Shown here piece after piece: positions 1 through 64,000 of a stretch of DNA of 64,000 nt; position 1 is the stretch's first letter; each line of letters opens with the position of its first letter. Source of the stretch: Cardiobacteriaceae bacterium (GTDB taxonomy: Bacteria; Pseudomonadota; Gammaproteobacteria; Cardiobacteriales; Cardiobacteriaceae); assembly GCA_017484165.1 (NCBI GenBank), contig JAFUTP010000053.1, positions 1 through 64,000 of the forward strand, read 5' to 3'. A model generated the notes under the pieces. That model did no database searches. It was not told the origin of the DNA and saw only the letters and a program-made list of their open reading frames with translations. Both the position numbers and the translations under genes were made by a program.

Positions 1-267
1 ATATTGCGTCCATTCTTGTTCTAATTTTTCAATTTTTAAGTTAGTGAATAATTCTTTTCTGCCTTGAAAATACGCTTCTAAAGTGCTTACCAACAAAGAT
101 TTACCAAAACGCCGTGGGCGAGAGAGAAAAAAAGCGGTGTCCGATTGAGTAAGATGATAAATTATTTCAGTTTTATCCACATAAATCGCATTTTTTTCCC
201 GCAAAAAAGGAAAATAAGAAGTACCAGTAAAAATATTCCTGCTGTTCATAATCGGATTATTTGTCAT
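1..267 (-). CDS. AAA-ATPase-like protein (PF09820 type), truncated by the window edge
   Basis: The reverse strand reads openly from an ATG at 267 to the window start, giving 89 residues of an incomplete protein. The pattern YFPFLREKNAIYVDKTEII followed by a Walker A-like SRPRRFGKSLL is typical of the predicted AAA-ATPase family that usually carries a C-terminal PD-(D/E)XK nuclease-like domain (DUF1703). The nuclease part, if present, lies outside the window. Genes of this family are common as multicopy accessory genes in host-associated bacteria, and their biological role is not settled. A second in-frame ATG seven codons in could be the true start. The family call rests on the N-terminal motif only. 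Confidence 0.8.
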   Translation of the reverse strand, partial: MTNNPIMNSRNIFTGTSYFPFLREKNAIYVDKTEIIYHLTQSDTAFFLSRPRRFGKSLLVSTLEAYFQGRKELFTNLKIEKLEQEWTQY

Positions 268-348
268 AATTAGTGCTTTTGCAACTTACAAAAAGAAAAA
301 AAACGGTTTTATGTATATCTTATTTAATTTTTTAAACTTCAGCAATCT

Positions 349-840
349 TTAATTAAAATATTCCAATGCTTCTTTCCTTGCAATTGCCTCTTTTTGCCAT
401 TCTTTGCAAATCTCCTCCAAATCGTCTGTTTGAGAATTAGATTTGATATGAACAATTTCGTCATTATCAAAATAACAGCGATATTCACTCCCTTCGACTG
501 TTTCAAAAACAAAAATCAACCGTCCTGTTTCTTTATCAAACAAATCCTCGTGATAAATTGTTCCGTCAATTCCACCAGTAGCATTTGAAGTCATCAAAAC
601 AAATAAATTATCTTTGTTATAAAAAAATTGCCTTTCAACTTTCAGATTAAGCTGACCGTAATCCTTATCTTTAATACTATTTTTATAACTGCTAGTGAAT
701 TTTTTATTTTTAGTATTTTTAACTAGTTTTTTCGCTTCCTGATACTGTTTTCTAATTTCCAAAACTTCTTTTAGTTCATCGGCAAAAGAATATGAAGAGC
801 ACAAAACAATTAAGAAAATAAATAACTTGATTGTGCGCAT
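349..840 (-). CDS. small secreted protein of unknown function
   Basis: The frame is open from 888, but the ATG at 840 is preferred. It has a GGAGAG ribosome site six bases upstream and is followed by a clear signal peptide (MRTIKLFIFLIVLCSSYSFA), so the mature protein should be periplasmic or secreted. It is about 163 residues with no recognised domain. The start of the mature part (IRKQYQEAKK) and a later YHEDLFDKETGRLIFVFE stretch resemble the secreted protein encoded at 60928-62022 (IRKIYQQAQN; YREYLFDTQEKPLFFY), so the two look like distant paralogues. No function is proposed. Confidence 0.72.
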   Translation of the reverse strand: MRTIKLFIFLIVLCSSYSFADELKEVLEIRKQYQEAKKLVKNTKNKKFTSSYKNSIKDKDYGQLNLKVERQFFYNKDNLFVLMTSNATGGIDGTIYHEDLFDKETGRLIFVFETVEGSEYRCYFDNDEIVHIKSNSQTDDLEEICKEWQKEAIARKEALEYFN

Positions 841-879
841 TTTGCTCTCCAAAAAATAAACTAGTAGATATAACAATAT

Positions 880-905
880 AAAAAACAAGCGGCGAAAACC
901 GCTTG
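880..905 (-). terminator. rho-independent terminator of ffh
   Basis: Inverted repeat CAAGCGG/CCGCTTG (886-892 and 899-905) with a six-base loop. Read on the minus strand it is followed by a T run, as expected for the end of the ffh transcript. Confidence 0.8.
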
Positions 906-931
906 AAATATGGAGTAAATAATAAGAAAAA

Positions 932-2302
932 CTATCTCTTTTTGAACGGCAGCGTTCCCATTTTCATCGGAGCACCACCTGGTCCTTGCAAAAGACGAGC
1001 AAGTTTGCCGCCACGGAATTTTTTCATTTGCTTCTGCATTTCTTTGAATTGCTTCAACAAGCGATTTACTTCTGGAACATCGAGACCGCAGCCAGCTGCA
1101 ATACGGCGTTTGCGTGAGCCTTTAATAATGTCAGGATTACGGCGTTCTTCCATCGTCATCGAGAGAATAATCGCCTCTTGCCGCTTGATTTTCGAAACGG
1201 ATAAATGTTGATTTTTAATCTCCTGCGGAATGTTGCCTAAACCAGGAATTTTTTCCAACATTTTGTCCATATCAATCAACTGAATTTGATGCAATTGCTC
1301 ACGGAAATCGTCCAAGTCAAATTCCTTACCGCGAGCCATTTTGCGAGCAAGTTTTTCCGCTTTTTCCTGATCAACTTGATGTTCGATATCTTCAATAATC
1401 CCCAAAATATCGCCCATTCCGAGAATACGATTAGCGATACGGTCAGGGTGGAAAGCTTCCAGTGCATCGATTTTTTCACCGATACCGATAAATTTAATCG
1501 GCTTACCCGTGATATGACGAATTGACAAAGCCGCACCGCCGCGAGCATCACCGTCGATTTTGGTCAAAATTGTGCCTGTGAGCGGCAGCGCATCATTAAA
1601 GGCTTTGGCGGTATTTGCCGCATCTTGTCCCGTCATCGAATCAACTACAAACAGCGTTTCAATCGGATTAACAATCGCGTGAATTTCTTTAATTTCCGCC
1701 ATCATTTCTTCGTCAATATGCAGGCGACCAGCGGTATCAATCATCAAAACATCGTATTGCTTGATTTTTGCATCGTTTAATGCTCTTTTAGCAATATCCG
1801 ACGGTTTTTCATTTACTTGCGAAGGAAAAAAATCAACTCCGACCTGCTCTGCCAAAGTTTTAAGCTGTTCTATTGCTGCGGGACGATACACATCGGTTGA
1901 AACCACCGCGATTTTTTTCTTATCCGCAAGCAGGCGTTTAGCAAGTTTGGCGCAAGTTGTAGTTTTACCCGAACCTTGCAAGCCAGCCATCAAAATTACC
2001 GCAGGCGGTTGGCAGTTCAAATTTAAGCTATCGTTTTCGCGTCCCATCAAGTGAGTAAGCTCATCGCGGACGATTTTGATAAATTGTTGTTCAGGGGATA
2101 GTTTTTGTCCGACTTCCTTACCGATTGCGGCTTTTTTCAAATTTTCGGATAAGTCTTTAACCACACTCACCGCGACATCGGCTTCGAGTAAAGCGGTACG
2201 AACTTCTGCCATCGCATCGGCAATATTCTCTTCGGTGATTTTCGCTTGCCCACGAAGTTTTTTGATAGTTCCTTGTAAGCGTTCGCTTAAATTTTCAAAC
2301 AT
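932..2302 (-). CDS. ffh: signal recognition particle protein Ffh (SRP54)
   Basis: Protein component of the signal recognition particle. It binds 4.5S RNA and the signal sequences of nascent membrane proteins and, with FtsY, delivers ribosomes to the inner membrane. The 456-residue frame has the N domain, the G domain with P-loop GLQGSGKTTT, DTAGRLHID, TKIDGDARGG, and a methionine-rich M domain ending in the RNA-binding RRIAAGCG region. Length matches the family. An AGGA site lies seven bases before the ATG at 2302. The divergent ypjD and corB genes next door reproduce the ffh/ypjD/corB neighbourhood of Escherichia coli, which supports a gammaproteobacterial origin. Confidence 0.98.
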   Translation of the reverse strand: MFENLSERLQGTIKKLRGQAKITEENIADAMAEVRTALLEADVAVSVVKDLSENLKKAAIGKEVGQKLSPEQQFIKIVRDELTHLMGRENDSLNLNCQPPAVILMAGLQGSGKTTTCAKLAKRLLADKKKIAVVSTDVYRPAAIEQLKTLAEQVGVDFFPSQVNEKPSDIAKRALNDAKIKQYDVLMIDTAGRLHIDEEMMAEIKEIHAIVNPIETLFVVDSMTGQDAANTAKAFNDALPLTGTILTKIDGDARGGAALSIRHITGKPIKFIGIGEKIDALEAFHPDRIANRILGMGDILGIIEDIEHQVDQEKAEKLARKMARGKEFDLDDFREQLHQIQLIDMDKMLEKIPGLGNIPQEIKNQHLSVSKIKRQEAIILSMTMEERRNPDIIKGSRKRRIAAGCGLDVPEVNRLLKQFKEMQKQMKKFRGGKLARLLQGPGGAPMKMGTLPFKKR

Positions 2303-2471
2303 TGTTTTATCCTTTTGATTTTTCGATAAAAAACGGTAATGCTCAATTACAAGATTAACAATAATTTATCGAATGATAAAAAATAAACTTTTTATATTCT
2401 TTCCGTTATATTTTTACACAGTAAAAATTTCGGCTTATTATAAGCCATCGCTTTTTTATGGATTTTCATTT

Positions 2472-3248
2472 ATGCAGCATAGTCTGCCAATTTTTGTCAT
2501 TATTTCTTACCTTGCCGCGGGATATGCTTTTCATCGCACGGCAACAAGAAAAACTCACATTTCCATTCCGTTGATATTGCTATTTATCAGCTCTCAAAGT
2601 CATATCAGCTTGCTTTTCCGTGCAATCAGCACGGGAGCGCAGGCGGTAAATATGAGTGTTTTTAATGTTGTTTCTCTGACAGGTTGGGCAGTTGCCTGCG
2701 TTTCATTTTTCTGGCTTTGGCGCAAAGAAATGGCTTTAAGCGGTGCGATGATTTGCTTCATCAATGCCCTATTGGTTATATCAGAAGTTCTATTTCCTAG
2801 TCAAAAAACGATGTCTTATTCCGCGGGAATGTTAAGTCATATTGCAATGGCGATTTCTTCTTGGACGGTTTTATCGGTTGCTCTTATTCACGGTGGTTTA
2901 TATTTATTCCTCTTTCACCGCCTAAAACGCAAAAAAATCATCAATCAGGCGAGTATTTCTCTTTCGCAATTAGAGCGATTAACCGCAAACTATTTACTCC
3001 TTGGCACAATTCTGTTAGTTGTTTCGATAATTTTGGGCTGTGTTTTTGTTGGAGAAAATAATTCGCAGCTGTTGTGGATAAAAATGCCTTTTACCATCAT
3101 TGCCGCAGCCTTCTATATTTACGCATTTTATTCCTATATGATGGGCAAAAAGCGCGGCATTGCCTTGATTTATTTTTCTTTTTATGCTTATCTTCTGTTG
3201 ATGGTCGGTTATGTATTTAGCAATATCTTGCAGCAATTTTTCAAATGA
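2472..3248 (+). CDS. ypjD: YpjD-like cytochrome c assembly family membrane protein
   Basis: Integral membrane protein of the CcsA/CcmC-related family (PF01578) with about eight hydrophobic segments. The frame is open from 2373, but the ATG at 2472 (MQHSLPIFVIISYLAAGYA) gives about 258 residues, close to the usual length of YpjD, while the longer N-terminus is atypical. YpjD is encoded next to ffh in many gammaproteobacteria; its role is not well established, and the family resemblance is to haem-handling proteins. It is divergent from ffh and lies 60 bases upstream of corB in the same direction. Confidence 0.85.
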   Translation: MQHSLPIFVIISYLAAGYAFHRTATRKTHISIPLILLFISSQSHISLLFRAISTGAQAVNMSVFNVVSLTGWAVACVSFFWLWRKEMALSGAMICFINALLVISEVLFPSQKTMSYSAGMLSHIAMAISSWTVLSVALIHGGLYLFLFHRLKRKKIINQASISLSQLERLTANYLLLGTILLVVSIILGCVFVGENNSQLLWIKMPFTIIAAAFYIYAFYSYMMGKKRGIALIYFSFYAYLLLMVGYVFSNILQQFFK

Positions 3249-3308
3249 CTTGTTGAATAAAAATTGCACTCTTGATTATTTATTTTTCTACTATTTAGAG
3301 GTTTAACC

Positions 3309-4622
3309 GTGTCAAATATACATATCGGTTATTTATTATTTATTCTATTTTTATGCTTATTCGCATCGGCATTTTTTTCCGCATCTGAAACCGCGATGAT
3401 GTCGGCAAATCGTTATAAATTAAAGCATCTTGCTAAAAACGGAAATAAAAATGCAGTCCGTGCCGAAAACCTACTTGACGAAACCGAAAAATTACTTGGA
3501 ACAATCCTTCTTGGGAATAATTTTGTCAATATTTTGGCAACTTCTGTCGGCACTTTAATTGGAATTAAATTCTTCGGTGAAGCGGGTGTGGTATTCGTAA
3601 CCATAATTTTGACCATCATCGTTTTGCTCTTCTCCGAATTAGCACCGAAAACTCTCGCGGCTAAATATGCGGAAAACTTATCTTTATTTTTTGCCCCCTT
3701 CTTGCAAATTGCGGTATTTATTCTTTACCCTCTTGTGGCTTTATCAAATAAAACCGTTAATTTCTTATTAAAGCCGTTCAAGGTGGATATTCACACTAAC
3801 GATAAGGACAAAGTTAATCTCTCTAATGAAGAATTAAAAACCGTAGTAATTTCTGCCAGCGATGACAAAGAAGAAAGCACGGAAAACCAAAAAAATATGC
3901 TCATCGGCGTTTTGGAGCTTAAGGATGTAACGGTGGAAGAGGTGATGGTGCCGAGAAATGAAATTATCGGTATCGACTTAAACGATTCTTGGGAAGAAAC
4001 CCTAAACAAAATCCAAAATTGCCATCACAGCCGAATGCCTGTTTTCCGTGATAGTCTCGACCAAATTGAAGGTGTCCTCTATTTACGGGATATTTTTAAC
4101 CTCTACTTGAATAAAAATTGCGATAAAGATTTTAATTCTGACACTCTTCTTAAAATAATTCACCCCTGTTCCTTTATGCCAGATACCACTCCTTTAACGG
4201 TGCAATTAACTAACTTCCGCCGAGAAAAACGCCGTAGCGGATTAGTTGTAGATGAATACGGTGAAATTCGCGGAATGGTTACTCTGGAAGATATTATGAG
4301 CTACATAATCGGCAATTTTGATAACTTCGACGGCACAGAAGAAGAACCTGAAATTATCAAAACGGAAATCCCAGGAGTTTATAAAGTAAGCGGTGGAATT
4401 AGTTTAAGAGTGCTAAATCGTGAGCTTGACTTAAATCTACCGATTGAAGATGTAAATACCCTTTCAGGTCTCATCATCGAAACGCTAGAAAATTTCCCAC
4501 AGCAAGGCACGGAACTTATGCTTTCTGGCATAAAAATCAAGGTGTTAGAATTTGCCCACGGTGTTGTTGAGCTTGCAGAAATCAACCTTAACAATCTTGA
4601 AGAAAATAATCCTTCTGACTAA
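3309..4622 (+). CDS. corB: CorB/YfjD-type CBS-domain membrane protein (UPF0053)
   Basis: Membrane protein of the CNNM/CorC family linked to magnesium or cobalt tolerance and efflux. The GTG start at 3309 is preceded by an AGAGG site. In order the 437 residues contain a DUF21 transmembrane domain (about 5-190, with the SASETAMM motif), a tandem CBS pair (about 210-340; VMVPRNEI, SRMPVF, GLVVDEYGEIRGMVTLEDI) and a C-terminal CorC/HlyC transporter-associated domain. The length agrees with E. coli YfjD, which also sits beside ypjD. It is probably co-transcribed with the membrane protein gene that starts 12 bases downstream. Confidence 0.9.
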   Translation: MSNIHIGYLLFILFLCLFASAFFSASETAMMSANRYKLKHLAKNGNKNAVRAENLLDETEKLLGTILLGNNFVNILATSVGTLIGIKFFGEAGVVFVTIILTIIVLLFSELAPKTLAAKYAENLSLFFAPFLQIAVFILYPLVALSNKTVNFLLKPFKVDIHTNDKDKVNLSNEELKTVVISASDDKEESTENQKNMLIGVLELKDVTVEEVMVPRNEIIGIDLNDSWEETLNKIQNCHHSRMPVFRDSLDQIEGVLYLRDIFNLYLNKNCDKDFNSDTLLKIIHPCSFMPDTTPLTVQLTNFRREKRRSGLVVDEYGEIRGMVTLEDIMSYIIGNFDNFDGTEEEPEIIKTEIPGVYKVSGGISLRVLNRELDLNLPIEDVNTLSGLIIETLENFPQQGTELMLSGIKIKVLEFAHGVVELAEINLNNLEENNPSD

Positions 4623-4634
4623 TAATTAAAGCTT

Positions 4635-5651
4635 ATGTTTGGCTTATATTTAATCATCATTTTTATTTTTACGGCATATTTTGCCGCATTTATTCTTTAC
4701 AAAATAATTCCCCGTGAAAGAAGGCTTATTGTCCGTAAATTTCATTTTTACACTCTTTTAACTTTTTTAGACCGTAAATTATTCCACTGTCAGGTCAAAC
4801 TTTGGCTTGATGAAAATATCTTGTGCAAGAAGTTTTATAATTTTTTTTTAGAAAAAGTAAGTTTTATTCCAAAATTTATTCGAAAAATAAAAATATTTAA
4901 TAAAAAAGAAATTCACCTCTATGCTCTGATTTTATTTTTCGCGATGCTTATTTCTAGCCCGATGATTGAAAATTTTCATCAAGACTACAAAAGCAGAAAA
5001 TTTCTCAAATCCAAACCATTTGCGGAAATAATCCGCCGTTATCACCCTGATTTATACCAGGAACTGTGGGCAACCATCAAACGCCGTCAAAAAATGAATT
5101 CCAATGATGCGCTGGATAATGCTTTGGAAGAGAGTTTGAAAGAGCTCAATATCCGCTGGATTCGCGCTTTACCGAATTCTTCTACCGATGCGATTATGAA
5201 ATTTCTGCGCTACCGTTACCGTGAGGCGGAAATTCTCGGCAAAGAGCACGACAGCCTTTGCAAGCGCATTTCCGAGCCGAATAAATACAATTTTTCCGCC
5301 GAACAAATGACTTTGATGAAGGAAAATCCCGAAAATATTTCGGAAGCAATGCAGGCAGTTTTCGCAACGGCAGAAACGCCGTTTTCTATCCCCTACTCCG
5401 ATCGCCGTTTTGCTCATCGGGAAAACAACAAAATTTTGAATAAATTGAATCAGGAATTAGAACAAGCTGCTGCACCTTTTGCGGATTATTACGGCTGCGA
5501 GTTTCAAAAGGCTTATTACATATCCTTGTTGGAATATTCCGATACCGATATTGCAAAAATTTTACGCTGGACAATTAGCCGTGAAATCGAAACCTACGAC
5601 AAGCAGCAAGCGAAAAACAAAGAGAATAAAGAGAATAAAGAGGAAAAATGA
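4635..5651 (+). CDS. membrane protein of unknown function
   Basis: A 338-residue protein not recognised as a known family. It has a hydrophobic segment at residues 3-22, a basic stretch, a second hydrophobic segment near 95-112 (LYALILFFAMLIS) and then a long hydrophilic, probably helical domain ending in a Lys/Glu-rich repeat tail (KENKENKEEK). The topology suggests a two-pass inner-membrane protein. It starts 12 bases after the corB stop and is likely in the same transcript. The C-terminal tail comes from a short AGAGAATAA-type tandem repeat and may vary in length. Confidence 0.65.
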   Translation: MFGLYLIIIFIFTAYFAAFILYKIIPRERRLIVRKFHFYTLLTFLDRKLFHCQVKLWLDENILCKKFYNFFLEKVSFIPKFIRKIKIFNKKEIHLYALILFFAMLISSPMIENFHQDYKSRKFLKSKPFAEIIRRYHPDLYQELWATIKRRQKMNSNDALDNALEESLKELNIRWIRALPNSSTDAIMKFLRYRYREAEILGKEHDSLCKRISEPNKYNFSAEQMTLMKENPENISEAMQAVFATAETPFSIPYSDRRFAHRENNKILNKLNQELEQAAAPFADYYGCEFQKAYYISLLEYSDTDIAKILRWTISREIETYDKQQAKNKENKENKEEK

Positions 5652-5660
5652 AATAAATAG

Positions 5661-5684
5661 ATTTCCGAAACAGTGTCTCGGAAA
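5661..5684. other. short inverted repeat after the corB operon
   Basis: ATTTCCGA (5661-5668) and TCGGAAAT (5677-5684) can form an eight-base stem. There is no T run, so it is a weak terminator candidate at most. Confidence 0.35.
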
Positions 5685-5693
5685 TTGACAAAT

Positions 5694-5798
5694 GGGCGCA
5701 TCTAAATTTTTTCACCATCGTCATCTTGAGCGAAACGAAGGATCTAACGATAGAGATTTTTCGCCTACGGCTCAAAATGACGATTTTTTAGACACGTC
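5694..5798 (+). mobile_element. MITE-like element, copy 1
   Basis: A 105-base copy of the repeat family described in the findings, in the orientation that starts GGGCGCATCTAAATTT. The core palindrome runs 5719-5782 (CGTCAT...ATGACG). Flanking CAAAT direct repeats lie at 5689-5693 and 5799-5803 and fit a 5 bp target duplication. It lies between the corB operon and pyrG. Confidence 0.85.
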
Positions 5799-5832
5799 CA
5801 AATCAATCCAACTCATAAATTTCAACTCATAG

Positions 5833-7479
<1,647 letters not shown>

Positions 7480-7484
7480 GGTAA

Positions 7485-7518
7485 CAAAAAAAGCACGGTT
7501 AATTACCGTGCTTTTTTC
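7485..7518. terminator. bidirectional terminator between pyrG and the small-gene cassette
   Basis: AAGCACGGT/ACCGTGCTT inverted repeat with a five-base loop, preceded by an A run and followed by a T run, so it can end both pyrG and the convergent minus-strand genes. Confidence 0.9.
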
Positions 7519-7527
7519 TTCATATTT

Positions 7528-7750
7528 TCAAAGTCCTATAAGTATTGTGGTAGTGGCGGAGAATATTTTTTGCTGCAATTGTTCTGCGCTAATTGTTTGA
7601 TTAGCAACCGTTTTTTGATAAGTAGCTCGCAAATATTCTTCATATCCTGCAATAGCTTCATCAGGATTTGCATCTCCCTCCCTCGCAAGCTAGTTGCTCC
7701 TTAATCTTTTCGCGAAACTCTTCCCAAAAAATACCGATTGTTTTATTCAT
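7528..7750 (-). pseudogene. small gene with a frameshift in a G-rich run (second gene of the cassette)
   Basis: From the ATG at 7750 the frame reads MNKTIGIFWEEFREKIKEQLACEGG and then stops at 7661. One base further, the reading DANPDEAIAGYEEYLRATYQ continues without a stop to a TGA at 7528. The switch falls in a GGGAGGGAG stretch (about 7670-7680), and removing a single G joins the two parts into a 73-residue protein. The start ATG overlaps the stop codon of the upstream gene, typical of translational coupling. It could be a broken gene, a phase-variable gene, a programmed frameshift or a sequencing error. The family is not recognised. Confidence 0.6.
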
Positions 7751-7949
7751 ACTCTCTTCGTCCATCTGGATACTCCAAGTAAGCAGCTCTTTTTTCGTAG
7801 TCATACTTACAAATCGGCAATTTTTTAATGCGACACATTTCTTGGTCAAGGCGAATTGCTTCTTTGAAAAGTTCGCTTAAATCATCGTCGAGAGCTGGGT
7901 CTTCGTAAGCGGCAAAATCGTCATCTTGCTTATCAATAATTTCGGTCAT
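7743..7949 (-). CDS. small acidic protein of unknown function (first gene of the cassette)
   Basis: The ATG at 7949 is chosen over the longer open frame because a GGAAG site lies seven bases upstream. The product is about 68 residues, acidic in its first half (DKQDDDFAAYEDPALDDDLSE) with a basic-aromatic end (YDYEKRAAYLEYPDGRREYE). Its stop codon overlaps the start of the following frameshifted gene. The size, overlap and isolated position resemble a toxin-antitoxin or similar two-gene cassette, but neither protein is recognised, so this is only an architectural analogy. Confidence 0.6.
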   Translation of the reverse strand: MTEIIDKQDDDFAAYEDPALDDDLSELFKEAIRLDQEMCRIKKLPICKYDYEKRAAYLEYPDGRREYE

Positions 7950-7978
7950 ATTTCTTCCTTTTTCGGCTTTTTGCCGTA

Positions 7979-8096
7979 GGGGCATCTAAATTTTAGGTTA
8001 GTCCTATTTTTCACCTCGTCATCCTGAGCGCAGCGAAGGATCTGCTGATAGAGATTTTTCGCCTACGGCTCAAAATGACGATTTTTTAGCCAAGCA
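7979..8096 (+). mobile_element. MITE-like element, copy 2
   Basis: A 118-base copy with core palindrome 8017-8080. CCGTA direct repeats at 7974-7978 and 8097-8101 fit a 5 bp target duplication. It separates the small-gene cassette from the pilY1 promoter region. Confidence 0.85.
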
Positions 8097-8175
8097 CCGT
8101 AATTTTTAGCTGTTCTCAATCTAGCAAATGAAGAAAAATTAACTTCTATGCTGGAAAACAAGCCTCAAATAATGC

Positions 8176-8193
8176 AAAAAAAAAAAAAAAAAA
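8176..8193 (+). repeat. run of 18 A upstream of pilY1
   Basis: An uninterrupted A tract ending four bases before a possible -35 element, that is, where an UP element would lie. Its length is expected to vary by slippage. Any effect on pilY1 expression is inference. Confidence 0.8.
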
Positions 8194-8196
8194 CGA

Positions 8197-8226
8197 TTGT
8201 TGCAAAAATACAACATTTTTTATTAA
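8197..8226 (+). promoter_or_regulatory. possible pilY1 promoter
   Basis: TTGTTG (8197-8202) and TATTAA (8221-8226) with 18-base spacing resemble a sigma-70 promoter. The match is only moderate. It would give a leader of roughly 80 bases before the pilY1 ATG at 8312. Confidence 0.35.
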
Positions 8227-8311
8227 AACTTTTAGCTCATATTTGATAAAAACCATCCCGAGTTTTTTGAAAGCTTATTTTTCCATTCACATTGCAATAA
8301 GGAACATCGTT

Positions 8312-11300
8312 ATGAACAGATTTACCCCCCCCCCCCAAGCTCGTGTTTCTTCCCGTAAAACGCATCTAAACGCAAATAAACAGGGATTTGAACGCCCTGC
8401 AATCTCATTTTTAACCGCCGCAGTTGTTTCTGCTCTTGCCGCAAATGCAAATGCCGCGGTTCCGCAAAAATCTCCTTTCGCTGCCGTCCCCTCATATCTC
8501 GAAACGCAGCAAAATAAAAGCTACATGGAAGTAGCTACTTTCGAACGCAAAACTGTTACAACTAGAACTGATACAGAAACGAGAGATGTTAATTACGAAA
8601 GAAAATCGACAGAAACCACAACAACTAAAAACGCTTCTGGCTATTACGAATATGTCATCACAGTTCCACAAACCAAAACTTTCACCAGAACCAAAACTGA
8701 TGTAACTGCCTCATCTACGGTAAAACCACGGATTATGTTGGTGCTTGATGATTCAGGCTCGATGGAAACAGAAGGTGGAGTTCCCAATCGTCTTACTAGT
8801 TTGAAGAATGTTCTTAAAAAACTGATGACGGATGAGAAGTATGATAAAACCATTCTTTGGAATGCTTTTACACTCAATAGTTCTGGCGGCGGACAATACA
8901 CAAAAGGTTACGGCAATGGTCCTGTTAAATATCCGATGTTTAAAGAATTTACTAACGGTAAAAATATGTATGACAACGGCATAGCTCATGTCGGGACATC
9001 AGTATGGAAAGGTTCATCTGCAACTCCAACTACGATTTCATTCGTTTATGCCGCAAATGAGTTATTTCGCAACATCAATTACAAATGTCAAAACAATTTC
9101 ATAATCCTGCTCTCGGACGGTGATACCAACTTTGATACTTATCAAACGGGTGGGTATGGATATAACTCTTACTACACCACTGAAACTTCCATTGCTGCTT
9201 GGGAAATTCCTGCTCTGCGCACAATCTATGAATTAAGCGATGGAGCTGCAACAAGACATCTGCCCATCGCATATAGCTATGCTCTACCAACATACACCGC
9301 TGCTTGGCACGCTATGGGAACGGGCTGTGCTTCTAGTCCTCAAAAAAGCGGACCATGGTGCAGAAAGGATAAAACTTACCACGCATTTACAACAAGTGAA
9401 ACATCTTCTTGCAATGGACTTGTAACTGGTAAGGGGACAGACTGGAAACGCTTTGACCATCACTGCGTAAATAGCAGCAACTGGAACGGTGTATATAACG
9501 GTATCGAATACTTCACCGATAAGCTCTATAACAAAGACTTAAAACCTGATTCAGAAAGAGATGCAGAAGGTAATGCTTTCACAGGCAAGCAAAATATTCA
9601 AACTTTCACTATCGGTTACGGTAACGATATGTCGGCACAAGGTGAGGCTTATGCAATCCTTGGTAGCCGCGTTGATGACAAATTCAAAAATAAAAATCCA
9701 GATAAAAGAAAGGTAACGACTAAACCTAAACGGAACGACGATGACGGTTATGGCTATTACCCAGAAACTGGCTACTACTGGATAGACGACGGACAGAAAG
9801 ATACTCAACTACAAGAAGCTTTCACCGAAATCTTCGACAATGTTGTTTCCAGCACGGTTAATATCTCTGAAACCAGTTCTAACATTAGTGATACTAATGC
9901 AAGCATAAGCCCAGGAAATCCAACAACTACAAGCAGTTCTCATACAAATACCACTACTGGAAAACCAGAAACCAATACGAGTACAGGCGCAACAACTTCC
10001 AAATGTGATGATGAGAAAAATAAGGACTTGCCAGAATGTAAAGGAACTGTATCGCTCGGTAAAGAAAGTACTCCTCACTACGAAACTACGCCTCTTGGAA
10101 CAAGTGCTACCGAAGACCTTTACACCACATCAGTAGCATCGCCTGTAAATATTTCTAGCTTCAATCTTGATGTGTCGATGTATCCCGATTTAACTCCTAG
10201 CGAGCCGATTACGGATAAAACCAGCAGTTCCGAACTCGGTGCTTATGGTATGGAAATGACGCTTGGCATCAACACAGGCAACTGGGCATCATTTTTTAGC
10301 TTCCACCCAATTTTCAGAATCAATGTTCCAGAAGGAAAATCGGTTGCAACGGTCATTGACACCACAAAATACAACTGTAATGTGTCAGGCACTTCGGAAA
10401 AAGCAATCACCAGCTATGTCTGTTCTTACAACAACGATGACTACTTCACACCGAAGTTTTTATCGCAAAGACCTGTCTTGATGACGCTTCCTACTGACAA
10501 CGAAAAACGCTCATTTGGTTTGACGGCACAAGGATTTGCAGAATTCGGTTTAACTGAAAACGGTAAAGCTAACAACCAGGCGCACTCAATCTATAAAAAC
10601 TTCGGTTTTGAAGACGCACAGCTGCAAGAATTCAACACAGGATTTTTCCCGTGGCTCTTGCGCGATGGCACCGTAACCGACGAGCAAATTGAAGAAAATG
10701 TTGCCAAGCTTAATCTTGCTGAACGGGGAGTTAGCAAATATCGTAACCGTCTTGAAATCGCTAAAAGTGGAACAAAAGTTCCTGAAATTGAGCGTCAAAT
10801 GGGAGATGTTATCGATGCAACTCCGATAAATATTCCGTCCTATGTGCCAATCGCTGATACCGCAGAAGAACAAAAAGAATTAGAGGCAGGTCGCGACCGT
10901 GCGCAATATTTGCTGGTTGGTTCTAATGATGGAATGCTTTACAGCTATAAACGGGCAAATTCCACTACTAATCCATACGAGCTTAAATTTAACTATCTGC
11001 CATACAAAATGCCACGCGAACGCTACCGTCCAAATCGCGCCGCAGATATGACTTATTTGGAAACATTGGGAAGTGTTTTGCCAGTATCAATTGCATCATC
11101 TGACTACGGCACTGGCGCAAATGAGCATATTTACGGCATCAACGGTCAATTAAACCAAATCAGAACGGCAACTCTTACCAAAGCTGCAACTGGTGATAAA
11201 CAACTGCGCGAACGCCTCAATGTGGTAACTGGCACAATGGGACAAGGCGGACGAGGTGTGTTCTCACTACTTGCGCTCGGTGTTAGTCCGAAAGACAATT

Positions 11301-13564
11301 CAAGCAGAGTTGGCTTTGACAATGAACTCACCAAAGGCGGTAACTGGGAGCAATACAACGACACTGCTTCCAAAGAAGTTGGCACTGTACCGACGGATAC
11401 TTCTATCAATCTCGGATATACGGTAAATACCGCAGTTGTATCTAAAACCGCTACCAAATGGACGGATAAAAAATGTGCTGATGAAAAATCGTCAGATGAT
11501 GACACAACTGCAATTGCTTCCTGCTCAACTTACGAAACTATGAGTATGCCGAAAGCAGATGTTTTGGATTCAGAAATCCGCTACACAACTTTCGTAGCAA
11601 ATGGCTTCCCGACTGGCGGTAAAGATAACTCTTCCGAACTCATCATCGGTCGCGACAATCACGACAGCGCACCGACGCTTTATATTTTCGATGCACTCGG
11701 TCTTGATTTCAAAATTGCCGATAGAAGTTCTAGTGTAGATTACGCCAGAAACGCATCCAGCAAGGCAGGACAACTCATTAAGAAAATCAGCGTACCAGAT
11801 GCCAGCACTAATCCGTATAACATCAACACACTCGGCTCACCAACGGTAGTTGATATTGACTTCGACGGTATTGCCGATGTTGTTTATGCAGGGGATTATT
11901 CAGGCAATTTGTGGCGTTTTGATTTACGCGGAAAAGTTTCTGACTGGGGAGCAATAAAACTCTTCCAAGGCAACTCCGAGCGTCCAATTACCGCTGCTCC
12001 TGCCGTTTATCGCATTGACACCAAACACTTAAACGGTGAGCAATATATGGTTGCTTTCGGAACAGGCTCTGATGTTTATAAAGAAGACCGTGAATCAACC
12101 CAACCACAGCAAAGAATTTACGGTATCCGTGATGACTTACGCGTGCGTCCAAAAGTTGCGACAACTGGCAGTGATGATGGCGGCGTGTCTTTCACCCTTG
12201 GTGGTTCTTCATCTGATACATCAAACTCACCATCAGGTGCAATCACAATCAAATATCCACTTACAGATGACAAGCTAGTAGGCAGAAACTTTGTTGACCA
12301 ATACCGTAACGGTCATTTGGAAAGATACGCAGAACAAGAAGCATCAACTGTCGGTTTCAACGACGATGGAAACTATGCAGGTTACGGCTGGTATGTCAAT
12401 TTAAATGCTGGTATTCCAGGCGAAAAATCTAGTGAAAGAGTAATTGCAAAACCTTCTCTGCTCACTCGCGCGGTATTCTTCACCTCTCGTGCCTACGATT
12501 TATCTAGCACCAGCACAATTCATTCAGAAATCATCCCAACACAAGTAATAGACAGCCAGGAAGGTGACTGGGAAATAACAAAGGAGCACGACTGGGAAGA
12601 TGTCGGCGAACGAACAGACTATAAGAAGACAGAAGGAGAAACTAGCAAACAAGGTGGAACAGGTGGCAGCGGCAATGGTGATGGACTAAATGAAGCAGAG
12701 CAAACTTCCATTGCCCAAACTCTTCAAGGAGAGGAAGGTTGCGACAAAAAACAATGGATAGATGAAACTACTGGTTACACATATGTCGTCGAGTGTCCTA
12801 CTTGGGGAGATGCTACTCTGACAGATGACGATTGGAAACTCGTGCAAAAAGGAGTTCCGCAAGCTGCAACTGGCAAAGAAGGCGAAGAAAGCTGTAATGC
12901 AGGTGCAGGTGTGGCAGATATCTATCAAGCTACTACACAAGTAGGTCGTGAGAAGAAAATCACAGTACAAGTGCCATTTGGCGGTGCTAGCGATTTGGTT
13001 GAAACACAAGAATGGATTGAAAACTGGATACAGAAGCAAGAACGGAAGGTTGATTACTCAAAAACTGATGTAAAAACATTCCAAACTCAAACCAACTTTG
13101 AAGAAGAAAGTAAAGGCGCAGTTGAAGGCGAAACTTGGTTCTTCGCGGTAGATATTCTTACGGGTGGTAACCTGCAATCTAACGGTGTAAAAATCGTTCC
13201 TGATTACTCAACCGAGGAATATGACGAAAAGGATGAGACATTCAGCAAAATTATCGGTATCCACTTCGACACCATTACTTCCGCTGCGGTTATTCAGTCG
13301 TTGTCAAAATTGCTTGATGAGGACTTGGCTATCACTGAAAATGGCGAGTACAGAGGTGGCGATGATCAAGATATGAAACTTGGCAAAGGTTCAGATAACT
13401 TCTTAACCGAACAATTCCAAGATAACCGCTGTGTGAAACACGCAGACTATATAGCTTTGTTAAACGCAAATCCAGAACTCAAAAAAGTTTCAATTCTGCC
13501 TCCGCTATGCCACGGTGTATTTATGCGGACATCATTGCGTGAAATTCGCGGAATTTCTAAATAA
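8312..13564 (+). CDS. pilY1: PilY1/PilC-type type IV pilus biogenesis factor and adhesin
   Basis: A large exported protein of about 1750 residues. The ATG at 8312 is chosen because AATAAGGA precedes it and a signal sequence follows (ISFLTAAVVSALAANANAA). A von Willebrand A-like domain has a MIDAS motif DDSGSM starting at Asp146. A Ser/Thr/Asn-rich linker follows (about residues 515-565) with several N-X-S/T sequons. The C-terminal half has the PilY1 beta-propeller signature, including MGQGGRGVFSLLAL and a calcium-loop-like DIDFDGIAD at about 1181-1189. PilY1/PilC proteins promote pilus extension and host adhesion. The gene is longer than most family members and stands alone, without minor pilin genes. 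A run of 12 C lies within codons 5-9. Confidence 0.93.
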   Translation: MNRFTPPPQARVSSRKTHLNANKQGFERPAISFLTAAVVSALAANANAAVPQKSPFAAVPSYLETQQNKSYMEVATFERKTVTTRTDTETRDVNYERKSTETTTTKNASGYYEYVITVPQTKTFTRTKTDVTASSTVKPRIMLVLDDSGSMETEGGVPNRLTSLKNVLKKLMTDEKYDKTILWNAFTLNSSGGGQYTKGYGNGPVKYPMFKEFTNGKNMYDNGIAHVGTSVWKGSSATPTTISFVYAANELFRNINYKCQNNFIILLSDGDTNFDTYQTGGYGYNSYYTTETSIAAWEIPALRTIYELSDGAATRHLPIAYSYALPTYTAAWHAMGTGCASSPQKSGPWCRKDKTYHAFTTSETSSCNGLVTGKGTDWKRFDHHCVNSSNWNGVYNGIEYFTDKLYNKDLKPDSERDAEGNAFTGKQNIQTFTIGYGNDMSAQGEAYAILGSRVDDKFKNKNPDKRKVTTKPKRNDDDGYGYYPETGYYWIDDGQKDTQLQEAFTEIFDNVVSSTVNISETSSNISDTNASISPGNPTTTSSSHTNTTTGKPETNTSTGATTSKCDDEKNKDLPECKGTVSLGKESTPHYETTPLGTSATEDLYTTSVASPVNISSFNLDVSMYPDLTPSEPITDKTSSSELGAYGMEMTLGINTGNWASFFSFHPIFRINVPEGKSVATVIDTTKYNCNVSGTSEKAITSYVCSYNNDDYFTPKFLSQRPVLMTLPTDNEKRSFGLTAQGFAEFGLTENGKANNQAHSIYKNFGFEDAQLQEFNTGFFPWLLRDGTVTDEQIEENVAKLNLAERGVSKYRNRLEIAKSGTKVPEIERQMGDVIDATPINIPSYVPIADTAEEQKELEAGRDRAQYLLVGSNDGMLYSYKRANSTTNPYELKFNYLPYKMPRERYRPNRAADMTYLETLGSVLPVSIASSDYGTGANEHIYGINGQLNQIRTATLTKAATGDKQLRERLNVVTGTMGQGGRGVFSLLALGVSPKDNSSRVGFDNELTKGGNWEQYNDTASKEVGTVPTDTSINLGYTVNTAVVSKTATKWTDKKCADEKSSDDDTTAIASCSTYETMSMPKADVLDSEIRYTTFVANGFPTGGKDNSSELIIGRDNHDSAPTLYIFDALGLDFKIADRSSSVDYARNASSKAGQLIKKISVPDASTNPYNINTLGSPTVVDIDFDGIADVVYAGDYSGNLWRFDLRGKVSDWGAIKLFQGNSERPITAAPAVYRIDTKHLNGEQYMVAFGTGSDVYKEDRESTQPQQRIYGIRDDLRVRPKVATTGSDDGGVSFTLGGSSSDTSNSPSGAITIKYPLTDDKLVGRNFVDQYRNGHLERYAEQEASTVGFNDDGNYAGYGWYVNLNAGIPGEKSSERVIAKPSLLTRAVFFTSRAYDLSSTSTIHSEIIPTQVIDSQEGDWEITKEHDWEDVGERTDYKKTEGETSKQGGTGGSGNGDGLNEAEQTSIAQTLQGEEGCDKKQWIDETTGYTYVVECPTWGDATLTDDDWKLVQKGVPQAATGKEGEESCNAGAGVADIYQATTQVGREKKITVQVPFGGASDLVETQEWIENWIQKQERKVDYSKTDVKTFQTQTNFEEESKGAVEGETWFFAVDILTGGNLQSNGVKIVPDYSTEEYDEKDETFSKIIGIHFDTITSAAVIQSLSKLLDEDLAITENGEYRGGDDQDMKLGKGSDNFLTEQFQDNRCVKHADYIALLNANPELKKVSILPPLCHGVFMRTSLREIRGISK
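8325..8336 (+). repeat. run of 12 C inside the pilY1 signal-peptide region
   Basis: The tract encodes Thr-Pro-Pro-Pro, five codons after the ATG. With 13 C the frame stops at a TAA after 15 codons, and with 11 C it stops after 18 codons, so gain or loss of one base abolishes the full product. This is the arrangement expected of a contingency gene. Confidence 0.9.
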
Positions 13565-13581
13565 GGAGATTTTTACTTATC

Positions 13582-13631
13582 GCATTTCCAGCGAGCAGTT
13601 AGAAAACATTTTTAATCCGTCGCTGGAATGC
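13582..13631 (+). other. stem-loop after pilY1
   Basis: GCATTTCCAGCGA (13582-13594) and TCGCTGGAATGC (13620-13631) pair with one bulged base around a 25-base loop. It is the first of three consecutive hairpins in the pilY1 3' region. Confidence 0.5.
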
Positions 13632-13654
13632 TTTTGACAAGCGTTTGTGTTGCT

Positions 13655-13687
13655 TTTTTGCAAGTATTTCCTTTGCACTTGCAAAAA
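13655..13687 (+). other. second stem-loop after pilY1
   Basis: TTTTTGCAAGT (13655-13665) and ACTTGCAAAAA (13677-13687) form an 11 bp stem. It lacks a T run on the plus strand and is not an obvious terminator. Confidence 0.5.
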
Positions 13688-13691
13688 TGGT

Positions 13692-13718
13692 AGCCTCTCT
13701 TCGGAGGGGCTTTTTTTT
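13692..13718 (+). terminator. rho-independent terminator of pilY1
   Basis: AGCCTCTC/GAGGGGCT stem (one G-T pair) capped by a TTCG loop and followed by eight T. Confidence 0.9.
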
Positions 13719-13839
13719 ATAGTCGCTCCACTTCAAAAAAATTACGGCTATTTAAGAAAATCGATTACTGCAATATTTCAGTGATTAAACTCAAAAGCGA
13801 GAAATCATCTAACAATTATTTTTCAAGGAAATCAACATT

Positions 13840-14616
13840 ATGGAAAATCGTCTGATTGCAATTGTTATCCATCACCGTCAAGAAAATTTCTTAAAAGAAA
13901 TCACAACCGCTTTGCGGCAACTCAAACTCCCCGTTTTAATCGTCGATGATGCCTCTGGCGGCGCGGCACGCAATACAATTGCGGAAGTTGTCCAATCAGA
14001 TGCCAATATCGACAGTTTGGAACTCGAAAGCAAGAAGGGACGCGGAGCTTGCCTAAAACGCGCCTTGGTCAAAGCGGTCAATGATGGTTTTACCCACGCA
14101 CTCACCATCGATGCCGATATGACTCAAAATATCGGCGATTTGCAAAAACTTATCGACGAATCCGAACATTTACCCAAAGCCGTTATCAGCGGTTGCCCTT
14201 CAAATACAAATACTGCTAGCGACGACCCCAAAGCCGAATACATCAAAAAGTTGCACGGTTTGCTCAATGCTTTGAACGCTTGCTCCTTGGAATTTCAAGA
14301 TACAACTTGCGGCTTGCGCATTTATCCGCTGGATGAAACCTGCGAAGTTATCAATCAGGAAAATTGCGGCGACGGTATCGATTTTGATACCGAAATTCTC
14401 ATCCGCTTAAATTGGCGCGGCACACCGATTAAATGGATTGATATTGCGCCCGTTCCCGCTGACCGTCCGATAAATAATAATTTCAGCCAAGAAAACACCG
14501 CTCTTTTAATCAGCAAAATGCACGCTCGACTTTTCGCGGGAATGGTTAAACGCAAACCGAAAGAAGCGGCGATGAACTTTATCAACAAACATTTCATCAT
14601 AAACCGCAGAGATTAG
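13840..14616 (+). CDS. family 2 glycosyltransferase
   Basis: A 258-residue single-domain protein with the GT-A fold signature: an N-terminal beta strand (LIAIVIHHR), VDDASGG, a KGRGACLKRAL helix and the metal-binding DAD of TIDADMTQN. GT2 enzymes transfer sugars from nucleotide or lipid-phosphate donors. There is no transmembrane segment, so it is cytoplasmic or peripheral. Family members of this length resemble dolichol-phosphate-mannose-synthase-like domains, but the acceptor cannot be read from the sequence. The gene is preceded by the pilY1 terminator and followed by a terminator that has been split by a MITE. Confidence 0.85.
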   Translation: MENRLIAIVIHHRQENFLKEITTALRQLKLPVLIVDDASGGAARNTIAEVVQSDANIDSLELESKKGRGACLKRALVKAVNDGFTHALTIDADMTQNIGDLQKLIDESEHLPKAVISGCPSNTNTASDDPKAEYIKKLHGLLNALNACSLEFQDTTCGLRIYPLDETCEVINQENCGDGIDFDTEILIRLNWRGTPIKWIDIAPVPADRPINNNFSQENTALLISKMHARLFAGMVKRKPKEAAMNFINKHFIINRRD

Positions 14617-14625
14617 TTAAAGTCC

Positions 14626-14782
14626 AATGCGGATATTTGAAAAGAGCGTATCTACGAAATTCGTCATTTTGAGCTGTAGGCGAAAAATCTCTATCGCAGT
14701 TCCTTCGCTGCGTTCAGGATGACGAGGTAAAAAATAAAACTAACCCTAAATTTATATATGCCCAAAAGCAAATATCCGCATT
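14626..14782 (+). terminator. terminator of the glycosyltransferase gene, split by MITE copy 3
   Basis: AATGCGGATATTTG (14626-14639) and CAAATATCCGCATT (14769-14782) are perfect 14-base complements, and the second arm continues into a T run (to 14787). Removing the MITE and one AAAAG copy leaves a hairpin with AAAAG as its loop, a classic terminator. Confidence 0.8.
14645..14763 (-). mobile_element. MITE-like element, copy 3
   Basis: A 119-base copy in the opposite orientation to copies 1 and 2, core 14662-14724, flanked by AAAAG at 14640-14644 and 14764-14768. It sits exactly in the loop of an older terminator hairpin and brings in the ATG at 14758. Confidence 0.87.
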
Positions 14783-14820
14783 TTTTTATTTCTTCCGCAT
14801 TTCGCATTTTCAAATTACCC

Positions 14821-15609
14821 GTGCAACAGCAAATACTTATTTTCGGGGAAGAATTTACCGATATTCCAAAAGATTTGTATATTCCTCCCGAACCATTAAC
14901 CGTTCTTTTAGAAAGTTTTGAAGGACCGCTTGATTTATTGCTTTATTTAATCCGTAAAGAGAATATGAATATTCTCGATATTGAGATTTTTAGCATCACC
15001 AAGCAATATATGGAATATATCGAAATAATGAAAGATTCCGATATCAGCTTGGCAGCGGAATACCTGCTTATGGCGGCAACTCTGGCAGAAATTAAAGCCC
15101 GTTATCTGCTTCCAAAAAAGAAAAAAGATGAGCAACAAAATGAAAATAGCGAAGAAGATCCACGTGCAGAACTTGCAAGACGCTTATTAAAATATGAACA
15201 AACAAAAATTACCGCTACTCGACTAAAAAAATTACCCTATGTCGGCTGCGGAATTGCCCTCTCTGGGCATTCTGAACCACAAGGTTTAATTCCAATTAAA
15301 AAACCAAAAACGGAAATAAATAAATTAGCCGCCGCCATCGAAAAACTCTATTACCGCAAGCAATTAAGCCGAAATTACGAACTCGAACAAGAGCATCTCT
15401 CTTTATCGGAAAGAATTACCGTAATCGAAAAATCTCTGCAAAATAACGGTGCAAACTGGTCGGATTTGTCAAAATATGCCAAATCCAGCGAAGGTAAAGC
15501 GGGACTTGTGGTCAGTTTGATGGCTTTATTGGAATTAGATAAAGCACAAGTTATAGAATGGAAACAAGAAGAACATTTCGCCAAAATATTTTTAAGAGAA
15601 CGGCAATAA
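14821..15609 (+). CDS. scpA: segregation and condensation protein ScpA
   Basis: Kleisin subunit of the Smc-ScpAB (MukBEF-like) chromosome condensation complex. The sequence DLYIPPEPLTVLLESFEGPLDLLLYLIRK is the conserved N-terminal kleisin region, and LAAEYLLMAATLAEIKARYLLP is the helix that contacts Smc. The open frame extends back to an ATG at 14758, but that codon belongs to a MITE and the next bases are the downstream arm of a terminator. The GTG at 14821 is therefore the likelier start (262 residues). No clear ribosome site is visible before it, so the start remains uncertain. scpB follows 24 bases downstream. Confidence 0.92.
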   Translation: MQQQILIFGEEFTDIPKDLYIPPEPLTVLLESFEGPLDLLLYLIRKENMNILDIEIFSITKQYMEYIEIMKDSDISLAAEYLLMAATLAEIKARYLLPKKKKDEQQNENSEEDPRAELARRLLKYEQTKITATRLKKLPYVGCGIALSGHSEPQGLIPIKKPKTEINKLAAAIEKLYYRKQLSRNYELEQEHLSLSERITVIEKSLQNNGANWSDLSKYAKSSEGKAGLVVSLMALLELDKAQVIEWKQEEHFAKIFLRERQ

Positions 15610-15633
15610 ATAATATTAAGACGGTAAAAAAAT

Positions 15634-16362
15634 ATGAATGACAGTGCAAATTTAGATAATAAAGACGGTAAAAATAATATCGAAATAACCCAGGAATTCA
15701 ATAATGCTAACCGCATCGAAGCTTTGCTTTTTACTCGCGACAAGTCTTTGAAAATTAAAGATATTTCCGCCGCTCTCAACCTTGATGAGACGGAAATAAA
15801 CAGAGCATTAAATATTCTGCAAGATAGATATCGCCAGAGTGCCATCAGCATCATTGAAACAGCAAGCGGCTGGCGGCTGCAACTGAAATCCGCTTATTTT
15901 CCCGACTTAACCGCACTTGCTAATTCGCAACCTGTGCATTTTTCCAACGCCTTTTGGGAAACGCTCGCCTATATCGCATACCATCAACCCGTAACCAGAG
16001 CCGATATCGATGCGGTGCGCGGCGTGAGCACAAGTAGCGGAATTTACCGTCAGTTATTCGATTTGGAATGGATTGAAGTAGTCGGTAAAAGAGAAGTGCC
16101 AGGCAGACCCGAACTACTCGCCACCACGCAAAATTTTTTAGATGATTTTGCTTTGAAGAATATCGAAGAATTGCCAAATTTACCTGAAATTAAACAACTC
16201 TTCGAAAAAGATAGAAATACGGATAAAAATAATCCAGAAGAGCTAGAAAATAATATAGAAACAGATATTAAAAATACCGATAACAGTGAAGAAAATATTG
16301 CCGATAATGATAACGAAGATGATAAAAATCAAACCGCGACTTTCGCCGAAATTACAGGATAA
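15634..16362 (+). CDS. scpB: segregation and condensation protein ScpB
   Basis: Winged-helix partner of ScpA in the Smc condensin complex. The two winged-helix repeats are visible ([44 protein letters not shown]), followed by the conserved [15 protein letters not shown]. An acidic Asn/Asp/Glu-rich tail follows residue 190. The gene lies 24 bases after scpA and is probably co-transcribed with it. Its last 34 bases overlap the 3' end of thyA on the opposite strand. Confidence 0.95.
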
Positions 16363-17105
16363 GGATCGTAATTTAATAATTCAAAATCCTCGAATTCATA
16401 TTCATCAATTTTGCGGATATTTTTAATATTCAATGTCGGTAATGTTTTAGGTGTTCTAGTAAGCTGTAATTTAGCTTGTTCTATATGATTACTGTAAAGG
16501 TGAATATCACCACCTGTCCAAACAAACTCTCCATAACCTAAACCGCATATATCAGCTATCATCATCGTGAGTAGAGAATAGCTCGCAATATTAAAAGGAA
16601 CCCCTAAAAATATATCAGCAGAGCGTTGATATAACTGGCAAGAGAGGCGATTATTTGCAACATAAAACTGGAATAAAATATGGCAAGGGGCCAAGGCCAT
16701 TTTGGGAATATCCGCAACATTCCAAGCAGAGACTATTAAACGCCGCGAAGTCGGATTGTTTTTAATCTCGTCAATAACTTGATTTATTTGGTCAATACCG
16801 TTCCAATTGCGCCACTGCGAGCCGTAAATCGGACCTAAATCGCCATTTTCATCAGCCCATTCATTCCAAATCCGCACTCCGTTGTCCTGCAAATATCGGA
16901 CATTTGTATCGCCACGCAAAAACCATAAAAGTTCATAGACAACCGATTTGAAATGCACTTTTTTGGTAGTCAGCAGCGGAAAACCATTATTCAAATCAAA
17001 ACGCATTTGTTCGGCAAAAATAGAACGAGTTCCAACCCCTGTTCTATCATCTTTTTCAAGCCCCGTATTGAGGATTTTTTCGAGTAAGTTAAGATAAATT
17101 TGCAT
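16329..17105 (-). CDS. thyA: thymidylate synthase
   Basis: Converts dUMP to dTMP using methylenetetrahydrofolate. The 258 residues contain the nucleophile Cys141 in [11 protein letters not shown], the phosphate-binding [23 protein letters not shown] and the C-terminal KVAV. The length is slightly below the 264 of E. coli. The 3' end overlaps scpB tail to tail. A membrane protein gene and lgt lie upstream on the same strand, matching the lgt-thyA linkage common in gammaproteobacteria. Confidence 0.98.
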
Positions 17106-17168
17106 TTATATTACAACCAAAATAATAGAAATAATCTCTTTAATTTTGTAAGGATTAACAGCAATAGA

Positions 17169-17720
17169 TTAAATATGTAATTCTTCAAAACTAAAACCAG
17201 TTTCCGCGCTAATTTGCTGCTGCAATGTTCTGCGTTTTTCTTCGTAATGTTGCATAGCATTTCGAGGCAGGATAAAAGACGGCAAAACGCCAGAGCCGTA
17301 TTGCAGTTTTTGACTTGGTTGAGCCGATGTAATTGTCGCCAATTTATTGCTACGGTCGATGCTGACGGAGATTTGATTGTGCAGACTTCTACGCATATTT
17401 TTTAACAAAACAGGCGTGCCCACAAAAACACTTACCGCTGCTATTAAAAGCGTCAGGCAGAAAAAAATCAACCCCGCCGTTTTATCAAAACCCAATGTCT
17501 CATTAAAAAAATATGACAACAAACCAAACAGCACAATTAAAGCATCTGTGCCATAGATTGCATATTTCATCATCTTAATTTTCTGCTCTTGTTCTCTTAA
17601 ATTAACAGGCGGAATAACTGCCCACTCTACTATTTGCTTGCCACTTTGCCAGTCATTCAAAAGATTATCCAAAGTTTTTTGCAGTTCTATGTCCAGCAAA
17701 TTTTCGCGATTACCGTTCAT
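17169..17720 (-). CDS. two-pass membrane protein of unknown function
   Basis: A 183-residue protein with an N-terminal soluble part, two adjacent hydrophobic segments (about residues 53-71 and 80-100) and a polar C-terminal part rich in Gln and Arg. No family is recognised. It sits between lgt and thyA in the same direction, with a 31-base gap to lgt and 63 bases to thyA. The ATG at 17720 is preceded by an AGGAGA site. Confidence 0.7.
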   Translation of the reverse strand: MNGNRENLLDIELQKTLDNLLNDWQSGKQIVEWAVIPPVNLREQEQKIKMMKYAIYGTDALIVLFGLLSYFFNETLGFDKTAGLIFFCLTLLIAAVSVFVGTPVLLKNMRRSLHNQISVSIDRSNKLATITSAQPSQKLQYGSGVLPSFILPRNAMQHYEEKRRTLQQQISAETGFSFEELHI

Positions 17721-17751
17721 TATCTCTCCTAAAAAAATAAAAAAATTTTCG

Positions 17752-18570
17752 TTAATTTTTAGCTATTTCTTTTTGACGAGCCGAATATATTAAATATCCA
17801 CCAATTAAAAGCATTGGAAGGCATAAAACTTGCCCCATCGTCATTCCCAAATAATAGCTCATTTGTGCATCTTTTAAGCGGATAAATTCAATAAAAAAAC
17901 GCCCAACAGCATAAATTGCTAAAAACATCCCAACTAACATTCCCCGTTCATATTTTGCTTTTTTACGGTAAATGTAAATATTCAATACAGTAAATAAAAC
18001 AAGACCTTCCCAGAATGCTTCATAAAGCTGTGATGGATGACGAGGAAGTAAATATTTATCCTGCGGAAAAATCATCGCCCAAGGTAGATTTGTTTCCCTT
18101 CCGTATAACTCACCGTTGATAAAATTACCAATCCTTCCGAAGAATAATCCAAGCGGAATAAATGGGGCTATAAAATCACCGATATCTAATACTTTTTTGT
18201 TATATTTAAAGGCAAAAATCAAGCAGGCAATAAAAACGCCTAATAATCCACCGTGAAAAGACATCCCCCCTTCCCAAACTCTAAATATGGACAAGGGGTC
18301 AGAAATTACGGTGTTTATGCCAAATGGAATTACCCTGTAAAACAAAATATATCCCAATCTTCCACCGATAATAACCCCTAACATTAGGTAGAATAATAAA
18401 TCCGAAGTATTATCTTTATTCCAAGATAGATGCGGATACTTAACCGCCCTTTTTAATGCTAAAAAATATCCCGATAAAAAACCAAGCGCATACATCGCAC
18501 CATACCAAGTTGGCGCAATTTTGCCGATATGAATAATCGCGGGATCAATTTCTGGAAGAATAATTGCCAT
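17752..18570 (-). CDS. lgt: prolipoprotein diacylglyceryl transferase
   Basis: Inner-membrane enzyme that attaches diacylglycerol to the lipobox cysteine of prelipoproteins, the first step of lipoprotein maturation. Several transmembrane segments and the family motifs MSFHGGLLG, GRIGNFINGELYGR and RHPSQLYEA are present. The frame can be extended to a TTG at 18582, but the ATG at 18570 (MAIILPEIDPAII) fits the family. The substrates would include the lipoproteins at 27523, 38928 and 57654. Confidence 0.96.
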   Translation of the reverse strand: MAIILPEIDPAIIHIGKIAPTWYGAMYALGFLSGYFLALKRAVKYPHLSWNKDNTSDLLFYLMLGVIIGGRLGYILFYRVIPFGINTVISDPLSIFRVWEGGMSFHGGLLGVFIACLIFAFKYNKKVLDIGDFIAPFIPLGLFFGRIGNFINGELYGRETNLPWAMIFPQDKYLLPRHPSQLYEAFWEGLVLFTVLNIYIYRKKAKYERGMLVGMFLAIYAVGRFFIEFIRLKDAQMSYYLGMTMGQVLCLPMLLIGGYLIYSARQKEIAKN

Positions 18571-18626
18571 AATTAAATTCAAAATGATGCAAAATAATTA
18601 AAATTAAAAATATAACAGAGTTTAGA

Positions 18627-18632
18627 TATAAT
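18627..18632 (+). promoter_or_regulatory. -10 element upstream of yqcC-uvrB
   Basis: Perfect TATAAT 45 bases before the yqcC ATG, with a weak TTAAAA at the -35 distance (18604-18609). Confidence 0.55.
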
Positions 18633-18676
18633 GTAAAGATAGATGTAAAAAAATTAGCAAAAGACTGGAAAATTTT

Positions 18677-18997
18677 ATGACAAGAGCCGAAAAAATTCAA
18701 AAATTACTAATTAAATTAGAAAATAACATGCGCAAACATAACTTATGGTCAAATAAAGCACCAAATCCCGCTGGTCTAAACAGCAAAGTGGCATTTGCAG
18801 CAGATTATTTTTCCTTTTCCGAATGGTTACAGTGGATTTTTATTCCGAAAACTCGCTATTTAATACAGCAAAAAGTTGAATTACCGCATAATTGCAATAT
18901 TTTAGCAATCGCCGAAGAAGCTTGGAAAGGCTTAGATGATATAACCGATTTATTATATTTAATCCAAGAAATTGACCGTAATTTTCAAGAAGATTGA
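18677..18997 (+). CDS. yqcC: YqcC-like protein (DUF446)
   Basis: A 106-residue soluble protein of the YqcC family. The core FSEWLQWIFIPKTRYLIQQ with a conserved LP and a C-terminal helix matches E. coli YqcC (LEWLQWVLIPRM). The structure of the family is known but the function is not. In E. coli the gene neighbours truC; here it lies 19 bases upstream of uvrB and is probably co-transcribed with it. Confidence 0.85.
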   Translation: MTRAEKIQKLLIKLENNMRKHNLWSNKAPNPAGLNSKVAFAADYFSFSEWLQWIFIPKTRYLIQQKVELPHNCNILAIAEEAWKGLDDITDLLYLIQEIDRNFQED

Positions 18998-19016
18998 TAA
19001 ATAATAGAAAAACACT

Positions 19017-21071
19017 ATGAAATACGATTATTACGATAAAAAAGAATTCCTTCTAACGACTAATTATAGCCCTTCTGGTGATCAACCAGAAGCAATTGCA
19101 AAATTAGTCGAGGGATTAAATTCAGGACTTCATAAACAGACATTATTAGGGGTTACGGGGTCAGGAAAAACTTTCACAATGGCAAATATTATTGCTAAAA
19201 CTAACCGCCCTGCTTTAATTTTAGCTCCAAATAAGACATTAGCCGCCCAACTTTATGGCGAAATGAGGGAATTTTTTCCCCACAACAGTGTAGAATATTT
19301 TGTCTCATACTACGATTATTATCAACCCGAAGCATATATTCCTTCCTCGGATACTTTCATCGAAAAAGATGCCTCAATAAATGAGCATATAGAGCAAATG
19401 AGATTATCCGCAACCAAGGCAATTTTAGAGCGAAGAGATACGATTATTGTCGCATCAGTTTCATCTATTTATGGCCTAGGAGACCCCGAATTATATATGC
19501 AAATGGTGTTACATTTAAGCAAGGGGAGTGTAATTGATATTAGTAAAATTTGCACTAGATTAGCTGAACTTCAATATGAAAGAAATGAGATAGAACTCAT
19601 TCGCGGCACTTTCCGTTTAAGAGGCGACACAATCGATATTATGCCCGCTGAAAGTGATGAATTAGCGGTAAGAATTAACCTGTTCGATAACGAAATAGAA
19701 GCCATTAAATTATTCGATCCATTAACGGGAAGAATAACCGCTAATATTCCCAGAGTTACAATTTATCCCAAAACTCATTATGCAACTCCAAGAGAGACAT
19801 TATTAGAAGCAGTTGAAAATATTAAAATTGAATTAAAAGAAAGATTAAAGGAATTAGAGCAAAATAATAAGCTTTTAGAAGCCCAAAGATTAAAACAAAG
19901 AACCGAATATGATATTGAAATGATATTAGAACTCGGATATTGTTCGGGAATAGAAAATTATTCCCGCTTTTTATCGGGTAGGAGTGCAGGTTCACCACCC
20001 CCAACACTGCAAGATTATTTGCCCGAGGATGCAATTTTAATCATCGATGAGTCCCACGCGACAATACCGCAATTACACGGTATGTATCGCGGCGACAGGT
20101 CAAGAAAAGAAACACTTGTAAGTTATGGTTTTAGGCTTCCATCAGCTTTGGATAATCGCCCTTTAATGTTCGAAGAATTCGAAAAATTTAACTTTCAAAC
20201 CATCTATATCAGCGCAACTCCCAGCGATTATGAACTTTGTGAAAGCGGGCAAATTGTCGAGCAAGTTGTGCGTCCGACGGGACTTCCTGACCCGATTGTA
20301 GAAATTCGCCCCGCAAGCAGCCAAGTTGATGATGTTTTAAGCGAAATTCACCGTTGTATCAAGCAAAAAGAACGGGTTTTAATCACAACTTTGACTAAAA
20401 AAATGGCAGAAGATTTAACCAGTTTTTTAGAAGAACATTCAATCCCTGTGCGTTATATTCATAGTGATATAAACACAGTTGAAAGAATGGAAATTATCCG
20501 TGATTTAAGACTGGGAGAATTCGATGTATTAGTCGGAATTAACCTTTTACGAGAAGGTCTAGATATTCCAGAAGTGTCATTAGTAGCTATCTTTGATGCT
20601 GATAAAGAGGGTTTTTTACGAGGCGAAAGAGCCCTAATTCAAACAATCGGGAGGGCAGCTAGAAACGCTAACGGTAAAGCTATCCTCTATGCCGATAAAA
20701 TAACTAAATCAATGCAAACAGCTATCGATGAAACCGCTAGAAGACGGGAAAAACAAATCGCTTACAATGAAAAACACGGCATTATTCCAAAAACAGTTTA
20801 TAAGAAAATAAGCGATGTTATGGAAGGTGCTCATATTGCAGTAAAAGCGCAGAAAAAATATCGCGATAGTGAAAAAAATAATCGCAAAGACGGTGAAAAT
20901 TATAGCAATACAGCAAAATATAAAAACAGCAAAGAAATATTATTAGAAATTCAAAACACCGAAAAAGAAATGCATCAATTAGCAAGAGATTTAGAATTTG
21001 AAAAGGCAGCAATTTTGCGTGATAGGGTAAAAATTTTGCGCCAAGAGTTGTTAAATTTCGCGGATTTATGA
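19017..21071 (+). CDS. uvrB: UvrABC excision nuclease subunit B
   Basis: DNA helicase-like damage-verification subunit of nucleotide excision repair. The 684 residues carry Walker A GVTGSGKT, the beta-hairpin region [12 protein letters not shown], the DESH motif ([10 protein letters not shown]), motif [11 protein letters not shown] and a C-terminal UVR domain ([20 protein letters not shown]) that contacts UvrC. Length matches the family. Its TGA overlaps the stop of the convergent hemG by three bases. Confidence 0.98.
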
Positions 21072-21632
21072 AGATGATTGTTGAATTAAAAGTTCTTGAA
21101 ATTTCTTAACAAACTCTTCAATTTTATTCCAATCTGTAAATTCAATTCTTTCTTTGAGAGTTGTTTTTCTACCGTTAATTTTCATCACCAAGAGCATTAA
21201 ATATTTTTCAGGTAGAGAGTATTTTGCATAATCCAACTCCCCAGCAAAAATACCTATAATTTTTGCTTGCCAAGTTGATTTTTCAAAAAACTTTCTGGTA
21301 TAAGTATGAGTTTCAGCGGTATTTCTATGTTCTTTGCTCGCTAAAATACTCACACTATAAAAACAAGCCTGTTTTTCATTCAAAAGAGTAGCATTTTTTT
21401 CAACAAACAGTGCTAATTTTTTATCATAATGACCGTATCGAATAGATGCCCCGATAATTATTCCCTGATATTCTTGCAATTGATCGGATAAATTATTATT
21501 TATTACATCTTCCAATGAATAAATATCTACTAAATTTCCCTGTTTTTTTAATCTTTCAGCAATAAATTCAGCTATTTTTTTAGTATATCCAAAACGGCTG
21601 GAATAAATAAGCAAAATTTTATTTTTAATCAT
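21066..21632 (-). CDS. hemG: menaquinone-dependent protoporphyrinogen IX dehydrogenase (HemG)
   Basis: Flavodoxin-like FMN enzyme that oxidises protoporphyrinogen IX in haem synthesis and passes electrons to quinones. The FMN loop [20 protein letters not shown], the [15 protein letters not shown] segment and the long insertion loop typical of HemG are visible. The frame extends to a TTG at 21653, but the ATG at 21632 is more natural. It is the last gene of a gshB-galE-ORF cluster, and menA for menaquinone lies at 45260. The stop codons of hemG and uvrB overlap. Confidence 0.88.
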
Positions 21633-21642
21633 AACTTTCGTT

Positions 21643-21960
21643 TTATTTTTCAATCACAGTTGCAGGAATAAAATTGCAATAAACATAAAACATTCCAGTT
21701 TTATTTTCTTCACGAAAAATAATTTCGCTATTTTCATCTGGAATATTAGTATTCACCGCCAAATTAAGTAGTATTTCTTTACCGAATTTAATTAAATCAT
21801 CTGCTAAAAATATAATTACCGTAAAAAATAAGTTTTCAATTTCATTAAAAACTTTTCCCGTTAAAACTTCTATATTTTCCGTTGCAATTTGCAAAGAAAT
21901 CAGCTCTTTTTTGATAAAAGAGCTGCCTTTTGGAAGTGAGAGAGTAGAAAAATTTTCCAT
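21643..21960 (-). CDS. protein of unknown function in the gshB-galE-hemG cluster
   Basis: A 105-residue protein without a signal peptide or recognised domain. A hydrophobic segment in the middle (LFFTVIIFLADDLIKF) is amphipathic rather than clearly transmembrane. It starts 12 bases after galE and ends 10 bases before the hemG ATG, so it is very likely translated as part of that operon. Confidence 0.6.
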   Translation of the reverse strand: MENFSTLSLPKGSSFIKKELISLQIATENIEVLTGKVFNEIENLFFTVIIFLADDLIKFGKEILLNLAVNTNIPDENSEIIFREENKTGMFYVYCNFIPATVIEK

Positions 21961-21972
21961 TATGTTTTACCG

Positions 21973-22998
21973 TTATTCATATCCATTAGGATTATTTTTT
22001 ATAAAATTCCACAAATCTCGCATCATCGCGTTGATATCTCTCTTCGCTTTCCAATTTAATTCCCGTTCAGCCTTGCTGGGGTCAGCATAAAACTCTGGCA
22101 AATCCCCTGGACGACGCGCTGTAATTTTATATGGAATAGTAATTCCAGTTTCTTTTTCAAAGGCTCTTACTATTTCTAACACGGAATATCCAGAGCCAGT
22201 TCCCAAGTTCCAAATATTGAAATTAGGATGATTATTTTCTAAATAATTTAATGCCCGCAAATGCCCTTCTGCCAAGTCCATAATATGGATGTAATCCCTA
22301 ACTCCTGTGCCATCAACAGTAGGATAATCATTACCGAAGACTGCTAATTCTTTTAATTTTCCAGCTGCAACTTTGGCAATATAGGGGGCTAAATTATTAG
22401 GAATACCCTGGGGATTTTCACCCAACAGTCCATTTTCAATAGCTGAAATGGGGTTAAAATAACGCAAAATAGCTATATTCCAAGCATTATCACTATTGTA
22501 TAAATCAGATAATATCTGCTCAATATGCAGTTTCGTTCTACCGTAGGGACTAATTGGAATGCCCGTCGGAGTATTTTCCGTATAAGGAATTGGAGCATCG
22601 CCATAAACCGTTGCCGAACTTGAAAAAACGAAGGTTTTAACATTGCGTTCTTGCATTACTTCAAGTAAATTTATAACTCCGAAAACATTGCAATTGTAAT
22701 AGGAAAGAGGCTTCTTACAACTTTCTCCCACCGCTTTCAATCCTGCAAAATTCATTACCGCGTAAATATCATATTGTTGGAATATTTCAAGTAGTAATTT
22801 TCTATCTCGAATATCTCCGCGAACATAGGGACATTTCTTTTCGGTTATGTTTTCAATCCTTTGCAAGCTAATTTCCGAGGAATTAGAAAAATTATCCACA
22901 ACTAAAACTTCATAACCTGCTTGTAATAAAACAACCGCAGTATGCGAACCGATATAACCTGCTCCTCCTGGAAGCAAAACCAATTTTTTATCTGACAT
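21973..22998 (-). CDS. galE: UDP-glucose 4-epimerase
   Basis: Interconverts UDP-glucose and UDP-galactose, supplying sugars for surface glycans. It is a short-chain dehydrogenase-fold protein with NAD motif GGAGYIGSH, SSSATVYGD, the catalytic YGRTK pair and the C-terminal RRPGDLPEFYADPSKA of GalE. The ATG at 22998 with an AGGA site is preferred over the upstream in-frame start, giving 341 residues. UDP-glucose made by the cell would also be the donor for the N-glucosyltransferase at 51769. Confidence 0.96.
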   Translation of the reverse strand: MSDKKLVLLPGGAGYIGSHTAVVLLQAGYEVLVVDNFSNSSEISLQRIENITEKKCPYVRGDIRDRKLLLEIFQQYDIYAVMNFAGLKAVGESCKKPLSYYNCNVFGVINLLEVMQERNVKTFVFSSSATVYGDAPIPYTENTPTGIPISPYGRTKLHIEQILSDLYNSDNAWNIAILRYFNPISAIENGLLGENPQGIPNNLAPYIAKVAAGKLKELAVFGNDYPTVDGTGVRDYIHIMDLAEGHLRALNYLENNHPNFNIWNLGTGSGYSVLEIVRAFEKETGITIPYKITARRPGDLPEFYADPSKAERELNWKAKRDINAMMRDLWNFIKNNPNGYE

Positions 22999-23033
22999 TT
23001 TGTATTTTTTCCTATATTTTTTTCTCAATAAAA

Positions 23034-24065
23034 TTATGGGTTATCTGATAAATCCCAATCAATATTTGAAGTGGATAAATTGGCTTTACCATCCTCTTCA
23101 TTATTATTATGATTTAATTCCTGTTGTTCTAATTCTTCTAAACCATCCCAAAATCTTCCTGCAATATCAATATTTTTTGCTCTTTCAATTTCTCGCATAC
23201 AAGTTGGGCTAGTTATATTTATTTCGGTAATAAAACCACCAATTACATCTAATCCGACAAAATATAATTTTTCTCTTTTAAGTAATGGCTGAATTTTCGC
23301 AACTAACCATTTATCTCGTTCATTTAGAGGCTCAACAGTGCCAAAACCGCCAGCTGCTAAATTAGCGCGAAATTCGCCTTCTTTTGCATGACGAAGAAGC
23401 CCATATTCAACCGCTTTTCCGTTAATAATCAATATTCTTTTATCTCCTTCACTAATCGCTGGAAGAAATTGTTGAAGCATAAGAGTTTCTTTATTTTCAG
23501 GGTTGATAGTATCTAAAATGCTATTTATATTCGGATCATTCAAATTTAACTTAAAGACCCCACTTCCGCCCATTCTATCCAAGGGCTTTAAAACTATATC
23601 TTTATATTCTCGTAAGAAGTCAAGAATATCTTCATTAGACTTGGTAATTAAGGTAGGAGGGGTGCATTCTGGCACTTGAGAGATGGAAAATTTTTCATTG
23701 ATACCCCTAAGTGCAGAAGCTGGATTTATTACTTTAACCCCCTGCTGTTCAAGTAGTTCTAACATATAACTATCATATATAAAAGAGAGGTTAAAGGGGG
23801 GATCTTTTCTTTGCAAAACAACATCAACAGTGGCTAAATTGATTACTTCTTCATTTAATACTTGATAATAATCTTCTTCACGGTCAATCAAGCTAACGGT
23901 TTGCACATAAGCCATCACTTCTCCATCGCGAACTGACCAATCTTCCTGCCCGAAAATCATCAAATCGTAACCGCGTTTTTGTGCCGCGAGCATTAAGGCA
24001 AAAGTTGTGTCTTTATAAGTTTTAATTTTGGAAATATCGTCCATTAAAACAGCTATTTTGCGCAT
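23034..24065 (-). CDS. gshB: glutathione synthetase
   Basis: ATP-grasp enzyme joining gamma-glutamylcysteine and glycine. The 343 residues show the N-terminal substrate domain (VLMDDISKIKTYKDTTFA), VLQRKDPPF, the ATP-grasp LKPLDRMGGSGVF loop, EGDKRILIINGKAVEYGLLR and the terminal GLDVIGGFITEINITSPTC. GGAGAA lies just upstream of the ATG at 24065. It is the first gene of the gshB-galE-ORF-hemG cluster. Confidence 0.96.
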   Translation of the reverse strand: MRKIAVLMDDISKIKTYKDTTFALMLAAQKRGYDLMIFGQEDWSVRDGEVMAYVQTVSLIDREEDYYQVLNEEVINLATVDVVLQRKDPPFNLSFIYDSYMLELLEQQGVKVINPASALRGINEKFSISQVPECTPPTLITKSNEDILDFLREYKDIVLKPLDRMGGSGVFKLNLNDPNINSILDTINPENKETLMLQQFLPAISEGDKRILIINGKAVEYGLLRHAKEGEFRANLAAGGFGTVEPLNERDKWLVAKIQPLLKREKLYFVGLDVIGGFITEINITSPTCMREIERAKNIDIAGRFWDGLEELEQQELNHNNNEEDGKANLSTSNIDWDLSDNP

Positions 24066-24170
24066 TTTTTCTTCTCCGAAAAGCAAATAATAAGTAAATA
24101 AAAGTAATTAACAAATACTTGAATTATAAATCTTTTTAACTAATTTTTAAGCCAAAGAGGGGAATTTTTT

Positions 24171-24179
24171 TGCTATAAT
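24171..24179 (+). promoter_or_regulatory. extended -10 promoter of the opgD-like gene
   Basis: TGCTATAAT combines the extended TGn motif with a perfect -10. No good -35 is visible. The start of transcription would be about 30 bases before the ATG at 24217. Confidence 0.6.
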
Positions 24180-24216
24180 TCCCGCCTTTGAAATGTAAAT
24201 ACAGTTAGGAAATTTT

Positions 24217-25848
24217 ATGAATAGAAGAAATTTTGTTGCGGGAAGCTTTATCGGCGCAACAGGTTCAGTTTTAGCGCATCAAATAGAACAAAATCAAACA
24301 CAAAATCAAGCACTTAACCAAGTTCATAATCCAGATATTAATCAAATTATTCAATCAAATCCCCCTTGTCCAGAAATCAAACCTGAAAAAAAAGTTTTTA
24401 ATTTTTCTGAAGTAATCAAAATTGCAGAAACAATTTCTAAACAATCATATAAACCTGAACCGCTGAAATTAGTTACCCCCTTCGCTAATTTATCTTATGA
24501 CCATTACCGTGCGATTCGTTTTCGTAGAAATAAAGATCCTTTACGGCAATCAGCTAAAAATTCATCATTTTTCGGGCTTGATTTATTACCTCCAGGGCGT
24601 TATTACCAAGACCGTGTGCGGATTTTTTTAGTCGAACCGAATGCCGAACAAGCAACGGAAATTCCTTTTTCGCTCGACCGTTTTGATTTCGACCCGAACT
24701 TTTTTGTCCGCGACAGCCTAAATTTAGACGAACAGGCTTTGAAGGGATTGAGTTATTCAGGTTTTCGTCTGCGTTTTCCGCTTAACTACCGTGAAATTGA
24801 CGATGAATTTTTAGTATTCCAAGGTGCAAGTTATTTCCGTGCGGTTGCAGCAAATACTCTTTACGGCTTATCGGCTCGCGGTTTAGCGATTAAAACAGGC
24901 AAACCAGAGGGCGAGGAATTTCCGCGATTTTCTCGTTTTTGGATTTATCGCCCTGACAATTCCGCTCGTTCGGTGCAAATTGATGCGCTGTTAGAAAGCG
25001 AATCGGTTACGGGTGCGTATAGCTTTTTAGTTTTTCCTGGTCAGGAGACGATTTTTACCGTCCATTCGGTGCTTTTTCCTCGTAAAAAGATGGTGGATTA
25101 CGGCATTGCTGCGCTTACTTCTATGTATAACTTTTCGCCTTGCCGCCGCCGCAATGTTGATGATTACCGCAATGCGGTTTGTGATTCCAACGGACTTGCG
25201 ATGCACACGGGAGCAGGCGCAAGACTTTGGCGTTCCTTACACAATCCACAAGTTTTGCAATATTCCGCTTTTATGGATAAAAATCCCCGCGGTTTCGGTT
25301 TAATTCAACGCCTGCGTGATTTTTCCGACTATCAAGATTTCGAAGCAAAATATGAAAAACGCCCATCCGCTTGGATTGAACCGCTATCCGACTGGGATCG
25401 CGGCAATGTTTCCCTAATTGAAATCCCGACTAATACCGAGTTCAACGACAACATCATCGCCTTTTGGCAAGGTGCAGAACCGCTGGAAGCTGGCAAACGC
25501 TACGAATTTGCTTACAACTTAATCTGGTCGGGAACGGGAGAAAATTTCGCGGATAGAGCAAAAATCAAAAATTGCCGTATCGGTAAATCGGTAAATAATC
25601 CAGAGAATTTCACGGTTGTTTTGGATTATGAATTTAAAAATCCCGTAAATATCAACGACTGCCAATTTGTTGCGACGGCATCGCGCGGTGAAACGATTGC
25701 TCCGCATTTGATTGATATCGGCTCGAACATTATTCGTGCGGCTTTTGAATACCGTCCTGTTAAAAACGAAAACGCCGAACTGCAAGCCGCAATTTCCAGT
25801 GCTGGCAATCCTATCGGTGAAACTTGGCTTTACCGCTGGACAAATTAA
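24217..25848 (+). CDS. opgD: periplasmic glucan biosynthesis protein, OpgD-like
   Basis: Member of the MdoG/OpgG-OpgD family, which shapes osmoregulated periplasmic glucans. The N-terminus MNRRNFVAGSFIG has the twin-arginine export pattern seen in OpgD rather than the Sec signal of OpgG. Family motifs are clear: FRRRNKDPL-type start, FQGASYFRAV, LYGLSARGLAI, ESVTGAYSF, DNPRGFGLIQRLRDFSDYQD-type region and GETWLYR at the end. The 543 residues match the family. A Gln/Asn-rich linker after the signal is unusual. No opgH partner is in the window. Confidence 0.9.
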   Translation: MNRRNFVAGSFIGATGSVLAHQIEQNQTQNQALNQVHNPDINQIIQSNPPCPEIKPEKKVFNFSEVIKIAETISKQSYKPEPLKLVTPFANLSYDHYRAIRFRRNKDPLRQSAKNSSFFGLDLLPPGRYYQDRVRIFLVEPNAEQATEIPFSLDRFDFDPNFFVRDSLNLDEQALKGLSYSGFRLRFPLNYREIDDEFLVFQGASYFRAVAANTLYGLSARGLAIKTGKPEGEEFPRFSRFWIYRPDNSARSVQIDALLESESVTGAYSFLVFPGQETIFTVHSVLFPRKKMVDYGIAALTSMYNFSPCRRRNVDDYRNAVCDSNGLAMHTGAGARLWRSLHNPQVLQYSAFMDKNPRGFGLIQRLRDFSDYQDFEAKYEKRPSAWIEPLSDWDRGNVSLIEIPTNTEFNDNIIAFWQGAEPLEAGKRYEFAYNLIWSGTGENFADRAKIKNCRIGKSVNNPENFTVVLDYEFKNPVNINDCQFVATASRGETIAPHLIDIGSNIIRAAFEYRPVKNENAELQAAISSAGNPIGETWLYRWTN

Positions 25849-25853
25849 CTAAA

Positions 25854-25967
25854 TGGCGTATCTAAAAATTCGTCATTTTGAGCCGTAGGCGAAAAATCTC
25901 TATCAGCAGTTCCTTCGCTACTCTCAAGATGACGAGGGTAAAAATGTAACTAACCATTGAATGCGCC
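25854..25967 (-). mobile_element. MITE-like element, copy 4
   Basis: A 114-base copy with core 25871-25934, flanked by CTAAA at 25849-25853 and 25968-25972. It starts five bases after the opgD stop codon and separates the gene from its terminator. Confidence 0.83.
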
Positions 25968-26010
25968 CTAAACAAAAATACGCTAAAAATTCCGTCCAAC
26001 GAGCAGAAAT

Positions 26011-26048
26011 AAAAAAAACGCCAGATGAAAATTTCTGGCGTTTTTTTT
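26011..26048. terminator. bidirectional terminator between opgD and thrC
   Basis: CGCCAGA/TCTGGCG stem with an eight-base loop, an A run before it and a T run after it, serving the two convergent genes. Confidence 0.9.
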
Positions 26049-26067
26049 ATTGCGCTAATAAAAATTC

Positions 26068-27483
26068 TCAATAACCAAGGGTTTTGGAAATAAAACTTTT
26101 TAATTCATCAACCGAATTGGCGATAACCGAACCGAAGCGCGGTTTATTTTCGATATCAATAAACTCTGGCGGACGCGGTGGTTCAATACCGATTGCTTCT
26201 TGCACGGTCGCGGAAAACTTCGCTGGCAATGCGGTTTCAAGGCAAATCATCGGCGTGTTATCGCGTAAATATCTTTGTGCCACGAAAACCCCGTCGGCAG
26301 TATGTGGATCGATAATCCGCCCACAGCCTTGATAAACCTGACGGATAGTTTCAATTCTGTCCTGATGCCGTGAGCGACCTGCCAAAAATCCGCTTTGCTC
26401 AACGACGCTGGCAAATTGCGTATTCGGAACGAAATTCAAAACGCCGCCGTGATTGAGCTGACCTTGCATTGCCGCGATTTGCATCGGATTTTCACCCAAA
26501 ATCAGATAGAGATAGCGTTCAAAATTGCTAGCTTTACCGATATCCATCGACGGAGAACTCGTCGCCATAACTTCTGATGCAGCCCGCACGCGATAATTTC
26601 CTTCCAAGAAAAACTCTGCCAAGACATCGTTTTCATTGCTTGCCACAATCAAATTACGGATTGGCAGCCCCATTCGTTTAGCCAAATACCCCGCGAAAAT
26701 ATTGCCGAAATTTCCCGACGGCACGCAGAAATCAACCACTTCGCCAGTGGTAATTCCTAATGACAAATAAGCTTTGAAGTAATAAACCGACTGCGCCAAA
26801 ATCCGCGCCCAGTTGATGGAATTAACCGCACCGATTGCGTATTTTTCCTTGAACGCGCCATCACGATTTACCGCCTTCACCAAATCCTGACAATCATCAA
26901 AAACGCCCTGCACTGCCAAGTTAAAAATATTCGGAGCATTCAGGGAATACATTTGCGCTTGCTGAAACGGGCTCATTCGACCGAGCGGTGAGAGCATAAA
27001 AATATTGAGATTTTTCTTACCTAACACGGCATATTCCGCAGCCGAACCAGTATCTCCCGAGGTTGCTCCCAAAATGTTCAAGCGAGTTTTGCGCTCATTC
27101 AAAACAAATTCAAAGCAGCTTGCCAAAAATTGCATCGCTACATCTTTGAACGCCAAAGACGGACCGTTTGAAAGTTCCAACAAGAAAATATTGCTAGAAC
27201 CAAGCCGTGAAAGCGGAGTAATTTCCTGATTGCGGAAGCGTTCGGCGGTGTAGGTGTTAATCAGAATATTGGCAAGATTTTGTTCAGATATATCGGAAAT
27301 ATATGGTCGCATTACGGTGTAAGCGATTTGTGCATAAGGTTTGTCGTGCAAAGCATCGATATCAGCAAGAGAAAATTGGGGAATAGTCTCTGGCATCGCC
27401 AAACCGCCGTCTGGCGCAAGACCTTGCAATAAAACATCACAAAAGCTGCCGAGTTCGGCTCCGCGAGTTGAAATGTAGCGCAT
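26068..27483 (-). CDS. thrC: threonine synthase
   Basis: PLP enzyme converting O-phosphohomoserine to threonine. The 471 residues include the N-terminal YISTRG, the PLP-lysine motif SLAFKDVAMQF, TSGDTGSAAEYA and the SGNFGNIFAGYLAKRMG phosphate-binding loop. This length corresponds to the longer gammaproteobacterial-type ThrC. AAGGAG precedes the ATG. No thrA or thrB is adjacent. Confidence 0.97.
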   Translation of the reverse strand: MRYISTRGAELGSFCDVLLQGLAPDGGLAMPETIPQFSLADIDALHDKPYAQIAYTVMRPYISDISEQNLANILINTYTAERFRNQEITPLSRLGSSNIFLLELSNGPSLAFKDVAMQFLASCFEFVLNERKTRLNILGATSGDTGSAAEYAVLGKKNLNIFMLSPLGRMSPFQQAQMYSLNAPNIFNLAVQGVFDDCQDLVKAVNRDGAFKEKYAIGAVNSINWARILAQSVYYFKAYLSLGITTGEVVDFCVPSGNFGNIFAGYLAKRMGLPIRNLIVASNENDVLAEFFLEGNYRVRAASEVMATSSPSMDIGKASNFERYLYLILGENPMQIAAMQGQLNHGGVLNFVPNTQFASVVEQSGFLAGRSRHQDRIETIRQVYQGCGRIIDPHTADGVFVAQRYLRDNTPMICLETALPAKFSATVQEAIGIEPPRPPEFIDIENKPRFGSVIANSVDELKSFISKTLGY

Positions 27484-27522
27484 AAAAACTCCTTATTTTT
27501 TGAATCTTGTTTGTTAAGAAGA

Positions 27523-27924
27523 TTATTGATTGGTGCAGGCAGAAGCGAGAATTTCCGCACTGTATTCCCGTCCGAGCAGAATACTTTTTTCAGTTGCGAA
27601 AAGCGCGATATTTCCGTCAGAATAAATCGCGGGTTCAAAATTCGCCTGCCGTTTGAGATTGTGAGTTTGTCCCATAAATTGCAGTTTTGCAGTCTCACGG
27701 CTGCCATCTGCAAATTGCAGAGAAAAACCGCCGCCCTGCTGGCAACGGAAATTATGAGTTTTTCCCGCTGGCAGATTGACTTCACGGCGTTTTAAGTTGC
27801 TATAAGCCTTGTGGGGAGTAGCATCTTTGCTAGTTTTTACCGCTTTTTGTGCTTCTGGTGCTGTCTGCGAAGAACAAGCTGCAAGAAAGATAAAAACCAG
27901 CGCGAAGAAAGATATTTTTTTCAT
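27523..27924 (-). CDS. MliC-like lipoprotein, putative lysozyme inhibitor
   Basis: A 133-residue lipoprotein with lipobox FLAAC (Cys17). The C-terminal half matches the MliC/PliC fold: a first cysteine in NFRCQQGGGFSLQF, a YSDGNIALF strand corresponding to the conserved YSDG of the family, and a final cysteine that could pair with the first. MliC proteins protect peptidoglycan by inhibiting C-type lysozymes. The gene starts three bases after the stop of the lytic transglycosylase slt and is probably co-transcribed, placing a putative wall-hydrolase inhibitor beside three wall hydrolases. Confidence 0.72.
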   Translation of the reverse strand: MKKISFFALVFIFLAACSSQTAPEAQKAVKTSKDATPHKAYSNLKRREVNLPAGKTHNFRCQQGGGFSLQFADGSRETAKLQFMGQTHNLKRQANFEPAIYSDGNIALFATEKSILLGREYSAEILASACTNQ

Positions 27925-27927
27925 AAA

Positions 27928-29841
27928 TCACCAAAATCTCATCGTTTTGTTGCTGCTGTAAGGCTTATACGGCATTTTGAGCAAGTATTCATAAATCCGT
28001 TCATATTCCAAAACTCGTTTCACATAGTCGCGAGTTTCGTAAAACGGTATTTCGGCAATCCATTCATCGAGCGGCAGAGTTGGATAGTTTTCTTTCCACT
28101 GGGCAACACGGGCAGGACCTGCGTTATACGCCGCCGCCGCATAAGCTAAATGTCCGTATTGCTCCAATCTTGCGGCTAAATATTTCGTGCCGATTTCTAG
28201 ATTTACTTCTGGGACGGTCAGCTGATGCGCACCTGCGTATGGAATGCCGTATTTACTCGCGGTATGTGATGCGGTGGCGGGCATCACCTGCATTAGACCG
28301 ATTGCTCCTGCTTTGGATTTAATCGCGGGACGGAAAGTGCTTTCTTTACGAATAATCGCGAGAACGGTTGCGGGGCTAATCCCGTTTTTGCTTGCCAGCG
28401 CGCGGATTTGAGTTTCATACATAACGGGAAAGCGGATAGAAAGCGCATCCCAATCTTTGGCTTTGGCAAGCAGAGTTATTGCATTAAAACCTTGACCGTT
28501 TTCAACTGCCAAAAGTGCCGCAATCCGCGTTTGTTCTGGCGACATTTTGCGAGTGAGCGCGCTAAATTCCTGTTCCGCTCTGGCATTTAGCCCCAAACGC
28601 AGGAAAGTTTTCCAACGGTAAATTTCTGGATAGCTCATCACTTGCGGATAAATAATCGCATCGCGAACAACGGGACGGTCGTTGAAATTCGGGGAAATGT
28701 TGAGTTTTTCCGCTGCTAAAAATCCGAAGAAATCGCGTTTTGCCGCTGCCATTCGGTAATAACTTTGGGCTTTATCTTTCTGATTAGTTTTTTCGCAGGC
28801 TTTACCGAGCCAGTATTGATATTCCGCGTTATTTCCTTCTTTTGCCCCGAGTTTTTCCAAAGAGTTAATCATTTGCGGATAGCGGTTACTGCGGATTTGA
28901 TAGGCGATTAAATCCAAAGTTGGGTTTTTATCGTGATATTCGGCGGGGATTAGCTCGAAAATCTGCTCGGCAGCGGGATTGTTATCTTGGGCTAATTTCG
29001 CAACCACCCTGGATAAACCTTTACCGAGATAAGCAGCCGCTTCCGCATCACGAAAAACTCCCGTATTTTTTTCCTGCAGCGCGATATTTACCGCATCAAA
29101 AGCTTGCTCTTTGCCTTGACGGTAAAAAATATCGCCGATTGCTGCCGCTCTCCACGAGGAATTTTGTATCGAACTCAAAGCCGATATCGGTAAATTTTGA
29201 CGGCGAATAGCAATCCAAGTATCCGCTGCTTGTGCGTCAGGATTAGCTTCACCGAGCCAAGGACGCAGAGACTGCGCAAATGCAAATTCACCTTCATTCA
29301 TCGCTTTTCGAAATCTTTCCCCAATCATCTGGCGAGTTAAAACTCCCGCCGACGACATTTGCGCAATCAAGGGATCGCAAGCAGTCGGTAGCGATTTTGC
29401 CGTTACATACAAATCACGAATACCGTCCGCTGCCTCTTTACTTCTGCCCGATGAAAGCAAAGCCTGCCGCCACTGACATTCAACTTCGGTATCGGCAAAT
29501 TCTGGGTGATAAGAGGTGATGATGTTTTTATATTCCCCACGCGTATTCCAGTAGGAATAAGCACTGCGAGCTAGTTCGGTAGAAAACGGCGCACGGGGAT
29601 TGCGATGCAAAAAATCGATGATTTTTTCAGCTGGGAGAGTTGGCAAATTACGGCGTAATTCCTGTGCTTCCAAGTAGGGATAGAGCGGATGCGCCGCAAG
29701 ATGCTGAAATTGTGCAAGCGGTGCGCCAGAAATTACGGCGTTTTCCGCTTCAATCAAGTTCTCTGCTTGAATTTTCGGCGGTAACAAAAACGCCGAGAGT
29801 AATAAAAGAAGTCGCATAGGTTTGTTCATTTCGAGTTTCAT
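27928..29841 (-). CDS. slt: soluble lytic murein transglycosylase, Slt70-like
   Basis: Periplasmic enzyme that cleaves peptidoglycan glycan strands to anhydromuropeptides. The 637 residues have a signal peptide (MRLLLLLSAFLLPPKIQA), a long alpha-superhelical U/L domain with repeated helices, and a C-terminal catalytic domain with the glutamate in IRKESTFRPAIKSKAGAIGL, LMQVMPATA, and AAAYNAGPARVAQW. The length matches E. coli Slt70. Three in-frame ATGs (29841, 29829, 29817) lie at the start; the signal peptide begins at the last. It is one of three transglycosylase genes in a row. Confidence 0.93.
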   Translation of the reverse strand: MKLEMNKPMRLLLLLSAFLLPPKIQAENLIEAENAVISGAPLAQFQHLAAHPLYPYLEAQELRRNLPTLPAEKIIDFLHRNPRAPFSTELARSAYSYWNTRGEYKNIITSYHPEFADTEVECQWRQALLSSGRSKEAADGIRDLYVTAKSLPTACDPLIAQMSSAGVLTRQMIGERFRKAMNEGEFAFAQSLRPWLGEANPDAQAADTWIAIRRQNLPISALSSIQNSSWRAAAIGDIFYRQGKEQAFDAVNIALQEKNTGVFRDAEAAAYLGKGLSRVVAKLAQDNNPAAEQIFELIPAEYHDKNPTLDLIAYQIRSNRYPQMINSLEKLGAKEGNNAEYQYWLGKACEKTNQKDKAQSYYRMAAAKRDFFGFLAAEKLNISPNFNDRPVVRDAIIYPQVMSYPEIYRWKTFLRLGLNARAEQEFSALTRKMSPEQTRIAALLAVENGQGFNAITLLAKAKDWDALSIRFPVMYETQIRALASKNGISPATVLAIIRKESTFRPAIKSKAGAIGLMQVMPATASHTASKYGIPYAGAHQLTVPEVNLEIGTKYLAARLEQYGHLAYAAAAYNAGPARVAQWKENYPTLPLDEWIAEIPFYETRDYVKRVLEYERIYEYLLKMPYKPYSSNKTMRFW

Positions 29842-29851
29842 TTATTTAGGG

Positions 29852-30790
29852 TTAATTTGATGATTTAGCCGTTTTGGCTTTGGAATTCTGTTTGGTATCC
29901 GTTTTATCGTCCGATTTAGCCGTATTCGCAGCACTTTCCTTTTTATCTTCCGATTTAGCCGTATTCGCAGCACTTTCCTTTTTATCTTCCGATTTAGCCG
30001 CAGCTGCGCCGCCGTCCGATTTAGCTATGTCCGTTTTGTCCTCCACTGAATTATTTTCCACTGGGGGATTTGTCGCAGATTCAGCGTCAGCAGGCGTTTT
30101 AGTTAAATATTCCTTCCACTCCTCGCGGTATTTATCACGATAAGCAATCACGCGCTGGACATAGTTTTGTGTTTCCGCATATGCAGGAATTGCTCGCCCT
30201 GCCCGTCGCACCGCATTTGGTCCTGCGTTATACGCTGCCAGAGCAAGCTCATCGGTTTGAAATTCGCGCTTTAATTCCGCCAGAAAACGCAAACCGCCAT
30301 CGATATTCTGCTCGGGAATGAACGGGTCTTCCACACCAAGATAACCAGCCGTTGCTGGCATCAATTGCATCAAACCAATCGCGCCCTTGCTGGATACAAC
30401 ATTCGCCCGATAAGCACTTTCCACCGTAATCACCGCATGCGCAAGAGCACGCTCAACCCCATATTTATCCGCAAGACGGTTAATCGTGGCATTCAAGCTC
30501 AACATACGCTCTAATCGCGCCCCTTCTGGTTTAGTGATAGTCGTTGCCCCAGTTTTACCTGCTGGACGGACGATACAGCGGTTTTGCAAATTTATCGTCC
30601 GACCGCCAACGGTAATTTGTGCCCGACAAGATTGCACGGGATTAGGCGAAGAGCTCTGCAACACAGAGCCCAGCGAACAGGGAATTAAATGCTTTTTGCC
30701 GTTTTTGACATAACTTCCACAAGAACGAGCTTGACTTTCGTTATAAAACAGCGTTGTAAGCAAGACAAGCAGCAAGGTTTTTCTCATCAT
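29852..30790 (-). CDS. lytic transglycosylase with two cysteine pairs and a repetitive tail
   Basis: A secreted transglycosylase of about 312 residues. A signal peptide is followed by two short cysteine-pair modules (SCGSYVKNGKKHLIPC and SCRAQITVGGRTINLQNRC), an SLT domain with catalytic Glu in ITVESAYRANVVSSKGAIGL, LMQLMPATA and ALAAYNAGPNAV, and a C-terminal low-complexity tail of Lys/Ser/Ala/Asp/Glu repeats. The tail is encoded by a 39-base tandem repeat. The ATG at 30790 shares a base with the stop codon of the upstream transglycosylase gene, so translation is probably coupled. Confidence 0.88.
   Translation of the reverse strand: MMRKTLLLVLLTTLFYNESQARSCGSYVKNGKKHLIPCSLGSVLQSSSPNPVQSCRAQITVGGRTINLQNRCIVRPAGKTGATTITKPEGARLERMLSLNATINRLADKYGVERALAHAVITVESAYRANVVSSKGAIGLMQLMPATAGYLGVEDPFIPEQNIDGGLRFLAELKREFQTDELALAAYNAGPNAVRRAGRAIPAYAETQNYVQRVIAYRDKYREEWKEYLTKTPADAESATNPPVENNSVEDKTDIAKSDGGAAAAKSEDKKESAANTAKSEDKKESAANTAKSDDKTDTKQNSKAKTAKSSN
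29910..30000 (-). repeat. 39-base tandem repeat in the transglycosylase tail
   Basis: Two nearly identical 39-base units plus a partial third encode KSEDKKESAANTA-type repeats. The unit is a multiple of three, so copy-number changes would keep the frame. Confidence 0.8.
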
Positions 30791-32490
30791 CACAAACCAA
30801 TTTGCGACGGATTAGCCTTGTATCTGCGGTAATACTCCAACACTTTCGGCACATAGGCACGAGTTTCGATAAACGGCGGAATTTGGTAACCGTATTTACG
30901 AACATTGCCCTCGCCTGCGTTATACGCCGCAATTGCCAGTTGATAGTTACCGTTAAATTCGTTCAACAGCCATTTCAAATATGTCGCACCGCCACGAATA
31001 TTTTCTCCTGTATGGAAACGGTCAGATACACCAAAACGCCGCGCTGTTGCTGGCATCAACTGCATTAAACCGCCCGCTCCCACTGGTGAAACCGCCTTCG
31101 ATTTATAAGCAGATTCAGCTGAAATCACCGCATGCACCAAATACGGATCAACTCCGACTTTTTCGGCAATTTCATTAACCTGCGCGGAGAGCTGGCGTTG
31201 GCGTTCGCGGAAAGCAGCCGAATTATTGACACTAATCGAAATTGTTTTGATGTATTGCTCCTCAAGTTGCCGTGCCGCAATTTGCACTTCTGGCGGACAT
31301 TCCTTGTCAGGAGCAATATGCAAAACCCGTCCTTCGGAAGTGGTAACCGTTCCGCCACAACTTCCGCCTGTCGCCAAATAATCCAAACTATGCGCGGAAA
31401 TCGTCGCAGTTCTGTCGCCATAAGAAATTTGACCGCCAGTCGTGCCAGGTGTCATATCAAAAGAGCGAGTTGCACAGTTATATTTGCGCTCCTCACCGTT
31501 AATTTTTATCGTCCCTGCCCCCGTGCAACGCAAAGCCGCATCGGCATATTCATCTTCCTTCGTAGATGCTCCAACACCTTTTGCCGCTAAATTCATCAAA
31601 TCCTTCGATTTAGAAGATACGGAAGCATTCGCCAAGTCCGCTCGCGCTCCCTGATAGGACTTCGAGAAAAACGAACAATTTTTGTAATGTTGCTGCTGAT
31701 CTTCTGCAACATAACTCGCCGTTCCTTCATCGTCGAAGCATTTGTAAATATCCTTGGGAGTAGAAGCCGTCGCCATTGCGCGATTTTTCGCTTTATCACT
31801 TTTGCCTGCAATCAGGGGTTCGGTTACAGGTTTTTTCTCACCGTCTTTGCCCGTATTTGCCTTCACACCAATCGAATAGCAGGTTTCATCAGGCGGCACA
31901 GTATCTTCAACAATTTTGTTACCGCCATCGCATAAATAAATCTTGACAACTTCATAATCGGGCGTAGGTGCTGGTAGCGACAATTCCGCTGATTCGTTAT
32001 CACGAATAACTAATTGCCCATCTTTTGCGGTTTTTTCTTGCTTGGTGCCAGCTTTCGGCGCAGATTTTTGACCGTCTAGCTCAATTTTTTTGCCTTGCTG
32101 CTGGTTTGTATCCGTATCCAAAGTAAAAGTTTTACCAGCGTCTTTATCCGATGCTTGCGATGGATAACTGCCTGTAATATCAAATTTTTTACCAGTAGAA
32201 ATATCCGTAATTTGTTCGGGTTTAGAAGTTTGAGCGGGCGTAGTAGCCGTAGATTGCGCATCTTTCGGCGGAGTTTTTCCCGTTAATTCATCAGAACTGA
32301 CAACCGTAATGCCTCCGCCTCCCAAAGAACCTGGCGTATAAGGGGAACATTGAGCATGGGCGGGTTTATTTGCCTCATTCACAATGCTTTTCTGTCCTGC
32401 AATATCGCAAACAAATAAACCAGTTGAAGATTGCGCAAAAGAAAAAATACAAAAAAACAAAAAAATAAAAAGAAAAAATCGCTTATTCAT
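30790..32490 (-). CDS. lytic transglycosylase with five cysteine-pair modules
   Basis: A secreted protein of about 566 residues. The ATG at 32490 is chosen because it begins the signal peptide (MNKRFFLFIFLFFCIFSFA). The mature protein has ten cysteines in five pairs, each pair 13-22 residues apart around a glycine-containing turn, for example CDIAGQKSIV...C, CDGGNKIVEDTVPPDETC and CFDDEGTASYV...C. A Gln/Lys/Thr-rich linker lies between the first two. The C-terminal third is an SLT domain with catalytic Glu in ISAESAYKSKAVSPVGAGGL, LMQLMPATA and AIAAYNAGEGNV. The modules resemble DUF4124-like hairpins, but this is inference. Confidence 0.88.
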   Translation of the reverse strand: MNKRFFLFIFLFFCIFSFAQSSTGLFVCDIAGQKSIVNEANKPAHAQCSPYTPGSLGGGGITVVSSDELTGKTPPKDAQSTATTPAQTSKPEQITDISTGKKFDITGSYPSQASDKDAGKTFTLDTDTNQQQGKKIELDGQKSAPKAGTKQEKTAKDGQLVIRDNESAELSLPAPTPDYEVVKIYLCDGGNKIVEDTVPPDETCYSIGVKANTGKDGEKKPVTEPLIAGKSDKAKNRAMATASTPKDIYKCFDDEGTASYVAEDQQQHYKNCSFFSKSYQGARADLANASVSSKSKDLMNLAAKGVGASTKEDEYADAALRCTGAGTIKINGEERKYNCATRSFDMTPGTTGGQISYGDRTATISAHSLDYLATGGSCGGTVTTSEGRVLHIAPDKECPPEVQIAARQLEEQYIKTISISVNNSAAFRERQRQLSAQVNEIAEKVGVDPYLVHAVISAESAYKSKAVSPVGAGGLMQLMPATARRFGVSDRFHTGENIRGGATYLKWLLNEFNGNYQLAIAAYNAGEGNVRKYGYQIPPFIETRAYVPKVLEYYRRYKANPSQIGL

Positions 32491-32513
32491 CACACAAGAT
32501 AGACAACTAACAA

Positions 32514-32538
32514 TAAAAAACAGCGGCAAAAGCCGCTG
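32514..32538 (-). terminator. terminator after the DUF2147 gene
   Basis: CAGCGGC/GCCGCTG stem with an AAAA loop; on the minus strand it is followed by a T run. It lies between the DUF2147 gene and the downstream transglycosylase genes, which suggests the latter are transcribed separately or by read-through. Confidence 0.85.
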
Positions 32539-32562
32539 CCAGAGAATTTATGAAAGATGAAA

Positions 32563-32997
32563 TTATTGAAGTCTCACCCAAACATCAGAACTGCCAAACC
32601 AAGAACCAAGCAAACCATAAGAGTTAATCACCAAATGCCTGCCGTCTGCTTTAACAACCATTTTTGCTTTGCTGATTTTGCCTGTTTCAGGATCTAAAAT
32701 TTTTCCGCCAGTAAAAGTTACACCATCGGTAGTCTTCAAGCCTTGAATAAAAATCAAACCATTGATTGGTTTATTTTTATTTTCATCCGTGCAAGCAGAA
32801 CAAACAGATTTTGTATCGGTGTAATACTGAACAATCATTGCACCATAAACACCTTTGCCCTGCGGAAAAACTCGAATAACGCTCTTCGGTTGTCCTTTGC
32901 TATCAGTCAATTTCCAAAAGCCATCAGGTCGTCTAATATCAGCAAAGACAGGGCTAGCAAGAATAAAAGCCGCCGCGGTTAAAAGTAATTTTTTCAT
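32563..32997 (-). CDS. secreted DUF2147 protein
   Basis: A 144-residue protein with a signal peptide (MKKLLLTAAAFILASPVFA) and a DUF2147 domain. The family pattern is clear: GFWKLTDSKGQPKSVIRVF at the start, a Cys-x2-Cys (CSAC), PINGLIFIQGLK, GGKILDPETGKISKAKM and a final GSSDVWVRL. DUF2147 proteins are small exported proteins of unknown role. The gene is divergent from the response regulator gene, with 220 bases between them. Confidence 0.85.
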   Translation of the reverse strand: MKKLLLTAAAFILASPVFADIRRPDGFWKLTDSKGQPKSVIRVFPQGKGVYGAMIVQYYTDTKSVCSACTDENKNKPINGLIFIQGLKTTDGVTFTGGKILDPETGKISKAKMVVKADGRHLVINSYGLLGSWFGSSDVWVRLQ

Positions 32998-33104
32998 CTA
33001 ATACTCCGTATTAAAAATTCATACAAAAATATGCGTAAATAATTTAGAACGCAAAAAAGCGGGCGAATAATACGAAAAACCGACAAATTTCGTCTTACAA
33101 AAAA

Positions 33105-33175
33105 GTAACTTTTTTAATGCAAAAAATATCGGCTTTTGTAAATTGCCAGCACAAACGACAAAATTTGTAAAATCA
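33105..33175. promoter_or_regulatory. intergenic region with repeated TTTGTAAA-type boxes
   Basis: Between the divergent DUF2147 and response regulator genes, TTTTGTAAATTGCC (near 33135) and ATTTGTAAAATC (near 33162) form an imperfect direct repeat of the sort bound by OmpR-type regulators. The assignment is speculative, as no consensus is known for this regulator. Confidence 0.25.
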
Positions 33176-33217
33176 ACGCAAGTGAATATTTCCCACTCAC
33201 AGATTTAGGACAAGTCA

Positions 33218-33904
33218 ATGAATATCTTGATTATCGAAGATGACAAAGTTGCCGCTCAATATATCGCCAAAGGACTAAAAGAAACTGGTCATAAGCCTGA
33301 TTTGGCTTTCGACGGTTTATCTGGCTTAAAAAGGGCAAGAGAAGGAAATTATGATGTTCTAGTTATCGACCGAATGCTACCCAAAATGGACGGTCTCACC
33401 ATCATCAAACACTTGCGAATTGAAAAAATCAAAACTCCCGTTCTCGTTCTTTCCGCACTAGGTGAAGTCGATGACAAAATTGCAGGGCTAGACGCTGGCG
33501 GCGACGATTATTTAGTCAAACCCTATGCTTTCTCGGAATTACTCGCACGCTTAAACGCCCTAGTTCGCCGCGATAACCAAAGTCAGCAAGATATGGTGCT
33601 AGAAGTCGCAGATTTAAGGCTCGATCGCTTAAAACACACCGTAACTCGTGCAGGCAAAAAAATAAACCTACAACCGAAAGAAGTCTCAATTTTGGAACTG
33701 CTAATGCAAAATGAAGGCAGAATTGTTACCACCGCAATGCTGACCGAACAAGTTTGGGGATATAAATTCAACACTAATAGCAATGTTGTCGGTGTGCATA
33801 TTTCTAGAATTCGCCAAAAAATAGATGCCGATTTTCCACTTAAACTAATCCATACAATTTATAATAAGGGATACATAATTTCCGCTAAACAAGAAGATAA
33901 TTAA
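33218..33904 (+). CDS. OmpR/PhoB-family response regulator
   Basis: A 228-residue transcription regulator. The receiver domain has the acidic pocket (E7, D8, D9), phospho-acceptor Asp51 in VIDRMLPKMDG and Lys101 in LVKPY. The C-terminal winged-helix domain has LQPKEVSILELLMQNEG and the wing VHISRIRQKI. An AGGA site precedes the ATG. The sensor kinase gene starts 38 bases downstream. The pair lies between the transglycosylase cluster and a secreted cysteine-pair protein, so envelope control is plausible but not shown. Confidence 0.93.
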   Translation: MNILIIEDDKVAAQYIAKGLKETGHKPDLAFDGLSGLKRAREGNYDVLVIDRMLPKMDGLTIIKHLRIEKIKTPVLVLSALGEVDDKIAGLDAGGDDYLVKPYAFSELLARLNALVRRDNQSQQDMVLEVADLRLDRLKHTVTRAGKKINLQPKEVSILELLMQNEGRIVTTAMLTEQVWGYKFNTNSNVVGVHISRIRQKIDADFPLKLIHTIYNKGYIISAKQEDN

Positions 33905-33942
33905 AATAACTCTCCATTTATAAAAATACCGCTTATAAACTA

Positions 33943-35346
33943 ATGAATAGAACCGAACAGCTAAAAAAAATATACAAAAAAATTAGCATTTTGCAAAATA
34001 AAAGCACTTTTCATATTTCAATAATTTCTTCGATTATTGCCGTGCTGATTTCCAGTATTTTGCTGCTCTACATTTATGCATCAGCAAAACAGGAAATCTA
34101 TTCACAAATCGACTCTCGCATCAATACCGAAACCGTCAAACTTCAAGCTTATTACGAGCAGCCACCCAAAAAAATGCGCGCGACCAGCATTCAAGAAACT
34201 AATACCCTTTCTGGAATGTTTTCCTGCGTGTTCAAATCCAATCCCAAAACCGATAAATTGTTACGAGAACATAGCGGAATAATGCTATTTAACACAATGG
34301 GAGAAGTATGTTCAGAATTTAGTATCGGTAAAAAAAATAAAAAAGAATCAAAAATTAGAATTCAAATCAGCAGAATTAAAAACGATAGCGATATATTAGC
34401 CGTAGGTTATGACGATAAAAAAGAAAAAGCCATACTCAACAACATAAAAAATGCCTCCTTTATTGCTATTTTCATTTGTTTTCTAGCAGGATTTTATGGT
34501 TCTTTTTATATCTCGCGAGCTATTACAAGCATTGTTTCTAAAATCAGCAGAACCGCCGTTGATTTTGCTAATGGTAATTTTTCCGCACGCTTGAATTATA
34601 CCCAGAAAGATATACCAGAAATGGAGGAAATTGCCAATAACTTAAACGAAATGCTCACAAAAATAAACAGTTTAATCCTGCAACAAAAACAAGTAACCAA
34701 TGACATTGCCCATGATTTACGCTCTCCGCTAACTCGTATTCATACTAGATTAGAAGTCGCAATGTTAAGCAAGAGGTCAAATAAAGAACTAGAAGAGGTA
34801 ATATCTGACAGTATCGATGATGTGCAAAAACTAATTGAAACTTTTAATACATTGCTGGCAATCGCTAATACTGAAACTATCAACCAAGAAAATTTTAGTA
34901 ATAATGAAATAAATGATTTAATTTCCGAACTCGGAGATATTTATCAAGATTTAATCGAAGAGGGGCAAAAATTTGAATTAGAAATTTGCCAAGAAAAATG
35001 TTTTGCTTTTATTCATACGGCTTTACTTATTCAAGCTATCGAAGCAATTTTAGATAATGCGGTCAAATTCAACAGCGAGAACGGCACTATCCGCTTGCAA
35101 CTTGCACACAATGCAATGGAAAATAAGATAAATATCACCATTAGTGATAACGGCTCTGGAATACCAGAAGCCGAATTTGATAAGGTTACGGAAAAATTTG
35201 TCCGCCTAGAATCATCAAGAACGACAAAGGGAAATGGTTTAGGATTAACGCTTGCAAAAGCTATTATTAAACTGCATAAGGGGGAAATAATTATGCAGGA
35301 TAATAATCCTGGATTAAAAGTAATTATTTCACTTCCAAGCAGCTAA
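33943..35346 (+). CDS. sensor histidine kinase
   Basis: A 467-residue inner-membrane kinase partner of the regulator just upstream. It has a transmembrane segment at about residues 25-46, a periplasmic sensor region to about 165, a second transmembrane segment at about 168-188, a HAMP linker, the dimerisation helix with phospho-acceptor His257 in IAHDLRSPLTRI, and an ATPase domain with ILDNAVKFN, ISDNGSGIP and KGNGLGLTLAKAI. The periplasmic domain has no recognised fold. The first codons contain runs of eight and seven A. Confidence 0.93.
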   Translation: MNRTEQLKKIYKKISILQNKSTFHISIISSIIAVLISSILLLYIYASAKQEIYSQIDSRINTETVKLQAYYEQPPKKMRATSIQETNTLSGMFSCVFKSNPKTDKLLREHSGIMLFNTMGEVCSEFSIGKKNKKESKIRIQISRIKNDSDILAVGYDDKKEKAILNNIKNASFIAIFICFLAGFYGSFYISRAITSIVSKISRTAVDFANGNFSARLNYTQKDIPEMEEIANNLNEMLTKINSLILQQKQVTNDIAHDLRSPLTRIHTRLEVAMLSKRSNKELEEVISDSIDDVQKLIETFNTLLAIANTETINQENFSNNEINDLISELGDIYQDLIEEGQKFELEICQEKCFAFIHTALLIQAIEAILDNAVKFNSENGTIRLQLAHNAMENKINITISDNGSGIPEAEFDKVTEKFVRLESSRTTKGNGLGLTLAKAIIKLHKGEIIMQDNNPGLKVIISLPSS

Positions 35347-35404
35347 TCAAGTCTTTATTCAAGTATAAAAATAATATTTTTAGTTCATATTTCAAGGAAA
35401 CATT

Positions 35405-36172
35405 ATGTTCAATTCAAGTCAAACTTACCGTGCAATTAGTTTAATTATTGCAAATGGATTATTATTTTCTCTTGCTATTGCTCAAAATGAAGAAAAAGCG
35501 GTATTAGATAATACTGAAAAAGCGGTTGTCGGCAAAAAAAATCAGAAAACAGATAAAGAAAAAAATCAAAAGAGCCAAACTAATAATCAAGAAGAGAGGC
35601 AAGATCAAACAACAGAGCAAGAAGATGCGCGCGAAGTTGTCCGCCCTCCAATTCACATTAACGGTGAAAATACTTATACCAGTGTTAGCGCAAGCGATGC
35701 GGTTTTTCTCTGTGAAACTTCTACGGGGAAAAAAGCATTTGTAGATCGCATCAAACGCAAAGATTATGAAAATTGCACTCAAATCAGCGGTCAGCCAGAA
35801 GAAGATACACGAGCGGAAATAGCGCAAGATACTAGCGTTCCACCGCATTTATATTCGGGTGAGGAATATAATATGATGACTTCTGAAAACCAACCGTCGA
35901 TAGAAAAAAATGACACTGTTGCGACTGAAAATACAGAAAATAATAATAATAAAGAAGATAAACCATTACTTACAAAAATAACCGATCAATTTCAACAAAA
36001 GAAAACTACACCATCGGCAGAAAATAATTCCACTGTTGTGTCTTGTAGCGGTGCGCTAATTTATAAAGGAAGCACTTATATCTTCAATGAAAAAGAACCT
36101 TGTCCTATTCCAGAAGAAGTATTCAAAAAACGCAAACCGATTGAAGCTGATCCAAGTTATTACACTAATTAA
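35405..36172 (+). CDS. secreted protein with two cysteine-pair modules
   Basis: A 255-residue exported protein with an N-terminal signal sequence (ending SLAIAQ) and no catalytic domain. It has only four cysteines, in two pairs: FLCETSTGKKAFVDRIKRKDYENC-like near residue 100 and VSCSGALIYKG...EPC near the C-terminus. Both resemble the paired-cysteine modules of the two transglycosylases at 29852 and 30790. The regions between are Lys/Gln/Glu/Asn-rich linkers. It lies 58 bases after the sensor kinase and 12 bases before queH. Confidence 0.7.
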   Translation: MFNSSQTYRAISLIIANGLLFSLAIAQNEEKAVLDNTEKAVVGKKNQKTDKEKNQKSQTNNQEERQDQTTEQEDAREVVRPPIHINGENTYTSVSASDAVFLCETSTGKKAFVDRIKRKDYENCTQISGQPEEDTRAEIAQDTSVPPHLYSGEEYNMMTSENQPSIEKNDTVATENTENNNNKEDKPLLTKITDQFQQKKTTPSAENNSTVVSCSGALIYKGSTYIFNEKEPCPIPEEVFKKRKPIEADPSYYTN

Positions 36173-36184
36173 AAATTACCTAAA

Positions 36185-36823
36185 ATGAATAATAATGCGA
36201 ATAAAATAACCGCCCCTCTTACGCCAGTTTTATTACACTCTTGCTGTGCTCCTTGTTCAGGAGAAATAATGGAAAGATTGCGGATAAGCGAAATTCCATA
36301 TGCGATATTTTTCTACAATCCCAACATTCACCCACGCCGTGAATATGAACTCCGCAAAAACGAAAATATCGAATTTGCCAACAAGCACGGAATAAAATTT
36401 TTCGACGGCGATTATGACTACAAACGCTGGTTTGAAGCGGCAAAAGGAATGGAAAATGAACCAGAGCGCGGAAGAAGATGCACAATGTGTTTCGATATGC
36501 GCCTAGAAAAAACTGCAGAATTTGCTGCCAAAAATAATTTCCCGATTTTTGCTACCTCTTTGGGTATTTCTCGCTGGAAAAATATGGAGCAAGTTAATAA
36601 TGCGGGAATTAAAGCGGGCGAAAAATACGGAGTAAAGTTTTGGGACTTTAACTGGCGAAAAGGCGGCGGAAGTCAAAGAATGATTGAAATTAGCAAAAAA
36701 GAACAGTTTTATATGCAGGAATATTGCGGTTGTTCTTACTCTCTTCGTGATGCTAACGAATGGCGAATAAAACAAGGAAGAGAAAAAATTGTTCTTGGCA
36801 GCAAATATTACGGAAAAGAATAA
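36185..36823 (+). CDS. queH: epoxyqueuosine reductase QueH
   Basis: Enzyme for the final step of queuosine synthesis in tRNA, reducing epoxyqueuosine. The 212 residues have the QueH (DUF208) cysteine set: [11 protein letters not shown] near the N-terminus, [10 protein letters not shown] in the middle and YCGCSYSL near the end, which hold the [4Fe-4S] cluster and extra metal site. It is the non-homologous substitute for QueG. It lies 12 bases after the secreted cysteine-pair protein gene, but functional linkage is unlikely. Confidence 0.93.
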
Positions 36824-36862
36824 TTATTTTACACTCTCGCTATTTTTTTATTACCCTGTTCG

Positions 36863-37492
36863 ATGAATAAAATTGAAGAACTAAATATTATCTCTGAAAA
36901 TAAAGATTTAATCATTATTGATAAACCAGCAGGAATGTTATCCGTTCCTGGTCGCGGTATTGAAAAACAAGATAGCGTCGAATTTCGCATCAAAAAACAT
37001 TTTCCCACTGCCAGAGCCGTCCATCGTCTAGATATGGAAACCAGCGGCTTAATTTTGCTCGCCAAACATCTAGAAGCCGAGAGGCATTACAAAATCTGCT
37101 TTGAAAAACGCCACACGGAAAAAAAATATGTGGCAATTTGTAACGGTGAATTTGCGGATATGACAGGCGAAATTGACTTCCCCCTGCGCAGCGATTGGGA
37201 AAATCGACCGCGGCAAATGATTTGCTATGAACACGGCAAAGTTGCCAAAACCACCTTCCAAGTAATCGGTGAAGAAGAAAATAACCGCTACCGCGTTTTA
37301 TTAAAACCAATCACGGGTCGCTCCCACCAACTGCGAGTGCATTTAGCAGCCATCGGCAACCCGATTGTCGGCGACCGTCTTTACGGTGGCGGCGAAAGTG
37401 AATCAACGCGATTATTATTGCACTCTTTTAGCTTAAAAATTCCTGATTTGAACGGTATTTGGCAGGAATATAAAAGCGAAATACCGTTTTAA
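36863..37492 (+). CDS. rluA: RluA-family pseudouridine synthase
   Basis: Isomerises uridine to pseudouridine in RNA. The 209-residue single-domain protein has IIDKPAGMLSVPGRG, the catalytic aspartate in HRLDMETSGLILLAK, a GRSHQLRVHLAAIGNPIVGDRLYG block and no S4 domain, which is typical of RluA (dual 23S rRNA and tRNA specificity). The exact target cannot be read from sequence. Confidence 0.9.
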   Translation: MNKIEELNIISENKDLIIIDKPAGMLSVPGRGIEKQDSVEFRIKKHFPTARAVHRLDMETSGLILLAKHLEAERHYKICFEKRHTEKKYVAICNGEFADMTGEIDFPLRSDWENRPRQMICYEHGKVAKTTFQVIGEEENNRYRVLLKPITGRSHQLRVHLAAIGNPIVGDRLYGGGESESTRLLLHSFSLKIPDLNGIWQEYKSEIPF

Positions 37493-37523
37493 TTATAAAA
37501 TAATCGGAATAATAGAATATCAA

Positions 37524-38750
37524 TTAAGCAAGATGAAGCTTACGGAAAAACTTCTGAATTGTCCGACGATTGATAAGCAAATAAATACACCAGCCGCACA
37601 AAACACAAACCGCCATCACTACTGCCATTCCTGTAGGACTACTCGCATGCAAAAATCCTACTAAAAACGACACAAATCCTGCAATTGCAAACTGTATCAT
37701 CCCTAAAAGACCCGATGCCGCACCAGATTTACAATTAAACCGCGCCATCGCCAATACGGTGGTGTTCGGTGCAATTAAACCAATCATCGACATCGTTAAA
37801 AATAAAAATACTTCAAATGCCAACAATCCCCAATTAAGCAGTGCAGATGCAATCAATAATGAGGCAAAAATAAACATTACCACAAAGGAAATCTGCAAAA
37901 TGTTATAGGGTGAATGACTTTTGACTAACTTTGCATTGCAAATTGAAGTAACCGTCGAGCCGATTGTGTTAATTCCAAAAATTATTCCAAAAGCTTGCGG
38001 AGAAAGTCCGTATGAGTTCTGAAATACGGATGAGGCAGCGGTAATATAAGCAAAAATCGAAGCCAGTGTGCAGGAAAAAGACAGCACAAAAATCATATAT
38101 CGTCTATCTTTTGTAATACTTAAATAGTTTTTCATCACCGAAATTGCATCGAATTTCAAGGAAGTATCAACTTTCGCCGTTTCAGGCAAACCGATTAGCA
38201 TCATTGCTAATAACATCAAACCAAAAATGAACAGCAAGTAAAAAATAAACTGCCATTTAGTATAAACTGTAATCAATCCTCCAAGGGTCGGAGCAAGCAT
38301 TGGAGCAAGCGAAGATATCATCATCATTATAGCCAAGATGGCAGCTCCTTGTTTAACATCATATTTATCGTTAATAATTGCACGGGCAATAACAACACCA
38401 GAACAACCTCCTAATGCCTGAATAAAGCGCCAAAAAATAAAGGCATAAACTGAATTAACTAATCCGCAAGCTAAACTCGCAACAGTGTACAAAACTATGC
38501 CAAGATAGAGCGGTTTTCTTCTGCCGTAAGCATCGCTGATTGGTCCGTAAAGTAGCTGCCCACAAGCAAATGCAACGAAAAACACCGTAATTGAAAGCTG
38601 CATTAAATGCTCTTCGGTCGCCATATCTTGCTGAATAATTTTTAATGACGGTAAATACATATCCGTAGCCAAGGGGGCAAGTGCGGACATAAAAGCAAGT
38701 ATCCAAATTAAGATAAAATTTTGATGTTTTTCTACTAGTTTTTTTAACAT
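37524..38750 (-). CDS. Bcr/CflA-family drug resistance transporter
   Basis: A 408-residue major facilitator superfamily exporter with about twelve hydrophobic segments. The DHA1 Bcr/CflA subfamily signature is visible: ATDMYLPSLKII in the first segment, GQLLYGPISDAYGRRKPL in the loop between segments two and three, and SSLAPMLAPTLGG in segment five. Members export bicyclomycin, chloramphenicol-type drugs or cysteine. It is convergent with rluA. Confidence 0.88.
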   Translation of the reverse strand: MLKKLVEKHQNFILIWILAFMSALAPLATDMYLPSLKIIQQDMATEEHLMQLSITVFFVAFACGQLLYGPISDAYGRRKPLYLGIVLYTVASLACGLVNSVYAFIFWRFIQALGGCSGVVIARAIINDKYDVKQGAAILAIMMMISSLAPMLAPTLGGLITVYTKWQFIFYLLFIFGLMLLAMMLIGLPETAKVDTSLKFDAISVMKNYLSITKDRRYMIFVLSFSCTLASIFAYITAASSVFQNSYGLSPQAFGIIFGINTIGSTVTSICNAKLVKSHSPYNILQISFVVMFIFASLLIASALLNWGLLAFEVFLFLTMSMIGLIAPNTTVLAMARFNCKSGAASGLLGMIQFAIAGFVSFLVGFLHASSPTGMAVVMAVCVLCGWCIYLLINRRTIQKFFRKLHLA

Positions 38751-38857
38751 TTTCTGCCTCTGTTTATATATAAGAATGTATTATTTTAATATAAATACTA
38801 CCAAAAAATATACCTAATAGTGTAACTTTTTTTTGGCGGTAGTATAAAAATAAATAT

Positions 38858-38906
38858 GCGGATATTTAATTATTTTTGTATATGCAAAAAATAATCAAAT
38901 ATCCGC
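38858..38906. terminator. long hairpin after the His/Pro-rich lipoprotein gene
   Basis: GCGGATATTTAATTATTTTT (38858-38877) pairs over 20 bases, with one mismatch, with 38887-38906 around a nine-base loop. It lies 21 bases after the lipoprotein stop on the minus strand and is followed by a T-rich stretch there. The GCGGATATTT/AAATATCCGC arms match those of the split terminator at 14626-14782. Confidence 0.6.
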
Positions 38907-38927
38907 TATTTTTATGGTAAAAAGCTT

Positions 38928-39434
38928 TTATGGTTTCGGTGGAGCTTGATGTCGTGGAGGCGGTGGCGGACGATGATGGGGGCGATGGTGATGCACATAT
39001 CCTACTCCGTAATACAAACCGATATGCGGCATAAACCAATCATCGTGATAAGCGCGCAATCTCCTCTCTGCCATCGTTAGTTCATAATCCTTGACATAAT
39101 TTTCTTTTGCCATTTGATAGCAATTTTGAAAAACTGGATTATTTATTTTTGCTTGATATTGCGCTTCAAGAAGATTATTTTGACTTACAAAATCAGCCGA
39201 ATTAGCATAAGTATCAAAAGCTTGATTTTGGGCTTGATTTACGCTTTCAAGATTATATTTATTTCGCATCAGTGCCGCAGTTTCAGGGTCGCATTTCTGC
39301 GCTAAATCTATCGCCAATTGCCGCTGTGCCTCTTTTTCCAACAGTTCTTTTTGCGCTAATTCTTCGGGAGTTAAACTTTTGGAACAGGAAAATAAAAATA
39401 ATAGCGATAAAAGGATAAAAATAGACTTTTTCAT
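38928..39434 (-). CDS. lipoprotein with a His/Pro-rich C-terminus
   Basis: A 168-residue lipoprotein with lipobox LLFLFSC (Cys17). The central part is helical and Gln/Glu/Ala-rich with two further cysteines. The last 25 residues are dominated by His and Pro (VHHHRPHHRPPPPPRH), a composition seen in metal-binding periplasmic proteins. Metal binding is inference. It is 24 bases downstream of the acetyltransferase gene in the same direction. Confidence 0.7.
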   Translation of the reverse strand: MKKSIFILLSLLFLFSCSKSLTPEELAQKELLEKEAQRQLAIDLAQKCDPETAALMRNKYNLESVNQAQNQAFDTYANSADFVSQNNLLEAQYQAKINNPVFQNCYQMAKENYVKDYELTMAERRLRAYHDDWFMPHIGLYYGVGYVHHHRPHHRPPPPPRHQAPPKP

Positions 39435-39458
39435 AATTAAATCCTATAAAAAACAAAA

Positions 39459-39947
39459 TTATAACTCAATATAATGCGGAATTATATCCTCATAATTACC
39501 ATCTGGCATTAAAAAACCTTTGGGAATAAGCCCTAATTGAGTAAAACCAAGCTTTTTATATAACTTCAAAGCAGTATTATTACTTGCAACCACGGCATTA
39601 AACTGCAATATCTTAAATCCGCACTCTTTTGCTTTTTTTATGCTATCTTTGACTAAAATTTCTCCCACTCCTAGACCTCTTTTTTTAGCTGTTACCGCAT
39701 AACTAGTATTAGCAATATGAGCACATCTTCCTACATTATTCGGATGCAAAATATAAAGTCCAACGACTTCCGTATTATTTAATTTTGCAACTGCCGTTAA
39801 TGTTTGCGAAGAAAAGAACCCTCTTGCAGCATTTTCATCCAATATTTCCATTTGCGGAAAAGCTATTCCTTGTTCTACAATTTCATTCCAAATTTCCATT
39901 GCAGAAATCAAGTCTTCTTCACATAATTTCTCTACTGTAATATTCAT
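39459..39947 (-). CDS. GNAT-family N-acetyltransferase
   Basis: A 162-residue acetyltransferase of the GCN5 superfamily. The acetyl-CoA binding region KKRGLGVGEILVKDSIKKAKE (motif A) and the following NAVVASNNTALKLYKKLGF (motif B) are clear. The substrate cannot be inferred; similar proteins resemble phosphinothricin acetyltransferases and YhhY-like enzymes. It is followed closely by the lipoprotein gene. Confidence 0.82.
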   Translation of the reverse strand: MNITVEKLCEEDLISAMEIWNEIVEQGIAFPQMEILDENAARGFFSSQTLTAVAKLNNTEVVGLYILHPNNVGRCAHIANTSYAVTAKKRGLGVGEILVKDSIKKAKECGFKILQFNAVVASNNTALKLYKKLGFTQLGLIPKGFLMPDGNYEDIIPHYIEL

Positions 39948-40037
39948 TTTTTTCTATCCTTCATATAAAAAAATCAAACCGAATGATTAAATTCGACTTG
40001 ATTATAAATATAAAAATAAATATGCGAAAATTAAAAA

Positions 40038-41038
40038 TTATTTTCTTTCTATCCTTTCAGGACCACCTTTTAATATTGCTCCAACGACTTTATGCGGCAT
40101 ATATAATTCTTCTAAATATTGCACATCCTCATCGCTTAATTTTATTTCCAAAGACTTAACCGCCGATTGCAAATGCTCGGTATTTATTGCACCGAAAACA
40201 GGGCTTTCGACACCTTTACTAAATAACCAAGCCAAAGCCACTTCTGCCATCGAATAATTAAGCTTTTCAGCTACTTTTGCAAGCCTTGAAATAACCTTCA
40301 AATCAGCTTCCTTAAACTCATCATATTTAACCCGCATCACCTTATCTTCACGGCTTCTTTGCGAGCTGCTATCCCAGTCTCGTCTAGCTAAATGACCGCT
40401 TGCCAAAGGACTATATGGCGCAATTGCGGTATTAAATTGCCGACAAGTTGGAATTAAATCTCTTTCATCTTCACGGTAAATTAAGTTGTAATGGTTTTGC
40501 ATCACGGTAAATGGGGTTAAATTATTCCGTATAGCGATTTCTTGCAAATTATGAAATTGATAAGCATACATCGCAGAAGCACCGATTGCTCGCACTTTTC
40601 CCATTCCCACTAATTCATGCAAAGCATGCATTGTTTCTTCCATCGAATGGTCATAATCAAAACGGTGAATCATATAAATATCTACATAATCCATATTCAA
40701 CCGTTTTAGTGATTTGTCAATCTCTGCAAAAATTGCTTTACGAGATAACTTGCCTTCATTAAAAAATACTTTGGTTTCAATTACAACTTCATCCCTTTTA
40801 ATATTCAGTTCTCGTAATACTTTACCTAAATATTCTTCCGAATCACCGTTAGTGTAAATATTTGCGGTATCAAAGTAATTTATTCCCAACTCTATGGCTT
40901 TTTTATTACACTCTTGCACTGAAAAATATCCTCTACCGTCCAAGTTAAGAAGTTAGAATTCGGACGACCAAATCCCATACAACCTAAACATAATTTTGAC
41001 ACCTTTATGCCACTATGACCTAAATTTACATATTGCAT
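40038..41038 (-). pseudogene. aldo/keto reductase gene with a one-base frameshift
   Basis: The gene begins at an ATG at 41038 with a GGAG site and reads MQYVNLGHSGIKVSKLCLGC..LTWTVEDIFQCKSVIKK. It then meets a stop one frame early, while the next frame continues AIELGINYFDTANIYTNG to the normal end at 40038. Adding one A to the run of six (T6 at 40899-40904 on the plus strand) restores a 333-residue aldo/keto reductase with the DxxxxY active-site Asp and Tyr (FDTANIY), Lys in ETKVFF and His in YMIHRFDYD. It may be a true pseudogene or a sequencing error in a homopolymer. Confidence 0.8.
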
Positions 41039-41176
41039 TTTTTAATCTCCTTGCAATAAACATAATAAAAAATAATATAAAAATGATATAAAGATGATAT
41101 TATATCCGCTAAAAATATAGCTTTGATGAAATACAATATTCCATTGTCAAGAATTATCTCAAACAGGAGTTTTTTA

Positions 41177-42379
41177 ATGAATCCAAAATTACACCCTTCC
41201 ATCCAACCTGATTCCAACGGTTTATTCGGCGAATTCGGAGGAAAAATCGACCACCCAGCACTGCAAAAAGCCTTGCAAGAAATCGAAGATGGCTTTCATG
41301 CAATGATAAAAGACGAGGAATTTTTAAGGGAGTTCAAATTATTACGCGAAACTTATATCGGAAGACCTTCTCCCATTTATCACGCCCGTAATTTATCTAA
41401 AAACGGGGCAAATATTTACTTCAAGAGGGAAGATTTAAACCATACAGGGGCCCATAAAATCAATCACTGCATCGGTGAAGTTTTGCTCGCCAAACGCTTG
41501 GGCAAAAAGAAAGTTATCGCCGAAACTGGCGCGGGACAGCACGGAGTTGCATTAGCAACCGCCGCCGCACTGCTCGGAATGCCCTGCGATATTCATATGG
41601 GCGAAGTCGATATCGCCAAAGAAGCACCGAATGTGTCAAGAATGAAGGTTTTGGGTGCGAATGTAGTGCCAGTATCCTTCGGCGCAAAAACTCTCAAAGA
41701 GGCGGTAGATAGCGCATTTGCCGATTATCTTAAAGATCCAGAAGGCACAATGTATGCCATCGGTTCGGTAGTCGGTCCTGCGCCCTTTCCTGAAATTGTC
41801 GCATTTTTTCAATCAATTGTCGGACACGAGGCAAGAGAGCAATTTCAATCCGCTTACGGTCATCTGCCAAATGAAGTTGTCGCCTGCGTCGGCGGTGGCT
41901 CGAATGCTATCGGGATTTTTAACGCATTTTTAGATGATAAAGAAGTCAAACTCACGGGAGTTGAGCCAGCAGGCGACGGTTTAGATAAACCAGGACGACA
42001 TGCTGCATCGCTCACACTCGGTAAAAAAGGCGAAATTCACGGCTTCCGCTGCTACTATTTACAAAACGAAGACGGCTCGCCAGCGACGGTTTATTCAATT
42101 GCATCGGGCTTGGACTATCCAGGTGTCGGTCCGCAACATTGTTATTTGTATGACAAAGGACGGGTAAATTACGACACGGCAGACGATAAAGAATGCTTGG
42201 ACGCTTTCATCACTCTCTCACGGCAGGAAGGGATTATTCCCGCACTGGAAAGCTCACACGCCGCCGCTTACGCCATCCGTCAAGCGACAAATAAGGATAA
42301 AAATTACCATATTTTGGTTAATCTATCAGGACGCGGTGATAAAGATATTGATTTTGTAATGAGTAAATTAGGGCTGTAA
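41177..42379 (+). CDS. trpB: tryptophan synthase beta-chain, stand-alone
   Basis: PLP enzyme that joins indole and serine to give tryptophan. The ATG at 41177 follows a CAGGAG site; 400 residues. FGEFGGK, PLP-lysine 94 in [33 protein letters not shown], the phosphate loop [10 protein letters not shown], and [12 protein letters not shown] are conserved. Several family positions differ: [10 protein letters not shown] replaces the usual HKxNNxLGQ, and [19 protein letters not shown] replaces the GxxDxxRQxxNVFRM pattern. No trpA or other trp gene is adjacent, and a terminator-free 65-base gap leads to an unrelated small gene. Confidence 0.92.
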
Positions 42380-42444
42380 CAGTAGAAAAATTTATACCGT
42401 ATAGTGATAAAAAATAAGCTATACGGTATAAAAAGGAACAATGT

Positions 42445-42783
42445 ATGAAATGGTATGAAGATTATGATTTTATTCTGAAAATCTTTGAAAAAGGTTGGCA
42501 AGTTGATGAAACTTCTTTTCATTTTCTTTCTGACCCTGAAATTTTTCTTTCCGACCCTGAAAATGAGCGTTTTATTGGCTATCTTCCTGAAATAGATAAA
42601 GAAAAACCTTATTGGGTAGGACTTTGTGATATTCCAAACGGTGCATCATTCAAGTCAGCAAAAGAACTATTCGAAGCCAAAATTTTTGACGGAAAATCAA
42701 TCAAAGAGCGTTGGAATGAATTAGTTTTAGATACTATAGGTGGATTGTCTGTTGATGATATGGATAAATCAAGATTTGAATAA
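42445..42783 (+). CDS. small soluble protein of unknown function
   Basis: A 112-residue acidic protein without a signal peptide. It contains an imperfect duplication, FLSDPEIFLSDPE, from an 18-base tandem repeat near 42526-42562. The features MKWYEDYDFILKIFEKGWQVDE and YWVGLCDIPNGASFKSAKELFEAKIFDGKSI look like a compact alpha/beta protein and are reminiscent of immunity-type proteins, but I do not recognise a named family. The ATG has a weak AGGAA site. Confidence 0.65.
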   Translation: MKWYEDYDFILKIFEKGWQVDETSFHFLSDPEIFLSDPENERFIGYLPEIDKEKPYWVGLCDIPNGASFKSAKELFEAKIFDGKSIKERWNELVLDTIGGLSVDDMDKSRFE

Positions 42784-42791
42784 TGAAATTT

Positions 42792-42939
42792 TTATACTCT
42801 CTCCACTTCAAAATAATATTTAGTTACTTCTTCCTCGCCGTATTGTTCTACTGTCTTTAAGCTTGCTGCCTCGTCTATTTTGAATTGCAACAACTACATT
42901 GAGCTGTCTAAAAATTTTTTCGCCTTCTTCCAAAAACAT
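42792..42939 (-). pseudogene. remnant of a small gene next to the ZIP transporter
   Basis: On the minus strand, MFLEEGEKIFRQLNVVV reads from an ATG at 42939, then a second frame reads LQFKIDEAASLKTVEQYGEE and on through VTKYYFEVERV to a stop at 42792. The two frames are offset by one base and together look like the end of a small protein gene whose 5' part is lost. It is not assigned to a family. Confidence 0.4.
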
Positions 42940-42953
42940 CACAAACAATTCCC

Positions 42954-43742
42954 CTATCCCAGCAAAACATCAAGTGCCATCATCAAAGAAAAGCCGATTG
43001 CAAATAATATCGGTGGAATATTAGAGTGCTCACCTTGCGCCATATCAGGAATTAACTCCTCAACCACAACATATATCATCGCGCCAGCGGCAAATGCGAG
43101 CAAAAACGGCAAAATAGAAATTGCAACCGTTGTCGCAATTAGTGTTACAACAAATGCAATTGGTTCGACAATTCCCGACAAAAAACCAACCCAAAAACTA
43201 AATTTGCGTGATTTTCCAGCAGTTTTGGCTGTAAATGAAACGATTGTGCCTTCTGGAATATTTTGAATTGCAATTCCTAATGCTAATGCCAATGCGGCAA
43301 TTGGTTTTGTTTCATTATTTGCAAGAAAAGCAGCATAAGCAACTCCCACTGCCATTCCTTCGGGGATATTGTGTAAGGTTACGGCAAGGGCTAATTTGGC
43401 ATTTTTTGATAACTTACTTTTTACCCCTTCCGAAGTCGCTAAATTAAGGTGCTGATGCGGAATGGTTTTATCTAAAAATAAAAATGCAAGATTGCCAATT
43501 AAAAATCCGACAATCACAATCAAAATTTCCCATTTGCCCTGATTTTCAATTTCCCGCAAGGCTGGGACTAGCAATGACCAGACGGCCGCGGCAATCATAA
43601 TCCCCGCAGCAAAGCCAAAAATTGCCCGCTCAATTATTCTGGGAAAATTTGCGCGGATTAAAAATATGAGTGCCGCACCGATAGTCGTGCCCAAAAACGG
43701 TAAAAGCAAACCATAAAGCAAAGGTAATTGTAGAAGTGTCAT
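42954..43742 (-). CDS. ZIP-family metal transporter
   Basis: A 262-residue membrane protein with about eight hydrophobic segments. The metal-binding helices HNIPEGMAVGVAYAAF (segment IV) and ALGIAIQNIPEGTIVS (segment V) are diagnostic for ZIP (ZupT-like) transporters of zinc, manganese or iron. The second has Gln in place of the usual His before NIPEG, as in the GufA-type subgroup. No regulatory site was recognised. Confidence 0.93.
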   Translation of the reverse strand: MTLLQLPLLYGLLLPFLGTTIGAALIFLIRANFPRIIERAIFGFAAGIMIAAAVWSLLVPALREIENQGKWEILIVIVGFLIGNLAFLFLDKTIPHQHLNLATSEGVKSKLSKNAKLALAVTLHNIPEGMAVGVAYAAFLANNETKPIAALALALGIAIQNIPEGTIVSFTAKTAGKSRKFSFWVGFLSGIVEPIAFVVTLIATTVAISILPFLLAFAAGAMIYVVVEELIPDMAQGEHSNIPPILFAIGFSLMMALDVLLG

Positions 43743-43765
43743 TTCAAATAATTATTAACTATAAA

Positions 43766-43882
43766 GGCTTTCTAAAAATTCGTCATTTTGAGCCGTAGGC
43801 GAAAAATCTCTATCGGCAGATCCTTCGCTATATTCAGAATGACGAAAATTAAAAATATGCGAACCCTAATTTTAGATACGCT
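43766..43882 (-). mobile_element. MITE-like element, copy 5
   Basis: A 117-base copy, core 43781-43844, flanked by CTATAAA at 43759-43765 and 43883-43889. The left terminus has lost the GGGCG part and starts at TCTAAAAATT. Confidence 0.82.
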
Positions 43883-43920
43883 CTATAAAAAATATGCGAA
43901 AAAAGAGCAAACGGTTTGAT

Positions 43921-43952
43921 AAAAAACCGCCACTCTTGACGGTCTTTTTTTT
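43921..43952 (-). terminator. terminator of metY
   Basis: On the minus strand, ACCGTC and GGCGGT pair (one G-T) around a six-base loop and are followed by a T run. Confidence 0.7.
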
Positions 43953-43963
43953 ACACTATTTAC

Positions 43964-45238
43964 TTATTTTACCGCCGCCTCCAAAGCCTGTTTTAAGTCA
44001 GCTTTAATATCATCAATATGCTCTATACCGATTGATAAGCGCACCATATCTTCGGCAACACCCGCTGCTTTTAATTCTTCCGAATTAAGTTGGCGATGAG
44101 TGGTGCTCGCAGGATGCGTCGCCAAAGATTTGGCATCACCAATATTTACTAAACGCAAAATCATTTGCAAAGAATCTAAAAACTTTGCCCCCGCTTCGCG
44201 CCCGCCTTTAATACCAAAACTCAAAAGTCCCGATGCTTTGCCAGAATAATCACGGTCAATCAGAGCTTTATATTTGCTGTCGGGAAGTCCTGGATAATTT
44301 ACCCAAGAAACTTCGGGACGCGAACGCAGAAATTCTGCCACCGCCAAAGCATTTTCCGAATGCCGCTCAAAACGCAGCGATAGAGTTTCTAAACCGATAA
44401 GAATTAGTAATACATTGAACGGCGCAATTGCAGCACCAGTATTACGAAGTGGCACAACTCTCGCTCTTGCAACATAGGCAGCAGCACCGAAATGCTCACA
44501 ATAATTCACGCCGTGATAGGCGGGATCGGGGCTAGCAAGAATTTTGAAGCGCGGATTGTTCTTCCAATCAAATTTTCCGCCGTCAATAATCGCCCCACCG
44601 AGAGAATTTCCATGTCCGTTGATGTATTTTGTAAGACTTTCAATGACAATATCCGCACCAATGTCTAACGGTTTAATCGCCGCAGGAGTTGCAACCGTGT
44701 TATCAACAATAAGCGGCAAACCGTTGGAATGCGCAATTTCCGCTAATTTCGGAATATCGGCAACTTTCACCGCAGGGTTACTAATACTTTCGCAATAAAC
44801 CAACTTGCTTTTTTCATCGACCAGAGCGTTAATTTGTTCAGGATTATCAATTTCAAAAAAGCGCACTTCAATGCCCTGATTTTTCAAATTATGAGCAAAA
44901 AGGTTAAAAGTTCCGCCGTAAAGCTCCTTGGAAACAATAATATTATCGCCAGCAGTTGTAATAGTTTGTATTGCATACAAAATCGCAGACATTCCCGAAG
45001 CTACCGTCAAAGCCGCAACTCCGCCTTCAATTGCCGCTAATCTCTGCTCCAAAACATCAGCGGTCGGATTCATAATCCGCGTATAAATATTGCCAGGCAC
45101 TTTGAGGTCAAATAAATCCGCACCGTGCTGGGCATTGTCAAAAACATAGCTTGCAGTTTGATAAACAGGCACCGCCGCCGAATGAGTTGTCGCCTCAGCT
45201 TTATAACCTGCGTGTAGTGATAGAGTTTCAAGTTTCAT
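43964..45238 (-). CDS. metY: O-acetylhomoserine sulfhydrylase (MetY)
   Basis: PLP enzyme of the Cys/Met metabolism family that makes homocysteine from O-acetylhomoserine and sulfide. The 424 residues show VPVYQTASYVFDNAQHGADLF, the YTRIMNPT motif, IVDNTVATP and the PLP-lysine in SLTKYINGHGNSLGG. The length of about 425 favours MetY over the shorter MetB/MetZ. AGGAGA precedes the ATG. It lies 21 bases downstream of menA in the same direction. Confidence 0.93.
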   Translation of the reverse strand: MKLETLSLHAGYKAEATTHSAAVPVYQTASYVFDNAQHGADLFDLKVPGNIYTRIMNPTADVLEQRLAAIEGGVAALTVASGMSAILYAIQTITTAGDNIIVSKELYGGTFNLFAHNLKNQGIEVRFFEIDNPEQINALVDEKSKLVYCESISNPAVKVADIPKLAEIAHSNGLPLIVDNTVATPAAIKPLDIGADIVIESLTKYINGHGNSLGGAIIDGGKFDWKNNPRFKILASPDPAYHGVNYCEHFGAAAYVARARVVPLRNTGAAIAPFNVLLILIGLETLSLRFERHSENALAVAEFLRSRPEVSWVNYPGLPDSKYKALIDRDYSGKASGLLSFGIKGGREAGAKFLDSLQMILRLVNIGDAKSLATHPASTTHRQLNSEELKAAGVAEDMVRLSIGIEHIDDIKADLKQALEAAVK

Positions 45239-45259
45239 AAAAATCTCCTGTTTTGTCCC

Positions 45260-46135
45260 TTACAAAGAATAGAGAAATAAAAAATTAACTGTTAAAATAG
45301 AAAATAATAAGTATAAAAAACTAGCTTGATTGAATATTTTTCTACTTAAAAAAATATAATGAATTACAAATAACAGGGCAGAAAAATAATATAAATTCAA
45401 ATATTTTTTCATAATAAAACTATATACCGCCAAACTTAAAAATCCTGCCAGAATAAATATAACTTGTGCATATTTTGCCAAGTCAAAACCAAGCTTTACG
45501 GATAAAGTATTTTTTCCTGCAATTCTATCGCCATCAATATCACGGATATTATTAAAATTTAACACCGAACAGGCAAAAAATCCCATCGCCATAGCGGGAA
45601 AAATTACGGCTAATGAGATAAAACCAGTTTGCAGAAAAAAAGAGCCAAGAACGGCAACTATTCCGAAGAAAATAAACACTGACACTTCGCCAAAACCGCG
45701 GTAAGCATAGGCAATTCCTACAGTATAAAAACAAGCGGCTAAAATTGCTAAAATACCAATAATGATAAAAAAGATGATATGAGATAGCGATAAATTATCC
45801 GCTGCGAAAAATAATAGCAAAGAGCCAGAAAAAAAAGCCGCAACAATTAAAAAATAAATGAAATTTTTAATTTTATTTTTAGTAGCTTTATCCGCTGAAA
45901 TAGTTATTCTTTTGGGGGCATTTTTATTGCGGTATAAATCCGCATTTTTCATTGCATCACCGTAATCATTTACCACATTCGACAATATTTGCAAAATTAA
46001 AGCTGTAAGTAATGTCAATATGAATATGAAATAATTTATTCTCCCACTTGACAAATATGCAAGACAGTTACCTAAAACAACCGCAATTATTGCAAGTGAT
46101 AAAGTCGGTAAGCGCAGAAGTTGAAAATAAAGCAT
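45260..46135 (-). CDS. menA: 1,4-dihydroxy-2-naphthoate polyprenyltransferase (MenA)
   Basis: Membrane prenyltransferase of menaquinone synthesis. Multiple hydrophobic segments and the two Asp-rich prenyl-diphosphate motifs, NVVNDYGDAMKNAD and NNIRDIDGDRIAGKNTL, identify the UbiA superfamily and MenA in particular. The frame extends to a TTG at 46165, but the ATG at 46135 gives a normal N-terminus (MLYFQLLRLPTLSLA). Menaquinone fits with the quinone-dependent HemG at 21066. Confidence 0.9.
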   Translation of the reverse strand: MLYFQLLRLPTLSLAIIAVVLGNCLAYLSSGRINYFIFILTLLTALILQILSNVVNDYGDAMKNADLYRNKNAPKRITISADKATKNKIKNFIYFLIVAAFFSGSLLLFFAADNLSLSHIIFFIIIGILAILAACFYTVGIAYAYRGFGEVSVFIFFGIVAVLGSFFLQTGFISLAVIFPAMAMGFFACSVLNFNNIRDIDGDRIAGKNTLSVKLGFDLAKYAQVIFILAGFLSLAVYSFIMKKYLNLYYFSALLFVIHYIFLSRKIFNQASFLYLLFSILTVNFLFLYSL

Positions 46136-46181
46136 AAGTTCAAAAATACTAAATAAATCAAGCAAATGGTATAGATTTTTA

Positions 46182-46190
46182 TGCTAAAAT
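46182..46190 (+). promoter_or_regulatory. extended -10 upstream of tolQ
   Basis: TGCTAAAAT is an extended -10 element about 65 bases before the tolQ start. No convincing -35 is visible. Confidence 0.4.
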
Positions 46191-46255
46191 GCTGCATTTA
46201 TTCAAGCTTTAATTAGCAAAAAAATTATCCGAAAAATATATCAAGGAGTATCCCT

Positions 46256-46966
46256 TTGGAAGCTAATATTTCAATTTATCAAATAATTGCTGATGCTAGT
46301 TTATTCGTAAAATTTATTATGTTGGTGTTATTTTTAATGCTTTTAACCACCATCTTTTGGACAGGTAAAAAAGCTATTTATTTTTTAAGAATAGAGCAAA
46401 AAATAGCGGGGTTCAAGAGCACTTTTTGGAATGAAAGAGGGGTGCAAATTTCCTTAATTTATGACCAATACCGTGAAAAAGATTGCGAAGCGATAGAACA
46501 AATATTCAAAGACGGTTATGAAGAATTTAAGCATTTTTTAGATAAGAAAAATTTCGAAGACCCCGACGCAATTGTTCATAACTGCCGCCGTGCGATGGAA
46601 GCCGCCGTCCGTGCCGAAAATGCTAAACAGGAAAAAGGCTTGGATTTGCTCGCAACTTTCGGTTCTTCCGCACCGTATATCGGACTACTCGGCACGGTTT
46701 TCGGAATTATGCACGCCTTTATTTCACTCGGTTCAGCACAAAACACCACCATCAACACCGTCGCTCCCGCAATTGCCGAAGCCTTGATTGCAACCGCTAT
46801 CGGTCTTGCCGCAGCAATTCCTTCCGTATTGTCATACAACGCATTCATTTCTAAATCGGAAAAAATCAATGTCGAATATGACACCTTCATCGAAAGATTT
46901 TGCAATTTAATGCAAAGACAAATTATGAATGCCAAAAAGAGCATAGAACGCGCTCAAAGTTATTAA
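46256..46966 (+). CDS. tolQ: Tol-Pal system protein TolQ
   Basis: Inner-membrane motor subunit that, with TolR, uses the proton gradient to drive TolA and constrict the outer membrane at division. The start codon is TTG at 46256, with AAGGAG ten bases upstream. The 236 residues have a first transmembrane segment near 15-40 and the conserved MotA/TolQ/ExbB block FGSSAPYIGLLGTVFGIMHAF with IAEALIATAIGLAAAIPSV. tolR and tolA follow. Confidence 0.95.
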   Translation: MEANISIYQIIADASLFVKFIMLVLFLMLLTTIFWTGKKAIYFLRIEQKIAGFKSTFWNERGVQISLIYDQYREKDCEAIEQIFKDGYEEFKHFLDKKNFEDPDAIVHNCRRAMEAAVRAENAKQEKGLDLLATFGSSAPYIGLLGTVFGIMHAFISLGSAQNTTINTVAPAIAEALIATAIGLAAAIPSVLSYNAFISKSEKINVEYDTFIERFCNLMQRQIMNAKKSIERAQSY

Positions 46967-47017
46967 ACAAGTCCAAAAATTCCGTATAAGTTATTAAAAA
47001 TATTCAAGGATAGAATA

Positions 47018-47449
47018 ATGAAACGACGCACTCGCCGTGTTACTTCTGAAATGAATGTTGTGCCCTATATTGATGTAATGTTGGTTTTATTAGTTATTTT
47101 TATGATCGCCGCACCGTTGATGACCCGCTCGATAACGGTGGAATTGCCAGAAGTCGGAACAGAAAATTCAGAAAAAATCGATCCGAATAAAGAAATGAAA
47201 AAAATCGCTCAATTGGAAATCGATAAAGATGGCAAGGCAAAACTAGTCATCGGTCGCGAAGCGGTTGCCGATAATGATGCAAGCATTCTCGCAGAGCTGA
47301 AAAAATTCAAAGAAGAAAATCCCGAAGAAGGCGTTTATATCTGCGGAGATAAAAAAGCAGAGTATGAAAAAATCTTTCATTTCGTTGAATTGGCAAAAGA
47401 AGCTGGCATAAAAATGCAGCTCGATGCCAGAGAAAGAACAACAGATTAA
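47018..47449 (+). CDS. tolR: Tol-Pal system protein TolR
   Basis: A 143-residue single-pass inner-membrane protein. The segment MNVVPYIDVMLVLLVIFMIAAP holds the proton-path aspartate of the ExbD/TolR family, followed by a periplasmic domain. It pairs with TolQ and contacts TolA. It sits 51 bases after tolQ, with AAGGAT before the ATG. Confidence 0.95.
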   Translation: MKRRTRRVTSEMNVVPYIDVMLVLLVIFMIAAPLMTRSITVELPEVGTENSEKIDPNKEMKKIAQLEIDKDGKAKLVIGREAVADNDASILAELKKFKEENPEEGVYICGDKKAEYEKIFHFVELAKEAGIKMQLDARERTTD

Positions 47450-47457
47450 GGTTAAAA

Positions 47458-48567
47458 ATGCAAGCGCGCAAACTTCGAGCTCTAACTGAAAATGCTTTCG
47501 GAGTATTTTTAGTTGCCGTTGCTCTAATCAGCACTGCAATATTTATTTGGCATTACAAAAATCAAAAACTCGCCGAACAAGACCAGCAAGCACCTAGCGA
47601 AATCCCGTCAGAAGAAGCTCTGCTGCCAAGCGAAACGGCAGTAGAAATAAATACGGATATGCAGCCACTGCAAGAACGATTAGACAAAATCGAAAAAAGA
47701 GAAAAACAAATCGAAGCGGAAAGACAAAGAAAAATCCGTGAGGCGGAAGAAAAACGCCGCCGCGAAGCCGAGGAAAAACGCCGTAAAGAAGAAGAAGCTA
47801 AACGCAAAGCCGAAGAAGAAAGAAAACGCAAATTAGCCGAGGAAAAAGCTGCCGCTGAAAAAGCCGCTGCCGAACTGCGTCGCAAAAAAGAAGAAGCCGA
47901 AAAATTAGCCGCTGAAAAACTCGCAAAAGAGGCAAAAGAAAAAGCAGAAAAAGCAGCAAAAGAAGCCAAGGCAAAAGCCGATAAAGCAGCCAAAGAAAAA
48001 GCAGAAAAAGCCGCAAGAGAAGCGCGTGAAAAAGCCGCAAAGGCAGAAAAAGCAGCAAAAGAGGCAAAAGAAAAAGCCACAAGAGCTGAAAAAGAAGCGC
48101 GTGAAAAAGCGGCAAAAGAGGCGAAAGAAAAAGCAGAAAAAGAAGCAAAAGCCAAAGCAGCACAGAAAAAATTAGACGCAACCAAAAAGCCAGAACTCGG
48201 ACTTTCTAGTTATGACGAAAAAACAGGCGGTAGCAACAGCACAAACGGCACAGCTGCAAAAAGTAATAATGACGACCGCGCCGCACTTAATGCCGATTTA
48301 ATTGCATTTTCGGAAGCGGCAAAAAATAAAGTGTGGAGTAAATGGATAACGCCAGCGAATGCACAACATTCCCGCAATCCGTCTTTGCTGATTAAAGTTG
48401 ATAATTCAGGACGAGTGGTAAGCGTAAAGGTGCAGAAATCGAGCGGCAATAAGCTGTATGACGAGTCGGTAATATCAGCGGTCAAAGCCGCATCACCACT
48501 TCGAATGCCGCAAATGCAAAAAAACCGCGAAAGAATTGTCAGCGAGGGAATTGTGGTGAATTTCTGA
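47458..48567 (+). CDS. tolA: Tol-Pal system protein TolA
   Basis: A 369-residue protein spanning the periplasm. One transmembrane helix (about residues 15-33) anchors it to TolQR, then a long Lys/Ala/Glu-rich helical domain (about 75-240) reaches the outer membrane, and a C-terminal TonB-like domain (KVWSKWITPAN ... SLLIKVDNSGRVVSVKVQKSSG) binds TolB and Pal. The gene starts eight bases after tolR. tolB and pal do not follow, and ybgC does not precede tolQ, so the Tol genes are split in this genome. Confidence 0.94.
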   Translation: MQARKLRALTENAFGVFLVAVALISTAIFIWHYKNQKLAEQDQQAPSEIPSEEALLPSETAVEINTDMQPLQERLDKIEKREKQIEAERQRKIREAEEKRRREAEEKRRKEEEAKRKAEEERKRKLAEEKAAAEKAAAELRRKKEEAEKLAAEKLAKEAKEKAEKAAKEAKAKADKAAKEKAEKAAREAREKAAKAEKAAKEAKEKATRAEKEAREKAAKEAKEKAEKEAKAKAAQKKLDATKKPELGLSSYDEKTGGSNSTNGTAAKSNNDDRAALNADLIAFSEAAKNKVWSKWITPANAQHSRNPSLLIKVDNSGRVVSVKVQKSSGNKLYDESVISAVKAASPLRMPQMQKNRERIVSEGIVVNF

Positions 48568-48647
48568 TTTATTCATTTTTCTTCGCCTAATCGGCAAAAA
48601 TCCATTCATAAAATCCGTTTAATACAACAATTTTTAGGGAGAACTTA

Positions 48648-49835
48648 ATGCAAACCGAATTTGACATCATCATTGCAGGCGCAGGTCCAGCTGGTTTGGC
48701 ACTGGCTCGTGCTTTATCCGATACCGAACTCAAAATTGCTATCGTTGATCCGCATTCAGATGAAGAGCTAAAAAATCCGCCCTTCGACGGTCGCGAAATC
48801 GCCCTCACCCACCCTTCTAAACATATTCTGGAACAGCTCGATATTTGGTCAGGTTTTCGTGATGAGGAAATTTTTATCCTCCGCGATGCCAAAGTTATCA
48901 ACGGTGAAAGCCCATATCAATTACATTTTCCCGAACCGTCAGCCGATAGCAAAAAACGCCCGATTTCCAATCTCGGTTATTTAGTCTCCAATGATTGCAT
49001 TCGCCGTGAAGCTTACCGTGCCACACAGGAGCAAAAAAATATCGAATGGTTTTTGCAAAATAAAGTCAAAACCGCAACTTCCGATGCAATCAGCGCCAAA
49101 GTTACGCTCGACGACGGCACGCAACTATCCGCCGCACTTCTAGTCGCCGCTGATAGCCGTTTATCTAGCATCCGTCGGCAAATGGGAATAGTTTGCGATT
49201 TGCACGATTTCGGGCGCACGGTGATTGTTTTCCGTCTCGAACACGAAATATCAAATGAACAAACCGCCTTCGAATGCTTCTTTTACGGCTCGACTTTGGC
49301 ACTTCTTCCGCTTACCGATAAAGTTACCAATTGCGTCATCACTATTGACTCGCGCCGCCAAGCGGAAATTACCGAAATTACGGGAGAAGAATTAGCCGCT
49401 TTGGTGGAAAGTCAAGTCGGCGGAAAATACGGAAAAATGCGTCTTGCCAGCACAATTCACCCTTATCCGCTTGTCGGCTCGCATGCCAAATCTTTTTACG
49501 CACCGCGCTGCGCTCTCGTTGGTGATGCCGCTTGCGGAATGCATCCCGTAACCGCACACGGCTACAACTTAGGTCTCAAAAGTCAGGAAATTCTCTCCAA
49601 ATTGATAATTCGCCAGAAAAGTCAGGGCTTGGATATCGGTGATAGCGCGATGCTTGCGGAATATTCTCGCCGTCATCGAATAAACACTATCCCGATGTAT
49701 TACGGAACCAATACACTTGTCAGCATTTTCACCCGAGAAACGGCAGCGGCAAAAGTGCTGCGTTCGGGAATTTTGAAAATTGCTAATAATCTACCGCCCG
49801 TGAAATATTTAATCAGCCGACAACTGACTGGTTAA
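48648..49835 (+). CDS. ubiM: FAD-dependent ubiquinone hydroxylase, UbiM/UbiH family
   Basis: A 395-residue FAD monooxygenase of the UbiH/UbiF/VisC family acting in ubiquinone synthesis. FAD motif IIIAGAGPAGLALARAL, the DG motif region and the second FAD motif VGDAACGMHPVTAHGYNLGLK are visible. The MHPVTAHGYN form of the second motif resembles UbiM more than UbiH or UbiF, so C5-hydroxylation of demethoxyubiquinol is the best guess, though other ring positions are possible. The gene follows tolA by 80 bases. Confidence 0.8.
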   Translation: MQTEFDIIIAGAGPAGLALARALSDTELKIAIVDPHSDEELKNPPFDGREIALTHPSKHILEQLDIWSGFRDEEIFILRDAKVINGESPYQLHFPEPSADSKKRPISNLGYLVSNDCIRREAYRATQEQKNIEWFLQNKVKTATSDAISAKVTLDDGTQLSAALLVAADSRLSSIRRQMGIVCDLHDFGRTVIVFRLEHEISNEQTAFECFFYGSTLALLPLTDKVTNCVITIDSRRQAEITEITGEELAALVESQVGGKYGKMRLASTIHPYPLVGSHAKSFYAPRCALVGDAACGMHPVTAHGYNLGLKSQEILSKLIIRQKSQGLDIGDSAMLAEYSRRHRINTIPMYYGTNTLVSIFTRETAAAKVLRSGILKIANNLPPVKYLISRQLTG

Positions 49836-49906
49836 TCATAAATCACGGTGAATAAAAAATAGCATTACAAGCAGTAAAACAGTAAAAAAAATTCAGGAAA
49901 TTCACA

Positions 49907-50605
49907 ATGCAGAGACGAAAATTTTTTCAATATTCAGTGCTTTCCGCTACCCTATTAGCAGGAATAAATAAGCTATTTGCTAGTGATAAAAATAAAGAAA
50001 TAATCGCAAATGCCAAAAGCACTCAAAATATCTACATTATCAACGGTGCTAATAGTAAAGAAGTTTGGGGGGCGAAAGGCAAACTCAACGATTCTTTATG
50101 TCAAATCGCCAAAGAAGAGTTGGAAAAATTAGGCAAAAAAGTAACCGTCAGCAAAATTGCGGACGGTTACGATATTCAAAAAGAAAGCGACAAAATCATC
50201 AATGCCGATGCGATTATTTGGCAAATGCCTGTTTGGTTTATGGCACAGCCGTGGTTTGTCAAAAAATATATCGATGAAGTGTTTATGGAAGTGATGATGA
50301 AAACAAACAGCAATGACGGCAGACACCGCACCAACCCTGATAAAGACTACGGACGCGGTGGCAAATTAACCACGCTGTATATGCTTTCCACCACTTGGAA
50401 TGCCCCAGCCGCCGCATTCACCCAAGCAGGCGAATTTTTTGACGGCAAAGGCATTGACGGTGCATTTTACCAATTCCACAAAGGCACTGAGTTTTTGGGA
50501 ATGAAACCTTTGCCATCATTTATGTGCAACGATGTGATTAAAAATCCACAAATCGAAAAAGATTTTGTTCGTTACCGCAAACATTTACAGCAGGTTTTCG
50601 CTTGA
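49907..50605 (+). CDS. exported flavodoxin-fold oxidoreductase, MdaB-like
   Basis: A 232-residue protein with a flavodoxin-fold NAD(P)H-quinone reductase domain related to MdaB: IYIINGANSKEVWGAKGKLNDSL, ADAIIWQMPVWFMAQPWFVKKYIDEVF, and LSTTWNAPAAAF. Before it is an extra 37-residue leader beginning MQRRKFFQYSVLSATLLAG, which looks like a twin-arginine signal. Known MdaB enzymes are cytoplasmic, so export of a folded flavoprotein would be unusual. The gene follows the UbiM-like gene by 71 bases. Confidence 0.82.
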   Translation: MQRRKFFQYSVLSATLLAGINKLFASDKNKEIIANAKSTQNIYIINGANSKEVWGAKGKLNDSLCQIAKEELEKLGKKVTVSKIADGYDIQKESDKIINADAIIWQMPVWFMAQPWFVKKYIDEVFMEVMMKTNSNDGRHRTNPDKDYGRGGKLTTLYMLSTTWNAPAAAFTQAGEFFDGKGIDGAFYQFHKGTEFLGMKPLPSFMCNDVIKNPQIEKDFVRYRKHLQQVFA

Positions 50606-50667
50606 ATATTTCGTTACAACAAGTTAATAAAAACTGTAAGTATTAAATAAAGGCATTAAAAGTAAAT

Positions 50668-51420
50668 ATGGAAAAAATCAACTTAACCGTAATCATTATG
50701 GCAAAGAACGAAGAGGATAATATTCTTGCCGCAATTAAATCCGCAAGTTTTGCTAGTGAAATATTGGTAATAGATGATTATTCCAGCGATAAGACTGCAG
50801 AAATTGCAATAGAACAGGGAGCAAAAGTTATCGCAAGAGAGTTAAACGGAGATTTTGCTTCGCAACTTAATTTTGCAATAAAAAAAGCTCGCTCAAATTA
50901 TGTTTTTATCCTCGATGCCGATGAAAGAATAAACCCGAAATTAGCCGATAGCATCGCCAAAACAATTCAAAACGAAGAGCAAATTACGGGCATCATTAAG
51001 CGCAAAAATTACTTACACATCACAAAAGCAACTCACGGAATTTTAAGAGCTGACTTCATACCACGGCTTTTCCTCAAAACCGCAATTGAAGTACGCGGAC
51101 AAGTCCATCAAAGTTATTGTTCAAGTATGCCGAATAAGTTACTTTCAGGTCATTTAATTCATTTTCCCTATAAATCTTGGGAACAATATCTGCATAAAGG
51201 GAATTTATATACCAGTCTCGCTGCGGAAAAATATAAGCAACAGGGTAGAAAATGCTTCTTTTTACTCGATATCGTTATTAAGCCTTTCTGGGCATTTTTT
51301 AAGGTATATTTTTGGCATCTCGGCTTTTTAGACGGCAAAATCGGATTTATTTTGGCTTTTAATCATGCCGCTTATACGATGAATAAATACGCCAAACTTA
51401 TGACCGAGGGAAAGCTGTAA
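50668..51420 (+). CDS. family 2 glycosyltransferase, lipopolysaccharide-core type
   Basis: A 250-residue GT-A enzyme of the WaaE/LgtF-like group. Motifs include LTVIIMAKNEEDNI, VIDDYSSDKTAEIA, FILDADERINP and a C-terminal membrane-associating segment (FKVYFWHLGFLDGKIGFILAF). Such enzymes add glucose or a similar sugar to the inner core heptose of LPS. The donor and acceptor are not certain. It lies upstream of a decayed gene and the N-glucosyltransferase gene. Confidence 0.85.
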   Translation: MEKINLTVIIMAKNEEDNILAAIKSASFASEILVIDDYSSDKTAEIAIEQGAKVIARELNGDFASQLNFAIKKARSNYVFILDADERINPKLADSIAKTIQNEEQITGIIKRKNYLHITKATHGILRADFIPRLFLKTAIEVRGQVHQSYCSSMPNKLLSGHLIHFPYKSWEQYLHKGNLYTSLAAEKYKQQGRKCFFLLDIVIKPFWAFFKVYFWHLGFLDGKIGFILAFNHAAYTMNKYAKLMTEGKL

Positions 51421-51479
51421 TTAAGCTAAAAAGCCGTAATACATTATGAGTAACGATGCAAAAGAAAAGAAAACAGTGT

Positions 51480-51715
51480 TGATTAAGGGAGCAGGTTTCA
51501 GTAATGGAATTTGCGCTGCAAAATACCAAAATTCCAGCATACATAAACTCACACGGCATCGCGCGACGGAATACGGCGATATTGCAAAATCTAGACGACA
51601 GGAGAAGTTTTTAGTTTCAAAGCAATGAGCTCGCAAAACAGCAATTGGGAGATACACTAGGTACTTGCGATGCTGTTAATATCTCACTAGTATTAAAACG
51701 CTGGGGGAATGATTA
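51480..51715 (+). pseudogene. decayed beta-ketoacyl-ACP synthase remnant
   Basis: This 318-base gap between two genes has no intact gene, but pieces in shifting frames match the C-terminal part of FabB/FabF-type enzymes. MEFALQNTKIPAYINSHGIA resembles the DYINSHGTST active-site His region, ATEYGDIAK continues the PVGDVKE segment one frame over, and KAMSSQ followed by LGDTLGTCDAVNISLVLK resembles KAMTGHSLGAAGVQEAI. At least two frame changes and a missing N-terminal half make it non-functional. The identification rests on short motifs. Confidence 0.45.
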
Positions 51716-51768
51716 AAGCGTCCAAATACGCTTACTAAATGTTTTTTTTGAATTTTAGGAGAATAAAA

Positions 51769-53697
51769 ATGTCAGAGAATAGTGAAATTATTTCAGTGGA
51801 AGAATTTGAAAGATTGGTGAAAGAGAAGGAGTATGATAGTGCTTATATGTATTTGTTGCATATCTTGTTAGGAATATCACAAACTAATGGGCTTATGAGC
51901 AATTGGAACGCTACTATTCCAAATTCTATCGCAAACGAAAACAATAGAACCGACGCTTACAGATATCTATCTACTAAATTAATTTCACTAATAAAGGAAC
52001 TATGTAGTTCAGAACAAGCTGTATCCACTCTATTTATGAATGACTTATTAAATTGCCAATCATCTTTACATAGGCTATTTGTTAGTTCTGTCAATATCAA
52101 TCCTGATGAATATTTACAACAACTATTATCTGATTCAGAGTTAGGAATTTATGATAACGATAAAGTTCTTGTTGTGCCTGAACAAAATAAAATTTTACGG
52201 TTTCTATTATTTTGGACTATCAATTCAGATTTAACTATTGATATCAATAAATTATGGGATATCAATCCACATCTAGCATCTGTTTTTTGCTTGTCTTATC
52301 TATCCAGTTTACCAATTTTAAATATGTATGAATATTGCAAAAGAGCCAAAATATTGAAATGGTTGCCAAATAAACTTATGACATTAGATAATATTACTTT
52401 ATCCATCGATACGGTTGTATGTACTTATATGTATTGTTCATACGATATATCAGAAAACAAACATCGAATAAAACAAGGTATAAATCATTTAATACGTAAA
52501 AAATTAGCACTAATGGATATATCCAATAGAAATATCGGATTGATTTGTAAAAGAAACAGTAAGCCTGTTATGGTTGTTGTGTTGGAGTATTTTTCTACTA
52601 ATCACTCTATATACAGGACGCATTCATCTTCGCTATTGGCAGCAAAACAATATTTTTACTTGATAGCATGCATAAGCAATAAAATAGATAAAATAGCGGC
52701 AAATATATTTGATGAAATCATTATTAGAAATTTTTCCACATATTCTATGGATGGCAATTGTGAATATATTCGTAATATATGCGAATCTAATAAAGCTGCT
52801 GTTTTATATATGCCATCAGTTGGCATGAACCCAATTACTGTTTATATATCTAACATTCGCCTCGCACCGATTCAAGTAATAGCTCTTGGTCATCCTGCAA
52901 CTACTCATTCTGATTGCATTGATTATGTAATGGTGGAAGATGATTATGTTGGTGATGAGAGTTGTTTTTCGGAAAAGTTAATTCGTTTGCCAAAAGATGC
53001 TTTGCCTTATGTTCCAAGTTCTGCTGCGCCTGAAAAAGTTGAATACAAAAGACTAACGGATACCAATCCTGATATTGTTCATATCGGCGTTGCCACATCA
53101 ATTATGAAATTAAATCCATTCTTTTTAGATGCTTGTCGTGCAATTCATGATAGAGCAAAAGTAAAGATAAAATTTCATTTCGCACTGGGAACATATATTG
53201 GACTTGATTATGTATATGTTAATCGCTTCTTAAAATCCTATCTCGGTGAAGATGTTATTGCCTATCCATCTCGTCCTTACAAGGAATATTTAGAAGTTCT
53301 TTCGCACTGCGATATGTGTATCAATCCTTTCCCATTTGGAAATACTAACGGGATTATTGATATGGTTACTTTGGGTCTGGTTGGGGTTTGCAAGACTGGT
53401 CGTGAAGTACATGAACATATCGATGAAGGTTTATTCCGCAGGCTTGGTTTGCCAGATTGGTTGATTACTAAAACTGCTGATGAATATGTGGCTGCTGCTA
53501 TTCGTCTTGCGGAAAATCACGAAGAGCGGATAGCTTTGCGTAAAGACATCATTAAAAACAACAAACTGCACACTTTATTTTCTGGTGATCCATCGCCCTT
53601 GGGCAGAATTTTGTTTGAAAAGGTTAAGGAAAAATTCAACCTTGATGAAGCAGAAGAAATTCCCGATTGGGATTTTGAAAAAGAAGCGGCGGTTTAA
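51769..53697 (+). CDS. HMW1C-type protein N-glucosyltransferase (GT41)
   Basis: Cytoplasmic enzyme that transfers glucose from UDP-glucose to asparagine in N-X-S/T sequons of proteins before export. The ATG at 51769 with an AGGAG site gives 642 residues, near the 620 of Haemophilus HMW1C. The C-terminal half is highly conserved: YMPSVGMNPITVYISNIRLA, LGHPATTHSDCIDYVMVEDD, MKLNPFFL, FPFGNTNGIIDMVTLGLVG and EVHEHIDEGLFRRLGLP. The first 300 residues are more divergent and encoded by more AT-rich DNA. In known systems the target is a large adhesin; none of the HMW1A type lies here, but PilY1 has a sequon-rich linker. Confidence 0.93.
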   Translation: MSENSEIISVEEFERLVKEKEYDSAYMYLLHILLGISQTNGLMSNWNATIPNSIANENNRTDAYRYLSTKLISLIKELCSSEQAVSTLFMNDLLNCQSSLHRLFVSSVNINPDEYLQQLLSDSELGIYDNDKVLVVPEQNKILRFLLFWTINSDLTIDINKLWDINPHLASVFCLSYLSSLPILNMYEYCKRAKILKWLPNKLMTLDNITLSIDTVVCTYMYCSYDISENKHRIKQGINHLIRKKLALMDISNRNIGLICKRNSKPVMVVVLEYFSTNHSIYRTHSSSLLAAKQYFYLIACISNKIDKIAANIFDEIIIRNFSTYSMDGNCEYIRNICESNKAAVLYMPSVGMNPITVYISNIRLAPIQVIALGHPATTHSDCIDYVMVEDDYVGDESCFSEKLIRLPKDALPYVPSSAAPEKVEYKRLTDTNPDIVHIGVATSIMKLNPFFLDACRAIHDRAKVKIKFHFALGTYIGLDYVYVNRFLKSYLGEDVIAYPSRPYKEYLEVLSHCDMCINPFPFGNTNGIIDMVTLGLVGVCKTGREVHEHIDEGLFRRLGLPDWLITKTADEYVAAAIRLAENHEERIALRKDIIKNNKLHTLFSGDPSPLGRILFEKVKEKFNLDEAEEIPDWDFEKEAAV

Positions 53698-53719
53698 TTA
53701 TCTTTATTTAGCAAATTAC

Positions 53720-53745
53720 AAACGGAGATTTAACTCTCCGTTTTT
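53720..53745 (+). terminator. terminator of the N-glucosyltransferase gene
   Basis: AACGGAGA/TCTCCGTT stem with a six-base loop and a five-T tail. Confidence 0.88.
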
Positions 53746-53769
53746 CTTTATTTATAACTTACAAGAAAT

Positions 53770-56523
53770 ATGAATAACGCGATTGAAGTTTCGGGGGTTG
53801 AACATTTTTACGGTAAAAATCACGCCCTTCGCGGAGTTGATTTAGAGATTAAAGCGGGACGAGATTGCGTTTTTATCGGTGCTGACGGTGTTGGCAAATC
53901 GACGCTACTTTCTTTGATTGCTGGTAGTCGTATTTTGCAGCACGGTGAAATACGGGTTTTAGGGCTTAATCCGCGCAAAACTCGCGACCGTGATGAGCTA
54001 TCGCGTCGGGTTGCTTTTATGCCACAGGGCTTGGGGTTTAATCTTTATCCGACGCTTTCTATTGATGAAAATCTTGATTTTCATGCGCGGCTACTGGCAA
54101 CGCCTCGCCATATCCGCAATGAACTGATGGATAAATTGCTTACTGCGACGGGATTGATTGGATTTCGCTCTCGTGCGGCGGGTAAGCTTTCTGGCGGTAT
54201 GAAGCAGAAGTTGGGGCTTTGCTGTGCACTTTTGCGTCGTCCTGAAATTTTGATTTTGGACGAACCGACTACTGGGGTTGATCCGCTTTCCAGACGGCAA
54301 TTTTGGTCTTTGATACAGGATTTGCGCACGCAGTTACCTAATATGACGGTTTTAACCGCAACTGCTTATATCGATGAGGCGGTAAATTTTTCTGATATTG
54401 CGATTTTTGATGCGGGAAAAATTTTGCACTCGGGTGAAATTTCAAAGCTGATTGCTGATGATTTAGCCGAATGTTCTTCGTCTGTTACGGCATTGGAGCG
54501 GGTTTATAACCGTTATTTACCAGAAAATAAGCGTTCGATTGCAATTGTCAAATCACCGTTTATTTCCGTCTCATCCGAAAAGCCAGTTATTACAGCCGAG
54601 AGTTTATTAAAGAAGTTCGGTCAATTCACCGCGGTGAATAATGTCAGTTTTAGCATCAAGAGGGGCGAAATTTTTGGATTTTTAGGCTCAAATGGCTGCG
54701 GTAAATCAACCACGATGAAGATGCTGACAGGTCTGTTAGAGCCTGATGGCGGCAAAATTGAAATTTTATCTACTCCTGAAATTGGCTCGATGCTGGCGAA
54801 AAAAAGCGTTGGTTATATGTCGCAGAATTTTTCGCTTTATGAGGAAATTTCCCTGCGGGAGAATTTACAGCTGCATGCAACGCTTTACGGCATTGACCGC
54901 CAAACGGCAAAATCCCTTATAAATCAAGCACTTAACCAATATCAACTCGCTGATTTTGCCGATACATTACCGAAAAATTTGCCGCTTGGTATGCGCCAAC
55001 GCCTGCAACTTGCGGCAGCTTGTTTGCATAATCCGCAGATTTTGATTTTGGACGAGCCGACTTCGGGTGTTGATCCAGCGGCGCGGGATTTATTTTGGGT
55101 AGAGCTTTTACGGCTTTCTCGGGAGAAAAAAATCACTATTTTTGTTTCCACCCACTTTATGAATGAAGCTGCAAGATGCGACCGAATTTCTTTTATGCAT
55201 CGCGGAAAAGTTTTGGATATCGGCAGTCCTGATGAATTAGTTGAGAAGCAAAAAGTTAGCAATTTAGAAGAAGCTTTTATTAAATATCTCGAAATTGAAG
55301 AAAAAGAGTTTAATTCCAAGAATAAAAATACCGAAAGAGTGGAGAAAAAAAATCAAGAGAGTATAAAAAAATCTAATAAATCATATTTTGAATTTTTATT
55401 GCCATCTTTTATTCGCTTGATTTTTGCTTTTGCACGCCGTGAATTGATTGAATTATTCCGCGATCCCATTCGAATATTTTTTGCAATTTTTGGTCCCTTA
55501 CTGATTATTATCACGGGGGCAATGGCGATATCTTTTGATATCAAGTCAATTCCATTTGTGGTTGAGGATTTTGATAATTCCGACATATCACGCAAGCTGA
55601 TTGCTGAATATGAAAATTCGCCTTATTTCAAGCGTATTTATCCAAATGATAATAATCCTGTTGAGGAATTATTAAAGGCTGGAAAAGTTAAATTTATCCT
55701 TGATATATCGCCTAATTTTTCTAATGATGTAATTTCCAGAAATAATCAAGCACAACTTGGAATAATTATTGACGGAAGTATGCCGTTTATGGGGGAGAAT
55801 GTCCTTGCGCTTTCGCAGGCGGCAGCAAATTCTTATTTGCAGAAAATATACGCATCAGAGGGTAAAAATATTGAACAAAGAGTGCAAATTGAACCGCGCT
55901 ATGCCTATAATCCAGATTTTCAATCGGTATATGCGATGACACCTGGGATGATAACTTTGTCATTAGTTTTAGTTCCCGTAATGATGACCGCGCTAGGTGT
56001 TGCCAGAGAGCGAGAATTAGGCTCAATCGTCAATTGGTATTGCTCACCAGCCAGTGCTCTACAATATTTATTAGGCAAACAAATACCCTATTTCTGCTTT
56101 GCATTTGCATCATTTTTAATATTAGTTTTTGTAGCAATAGTGTTATATTCTGTGCCGATGAGGGGAAGTTTTTTGGCATTAGAGTGTGGTGCAATCTTAT
56201 TGATTTTAGCCGTAACAGGGTTTGGTTTATTTATTTCTGCTTTAATTCGTTCGCAAATTGCAGCAATGATATTTGCGGCAATGGCTTCGGTTATTCCCGC
56301 AATGAGCTTTTCAGGAATTATTTTTCCAATTTCGGCATTAACGGGAGGCGGCGCATTTGCGGCAAAAATCTTGCCAGCACCGCAATTTCAGAAAATAGTT
56401 TTGGGTTGTTTCACTAAGGGATATCAATTTTCGGATTTTTATTTAGAATACTTAATATTACTCACAAATTATTTTTTCTACTTATTTTTAGCAAGTATTT
56501 TGCTTAAAAAACAGGAGAAATAG
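53770..56523 (+). CDS. RbbA-like ABC transporter: two ATPase domains fused to a permease
   Basis: A 917-residue fusion. The first ABC ATPase (about residues 1-240) has Walker A GADGVGKST, signature KLSGGMKQKLG and Walker B LILDEPTTGVD. The second (about 275-505) has GSNGCGKST, an altered signature (LPLGMRQRLQ instead of LSGGQ) and LILDEPTSGVD. The C-terminal part (about 550-917) is an ABC-2 permease with six hydrophobic segments. This order and length match E. coli RbbA/YhiH (911 residues). The stop and the next ATG are adjacent, so the permease gene is coupled. Confidence 0.92.
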   Translation: MNNAIEVSGVEHFYGKNHALRGVDLEIKAGRDCVFIGADGVGKSTLLSLIAGSRILQHGEIRVLGLNPRKTRDRDELSRRVAFMPQGLGFNLYPTLSIDENLDFHARLLATPRHIRNELMDKLLTATGLIGFRSRAAGKLSGGMKQKLGLCCALLRRPEILILDEPTTGVDPLSRRQFWSLIQDLRTQLPNMTVLTATAYIDEAVNFSDIAIFDAGKILHSGEISKLIADDLAECSSSVTALERVYNRYLPENKRSIAIVKSPFISVSSEKPVITAESLLKKFGQFTAVNNVSFSIKRGEIFGFLGSNGCGKSTTMKMLTGLLEPDGGKIEILSTPEIGSMLAKKSVGYMSQNFSLYEEISLRENLQLHATLYGIDRQTAKSLINQALNQYQLADFADTLPKNLPLGMRQRLQLAAACLHNPQILILDEPTSGVDPAARDLFWVELLRLSREKKITIFVSTHFMNEAARCDRISFMHRGKVLDIGSPDELVEKQKVSNLEEAFIKYLEIEEKEFNSKNKNTERVEKKNQESIKKSNKSYFEFLLPSFIRLIFAFARRELIELFRDPIRIFFAIFGPLLIIITGAMAISFDIKSIPFVVEDFDNSDISRKLIAEYENSPYFKRIYPNDNNPVEELLKAGKVKFILDISPNFSNDVISRNNQAQLGIIIDGSMPFMGENVLALSQAAANSYLQKIYASEGKNIEQRVQIEPRYAYNPDFQSVYAMTPGMITLSLVLVPVMMTALGVARERELGSIVNWYCSPASALQYLLGKQIPYFCFAFASFLILVFVAIVLYSVPMRGSFLALECGAILLILAVTGFGLFISALIRSQIAAMIFAAMASVIPAMSFSGIIFPISALTGGGAFAAKILPAPQFQKIVLGCFTKGYQFSDFYLEYLILLTNYFFYLFLASILLKKQEK

Positions 56524-57648
56524 ATGCGAGATTATTTAAGAAATTTATATATTTTATCGGTCAAAGAGTGGAAAAGTTTTTGCTCCGATAAGATAATGAT
56601 GTTATTAGTTGTGTTAATTTTTTCTTTTTCGATTATTACCGTATCAAAATCAATTAGCACAGAGATAAAAAATGCCCGTGTTGCCCTAGTAGATGAAGAT
56701 AAAAGTTATATCTCGCGCAGAATAACTAATGCTATTCAAAAGCCATATTTTCAAACTCCAATACATTATTCCTCGCTTAAAGAGGCGCAATTTGCAATGG
56801 ATAGAGGTGAGGTTTTATTTATATTAGTCTTACCGCAAAACCTAGAACGCTATCTATTAAGCAATGAAAACATCACAATTCAAATCACAGCAGATGCAAC
56901 AGTGGTAAGTCAAGCGGGAGTTGGAATAAATTATTTATCGCAAATTATTGCCAAAGAGTTAAAAAAAATAAATCCAAAAAATGAAGAAGAGAGCATTTTT
57001 TCTGTTGCGACAGTGGTGAAATATAATCCAAATTTTAATGATACTTGGTATTTATCTTTAATGAATTTGGCGACTTTTATTTTTATGCTCTCGATGATGC
57101 TAGTAGGTGCGGCAATAATGCGAGAAAAAGAACGGGGAACAATGGCGCATTTATTAGTTTTGCCCGTAACCGCCGATGAAATTGCCTTGTCAAAAATTAT
57201 CGCCAACAGTGTAATTATCAACATCGCGGCAAGTTGCTCTTTATTTTTTGTAATTAAAGGAATTTTGCAGGTGGAAATTAACGGTTCAATCGGCTTATTT
57301 ATTCTCGCCACGACAATATTTTTATTTTCTGCCTGTGCATTTGGTGTTTTTTTAGCGACTTTAACGGGTTCATTACCGCAATTTGCACTTTTAATGATAC
57401 CTATTTTTATTGTTTTAAGGCTAATTTCAGGTGCTGAAACTCCAATTGATTCTATGCCTGATTTAATGCAAAGAGTTACAGAATTTTCACCGCAGACCCA
57501 TTTTGTGCGCTTAACCGCAATGATATTATTTCGAGACGCAACAGTGCAAATAATTTTGCCAGAGATACTAATAACTTTTGCAATGGGAGTGGTGTTTTTA
57601 TTGCTGGCTTTAAGTCGTTTTAGAATTATGCTTGATAAGTCAAATTAG
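56524..57648 (+). CDS. YhhJ-like ABC-2 permease
   Basis: A 374-residue ABC-2 type membrane subunit with an N-terminal transmembrane segment, a large extracytoplasmic domain (about 50-180) and five C-terminal segments. The MREKERGTMAHLLVLPV motif is typical of the family. It begins directly after the RbbA-like gene, as yhhJ follows rbbA in E. coli, and probably pairs with the permease half of that protein. Confidence 0.92.
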   Translation: MRDYLRNLYILSVKEWKSFCSDKIMMLLVVLIFSFSIITVSKSISTEIKNARVALVDEDKSYISRRITNAIQKPYFQTPIHYSSLKEAQFAMDRGEVLFILVLPQNLERYLLSNENITIQITADATVVSQAGVGINYLSQIIAKELKKINPKNEEESIFSVATVVKYNPNFNDTWYLSLMNLATFIFMLSMMLVGAAIMREKERGTMAHLLVLPVTADEIALSKIIANSVIINIAASCSLFFVIKGILQVEINGSIGLFILATTIFLFSACAFGVFLATLTGSLPQFALLMIPIFIVLRLISGAETPIDSMPDLMQRVTEFSPQTHFVRLTAMILFRDATVQIILPEILITFAMGVVFLLLALSRFRIMLDKSN

Positions 57649-57653
57649 GAGGA

Positions 57654-59084
57654 ATGATGAAAAAAAATAAGTTAAACAGTGCAATTTTTTTCGCCATTTT
57701 TACAAGCTTAATTTTAACCGCTTGTGAAAGACCGACAAATGCTCCTAATGTTGATTTGAATATTGAATTACCAGCTGAATTTGCTATGCAAGATGCAAAA
57801 AATAGCAAAGAGAGTATAGGTTTATGGTGGAATAATTTTCAAGATGGGAATTTAAGTCAAATTATTATAACCGCAATGGAAAATTCACCTGATGTTTTAG
57901 TTGCCGAACAAAGAATAAATGCTTATCAGGCAAGGGTAAAACTTGCGCAAGCTGATTTTTATCCGACTGTGGGAATGAATGCTAAAAATAATCTTTCAGG
58001 AATAAATATTGACTTGCCAAATGACAATATTGCTGACTTAAACTTAAACGAGAGAATTTATCAAAGACAAACGGCAATTGCTGCAAGTTGGGAAGGTGAT
58101 TTATTCGGCAAAAAAGCAGCAAACAGTGAAATTGCAAAATATGCACTAATTAGCGAAGAAGAAAAATTAAGAGCAATTAAAACTGCAATTGCGGCAAAAA
58201 TAGCAGTTTTATATTTTGACATTATTTATAACGAGCAAATGCTTAAAAATAATAATTCTCGCATTAAAGCGGCAAATGATTTAATTAACTACGGTGAAAA
58301 AAGATTTCAAGCAGGACAGGGTAAAATTGACGGTATTTTGGAACTCAAACGGCAAAAGGAAAATTTGCAAGCTATAAATGCCATTTTTACGGCAAATATT
58401 GCGAATGACAGGGAAGAAATTTCTCTCTTATCTGGGATAAAAAATGATGCGATAGTGATAAAAAATAATCACAAGAGTGAATATCAAAATCTCCCTCTTC
58501 CGCCAGCTGGTGAAAAGCCAGAAAATTTGCTTTATCGCCGACCTGATTTACTAATCGCAAGGAATATTTTAGCTATTTATGTGGCACAGAGAAAAATTGC
58601 GCTTGCGGATTTTTATCCAAGTATTAAATTAAATTTCTCTTTATTGGAAGGCAAAATATCGCTTGGAGGTGATATTTCAGCCCAAAATAATGTATCTGGC
58701 GGACTTATTGGACTGGATATAAATTTACCGATTTTTACCGCTGGAAGATTAAGCGAACAGCTAAAAATTAAAGATGCAGAAATATTAGAAGCAGCAGAGG
58801 AGTATAGAAAAAAACTGCTAACAGCTATATTTGAAGTCGATAAAGACTACCGCAATAGTTGGGCGTTAAATAAACAAGTTGAAAATTTACAAAAGAGTGT
58901 AGAAATTAGCCGTAAAAAATTAGCGGCTAACAAAGAACTTTTTCAATATGGAAACACTACTTTCGACAAAATTGCAACAAGTGAATTAGAACTGATTGAA
59001 GCGGAAAATAAATATTTTGAAAACCGCAATTTGTATATTAAAAGCCTAATCAATTTATATGTAGATTTAGGCGGAGAGTGGTAG
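57654..59084 (+). CDS. outer-membrane efflux lipoprotein, OprM/NodT type
   Basis: A 476-residue TolC-family channel lipoprotein with lipobox LILTAC. The two OEP repeats are visible (residues about 60-250 and 280-470), with LLYRRPDLLIARNIL, ALADFYPSIKLNFSLLEG, and a glycine-rich GGLIGLDINLPIFTAGRL between them. AGGAGG precedes two overlapping ATG codons. It lies five bases after the permease gene and would connect the ABC exporter to the outside. The usual HlyD-type adaptor is missing from the operon. Confidence 0.93.
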   Translation: MMKKNKLNSAIFFAIFTSLILTACERPTNAPNVDLNIELPAEFAMQDAKNSKESIGLWWNNFQDGNLSQIIITAMENSPDVLVAEQRINAYQARVKLAQADFYPTVGMNAKNNLSGINIDLPNDNIADLNLNERIYQRQTAIAASWEGDLFGKKAANSEIAKYALISEEEKLRAIKTAIAAKIAVLYFDIIYNEQMLKNNNSRIKAANDLINYGEKRFQAGQGKIDGILELKRQKENLQAINAIFTANIANDREEISLLSGIKNDAIVIKNNHKSEYQNLPLPPAGEKPENLLYRRPDLLIARNILAIYVAQRKIALADFYPSIKLNFSLLEGKISLGGDISAQNNVSGGLIGLDINLPIFTAGRLSEQLKIKDAEILEAAEEYRKKLLTAIFEVDKDYRNSWALNKQVENLQKSVEISRKKLAANKELFQYGNTTFDKIATSELELIEAENKYFENRNLYIKSLINLYVDLGGEW

Positions 59085-59108
59085 AAAAAACCAAACAGTA
59101 GAAAAATA

Positions 59109-59140
59109 AAAATCCGCCGAAATAAAAAACGGCGGATTTT
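59109..59140 (+). terminator. terminator of the ABC exporter operon
   Basis: AAAATCCGCCG/CGGCGGATTTT stem with a ten-base loop, 25 bases after the last stop codon. Confidence 0.85.
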
Positions 59141-59158
59141 GTTTTGCAAATAAATACA

Positions 59159-59268
59159 GGGCGCATCTAAATTTATTTTTTTACCATCGTCATCCTGAAC
59201 GAAGCGAAGGATCTGCCGATAAGAGATTTTTCGCCTACGGCTCAAAATAACGAATTTTTAGAAACGCC
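59159..59268 (+). mobile_element. MITE-like element, copy 6
   Basis: A 110-base copy, core 59188-59252, flanked by ATACA at 59154-59158 and 59269-59273. It lies between the exporter terminator and the convergent guaB. Confidence 0.87.
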
Positions 59269-59324
59269 ATACAAATAACTGAATTTGTAGATACAAAACA
59301 GGATACGCTCCCGCGCGCCGCGGG

Positions 59325-60927
<1,603 letters not shown>

Positions 60928-60939
<12 letters not shown>

Positions 60940-62022
60940 ATCAATCGTTTTCAAACTTAAACTGTTTTTATGGCGAAATTCAAACAGCAAGTTTTTTAAG
61001 TTCAGTGCATGTTGAGCTTCAAAACCATTAGGAGAAAGCAACTTCATCCCCGAACTGGTTTCATCATTGCAATTGATTCTTTTATGTTCAAAATCACCGT
61101 TTGCCGAACTCGTGCGCAAATCTTGCTGGCAATAAACCTTGTCATCGGCAAGATATTCAATTAAATAACTCGAACCTTCTGCGGTTTCATAAGCATTGAC
61201 ATATTGCAAAGCATTTTGTCTATCAGCAGAAAAATAGAAATCGGTTACGAACATTTCATCTTCTTCGAAATGAATTTGCATAACTTGGCTGTTATCTTGA
61301 ATGTTATCCGTTAAGTTGTTATCTGGCTCGCTCAAATCCAAAAAATAAAAAACAATTTTCTTTTTATCTTCCGTAAAGTCGATACTCAACAAATCTTTCA
61401 CTGCCCGCTGATTATGTTTGTCAATTGCTTGGATTTTCTGCTCTATTTCTTTACCTTGTGCTGAACTGAAATCTAGCATCTGCCCACGGAAAGTTTTAAT
61501 GTCGCTTTCTGGGTCGTTACTATCTTTATGGTTAAACAGATGCGGGAAAAAGTCCTTGGCATAAAAATTAAAAGTATCCAAATACTTTTGACCGTAATTC
61601 GGATTTGCAGCAGTCAAATTTTCTGGAATGCTGCGAGTGTGATTGGATAAATAATAAATTCGCTCTTCTTTTTTGCCTGAATATAAATTGTCGTTACGGT
61701 AGAAAAATAGCGGTTTTTCCTGCGTATCGAATAAGTATTCACGGTAAAACTTCTGCGCGGCTAAATTAAAACTTTCACGGATTAAATAAACCTGCTTCTC
61801 ATCTTGTTTTTCACGGTAAAAAAGCTCAACTTTTCGCTCACAAATTCCCAGTGCTGCCACATTTTCTTTCTGCTGCAATAGAAGCTTTTTCTGGCTAGTT
61901 TTTGCCTCATTTTGCGCTTGTTGATAAATTTTGCGGATATTTTGAATTTCTTGATTGTCCGCAGCGAAAGAGAGGTTTTTCCAACCGAAAACCGCTATCA
62001 GAATTAAAAACAAATGTCTCAT
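60928..62022 (-). CDS. secreted protein of unknown function, 3' end provided by a MITE
   Basis: A 364-residue protein with a signal peptide (MRHLFLILIAVFGWKNLSFA) and no recognised domain. The mature part begins with IRKIYQQAQNEAK and has four to five cysteines and acidic, aromatic-rich stretches. Its start and a YREYLFDTQEKPLFF segment resemble the shorter protein at 349-840. The last codons (Gly-Arg-Ile-stop) are read from MITE copy 7 inserted at the 3' end, so the original C-terminus has been replaced. Function is unknown. Confidence 0.72.
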
Positions 62023-62050
62023 TTCTCTATCAATCCTAGAAATTTCTTAT

Positions 62051-62168
62051 TGGTGTATCTAAATTTAGGATTAGTTCTATTTTTTTACCCTCGTCATCCT
62101 GAACGCAGCGAAGGATCTCCGAGAGATTTTTCGCCTACGGCTCAAAATGACGAATTTTTAGACACGCT
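62051..62168 (+). mobile_element. MITE-like element, copy 8
   Basis: A 118-base copy, core 62092-62152 (slightly shortened), flanked by CTTAT at 62046-62050 and 62169-62173. Confidence 0.85.
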
Positions 62169-62173
62169 CTTAT

Positions 62174-62203
62174 AAAAAAACCGCCCGTTTGACACGGGCG
62201 GTT
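62174..62203 (-). terminator. terminator of hpf
   Basis: ACCGCCCGT/ACGGGCGGT stem with a five-base loop; the minus strand continues into a run of seven T. Confidence 0.9.
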
Positions 62204-62222
62204 CGCTTTTATTTAACCGACT

Positions 62223-62627
62223 TTATGCATCACCATATTGCTTTGCATATTCTTCGGACAAATCAAGCCAGACTTCTTCTTCTTCTGTTAATTTTTCGCT
62301 TTGATTGAAATCCACACCGTGAGCGGCTTCTTTTTTCAAAACCGCTTCGGCACGACCTTTACTGCGACGAAGTTGTTTTTCCAAAACATCTTCCAGTAAA
62401 TTCAAAGCTTGATACATATCGTCGTGGCGAGCTGTTCCGTGAATTGAGCCTCCGTGTTCTAAATGCAAAGTTGCATCGACGATTTTTTCGTGTTTTTCTG
62501 TTTGCAAAGTAACCTGGGCATTATTGACTTGCGGATGGCGTTGAGCGAGTTTGTCCAAGATAACGCCGACCTGCTCACGCATTGCATCGCTGATGTCGAG
62601 ATGCTTTCCAGTAAGATTGAATTGCAT
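62223..62627 (-). CDS. hpf: ribosome hibernation promoting factor
   Basis: Small ribosome-binding protein that promotes 100S dimers and protects idle ribosomes. The 134 residues contain the beta-alpha-beta fold of the HPF/YfiA family: MQFNLTGKHLDISDAMREQV, HLEHGGSIHGTARHDDMYQAL and DVLEKQLRRSKGR. A 35-residue acidic tail after the core is longer than in E. coli HPF (95 residues) but shorter than long-form HPF. AGGAG precedes the ATG. rpoN and pts genes, its frequent neighbours, are absent. Confidence 0.93.
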   Translation of the reverse strand: MQFNLTGKHLDISDAMREQVGVILDKLAQRHPQVNNAQVTLQTEKHEKIVDATLHLEHGGSIHGTARHDDMYQALNLLEDVLEKQLRRSKGRAEAVLKKEAAHGVDFNQSEKLTEEEEVWLDLSEEYAKQYGDA

Positions 62628-62791
62628 AGAAATCTCCTGTTTATGAATTATTTGCAGCCTTGCTGCGCCGCTAATTTAGCACTTTTCAGCATTCAAATTG
62701 CGGATTTTCTTTTAAGTTTTCAAACATCTTTGTTGTATTAAAAACACAAAAGCCGCAAAGGAAAATACGGTTTTCTCTGATAAATCTCTAA

Positions 62792-62913
62792 CGAGCGCAT
62801 CCCAATTTATGGTTAGTTCCTTATTTCCGCGTCATCCTGAGCGTAGCGAAGGAACTGCTGATAGAGATTTTTCGCATACGGCTCAAAATGACGAATTTCG
62901 TAGATGAGCCCTA
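62792..62913 (+). mobile_element. MITE-like element, copy 9
   Basis: About 122 bases, core 62830-62893. A 12-base direct repeat ATAAATCTCTAA flanks it at 62780-62791 and 62914-62925, longer than the 4-5 bp seen at most other copies. The exact ends are therefore uncertain. Confidence 0.8.
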
Positions 62914-62921
62914 ATAAATCT

Positions 62922-63863
62922 CTAATAGAAATAAGTCGTTTTGGCATCAGCTTGCGCATCACTAGCGATGAAATTAACGGTTTCGTCAAATGTTTTTTCC
63001 TTCCAGAATTTATTTATCTCCGCTGCTACCGCTTCGGCATTGTCCATATGCAGATGATGACCGCCAGATAAGCGTTTAACTTGAATATCGCGAGTTGCCT
63101 CGTATCTTGCTTGCAAAAACGGCATTTGCGGCGCATGCCCTTGGTCGGCTTCAATCATCAACACGCTTGCGGTAATTTCACGCATAAAACTCAACACTTG
63201 TTCTTCTGAAAACGCCGATGGCTGCCAAAAACGCAATCTACGGTCGCTAACAAACTGCCAACCGTTGGGAGTTTCTTGCAAAGAGCGGCGCAGTAAGAGT
63301 TCGGCGTTTTCAGGTTTCATTGCGCCTACTTGCAGACGCGCACGGATTAAGGCTTCTAAATCGTGTTGGCGACCAGAACGGCTTACGCGGTAATCCAAAT
63401 TAGGAAATAAACGCCGAACCCGCGCAGGAATTGGATCGTTATCCGAATTTATCCGCGAACCGTAAAGCTCGATGCAAACCATTCTTCCGACTTGTTCGGG
63501 AAAACATCCCGCGTAAAAGGAAGCAATTGCCGAGCCAAGCGAATGAGTGAGTAAATCGAATTTCTTAATTCCCAAAGCATCGGCAATGTGATAGAGGTCA
63601 TATAAATAATCCCCGAAATGACAACCGCCACCGAGCGGACGATGCTGCGAATGTCCGTGTCCAGCAAGCTCAATTGCCAAAATATTGATATCGGGATTTT
63701 CGGCGAGTAGATATGGCGCAAGGCGAGCAAAACTCATTGCATTGTCAAGCCAGCCGTGCAAAGCGATAACCGTATGTTTGCCCTTACCGTAACGCAAAGC
63801 CGTTAAGCGAATATGCGGTAAGTCGATGATGATTTCCTCAAAATTTTCTTGTGCTGCGGTCAT
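62922..63863 (-). CDS. alpha/beta hydrolase
   Basis: A 313-residue alpha/beta-hydrolase-fold protein. The oxyanion region ALHGWLDNAMSFARLAPYL, ELAGHGHSQHRPLGG, the nucleophile Ser in LLTHSLGSAIASF, an acid in MIEADQGHAP and the final His in SGGHHLHMDN are visible. The family includes esterases, epoxide hydrolases and similar enzymes; it resembles the eukaryotic serine hydrolase-like (SERHL) group. The substrate is unknown. MITE copies 9 and 10 lie on both sides. Confidence 0.87.
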   Translation of the reverse strand: MTAAQENFEEIIIDLPHIRLTALRYGKGKHTVIALHGWLDNAMSFARLAPYLLAENPDINILAIELAGHGHSQHRPLGGGCHFGDYLYDLYHIADALGIKKFDLLTHSLGSAIASFYAGCFPEQVGRMVCIELYGSRINSDNDPIPARVRRLFPNLDYRVSRSGRQHDLEALIRARLQVGAMKPENAELLLRRSLQETPNGWQFVSDRRLRFWQPSAFSEEQVLSFMREITASVLMIEADQGHAPQMPFLQARYEATRDIQVKRLSGGHHLHMDNAEAVAAEINKFWKEKTFDETVNFIASDAQADAKTTYFY

Positions 63864-63964
63864 TTTTTGTGTTCCTTACTGTGTTCCTTAAAAATTCAGA
63901 AAACGCGAGATTTTAATTTTTTTACCGCTGCTAGCGAGTTTTCACTAAATCGTCAAGAACTAAT

Positions 63965-64000
63965 AGACATCTAAATTTAGTGCAGTCCTATTTTTTTACT
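63965..64000 (+). mobile_element. MITE-like element, copy 10, cut by the window end
   Basis: The sequence GACATCTAAATTTAGTGCAG followed by TCCTATTTTTTTAC matches the left end of copies 2 and 8. The core lies beyond the window. Confidence 0.65.

Follow-up and report, generated by a model that had tools for sequence, protein, structure and literature searches.

A run of cytosines lies just inside the start codon of pilY1 (8312-13564, forward strand) in the window, the 64,000-nucleotide stretch of DNA analysed here, and raises the question of whether changes in its length switch the production of a type IV pilus protein, as the initial annotation had proposed. Recomputation returned exactly the features on which that proposal was built, namely 12 C at 8325-8336 of the forward strand, in frame with the ATG at 8312, and an open-reading frame reaching 13564 and encoding 1750 amino acids, the gene being on as assembled. 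The tract begins in codon 5 and spans codons 5-9. The frameshifted products also came out with the same lengths, 11 C giving 18 amino acids before a TAA and 13 C giving 15, and among simulated tract lengths only 9, 12 or 15 C yielded a product of ~1750 amino acids. A homopolymer of at least nine bases sited where a one-base change abolishes the product is one mark of a simple-sequence contingency locus, and C12 is such a homopolymer.

The poly-C tract and the protein behind it

The product matched the Pfam T4P_PilY1 profile (PF05567) with an E-value of 1.5e-33 and 116.8 bits against a cut-off of 28.1, and the beta-propeller domain was recovered at 10802-12166 in two matched stretches (10802-11464 and 11762-12166, forward strand). 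The sequence of the PilY1 crystal structure, PDB 3HX6, also matched it (E 8.7e-10), and the Neisseria PilC equivalog NF040838 gave 128.7 bits, below its curated cut-off of 350, indicating a PilY1-family relative that does not have the status of a Neisseria-type PilC. On the same strand, the sequence AAGGA at 8299-8303, 8 nt 5′ of the ATG, is a likely ribosome-binding site, a signal peptide was called by eye from its hydrophobic core (AISFLTAAVVSALAA, 8399-8443), and the MIDAS-type motif DDSGSM at 8747-8764 suggests a vWA-like N-terminal domain, named from this motif in a protein that gave no match to Pfam vWA. Motifs of this type (DxSxS) were found in 15 of the 19 pilY1 genes of this species and its sister species.

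Because no in-frame ATG, GTG or TTG separates the tract from the hydrophobic core in the window gene, and no start in another frame reads into the tract from upstream, the tract must be translated for export. This disfavours a start codon downstream of the tract, which had been named at the outset as a finding that would overturn the switch. Slipped-strand mispairing in C12, within the n-region of the signal peptide, would leave the gene on at 9, 12 or 15 C and off at other lengths, probably with a high rate of slippage. Alternatively, slippage by RNA polymerase or ribosomal frameshifting could supply some full-length protein at any length, with the tract tuning expression rather than switching it. 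RNA polymerase may indeed slip on long homopolymers. In Helicobacter pylori sabA, however, tract lengths in cDNA were those of the genome (PMC2715451), although the repeat there is a CT repeat, and we regard this alternative as unlikely.

The run at 8325-8336 is the sole C run of at least nine bases on either strand of the window, where 0.07 were expected from shuffled sequences. A pattern search of the 1.8-Mb host genome, to which the window belongs, found six C/G runs of this length in all, and two of the six fall within the first 60 nt of the nine pilY1 genes, against a rough Poisson expectation of 0.0018. Only 15% of the proline codons in the large genes of the window are CCC, so three consecutive CCC codons are unlikely to arise from amino-acid need alone, and the C12 tract is the product of neither chance nor amino-acid constraint. 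Selection for a Pro-Pro-Pro peptide of stable length, acting through ribosome pausing or signal-peptide function, would account for the three or four prolines near the start in every frame that is on. This explanation is nevertheless quite unlikely, given that every proline of the tract is encoded by this uncommon codon and that two of the related alleles described below are out of frame as assembled.

PilY1 paralogues and coding tracts in two species

A profile search identified nine PF05567 genes in the host genome and ten in a sister species (G001), the closest named relative, represented by the reticulum MAG RGIG9182 from water deer and likewise a member of the Cardiobacteriaceae, while one or two is the usual number elsewhere in the family. 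Each species is covered by one genome, both fragmentary (77 and about 60 contigs). Nine reciprocal orthologue pairs were found between the two species. In a quick tree with SH-aLRT support only, in which long branches were flagged, all genes other than the pairs C27/C15 and C28/C46 (genes are given by contig, host before sister) fell into one group with a support of 94, adjoining the low-copy genes of other Cardiobacteriaceae. This topology is consistent with an expansion of pilY1 within the genus. The host genome also encodes PilQ and PilB, both above curated cut-offs. A regular-expression search for prepilin motifs returned no ORF in the neighbourhood of the nine host genes, which therefore resemble orphans more than parts of minor-pilin operons. 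One paralogue, C27, has an in-frame TGA (L030:3124-3126) about 140 codons into the gene where its orthologue has leucine, probably a nonsense mutation in a broken copy.

Coding poly-C tracts starting at codons 4-6 were present in five genes from three orthologue groups in the two species. The orthologue of the window gene (G001_C17, 51% amino-acid identity) has 14 C and is out of frame, where 13 or 16 would fit; the same tract is found at the same position in RGIG9182 contig JAGBJT010000025.1. The host paralogue G000_C63 (C10) and the sister gene G001_C9 (C13) are in frame, and G001_C61 (C9) is out of frame, where 7 or 10 would fit. The lengths thus differ between species in both pairs, C12/C14 and C10/C13, and a tract at the same place with a different length in a relative is a second mark of a contingency locus. 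Retention of the tract at the same codons in so divergent an orthologue supports the initial annotation in its view that a switch like that of Neisseria exists here. The mixture of in-frame and out-of-frame alleles fits a switch, although one-base assembly errors could mimic it, and single on or off calls are soft since homopolymer length in fragmentary assemblies may be wrong by one. The broader possibility that assembly error has altered the length of a tract that is really shorter or fixed gains from the fragmentation of both genomes and the proneness of long homopolymers to error, yet it is very unlikely, because long C tracts occupy the same codons in five genes from two independent assemblies and one-base errors could not make a tract where relatives lack one.

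No tract was found in eight pilY1 genes from other Cardiobacteriaceae genera, a set from which the G006 and G024 loci were excluded because the longest ORF at each did not represent a clearly intact pilY1. At G006:C1:62793-63813, the pilY1 gene of one of these genera appears broken, with two TAA codons within the matched stretch. On the quick tree, the five poly-C genes require two changes, for example a gain together with a loss in C76/C5. The intervening genes without a tract speak against descent of the tract from an ancestor shared with Neisseria. Independent origin is simpler given those eight genes, and the likeness to the pilC tract is probably convergent.

A/T tracts upstream of pilY1 genes

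The window gene bears a second tract, missed in the initial annotation, of 18 A at 8176-8193 on the forward strand with its 5′ end 136 bp before the ATG, so that C12 in the coding region is combined with A18 upstream. A15 lies at the same -136 position in its orthologue. Most paralogues have A/T runs of 15-19 bases some 90-180 bp 5′ of the ATG: in the host C3 (T17), C27 (A17), C76 (A19), C56 (A16) and C17 (A16), and in the sister species C29a (T15), C5 (A19), C29b (A18), C25 (A15), C17 (A15) and C46 (T16). The host gene C63 has an interrupted A11, and no upstream A/T tract was found at host C28 and C33 or at sister C9, C15 and C36. A T17 before the sister gene G001_C61 resembles a terminator tail and was excluded from the count. 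Measured from the ATG, the tract begins 136-141 bp upstream in eight of these genes and 92-179 bp upstream in the others.

Tract length differs in five orthologue pairs (A18/A15, T17/T15, A16/A18, A16/A15 and T5/T16) and is unchanged in one (A19/A19). Alignments of C56/C29b, C17/C25, C3/C29a and C28/C46 (T5 to T16) showed orthologous flanks with the tract as the length difference; conservation of the flanks is poor for the window gene and its orthologue. The host genome contains about 25 A/T runs of at least 14 bases, six of them within 400 bp 5′ of a pilY1 gene. Roughly 0.05 would be expected there if runs were placed at random across the genome, and because most of these runs are intergenic, the real excess is less than this figure suggests but remains large.

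A search around A18 gave no sigma-70 consensus promoter. A18 was also rejected as a terminator, since it is the coding strand that carries the A residues and no hairpin of the terminator type was detected. By analogy with two other genes, the A/T tracts may lie within promoters and act on them. In H. pylori sabA, a promoter poly-T of 13-19 bases is combined with a CT repeat at the 5′ end of the coding sequence (PMC2715451), and in nspA a single A of the promoter tract alters expression, in a study that saw no sign of nspA being phase-variable (PMC6389960). A change in the length of A18 about 136 bp before the start codon would then probably alter transcription.

Other elements were seen near these tracts. 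An interspersed repeat, CGTCATCCTGAGCGCAGCGAAGGATCTGC, and its variants have six copies in the window, one of them at 8017-8045, about 130 bp before A18, and a further copy seems to have entered the leader of a secreted-protein gene at L038 without disturbing the frame. The palindrome GACAA-N3-TTGTC has 39 sites in the host genome (reversed control, 1), often before genes (for example L034:518-530 and G000:C3:9382 and 9409), and precedes five pilY1 genes at a distance of no more than 250 bp. Its reading as a pilY1-specific operator is weakened by the many housekeeping genes with the same palindrome upstream. Another element upstream of pilY1 (L072, L071) is one that we take to resemble the Neisseria Correia repeat; matches to a Correia-like core number 105 in the sister species and 9 in the host genome.

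Proposed alternative pilus tips and other phase-variable candidates

In three orthologue pairs, conservation over the first 500-600 columns of the alignment is much lower than over the remainder. Identity in the C76/C5 pair is 27-54% in the head and mostly >80% in the rest, in C3/C29a 30-45% and mostly 60-87%, and in the window pair mostly 34-50% in the head and 56-81% in the propeller region. This is the pattern that adhesins diversifying at the tip of a shared pilus base would show.

Taken with the tracts, these observations make it quite probable that the genus maintains, under local hypermutation, its own repertoire of PilY1/PilC proteins as alternatives for the tip of the type IV pilus. 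With an A/T tract at most paralogues and a C tract in three groups, cells of one population would differ in their pilus tips, provided that the PilY1 proteins are located at pilus tips and bind different targets, as we infer. The fuller proposal, a combinatorial phase-variable repertoire of at least nine tip adhesins in an animal-associated lineage, several with diverging heads, most with an A/T tract and a subset with poly-C in addition, arisen independently of Neisseria and giving clonal cells different tips, is favoured with reserve. The initial annotation had inferred on/off control of pilus-mediated adhesion; a switch is supported, though on/off adhesion is too simple an outcome as eight other PilY1 proteins can stay on.

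The Neisseria pilC genes are an apt analogy. The pilC1 and pilC2 genes share with the present gene the protein family, a homopolymer in the region coding for the signal peptide and frameshifting between on and off, in their case by slipped-strand mispairing (PMC13190605). The differences are that the tract here is poly-C (proline) and there poly-G, that nine to ten paralogues here compare with one or two there, and that upstream A/T tracts are added here, in a distant lineage with untracted relatives between. A survey of the Neisseria genus found phase-variable pilC confined to pathogenic species (PMC5953494). Like the window gene, sabA is an adhesin gene with a promoter and a 5′ coding tract, though the adhesin is unrelated and its coding repeat is not a homopolymer. 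Several PilY1 proteins, with interchangeable pilus tips proposed, are described for myxobacteria in the passages of PMC13190605 consulted, which report no homopolymer switch for them.

A promoter poly-A tract for each gene of a surface-protein family is known from the Vlp system of Mycoplasma hyorhinis, in contrast a set of clustered lipoprotein genes of a wall-less bacterium without a coding tract of this kind. For PilY1/PilC, tract switching was known before in disease-causing Neisseria only, in one or two genes, and we found no report in the open-access literature of a PilY1 homopolymer switch outside Neisseria. What is new is that a Cardiobacterium relative of rumen type has at least nine pilus-tip genes, most with long single-base runs. 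If a system larger than that of Neisseria, two-layered and independent in origin, does exist in this probably commensal lineage of the rumen, stochastic tip choice would be a more general strategy on epithelium, and the nine orthologue pairs offer a natural comparison set for the targets of each PilY1 head and the tips used per cell. A report of Cardiobacteriaceae (Suttonella) associated with rumen epithelium (PMC5411454) fits such a niche for this species without proving it.

Further tracts from pattern searches support the view that this genome employs phase variation, since several lie in typical phase-variable classes. The host has G12 within a GT2-type glycosyltransferase gene and G9 in a GT25 LPS-type glycosyltransferase gene that has G10 in the sister species; one secreted-protein gene has C16 upstream, and a second has C9/C19 at its leader. 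A/T tracts are also present before two YadA-type adhesins and one TbpB/FHBP-like lipoprotein, and a sister protein with a YadA-like head, identified by eye from its repeat pattern, has C9 in its signal peptide. Not all runs fit, as some A/T runs of at least 14 bases are terminator tails or adjoin housekeeping genes. The poly-C leaders of the secreted proteins at L119:2074-3666 (MRFTPPPPPP, C19) and L038:8251-10305 (MRFPPP, C9) resemble that of PilY1, and a downstream ATG could be the true start. A T16 at L105:2478 lies just 5′ of an ORF that by eye looks like Cas9, between that ORF and a toxin-like gene.
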